Assembly (NCBI GenBank): GCA_014730235.1
Contig: WJIO01000287.1
Coordinates: 1 to 12,050, forward strand
DNA: 12,050 nt
Origin: Candidatus Poribacteria bacterium
Lineage (GTDB): Bacteria; Poribacteria; DTPJ01; WJIO01
Direction of reading: 5' to 3'
Both the position numbers and the translations under genes were made by a program. Shown here piece after piece: positions 1 through 12,050 of the stretch; position 1 is the first letter of the stretch; each line of letters begins with the position of its first letter. Under the pieces are notes generated by a model, which searched no databases, was not told the DNA's origin, and saw nothing but the letters and a program-made list of their open reading frames with translations.

Positions 1-615
1 GAAACAGACAATTTCTATGTCCTGTCTGCCCATAAAATCATACCACCGGCCATGAAAGCCATACTGGACGCCGAAGAGGTAATGATCAATGGGTTTCTTT
101 GTCCGGGTCACGTAAGCACCATAATAGGCACTCATCCCTATGAATTTATCCCCGAAGAATACGGCGTTCCCTGCGTAATCGCTGGCTTTGAGCCACTGGA
201 TATACTTCAGGGGATATTGTCGTCAGTGCGTCAGGTTCAGTCAGAAAAGGCAGAGGTTGAAATTGCATACCGCCGCGTAGTTCATCCCCAAGGCAACCCG
301 GTTGCCCGAAAAATACTGGATCAGGTCTTCCGGGTTTGCGATGCATCCTGGAGAGGTCTTGGCGTAATACCCATGAGTGGACTGGAAATAAGGGATGAAT
401 TCCAGAACATTGATGCCCGAAAGCATTTTGATATACACGTAAAACCCAGCCAAGAGCCAAAAGGCTGTTTATGTGGTGAAGTATTAAGAGGCGTAAAAAA
501 TCCCACAGATTGCGTATTCTTCGGCAAAAAATGCACCCCTGATGATCCCATAGGCCCATGCATGGTATCCTCCGAAGGCACATGCGCAGCTTACTATAAA
601 TACGGGGGAATTTAG
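1..615 (+). CDS. hypD: HypD, [NiFe]-hydrogenase maturation protein, 3' part
   Basis: The reading frame is open from base 1, so the gene starts upstream of the window; 204 C-terminal residues are visible. HypD is the iron-sulfur scaffold on which HypC, HypE and HypF assemble the Fe(CN)2CO group of [NiFe] hydrogenases in the cytoplasm. Seen here: the family segment SAHKIIPPAMKA near the left edge, GFLCPGHVSTIIG after it, and the cysteine-rich C-terminus (bases about 466-597) with CLCGEVLRG, PTDC, GKKCTP, GPCMVSSEGTCAAYYKYGG, which in this family carries the [4Fe-4S] cluster ligands. The gene ends at TAG 613-615. The first ATG at 52 is an internal methionine, not the start. hypE follows, but after an unusually large gap of 257 bp. 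The family assignment is secure. Confidence 0.96.
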   Translation, partial: ETDNFYVLSAHKIIPPAMKAILDAEEVMINGFLCPGHVSTIIGTHPYEFIPEEYGVPCVIAGFEPLDILQGILSSVRQVQSEKAEVEIAYRRVVHPQGNPVARKILDQVFRVCDASWRGLGVIPMSGLEIRDEFQNIDARKHFDIHVKPSQEPKGCLCGEVLRGVKNPTDCVFFGKKCTPDDPIGPCMVSSEGTCAAYYKYGGI

Positions 616-655
616 AGGAATAAAAGCAACAGATTTACACGGATTCATAATGTTT

Positions 656-796
656 AGTTCTTCCGACTTGAGTTTGGAAATGAAAAATATTTTATCTAAA
701 TAAGAAGAAATATCCTCTGTTTGTCATTCCTGCGAAAGCAGGAATGACATGCTTAGAAAGTCTTCAAATAATTTCCACAGTTAACCTTGAAGAACC
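656..796. repeat. Type A miniature inverted-repeat element, diverged copy
   Basis: The ends read AGTTCTTCCGACTTGAG on the left and CCTTGAAGAACC on the right, decayed forms of the GGTTCTTCCGGGTTCA / TGAACCCGGAAGAGCC ends of the better copies. The centre is a perfect 12-bp stem, TGTCATTCCTGC (722-733), GAAA loop (734-737), GCAGGAATGACA (738-749). The left arm is about 20 bp longer than in the 120-bp copies. CATAAT occurs at both edges (646-651 and 796-801), which may be the trace of a target duplication but is not precise. Confidence 0.7.
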
Positions 797-807
797 ATAA
801 TATCCTA

Positions 808-848
808 TCTGTGAAAATCCGTTCCATCCGTGTTAATCCGTGTTCTAT
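808..848. repeat. ATCCGTGTTA tandem-type repeat fragment
   Basis: The motif ATCCGT recurs three times at about ten-base spacing (GAAAATCCGTTCC, ATCCGTGTTA, ATCCGTGTTC). The complement of part of it, GATTTACACGGATT, lies at 631-644 on the other side of the element at 656-796. This looks like one dispersed repeat that was split or partly copied. It runs up to just before hypE and includes the GTG at 840, which makes that GTG an unlikely start codon. Confidence 0.5.
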
Positions 849-872
849 TATTCTCTTTATACGGAAAATCTT

Positions 873-1880
873 ATGAAAAGTGACAAAATACTCTTATCCC
901 ACGGAAGCGGCGGCAGAATATCCCACCAGTTAGTGAAAGAAATTTTCGTGTCGGCCTTCAGCAACCCAGTGCTGGATCGGCTGGACGATCAGGCCATATT
1001 TGAAACAACAGGCCAGCGAATTGCCTTCACCACTGATTCCTACGTCATTGATCCAATCTTCTTTCCGGGAGGAGATATAGGTAAGCTTGCCGTATGCGGC
1101 ACAGTGAACGATTTGGCCATGAGCGGCGCTGTTCCTCGTTACCTCAGCGCGGGATTCATAATCGAGGAGGGATTCCCTGTTGATGATCTGCGTCGGGTTG
1201 TCCAGTCCATGAGTGAAACAGCCCGGGAAGCAGGAGTAACTATAGTTACCGGAGATACAAAGGTAGTAAGTCGCGGGCAGGCTGACAAGCTCTTCATAAA
1301 TACGGCCGGCGTTGGATTTATTGATAATGACATAAACATATCCGGCAGCATGGCAAAACCCGGTGATAAAATTATAATCAGCGGAACTATAGGCGATCAC
1401 GGCATAGCTGTATTATCAAAACGCGAAGGCCTGGAGTTCGATTTCCCTATCATAAGCGACTGCGCTCCCTTAAATTCCCTTGTGTCCCATATGCTGTCTG
1501 TAACCAAAGATATCCATGTCCTGCGAGACCCTACCAGAGGTGGAGTAGCCACCATCCTGAACGAAATCGCCCAGCAGTCCAATGCAGGAATAATGATAGA
1601 AGAATCAAATTTACCAATCCGGGAAGCAGTAAGAGGAGCATCTGAATTCCTGGGCTACGATCCCCTTTATATAGCCAACGAGGGCAAGCTTGTGGCCATA
1701 GTTCCACGTGAAACGGCAGACTCAATACTGGAAAAAATGCGAAAAAATAAATACGGTAAAGATGCGGAAATAATCGGTGAGGTAATCTCAGAACCCAAAA
1801 GGGTTCTGCTTAAAACAGTTATTGGCGGAACACGGATAGTTGATATGCTGGCCGGTGAATTGTTGCCCAGGATATGTTAA
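873..1880 (+). CDS. hypE: HypE, carbamoyl dehydratase for hydrogenase cyanide ligands
   Basis: HypE takes a carbamoyl group from HypF onto its C-terminal cysteine and uses ATP to dehydrate it to thiocyanate, the source of the cyanide ligands of [NiFe] hydrogenases. The 335-residue product has the typical start LLSHGSGGR, the AIR-synthase/PurM-like ATPase segment LDDQAIF...TTDSYVIDPIFFPGGDIGKLAVCGTVNDLAMSGA (only parts quoted), the segment RDPTRGGVATILNE, and the hallmark C-terminus PRIC whose last cysteine is the reactive residue. Length matches the family. I chose ATG 873 over GTG 840 because homologues begin close to the HGSGGR motif and 840 lies inside a repeat. The Shine-Dalgarno is weak (ACGGAAA). 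The gene follows hypD in the same direction. Confidence 0.96.
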   Translation: MKSDKILLSHGSGGRISHQLVKEIFVSAFSNPVLDRLDDQAIFETTGQRIAFTTDSYVIDPIFFPGGDIGKLAVCGTVNDLAMSGAVPRYLSAGFIIEEGFPVDDLRRVVQSMSETAREAGVTIVTGDTKVVSRGQADKLFINTAGVGFIDNDINISGSMAKPGDKIIISGTIGDHGIAVLSKREGLEFDFPIISDCAPLNSLVSHMLSVTKDIHVLRDPTRGGVATILNEIAQQSNAGIMIEESNLPIREAVRGASEFLGYDPLYIANEGKLVAIVPRETADSILEKMRKNKYGKDAEIIGEVISEPKRVLLKTVIGGTRIVDMLAGELLPRIC

Positions 1881-2132
1881 TTTGACTTATTTCTCATATA
1901 CAACTTGTCCTGTATTTTCAATTTTCTTGTATATAAGGAACGGAATAAAGGTCTATAATGAACATAGTTTGGAAAAAACAAAATAGTTTCTTCCGGGTTC
2001 ATTTTGATTATAATTGAAAATTCTCTCAACTTGTCATTCCTGCTTTCGCAGGAATGACAGCATAAAGGATTTTCTTATTTTTACCACACTGAATCCGGAA
2101 GAGCTACAAAATATAGAGGTGGTGAAAAACTA
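1881..2132. other. hypE-selD intergenic region
   Basis: This 252-bp gap contains a 120-bp inverted-repeat element (1986-2105) and the selD ribosome binding site. A TATAAT at 1954-1959 could be a -10 box, but no -35 at good spacing was found (TTGTAT at 1927-1932 is too far), so a selD promoter here is only a possibility. An open frame at 2014-2196 runs through the element and out of frame into selD; I do not think it is a gene. Confidence 0.45.
1986..2105. mobile_element. Type A MITE-like element with 8-bp direct repeats
   Basis: This is a 120-bp element with imperfect terminal inverted repeats, GTTTCTTCCGGGTTCA on the left and TGAATCCGGAAGAGCT on the right. It is flanked by an exact 8-bp direct repeat ACAAAATA (1978-1985 and 2106-2113), the expected footprint of a transposition event. 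The central stem is TGTCATTCCTGC (2032-2043) / GCAGGAATGACA (2048-2059). Its loop is TTTC, the complement of the GAAA loop in most other copies, although the flanking arms keep the same orientation. There is no coding capacity. The right end lies about 10 bp before the selD Shine-Dalgarno, so the element forms part of the selD upstream region. Confidence 0.8.
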
Positions 2133-3182
2133 TTGCCTGAGGAAAAAATCCGACTCACGTCATATACTCATGGTGCCGGATGAGCATGCAAAATAGGTCC
2201 TGATGACCTGGCGCAGGTTCTGCGTCAAATACCTGTAATGGAGAATCCGAATCTTATAATAGGCAGCTCGGGTTGTGAAGATGCAGCAGTTTATAAGATT
2301 ACTGACGATCTGGCAGTAGTCCAGACTGTGGATTATTTTACACCGATTGTTGATGACCCCTATACCTTTGGTGCTATAGCTGCCGCTAATGCCCTGAGCG
2401 ATATATACGCTATGGGAGCTGTTCCTACAATGGCCCTGAATATAGCCGGATTTCCGGTAAATGAACTGCCTTTAGAAATACTGGTGGAAATCCTGCGAGG
2501 TGGTGCGGATAAGGCAAAGGAAGCCGGAATCCCCATCGCCGGAGGACATACCATAGAAGATAAAGAGCCTAAATATGGTATGGTGGTAATGGGACTGGTG
2601 CATCCTGAAAAGATAAACACAAATTCCAGCGCAAAACCCGGAGATGTGCTTATTCTTACAAAACCCGTAGGTTCAGGGATTATATCCACAGCCGTAAAAG
2701 CTGATGTCGCGCCGGAAGGCTCAGAAGTTGCGGCTGTTGAGGTTATGAGTACATTAAACAAAGCTGCGGCTGAATGTATGTTAAAAGTTGATGTAAATGC
2801 CTGTACCGATGTTACAGGATTTGGTCTTCTGGGGCATTTATACGAGATAATCTCATCCAGCGGCGTGGGTGCGGAGGTGATTTATGGACAAGTGCCGCTG
2901 ATTCCCGGGACGTGGGAACTGGCTGACGATCTGATCATTCCTGCTGGAACATGCCGTAACCATGAATTTCTGGGTGACGCTGTGTTTTGGGATGATGGTG
3001 TGGAATATGAGCACCAGATGATCCTTTGTGACGCTCAGACTTCGGGTGGACTTTTAATATCAGTTCCAGAGGAAAAAAGTGGCGAATTGATTGACGCTTT
3101 GAAATCAGCAGGTACTCCTGCTGCTGATAAAATTGGCAGGATCGTGGAGGATGAAGATTGTAAAATTGTTGTTTCAAAATAA
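2133..3182 (+). CDS. selD: SelD, selenide water dikinase, selenocysteine-containing
   Basis: SelD makes selenophosphate from selenide and ATP, the selenium donor for selenocysteine and selenouridine. A conventional reading starts at ATG 2238 and gives 314 residues that lack the catalytic N-terminus. Upstream in the same frame, TTG 2133 opens PEEKIRLTSYTHGAG, then TGA (2181-2183), then ACKIGPDDLAQVLRQIPV and on into the ATG-started frame. Reading TGA as selenocysteine gives a 349-residue protein with Sec17 and Lys20, exactly where the Cys17/Lys20 pair lies in E. coli SelD. Downstream are DDAAVY-like CEDAAVYKI, QTVDYFTPIVDDPYTFG, AAANALSDIYAMGA, AGGHTI and TDVTGFGLLGH. A Shine-Dalgarno GAGGTG (2116-2121) precedes the TTG, with 11 bases between. 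A candidate SECIS follows the TGA. The next gene begins 17 bp after the TAA, suggesting co-transcription. Confidence 0.93.
2184..2226 (+). promoter_or_regulatory. Candidate bacterial SECIS downstream of selD UGA
   Basis: Two adjacent hairpins follow the UGA. The first is AGGTC (2195-2199), loop CTGAT, GACCT (2205-2209). The second is GGCGCAG (2210-2216), loop GTT (2217-2219), CTGCGTC (2220-2226), seven pairs including one G-U. The second fits the general bacterial pattern best: a small apical loop with a G in its first two positions, starting 33 bases after the UGA. The first loop starts 16 bases after the UGA and also contains a G. Which one SelB would bind cannot be decided by eye. Confidence 0.6.
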
Positions 3183-3199
3183 ACAAAGCGGGGAATATT

Positions 3200-4447
3200 A
3201 TGGCAAATGGATTACCAAGGCTTAAAATAACCGATGTAAAGACAATACTCACAGCTCCTAACGGTATTCGCCTGGTGATTGTAAAGGTGGAAACCAGCGA
3301 AGCGGGGCTTTATGGGCTTGGGTGCGCTACTTTTACCCAGAGACCGATGGCTGTGGCTACGTCTGTGGATGAATATCTGAAGCCGTTTTTAATGGGTAAA
3401 GACCCGGATCGGATCGAGGATATTTATCAATCGGCCTTTGTTAGCTCATACTGGCGTAATGGACCGGTTTTGAATAATGCTCTAAGTGGAATTGATATGG
3501 CTCTGTGGGACATCAAGGGTAAAAGGGCTAATATGCCGGTATATGACCTACTGGGCGGCAAATGTCGGGAAGCTGCGCCGCTTTATGCTCATGCAGGTGG
3601 TCGTGATCCAGAAGAGGTAGCTGACAGTGTGCGGAAATATATGGAAGAAGGCTATCGCCATGTCCGGGCCCAGGTTTCTGTTCCCGGTTATTCGGTCTAT
3701 GGGGCCGGCGGTGGAAAAGTCACAGGTAAAATCTGGAAGCCTCTTAGCCCTGAACAAAAAGGAGCTTTTGAGCCTACACCATACGTTAACGCAGTTATAA
3801 GGCTGTTTGATCACCTTCGTTCTGAACTGGGTAACGAGGTGGAACTGCTTCACGACGTTCATGAGCGGATTCCTCCTATACAGGCTATAGGTCTGGCCAA
3901 GGAACTGGAAAAATATCGGCTGTTCTTTCTGGAAGATGTATTTGCACCGGAGGATATTGAATATCTGCGGATTCTAAGACCACAGACCAGCACACCTATT
4001 GCCATCAGCGAACTTTTTAATAACATGTGCGAGTATGTGCCTATGATCAAGGACAGGCTTTTTGACTTTATCCGGTGTCATCTGTCCCAGATTGGCGGGA
4101 TCAGTCCGGCAAAGAAGCTGGCTTCATTCTGTGAGTTTTTTGGTATCCGTACTGCATGGCATGGTCCTGGCGATGTTTCACCTGTGGGGCATGCGGCTAA
4201 TCTTGCCCTGGATTTATCCTGTTATAACTTTGGTGTTCAGGAAAGACATGTCTTTAGACAGGAAACCCAGGATGTATTTCCCGGTTGTCCGGAGCTGAGG
4301 GATGGTTACCTTTGGTCAAACGATAAGCCGGGTCTTGGTATTGACATAGATGAAGAATTGGCGGCTAAATTTCCATTCCCGGAACATCCCTTTAATGGCG
4401 CATGGCCTCCGGTCAGGAAATTGGATGGGACGGTGATAAGACCTTGA
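3200..4447 (+). CDS. Enolase-superfamily sugar-acid dehydratase, ManD/RspA type
   Basis: This 415-residue protein belongs to the mandelate racemase/enolase superfamily, in the D-mannonate dehydratase (ManD, also called RspA) group, whose characterised members dehydrate D-mannonate or D-gluconate to 2-keto-3-deoxygluconate. Order of features: N-terminal capping domain with SSYWRNGPVLNNALSGIDMA, then DIKGK; RAQ at about residue 156 followed by PGYSVYGAGG; Mg2+ ligand candidates Asp219 (LLHDVHE), Glu245 (FLEDVF) and Glu271 (ISELFNN), 26 residues apart as expected; His321 in AWHGPGDVSPVG; and the C-terminal GLGIDIDEELAAKFPF typical of the group. A GGGG Shine-Dalgarno precedes ATG 3200, 17 bp after selD. 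The stop is TGA. Active-site variations (DVHE, SELF, HGPGD) make the true substrate uncertain. Confidence 0.88.
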   Translation: MANGLPRLKITDVKTILTAPNGIRLVIVKVETSEAGLYGLGCATFTQRPMAVATSVDEYLKPFLMGKDPDRIEDIYQSAFVSSYWRNGPVLNNALSGIDMALWDIKGKRANMPVYDLLGGKCREAAPLYAHAGGRDPEEVADSVRKYMEEGYRHVRAQVSVPGYSVYGAGGGKVTGKIWKPLSPEQKGAFEPTPYVNAVIRLFDHLRSELGNEVELLHDVHERIPPIQAIGLAKELEKYRLFFLEDVFAPEDIEYLRILRPQTSTPIAISELFNNMCEYVPMIKDRLFDFIRCHLSQIGGISPAKKLASFCEFFGIRTAWHGPGDVSPVGHAANLALDLSCYNFGVQERHVFRQETQDVFPGCPELRDGYLWSNDKPGLGIDIDEELAAKFPFPEHPFNGAWPPVRKLDGTVIRP

Positions 4448-4504
4448 GAAAGGCGAAAGTAAGATTATTCGCTCTGCTCAGGCACCATGTAACGACAAAA
4501 GCTC

Positions 4505-4533
4505 CCTTATAATGGGCATCGCCCATCATAAGG
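4505..4533. other. Hairpin downstream of the ManD-like gene
   Basis: CCTTAT and ATGGGC, separated by one base, pair with GCCCAT and ATAAGG across an ATC loop: twelve pairs with one mismatch. It lies 57 bp after the stop codon at 4447. No T-run follows, so an intrinsic terminator is possible but unproven. The right side continues into GGAATGACA, a piece of the palindromic core found elsewhere in the window. Confidence 0.4.
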
Positions 4534-4655
4534 AATGACAAGCGTAGGGCATACATGCCGAGAAAGCAACAGCTTGTATATGGTTATCCTGGAAAGTTTA
4601 AGGTGGATTTTTTAATCAGCAGAGACACTTGCGAAATTAAGTATATAACCGATGT

Positions 4656-4775
4656 GGTTTTTCAGGATTAAGTTTGGTAATTATGAGAAACTCTCTCAGC
4701 ATGTCATTCCTGCAAAAGCAGGAATGACATGCTGAGAGAATTTTCAATTACTACCACTCTGAACCTGGAAGAGCC
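4656..4775. repeat. Type A element, near-complete palindrome
   Basis: This 120-bp copy differs from the others: its right half is a close complement of the left-type arm instead of the usual GCATAAAAAAGTTTCTTATC arm. The inner stem is perfect over 22 bp (4692-4713 and 4718-4739) around an AAAA loop, and the pairing continues imperfectly to the ends GGTTTTTCAGGATTAA and CTGAACCTGGAAGAGCC. No matching direct repeats are seen at its flanks. It lies between convergent genes. Confidence 0.75.
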
Positions 4776-4868
4776 AAAAAGTGAGCTGAAAGGCTTATTT
4801 TTTGGCGGCAGTTTACAGACTTATGCTGAAAAAGTCTAATTTTGATAATGGGGTCAGGGTATAAAGTC

Positions 4869-5561
4869 TTATAAATGGCTAAAATGCTCAACATCCTCAG
4901 TGGTTCCGACTACCCATAGGACATCCCCCTGGTTTATTACATCATCGGCTCTTGGAACGGGGTTTACTTCTTCTTTAATAACAGTGTCCCCTCGTTTATC
5001 TTTTACCTCTAAAAGATGCTTTACCAGAACGATGTTGACATTGTATCTGGCAGCTATTCTCAGATCGCCGATTTTTTTACCCCAGAATCGCTTTGGGGCT
5101 TCGATCTGGGCCATGGTGTAGGTCTCGTTATCATCCAGAGATATGTAATCAATAACACCGGTAGATGTAATACTTCGGGCTAATCTAATACCTGATTCAT
5201 CTTCGGGAAAAACCACTTTGTCCGCACCTATGTTTTCGAGTATCTCCCGGTCTATATCTTCAAAGGCTCTGCTGATGACGGTTTTTACGCCCATTTTTTT
5301 CAGATGAATGGTCGTTAAAACGTTAGACCTGAAACTTTCTTCGCCGATACTTATCACGGCAACATCCGCTTTGTCCACCCCCTGGGCTCTAAGGGCTTCG
5401 TTGTCTTCGCTGTCCATAATAACAGCCAGGGCGACTTTATCCTTTACAGCGTCAACAGCTTCCCTGTCTTTGTCTATAGCTATTACTTCCGCTCCCCTGT
5501 CGGCAAGACTAAGGGCTAGACTATGCCCAAAACGGCCAAGGCCTATAACTGCAACTCTCAT
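4869..5561 (-). CDS. ktrA: KtrA/TrkA-type potassium uptake regulatory subunit (RCK)
   Basis: This 230-residue cytoplasmic protein has one RCK_N (TrkA-N) Rossmann domain and one RCK_C domain, the layout of KtrA rather than the duplicated TrkA. The nucleotide-binding motif is GLGRFG (residues 7-12), followed by an acidic residue, Asp30, at the end of strand two (VIAIDKD). Known relatives form octameric rings that gate a KtrB/TrkH-type membrane pore in response to ATP/ADP or NADH. No pore gene is in the window, so its partner must lie elsewhere. ATG 5561 is preceded by AGAGAGGTAAG. The gene begins 22 bp after the nitroreductase stop and is probably transcribed with it. Confidence 0.9.
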   Translation of the reverse strand: MRVAVIGLGRFGHSLALSLADRGAEVIAIDKDREAVDAVKDKVALAVIMDSEDNEALRAQGVDKADVAVISIGEESFRSNVLTTIHLKKMGVKTVISRAFEDIDREILENIGADKVVFPEDESGIRLARSITSTGVIDYISLDDNETYTMAQIEAPKRFWGKKIGDLRIAARYNVNIVLVKHLLEVKDKRGDTVIKEEVNPVPRADDVINQGDVLWVVGTTEDVEHFSHL

Positions 5562-5583
5562 GTAATAAAACTTACCTCTCTAT

Positions 5584-6099
5584 CTATAAAGACCACTTAT
5601 CGTAACAAACTATCTCTTTAACATCTTTTCTTGGTCTTGGCGGCGGCGATGCGTCGGGGTAACCTATAGGCAAAAGGACAACTACTTTTATATTATCAGG
5701 GATTCCCAGCAGTTTTTTGACCTCATCCTGTTTGAAAGCACCTATCCAGCATGTTCCTAAACCCTGTTCTGCGGCAGCCAGAGTCATATGATCCACAGAA
5801 ATAGCAATATCAATAGGATAGGAAAGCTCATCGCAGGGCATAACGTGATCCGTTCCCTCCGCGCAGGCCACTATTATAGCTGGAGCCTGTCCTACAAATT
5901 TCTGTCCATTGGCGGCAGCCACCATTTTTTGTCTTAACTCCCTGTCCTTTACAATAACGTATCTCCATTCCTGTAGATTCCTGGCTGATGGAGCCAGCCG
6001 ACCTGCTTCTAATACGGCTTTCAGTTTTTCGTCCTCGATTGGTTTGTCCTTGTATGCCCGGATACTGTGCCTGGTTTTGATTGCTGTCATCAGTTCCAT
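5584..6099 (-). CDS. Nitroreductase-family FMN oxidoreductase
   Basis: This 171-residue protein is a short nitroreductase-fold flavoprotein. The start MELMTAIKTRHSIRAY holds the Arg10-x-Ser12-x-Arg14 pattern that contacts the FMN phosphate. Further family marks are RLAPSARNLQEWRYVIV, the central AAEQGLGTCWIGAF, and LLPIGYP near the end. Family members use NAD(P)H to reduce nitro, quinone or other electron-poor compounds; the substrate cannot be told from sequence. A strong GGAGG lies 7 bp before ATG 6099. Immediately upstream of that site begins a mobile-type repeat (6128-6269), so the promoter probably lies in or beyond the repeat. ktrA follows. Confidence 0.9.
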   Translation of the reverse strand: MELMTAIKTRHSIRAYKDKPIEDEKLKAVLEAGRLAPSARNLQEWRYVIVKDRELRQKMVAAANGQKFVGQAPAIIVACAEGTDHVMPCDELSYPIDIAISVDHMTLAAAEQGLGTCWIGAFKQDEVKKLLGIPDNIKVVVLLPIGYPDASPPPRPRKDVKEIVCYDKWSL

Positions 6100-6127
6100 T
6101 GGTTTACCTCCGAGAGTATATATTTTT

Positions 6128-6269
6128 GGTTCTTCCGGGTTCAGTGTGGTAATAATTGGAAATTCTCTCAGCTTTTCATTCCTGCTTCAAGCTTTTTGAA
6201 AAAAGCTTGAAGCAGGAATGACAGCATAAAAAAGTTTCTTATCTTTACCAAACTGAACCCGGAAGAGCC
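6128..6269. mobile_element. Type A MITE-like element with enlarged core
   Basis: The best-preserved ends of the family are here: GGTTCTTCCGGGTTCA on the left and TGAACCCGGAAGAGCC on the right. Flanking octamers ATATTTTT (6120-6127) and ATATTTAT (6270-6277) match at 7 of 8 positions, consistent with the 8-bp direct repeat of the copy at 1986-2105. The element is 142 bp rather than 120 because the core palindrome is extended by a self-complementary insert (TTCAAGC...GCTTGAA), giving a 22-bp perfect stem (6176-6197 / 6200-6221). It lies between rdgB and the nitroreductase gene. Confidence 0.78.
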
Positions 6270-6379
6270 ATATTTATTAAGATGCCTGAGTTAAGGAAAT
6301 TTTGTAGCAATGTTTTACAACTTTATGTAATAAAAAACTACCCCTGATAACTTTGGTGAAGGATAATTTCTAGAACCGG

Positions 6380-6979
6380 TTATAAGAAGGAAGAAATAAG
6401 GACTTTTTTTGTCTTATCAAGAGCTTTAGCCCGGTGACTTATGCGGTTTTTCATTTCAACCCCAAGTTCGGCATAGGTTTTACCATACTCTGGTATCAAG
6501 AAAATAGGGTCGTAGCCAAAGCCTTCTGTGCCTTTAGGTTCAGTTGTTATTATTCCTTCCCGGATGCCTTTTACAATACTGTTTTCACCTTTCAGATTTA
6601 CAATTGCAACGGCGCAGACAAACCTGGCTGTGCGCTTTTCCATAGTAACGCCTTTCATCAGGGTTAGAACCTTTTTATTTTTATCTTCATCATTGGCATT
6701 TTCGCCGGCAAATCTGGCTGAATGTATTCCCGGTTTGCCGTCCAGGTGGTCTATCACCAACCCTGAATCGTCAGCGATAGTCAACTTTTTTGTGATTTTG
6801 GCGACTTCAGAGGCTTTCTTCAGGGCGTTTTCCTCAAAGGTTTCACCGTCTTCCTCAATTTCCGGGATATGGGGAAAGTCGTCGGTAGACAGGACGTTAA
6901 AATGCAATCCTGCCAGCAGGTCTTTAATTTCTGCCAGCTTCTTTTTGTTTCTGGTTGCCACTACAAGGTCTGTTGTCAT
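6380..6979 (-). CDS. rdgB: RdgB/Ham1-type XTP/dITP diphosphatase
   Basis: This 199-residue enzyme hydrolyses non-canonical purine nucleoside triphosphates (dITP, XTP) to monophosphates and so keeps deaminated purines out of DNA and RNA. Seen: the N-terminal ATRNKKKLAEI, the metal/active-site region EEDGETFEENALKKA and ADDSGLVIDHLDGKPGIHSARFAG (only parts quoted), then GFGYDPIFLIPEYGKTYAEL and the SHR triplet at 181-183. Length is typical. Its ATG at 6979 directly abuts the rph stop with no base between, so the two are translationally linked, an arrangement common in bacteria. Confidence 0.96.
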   Translation of the reverse strand: MTTDLVVATRNKKKLAEIKDLLAGLHFNVLSTDDFPHIPEIEEDGETFEENALKKASEVAKITKKLTIADDSGLVIDHLDGKPGIHSARFAGENANDEDKNKKVLTLMKGVTMEKRTARFVCAVAIVNLKGENSIVKGIREGIITTEPKGTEGFGYDPIFLIPEYGKTYAELGVEMKNRISHRAKALDKTKKVLISSFL

Positions 6980-7738
6980 TTATTTTTCAATTTCCGCCTG
7001 TTCTTCCCCACCGATAATCATTTTTCGCTGAAGAGAGATAAGGCTTTGTATTCCATCGCTTGCAAGGTTAATTAATTCGTCAGTATCTTCCCTGGAGAAA
7101 GGTTTTTCTTCTGCTGTTCCCTGTATCTCAACAAAACCAGCTTTGCCAGTCATGACTATATTCATATCCACCTCGGCTTTTGAATCTTCGGCATAGCAGA
7201 GGTCCAGCAGTTTTTCATCCTTTACAATCCCCACACTGGTGGCAGCCACGAAATCCAGTATAGGCATTTCCTCTATCATCTTTTTGTCAAGCATATATGA
7301 ACATGCATCCCAAAGGGCTACAAATGCACCTGTTATAGACGCTGTCCGGGTCCCACCATCGGCCTGTATAACGTCACAATCCAGCCATACAGTCCTTTCT
7401 CCCAGGGCCTTCATATCTACAATAGCCCTTAAAGATCGCCCAATAAGCCTTTGGATTTCCTGAGTGCGACCTCCGATACGCCCTCTAGATGCTTCCCTCT
7501 GCATCCGGGTTGACGTTGACCTAGGCAGCATGGAATATTCAGCAGTGACCCAACCGCCCGAGCGTCTTTGGGAAGGATCATCGAAAAATCTGGGTACTCT
7601 TTCTTCTGTAGAAGCAGTGCAGATTACCTTTGTTTCACCCACTTCTATAAGAACCGATCCCTCCGCGTGTTTTATGTAATTCCGGGTTATTTTTACAGGC
7701 CTTAATTCATCGGGTTTCCTGCCATCATATCTAGACAT
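6980..7738 (-). CDS. rph: RNase PH
   Basis: This 252-residue phosphorolytic 3'-5' exoribonuclease trims tRNA precursors and works as a hexameric ring. Family motifs: the start [30 protein letters not shown], the arginine-rich [38 protein letters not shown], and [24 protein letters not shown] in the catalytic half. ATG 7738 follows an AGGGGAT Shine-Dalgarno. It forms an rph-rdgB operon with the abutting gene downstream. No firm promoter was identified upstream. Confidence 0.97.
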
Positions 7739-7843
7739 ATTTATCCCCTAAAGCTTGGTAGTTAAATCGGCAAACAATATCAGATTTATCAGGTATTCTA
7801 GACTTTTCATCGCGCTAGAATCCCCTTTTAATCCGAAGGGCAC

Positions 7844-7944
7844 TTATTTAAGAAAATGTGTAAAATATTTGAAAATTTTCCAAGCATGTCATTCCTGCGA
7901 AAGCAGGAATGACAACTAAATTATATCCATTTTTTAACGATTAC
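7844..7944. repeat. Type B-like element, decayed
   Basis: The right end, CATTTTTTAACGATTAC (7928-7944), is identical to the right end of the element at 10283-10455, and the preceding AACTAAATTATATC also matches. The core stem is TGTCATTCCTGC (7887-7898), GAAA, GCAGGAATGACA (7903-7914). The left end (near TTATTTAAGAAAATG) is too diverged to place exactly. Confidence 0.6.
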
Positions 7945-7975
7945 TTACACTTTAAAACTTTTGGATTAATTTTTG

Positions 7976-8096
7976 TCTTCTTCCGGATTTAATGTGGTTA
8001 TAGTTGAAAATTCTCTCAGCTTATCATTCCTGCGAAAGCAGGAATGACAGCATAAAAAAGATTTCTTATCTTTACCACACTGAACCCGGAATAGAC
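7976..8096. repeat. Type A miniature inverted-repeat element
   Basis: This 121-bp copy has arms that align base for base with the copies at 1986-2105 and 6128-6269. Left end TCTTCTTCCGGATTTA, right end TGAACCCGGAATAGAC. The core is TCATTCCTGC (8024-8033), GAAA, GCAGGAATGA (8038-8047). Its right end touches the argG stop codon. The flanking octamers do not match, so any target duplication is lost. Confidence 0.75.
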
Positions 8097-9299
8097 TTAT
8101 TTTTTTTCTCTGGCAGCTTTAATCTTCAGTGGTAAACCCCATAATTGGATAAATCCTTCTGCGGCTGTATGGTCGAACATATCACCCACCTCATAAGTTG
8201 CCATGGCCTGATCATACAGAGAGTATGGGGATTTAACACCCACAACAGAGCAGTTACCTTTATAAAGCTTTATCCGCACCGTTCCGGTGACTTTTTTCTG
8301 GGATGCTTTTACAAAAGCGTCCATAGCTTCCCGCAGTGGGCTGAACCATAGTCCGTTGTAGACCAACCGGGAATATTCGTGGGATATTTTTTCCTCTTTA
8401 TACCTCACCATATCCCTATCCAAGGTGATTTCTTCCAAGGCTTTGTGGGCATCAAATAATATTGTGGCTGCGGGGTTTTCGTAGGTTTCTCTGGACTTAA
8501 TACCTACCAGCCGGTCTTCTACATAACTTACCCGCCCTACACCGTTTGCCCCGCCGATCTTTGTAAGACTAGCTATAAGATCAACAGGAGACATTTCTTT
8601 TCCATCCAGCTTTGTCGGTTCTCCTGAAATGAAGTCTATTTCTATATATATAGGCTTATCAGGCGCATCTTCCGGTGATATGGTTGTTTCAAATATCTCC
8701 TCTGGTGGCTCTATCCAGGGATTTTCCAGGATACCGCACTCTATACTGCGACCCCATAGATTGGCATCAATGCTGTAAGGGCTTTCTTTTGTGACAGTTA
8801 TGGGTATTTTATGCTTTTTGGCGTACTCTATTTCTTCTTCTCTGGACTTCATATCCCATTCCCGAACGGGGGCTATTACCTTTAATCCGGGATTAAGGGC
8901 CATGGTTGTCACATCAAAGCGAACCTGATCATTGCCCTTACCTGTGCAGCCATGAGCCACAGCATCTGCACCCTCTTCTTCGGCTATTTCCACCAGACGT
9001 TTACCTATCAATGGACGGGCTAAAGCTGTGGCCAGAACATACCTGGATTCGTATATAGCACCGGCTTTCAGGGCGGGGAACACATAGTTTTTAACAAATT
9101 CTTCTCGCAGATCTTCAATAAAAACTTTTACTGCACCTGTGCCTGTGGCTATTCCTTCTACCGGATCAAGCTCTTTACCCTGACCTAAGTCTGCCGTATA
9201 TGTAATAACTTCAGCACTGTATTCCTCCTGAAGCCATTTCAGGCATACGGATGTATCCAGACCACCCGAATATGCCAAAACTACTTTTTTTATTGACAT
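8097..9299 (-). CDS. argG: Argininosuccinate synthase
   Basis: ArgG joins citrulline and aspartate with ATP to form argininosuccinate, the penultimate step of arginine synthesis, in the cytoplasm. The 400-residue length is normal. The ATP-binding motif AYSGGLDTS is at residues 9-17; further marks are ITYTADLGQG, AHGCTGKGNDQVRFD, IPITVTKESPYSIDANLWGRS (part), and the C-terminal half with YNGLWFSPLREAMDAF. ATG 9299 has an AGAGGAG ribosome site 9-10 bases upstream. argH is not adjacent; the gene appears to be a single transcription unit with its own promoter (9377-9405). Confidence 0.97.
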   Translation of the reverse strand: MSIKKVVLAYSGGLDTSVCLKWLQEEYSAEVITYTADLGQGKELDPVEGIATGTGAVKVFIEDLREEFVKNYVFPALKAGAIYESRYVLATALARPLIGKRLVEIAEEEGADAVAHGCTGKGNDQVRFDVTTMALNPGLKVIAPVREWDMKSREEEIEYAKKHKIPITVTKESPYSIDANLWGRSIECGILENPWIEPPEEIFETTISPEDAPDKPIYIEIDFISGEPTKLDGKEMSPVDLIASLTKIGGANGVGRVSYVEDRLVGIKSRETYENPAATILFDAHKALEEITLDRDMVRYKEEKISHEYSRLVYNGLWFSPLREAMDAFVKASQKKVTGTVRIKLYKGNCSVVGVKSPYSLYDQAMATYEVGDMFDHTAAEGFIQLWGLPLKIKAAREKK

Positions 9300-9376
9300 T
9301 ATGTTTTTCTCCTCTATTATATTCTTCCGGGAGGGCGAAGTTCCCGTAAAATGCTTTTTAATATTTACATTAGGAT

Positions 9377-9405
9377 ATTATATCATTTCAATAAATTATC
9401 CACAA
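9377..9405 (-). promoter_or_regulatory. Predicted sigma-70 promoter of argG
   Basis: On the - strand TTGTGG (9405-9400) and a consensus TATAAT (9382-9377) are separated by exactly 17 bases. The start codon lies about 77 bases further on, leaving a leader that contains CGGGA...TCCCG, a short possible hairpin, before the ribosome site. A terminator for the preceding gene ends just upstream, which supports an independent start here. Confidence 0.65.
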
Positions 9406-9407
9406 GT

Positions 9408-9447
9408 CAGAAAACAAAAATGCCAGATGCTTATTGCATCTGGCATT
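9408..9447 (-). terminator. Intrinsic terminator after the 9482-10264 gene
   Basis: On the - strand AATGCCAGATGC and GCATCTGGCATT (bases 9447-9436 and 9430-9419) form a perfect 12-bp stem with a 5-base loop, followed by TTTGTTTTC. Stem plus T-tract 35 bases after the stop codon is a standard rho-independent terminator. Confidence 0.88.
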
Positions 9448-9481
9448 AACATTCATCAATTCTTTAAACGATGAACGGTTA

Positions 9482-10264
9482 TTATCTTGATCTGATTTGT
9501 CCCCACGTGGTAGTCAAGCTGTTGTTGGGGGAAACGGGAGTTGTTGCTGGTTCTTCCTGGACATTATCTGCCAGGGCGTGGGCTGCTTCCGCATCACCTT
9601 CTCCAAAAGCTACATAATATACGATTGTGTCAGATGCGCCATCTGCTATATCTTCTGCCTGGATATCGTGCACCAGATCCATCCTGGTGTTATGGTTACG
9701 GGCTTCTCCGGCGTCAGGGCCGTATATGGCGCCGAATTTGCCATCGGCAGTCCAGTAAACGACATGGGGGAATGGATCTTCATAGGCTTCTATACCTGCG
9801 TTGGTTCCGTTCATTTCAAACATGGGATCATGACCGCTTGCGAAAGAAGGCGTTGCTGCACCTGTGTTGGTTATGGTAACTTCATGTTTGATGTAAGGTA
9901 CGCTGTCATAATAGCTGGCTATGCAAGAATATTCCTTTGTTCCTGCGTCTGCTGACTTGTAGTTAATTACTACATGACTGGGGCCATCTTCGACAATTTC
10001 CCATTCCTGAAGCTCTCCCCAGTCTTTCCAGCCTCCGTAATCCGAGGAATGGTAAAAAGACCTACCACCTTCGTTAATCAGACTGGCTCCGCCGCCTACA
10101 AAGGCCTGCATGTAACCCATCTGGGCTGGCTTGTTCCAATGTACCTCATAATTAGCTGTTTCAATAACTATATATTTTTCAATTTCACTTACGTTTACAG
10201 CTAGAAGCGATGAGGTTATTCCCATAAGCATGATAATAACCATTAGATATATCAATTTTTTCAT
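9482..10264 (-). CDS. Secreted protein of unknown function, paralogue 1
   Basis: I do not recognise the family. The 260-residue product has an N-terminal signal peptide (KK, hydrophobic stretch LIYLMVIIMLMGITSSLLA, probable cleavage before VNV), so it should be exported. The mature part is rich in beta-forming, aromatic and acidic residues: VHWNKPAQMGYMQAFVG, GGRSFYHSSDYGGWKDWG, YYDSVPYIKHEVTITNTG, MFEMNGTN, RNHNTRMDLVHD. The phrase about SVPYIKHEVTITNTG recalls beta-sandwich carbohydrate-active proteins, but that is only an impression. The tail SLTTTWGQIRSR is shared with paralogue 2. ATG 10264 is preceded by AAGGGG; a type B element starts just upstream of this site. A strong terminator follows the gene. 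Confidence 0.85.
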   Translation of the reverse strand: MKKLIYLMVIIMLMGITSSLLAVNVSEIEKYIVIETANYEVHWNKPAQMGYMQAFVGGGASLINEGGRSFYHSSDYGGWKDWGELQEWEIVEDGPSHVVINYKSADAGTKEYSCIASYYDSVPYIKHEVTITNTGAATPSFASGHDPMFEMNGTNAGIEAYEDPFPHVVYWTADGKFGAIYGPDAGEARNHNTRMDLVHDIQAEDIADGASDTIVYYVAFGEGDAEAAHALADNVQEEPATTPVSPNNSLTTTWGQIRSR

Positions 10265-10530
10265 TCTTTTTACCCCTTATTTGTAATCGTTAAAAAATGA
10301 AAAATGTGTTTAGAAAACCCCTTTATAATGATGGTAAATTACAAAATTTGTTATTCCCGCGAAAGCAGGAATCCAGAAAAAACACTATCCTGGGAGACTG
10401 GATTCCTGCTTTCGCGGGAATGACAACTAAATTATATCCATTTTTTAACGATTACTTATTTATGAAATTTCAGAGCTAAATATTAAATACTGATATTCCT
10501 AAGCTTTTCCCCCTTTCTTAAGATAAAATT
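10265..10530. other. Intergenic region between the two paralogues
   Basis: The 266-bp gap is mostly one type B element (10283-10455) plus about 75 bp of AT-rich sequence next to the end of paralogue 2. No T-tract terminator is evident, so read-through from paralogue 2 into paralogue 1 is possible. Confidence 0.5.
10283..10455. mobile_element. Type B MITE-like element with perfect ends
   Basis: A 173-bp element bounded by a perfect 17-bp inverted repeat, GTAATCGTTAAAAAATG (10283-10299) and its complement (10439-10455). A 6-bp direct repeat TTATTT abuts both ends (10277-10282 and 10456-10461). Inside is a 24-bp perfect inverted repeat (10353-10376 / 10398-10421) with a 21-base spacer; each arm carries ATTCCCGCGAAAGCAGGAAT. 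It has no gene. It lies 18 bp upstream of the start codon of paralogue 1 and must be crossed by, or contain, that gene's promoter. Confidence 0.8.
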
Positions 10531-11319
10531 TTAATGCCTTGTTCGGATTTGACTCCAGGTTGTAGCTAAGCTATCCACTGGAGAGACTGCTTCCCCGGCA
10601 GGTTCATCCTGAACATCCTGGGCAAGAGCATTTGCATCTGTGGCATCACCTTCGGCAAAGGCCACGTAATAGGTTATGGTGGCAGAATCTCCATCTTTGA
10701 GGTTTTCACCAACACTGTCATGAACCAGATCCATCCTTGTGTTATGATTACGTGCATCCTGGGCATCGGGGCCGTATATTGCACCAAAAAATCCGCTGCC
10801 AGTCCAATAGACACCATGGGGAAATGGATCCTTAAAAACCTGAATTCCCTCGTTAGTTCCGTTCATCTCGAACATGGGTTCATGACCGCTTTGGAAAGAT
10901 GTGACTGCTCCACCATCGGCTGTCACTGTAACCTCGTGTTTGATATATGGAACGCTGTCGTAATAATGGGCTACGCAGGTGTATTCTTTGTTTCCTGCAT
11001 CTTTGGATACATACTGGACAACAGCTTTACCGCCGCCCTCTTCGAGTATGTCCCATTCCTGAAGCTGGCCCCAGTCCTTCCATCCGCCGTAATCTGAAGA
11101 ATGGTAGAAGGATCTACCGCCTGTGTTGATAATACTTTCATCACTGTCGCCTACGAAGGCCTGCATGTAACCCATCTGGGCTGGCTTGTTCCAGTGGACG
11201 GTATATAATTTTGTCTCTACAATAACATATTTATTGTCTTCATCTACGTCAACCGCCAGAAGGGGTAATGTAACACATAGAATCATAAGAAAAACTAATG
11301 GATATAATATTTTTTTCAA
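10531..11319 (-). CDS. Secreted protein of unknown function, paralogue 2
   Basis: This 262-residue protein is clearly homologous to the next gene (by eye about two thirds identical over the full length). It has a signal peptide (KKILYPLVFLMILCVTLPLLA, cleavage expected before VDV); the cysteine there does not sit in a proper lipobox. Shared blocks include VHWNKPAQMGYMQAFVG, GGRSFYHSSDYGGWKDWG, YYDSVPYIKHEVT, FEMNGTN and RNHNTRMDLVHD, and the tail SLATTWSQIRTRH. The start is TTG 11319, supported by a strong GGAGG nine bases upstream and by alignment with paralogue 1. The pair arose by tandem duplication and both copies look intact. Function unknown. Confidence 0.85.
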   Translation of the reverse strand: MKKILYPLVFLMILCVTLPLLAVDVDEDNKYVIVETKLYTVHWNKPAQMGYMQAFVGDSDESIINTGGRSFYHSSDYGGWKDWGQLQEWDILEEGGGKAVVQYVSKDAGNKEYTCVAHYYDSVPYIKHEVTVTADGGAVTSFQSGHEPMFEMNGTNEGIQVFKDPFPHGVYWTGSGFFGAIYGPDAQDARNHNTRMDLVHDSVGENLKDGDSATITYYVAFAEGDATDANALAQDVQDEPAGEAVSPVDSLATTWSQIRTRH

Positions 11320-11344
11320 TATAGTCTTCCTCCTTCAATAATAA

Positions 11345-11519
11345 GCTGAATTGAGTTAAGTAATATTCACTGCTTTTCTATTTTTCCTATAGAATTCGTC
11401 ATTCCTACGAAGGTATGAAACCAGAAAACACGTTATTTTGGGAAACTGGATTCCTTCTTTCGCAGGAATGACAGCATAAAGAAGTTTCTTGTCCTTATCA
11501 CAATAAACCCGGAAGATCC
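11345..11519. repeat. Hybrid repeat element upstream of paralogue 2
   Basis: The right arm (GCATAAAGAAGTTTCTTG ... AAACCCGGAAGATCC, ending at 11519) is type A. The interior, GTCATTCCTACGAAGG ... CCAGAAAACACG ... ACTGGATTCC (11398-11472), matches the double-arm module inside the type B element at 10283-10455. The left boundary is too diverged to place; 11345 is approximate. The element separates the UxaA-like gene from paralogue 2. Confidence 0.6.
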
Positions 11520-11536
11520 AGATTATTAAGATTGAT

Positions 11537-12050
11537 TTAGAAAAACGGATTTAACCTGTCAATGGAAAATTCCCTGTGTCCGAGAATTTCGCTTTTGGTC
11601 AACTTTCCTGAAGCTACTTCCAGAATTTCCTGGAATATTTTTTTGCCTACATCCTGGATGGTTGCCTTGCCATCTACCACAACGCCGGCGTTTATATCCA
11701 TGTTATCCGGCATTTTGGCGTAGAGGGCTGAGTTGGTGGCGATTTTGATTACCGGCGCGATGGGTGAACCTACGGGACTGCCGCGACCTGTGGTAAAGGT
11801 AAGAATTTGGGCTCCTCCGGCGAGTTCTCCGGCTATGGATGCGGTATCCTGTCCCGGTGAGTCCATTATTACCAATCCCCGTTTGGATGATTTCTGGCCG
11901 TGTTCCAGCACTTCCTGAATTGTTGTGGTTCCGCCTTTTGCAACTGCGCCCAGGGATTTTTCCTCTAATGTGGTAAGTCCACCGGCGATATTACCGGGAG
12001 TTGGATTTGCGCCTCTTATGTCCACACCAAGAAACTTTGCCCTTTCTTCA
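11537..12050 (-). CDS. UxaA-family (altronate/galactarate-type) dehydratase, 3' part
   Basis: The frame is open to the right edge, so the gene begins outside the window; 170 C-terminal residues are visible. GTG 12025 is an internal valine (GVDIRGANP), not a start. The segment matches the C-terminal catalytic region of UxaA/GarD-type dehydratases: GVDIRGANPTPGNIAGGLTT, EEKSLGAVAKGGT, AGGAQILTFTTGRGSPVG, APVIKIATN, DNMDINAG and a final ASGKLTKSEILGHREF. These iron-dependent enzymes dehydrate acidic sugars such as altronate or galactarate, or related compounds (sulfolactate in SuyB). The substrate cannot be told from this part. No terminator with a T-tract is seen after it. Confidence 0.9.
   Translation of the reverse strand, partial: EERAKFLGVDIRGANPTPGNIAGGLTTLEEKSLGAVAKGGTTTIQEVLEHGQKSSKRGLVIMDSPGQDTASIAGELAGGAQILTFTTGRGSPVGSPIAPVIKIATNSALYAKMPDNMDINAGVVVDGKATIQDVGKKIFQEILEVASGKLTKSEILGHREFSIDRLNPFF

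Follow-up and report, generated by a model that had tools for sequence, protein, structure and literature searches.

We asked whether the in-frame TGA near the 5' end of a selD-like gene in a Candidatus Poribacteria contig ends translation or encodes selenocysteine (Sec). The stretch of DNA analysed (12,050 bp, hereafter the window) comes from a Poribacteria MAG of 5.53 Mb in 451 contigs, which is 91.6% complete with 4.8% estimated contamination. A preliminary description of the window had proposed a selenoprotein hidden by a TGA, and its coordinates proved exact: on the forward strand, the gene runs from a TTG start (2133–2135) to a TAA stop (3180–3182), with a single in-frame TGA at 2181–2183, and encodes a selenide, water dikinase (SelD) of 349 residues. 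Translation from position 2100 with TGA as Sec gives ...LLPEEKIRLTSYTHGAG-U-ACKIGPDDL..., and the next stop is reached only at the TAA. The read-through protein matched the selD profile TIGR00476 from profile position 1 (400 bits; curated cut-off, 125), and carries both AIR-synthase-like Pfam domains, PF00586 (AIRS) and PF02769 (AIRS_C). Its N-terminal motif is THGAG-Sec-ACK (UxxK), with Sec at residue 17 and Lys at residue 20. A ribosome-binding site, AGAGGTGG, can be read directly at 2115–2122, 10 nt from the TTG. In the SelD of the nearest relative (68% identical), the ATG start (MTNKKIKLTSFSHGAGU) aligns with the TTG and its own TGA with the TGA of the window, which gives both proteins Sec17 and Lys20. 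The TTG is likewise backed by alignment with the ATG starts of relatives, among which U17 and K20 are invariant. Frame and TGA position are thereby established, and the placement of the Sec/Lys pair originally suggested agrees with relatives at both the Sec/Cys position and Lys20.

If the TGA were a true stop, the locus would be a pseudogene or would yield a truncated SelD-like protein translated only from the ATG at 2238. An ORF with that start does exist (2238–3182, forward strand), and, as had been anticipated, gene calling that ignores Sec recoding would begin there. The resulting protein would be missing residues 1–35, including Sec17 and Lys20, and with them the catalytic loop, whereas 16 conserved residues lie upstream of the TGA and Lys20 lies just downstream. 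The same one-TGA arrangement throughout the phylum, covariation in a downstream hairpin and a complete Sec machinery (all described below) also speak against truncation, which we consider very improbable. Annotation without Sec recoding would lose the catalytic N-terminus of this protein and of every SelD over the cut-off in the phylum; selenoprotein misannotation in general is an already published point (PMC4607533).

The TGA is shared widely among relatives. Of 97 relatives searched, 81 genomes had a SelD over the TIGR00476 cut-off, and exactly one internal TGA was present in 80 of these. Seventy-five of the 80 comprise every over-cut-off SelD from the window's phylum (84 genomes; one in-frame TGA each, 75/75), and the trait is therefore, as read from these genomes, phylum-wide, common to every SelD found in Poribacteria. 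The sole SelD over the cut-off without a TGA, from another phylum (L021), has TGT instead. This Cys-SelD sits at the C-terminus of an open frame of 748 aa, in what looks like a fusion protein. In another 80 named SelD loci, drawn from many phyla, the catalytic site was U in 54, C in 22 and unresolved in 4. When Sec loci were read base by base, TGA occupied the catalytic position in all 29, the window's own included. The only stop in the SelD-homologous frame thus falls exactly at the catalytic Cys position, where the same TGA recurs in 29/29 Sec loci, and is not there by chance. A sequencing or assembly error that turned TGC or TGT into TGA at 2181–2183 would need only a single base change, and the preliminary description had allowed for one; the identical TGA is found in dozens of independent assemblies, and this conservation excludes such an error for all practical purposes. 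The SelD phylogeny groups the protein with its counterpart from G001 (SH-aLRT 99), the only other genome of the window's order in the comparison set, and on the strength of this clade SelD is assigned to the window's own lineage.

Downstream of the TGA, a SECIS hairpin was found by RNAfold and covariation at 2194–2210 (forward strand): UAGGUC (2194–2199), loop CUGAU (2200–2204) and GACCUG (2205–2210). Its core pairs GGUC (2196–2199) with GACC (2205–2208), and the stem extends to 2194–2210. The folding energy for 2184–2225 was -13.2 kcal/mol, and the stability of the window's hairpin alone was not above that of shuffled sequences (z -0.49). The case for a SECIS element is instead one of covariation. 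Across the four core pairs of 59 non-redundant Sec-SelDs, we counted 171 Watson-Crick pairs, compared with 148.7 ± 4.1 when the 3' halves were exchanged between genes (5,000 shuffles, none of which reached the observed value). For example, the second base of codon 22 pairs with the third base of codon 25 as G-C, A-U or C-G in different Sec-SelDs. Relatedness of the sequences inflates this test. However, the same core positions in 26 Cys-SelDs showed no covariation (36 pairs vs 38.5 shuffled), and many phyla were included; for these reasons we argue that the signal in Sec-SelDs is real.

The remainder of the genome bears on how the TGA would be read. The preliminary description had expected selA, selB and selC elsewhere in the genome, and all three are present: two SelA genes over the family cut-off (L001 and L002), a SelB with its winged-helix domains (366.6 bits) and a tRNA-Sec with a UCA anticodon (79.1 bits). 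One TGA read through would also be compatible with genome-wide reassignment of the codon, for example to Trp, Gly or Cys. Within the window, however, a ManD-like ORF ends at TGA 4445–4447, a normal stop as previously noted; reading TGA as U would add only 5 residues to it and would barely lengthen the other long genes. SelA and SelB contain no internal TGA, the tRNA-Sec(UCA) is present, and TGA is used once per gene, solely at catalytic Cys positions. Reassignment is accordingly given almost no credence. With 451 contigs and 4.8% estimated contamination, a foreign origin of the sel genes on other contigs is conceivable.

In at least four more genes of this genome, all in the AhpC/TSA family, a TGA occupies the place of the catalytic Cys codon (the selenoproteome was sampled). 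These thiol-redox-fold genes, L180, L181, L182 and L183, lie on contigs C141, C337, C401 and C17, respectively; the TGA contexts in the set, in no particular order, are TPGUTTEA, TGGUTAEA, DFTFVUPTE and ASWUGCRGE. Judging by motif, we take the TPGUTTEA and TGGUTAEA genes to be bacterioferritin-comigratory-protein-like, the DFTFVUPTE gene to be AhpC-like and the ASWUGCRGE gene to be TlpA/thioredoxin-like. PMC1794560 lists peroxiredoxin and thioredoxin among the proteins with Sec forms. No match to formate dehydrogenase (TIGR01591) over the cut-off was found in this genome or in G001. The latter genome has a Sec-SelD and an SCTUPP thiol-redox protein, but says less on Sec use because no tRNA-Sec over the cut-off was found there (88% complete, 900 contigs). 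The phylum Poribacteria can be counted as Sec-using. Among the papers covered by a literature search, none treated both Poribacteria and selenoproteins, and the selenoprotein record for this phylum may for that reason be new, although Sec-SelD itself is a known kind.

Taken together, the gene almost certainly encodes a Sec-containing selenophosphate synthetase with Sec17 at its active site; that Sec is actually inserted and that the enzyme is active are what we infer from the sequence. SelB carrying Sec-tRNA-Sec(UCA) would bind the SECIS element about 12 nt past the UGA at 2181–2183, and Sec would be inserted at residue 17, in the flexible N-terminal loop of SelD. Sec17 and Lys20 would then act in the conversion of selenide and ATP to selenophosphate, which would serve as the selenium donor for SelA, and hence for the Sec of SelD itself.

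Other features of the window were observed alongside selD. An imperfect, MITE-like palindrome of about 120–160 bp occurs at 1989–2108, 4653–4772, 6120–6277 and 7978–8100, with the core TGTCATTCCTGC-NNNN-GCAGGAATGACA and ends TCTTCCGGGTTCA/TGAACCCGGAAGA. The core is found at 234 places in the genome, and one copy of the palindrome stops just short, by a few bases, of the ribosome-binding site of selD. Two tandem paralogues on the reverse strand (9482–10264 and 10531–11319) encode proteins of about 260 aa that begin with signal-peptide-like sequences (around 71% DNA identity), and matched no Pfam or NCBIfam family over the cut-off.

The two SelA genes differ in architecture. Both lie on the reverse strand of contigs other than the window's (SelA1, L001, 1468–2649; SelA2, L002, 1474–2889). 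SelA1 is canonical (530 bits) and begins only at SelA model position 68; no coding SelA N-domain was found in the three frames upstream of it. SelA2 is full-length and highly divergent (424 bits). G001 has the same pair: its SelA1 (L060) begins at model position 63, and its SelA2 (L062), a fragment at a contig end, groups with L002 (support 100/99, on long branches). Contamination is an unlikely source of the pair because it is present in two separately assembled genomes. In both, the profile of the tRNA-Sec-binding N-domain, PF12390, was over the cut-off on SelA2 only (23.9 bits on L002, with a cut-off of 22), and not on L001 or L060. Elsewhere in the phylum, most of the members examined carry just one SelA, of full length. 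The SelA frame of one further Poribacteria genome (L056, G057:C45) is broken by one TAA, reflecting either an assembly error or a broken gene.

SelA1 keeps Arg86, Arg119, Thr191, Thr192, Asp199, Ser217, Asp284, the PLP lysine Lys285, Arg312 and Arg315 (A. aeolicus numbering), and has Lys at position 220, like most SelAs of the phylum. In the window's genome, SelA2 has lost Thr191 but retains the catalytic set (Arg86, Arg119, Asp284, Lys285, Arg312 and Arg315), and the G001 fragment has lost both Arg86 and the loop with Arg119. In its AlphaFold model (pLDDT 85.8), SelA2 shows a helical N-domain, and Foldseek ranked A. aeolicus SelA first among the matches to the model (3w1h, E = 5.8e-41); a contig scan with SelA2 as the query found no relative. 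Directly after SelA1, both genomes have an alanine dehydrogenase, which was seen at none of 12 other loci checked.

In the survey by Cravedi et al., main-lineage SelA was found to have lost its N-domain only in organisms without Sec use. A Sec-decoding genome with a canonical SelA that has no N-domain and a second SelA that has one does not fit this pattern. It is a real possibility, if somewhat short of probable, that SelA2 has replaced SelA1 as the Sec synthase and that SelA1, beside alanine dehydrogenase, has taken on another PLP reaction. More tentatively, the two genomes would be consistent with a SelA1–SelA2 hetero-oligomer, in which SelA1 would be catalytic and SelA2 mainly a tRNA-holding subunit: SelA2, which evolves fast, has retained the N-domain, and one of the two genomes shows decay of the SelA2 active site. 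That SelA1 works without any N-domain seems unlikely. If the split were true, it would be, to our knowledge, the first time that a bacterial Sec synthase of a Sec-using organism had tRNA binding and catalysis on separate polypeptides, and would offer a direct test of how tRNA is passed on within the SelA decamer, between one dimer and the active site that follows.

Compared with known systems, the Sec-SelD of this gene is a confirmed but ordinary instance, correctly interpreted in the preliminary description, of a well-known and common situation. PMC13188914 counts SelD, with its UxxK motif, among the major Sec-containing families, in keeping with the initial remark that Sec-containing forms occur in other organisms. 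Among prokaryotic selenoprotein families, SelD is reported to rank second in size. With Sec-containing SelD/SPS2 (the UxxK form of TIGR00476), the protein shares the full-length two-domain AIRS fold, the catalytic Sec with Lys three residues on, the single UGA and a SECIS just after it; nothing of substance sets it apart beyond its TTG start and its occurrence in Poribacteria. Cys-SelD of the E. coli type has the same fold and the same Lys20 motif (THGxGC-xCK), but has Cys17 and lacks the SECIS covariation. For the SelA pair, SelA2 has the full architecture of A. aeolicus SelA (3w1h/3w1k), and SelA1 resembles the SelA of Helicobacter pylori (PMC4607533) in the loss of the N-domain. Unlike that case, SelB, tRNA-Sec and selenoproteins are still present here, SelA1 keeps all of the catalytic residues checked as well as T191, T192 and D199, and the N-domain is carried on a separate, divergent SelA.
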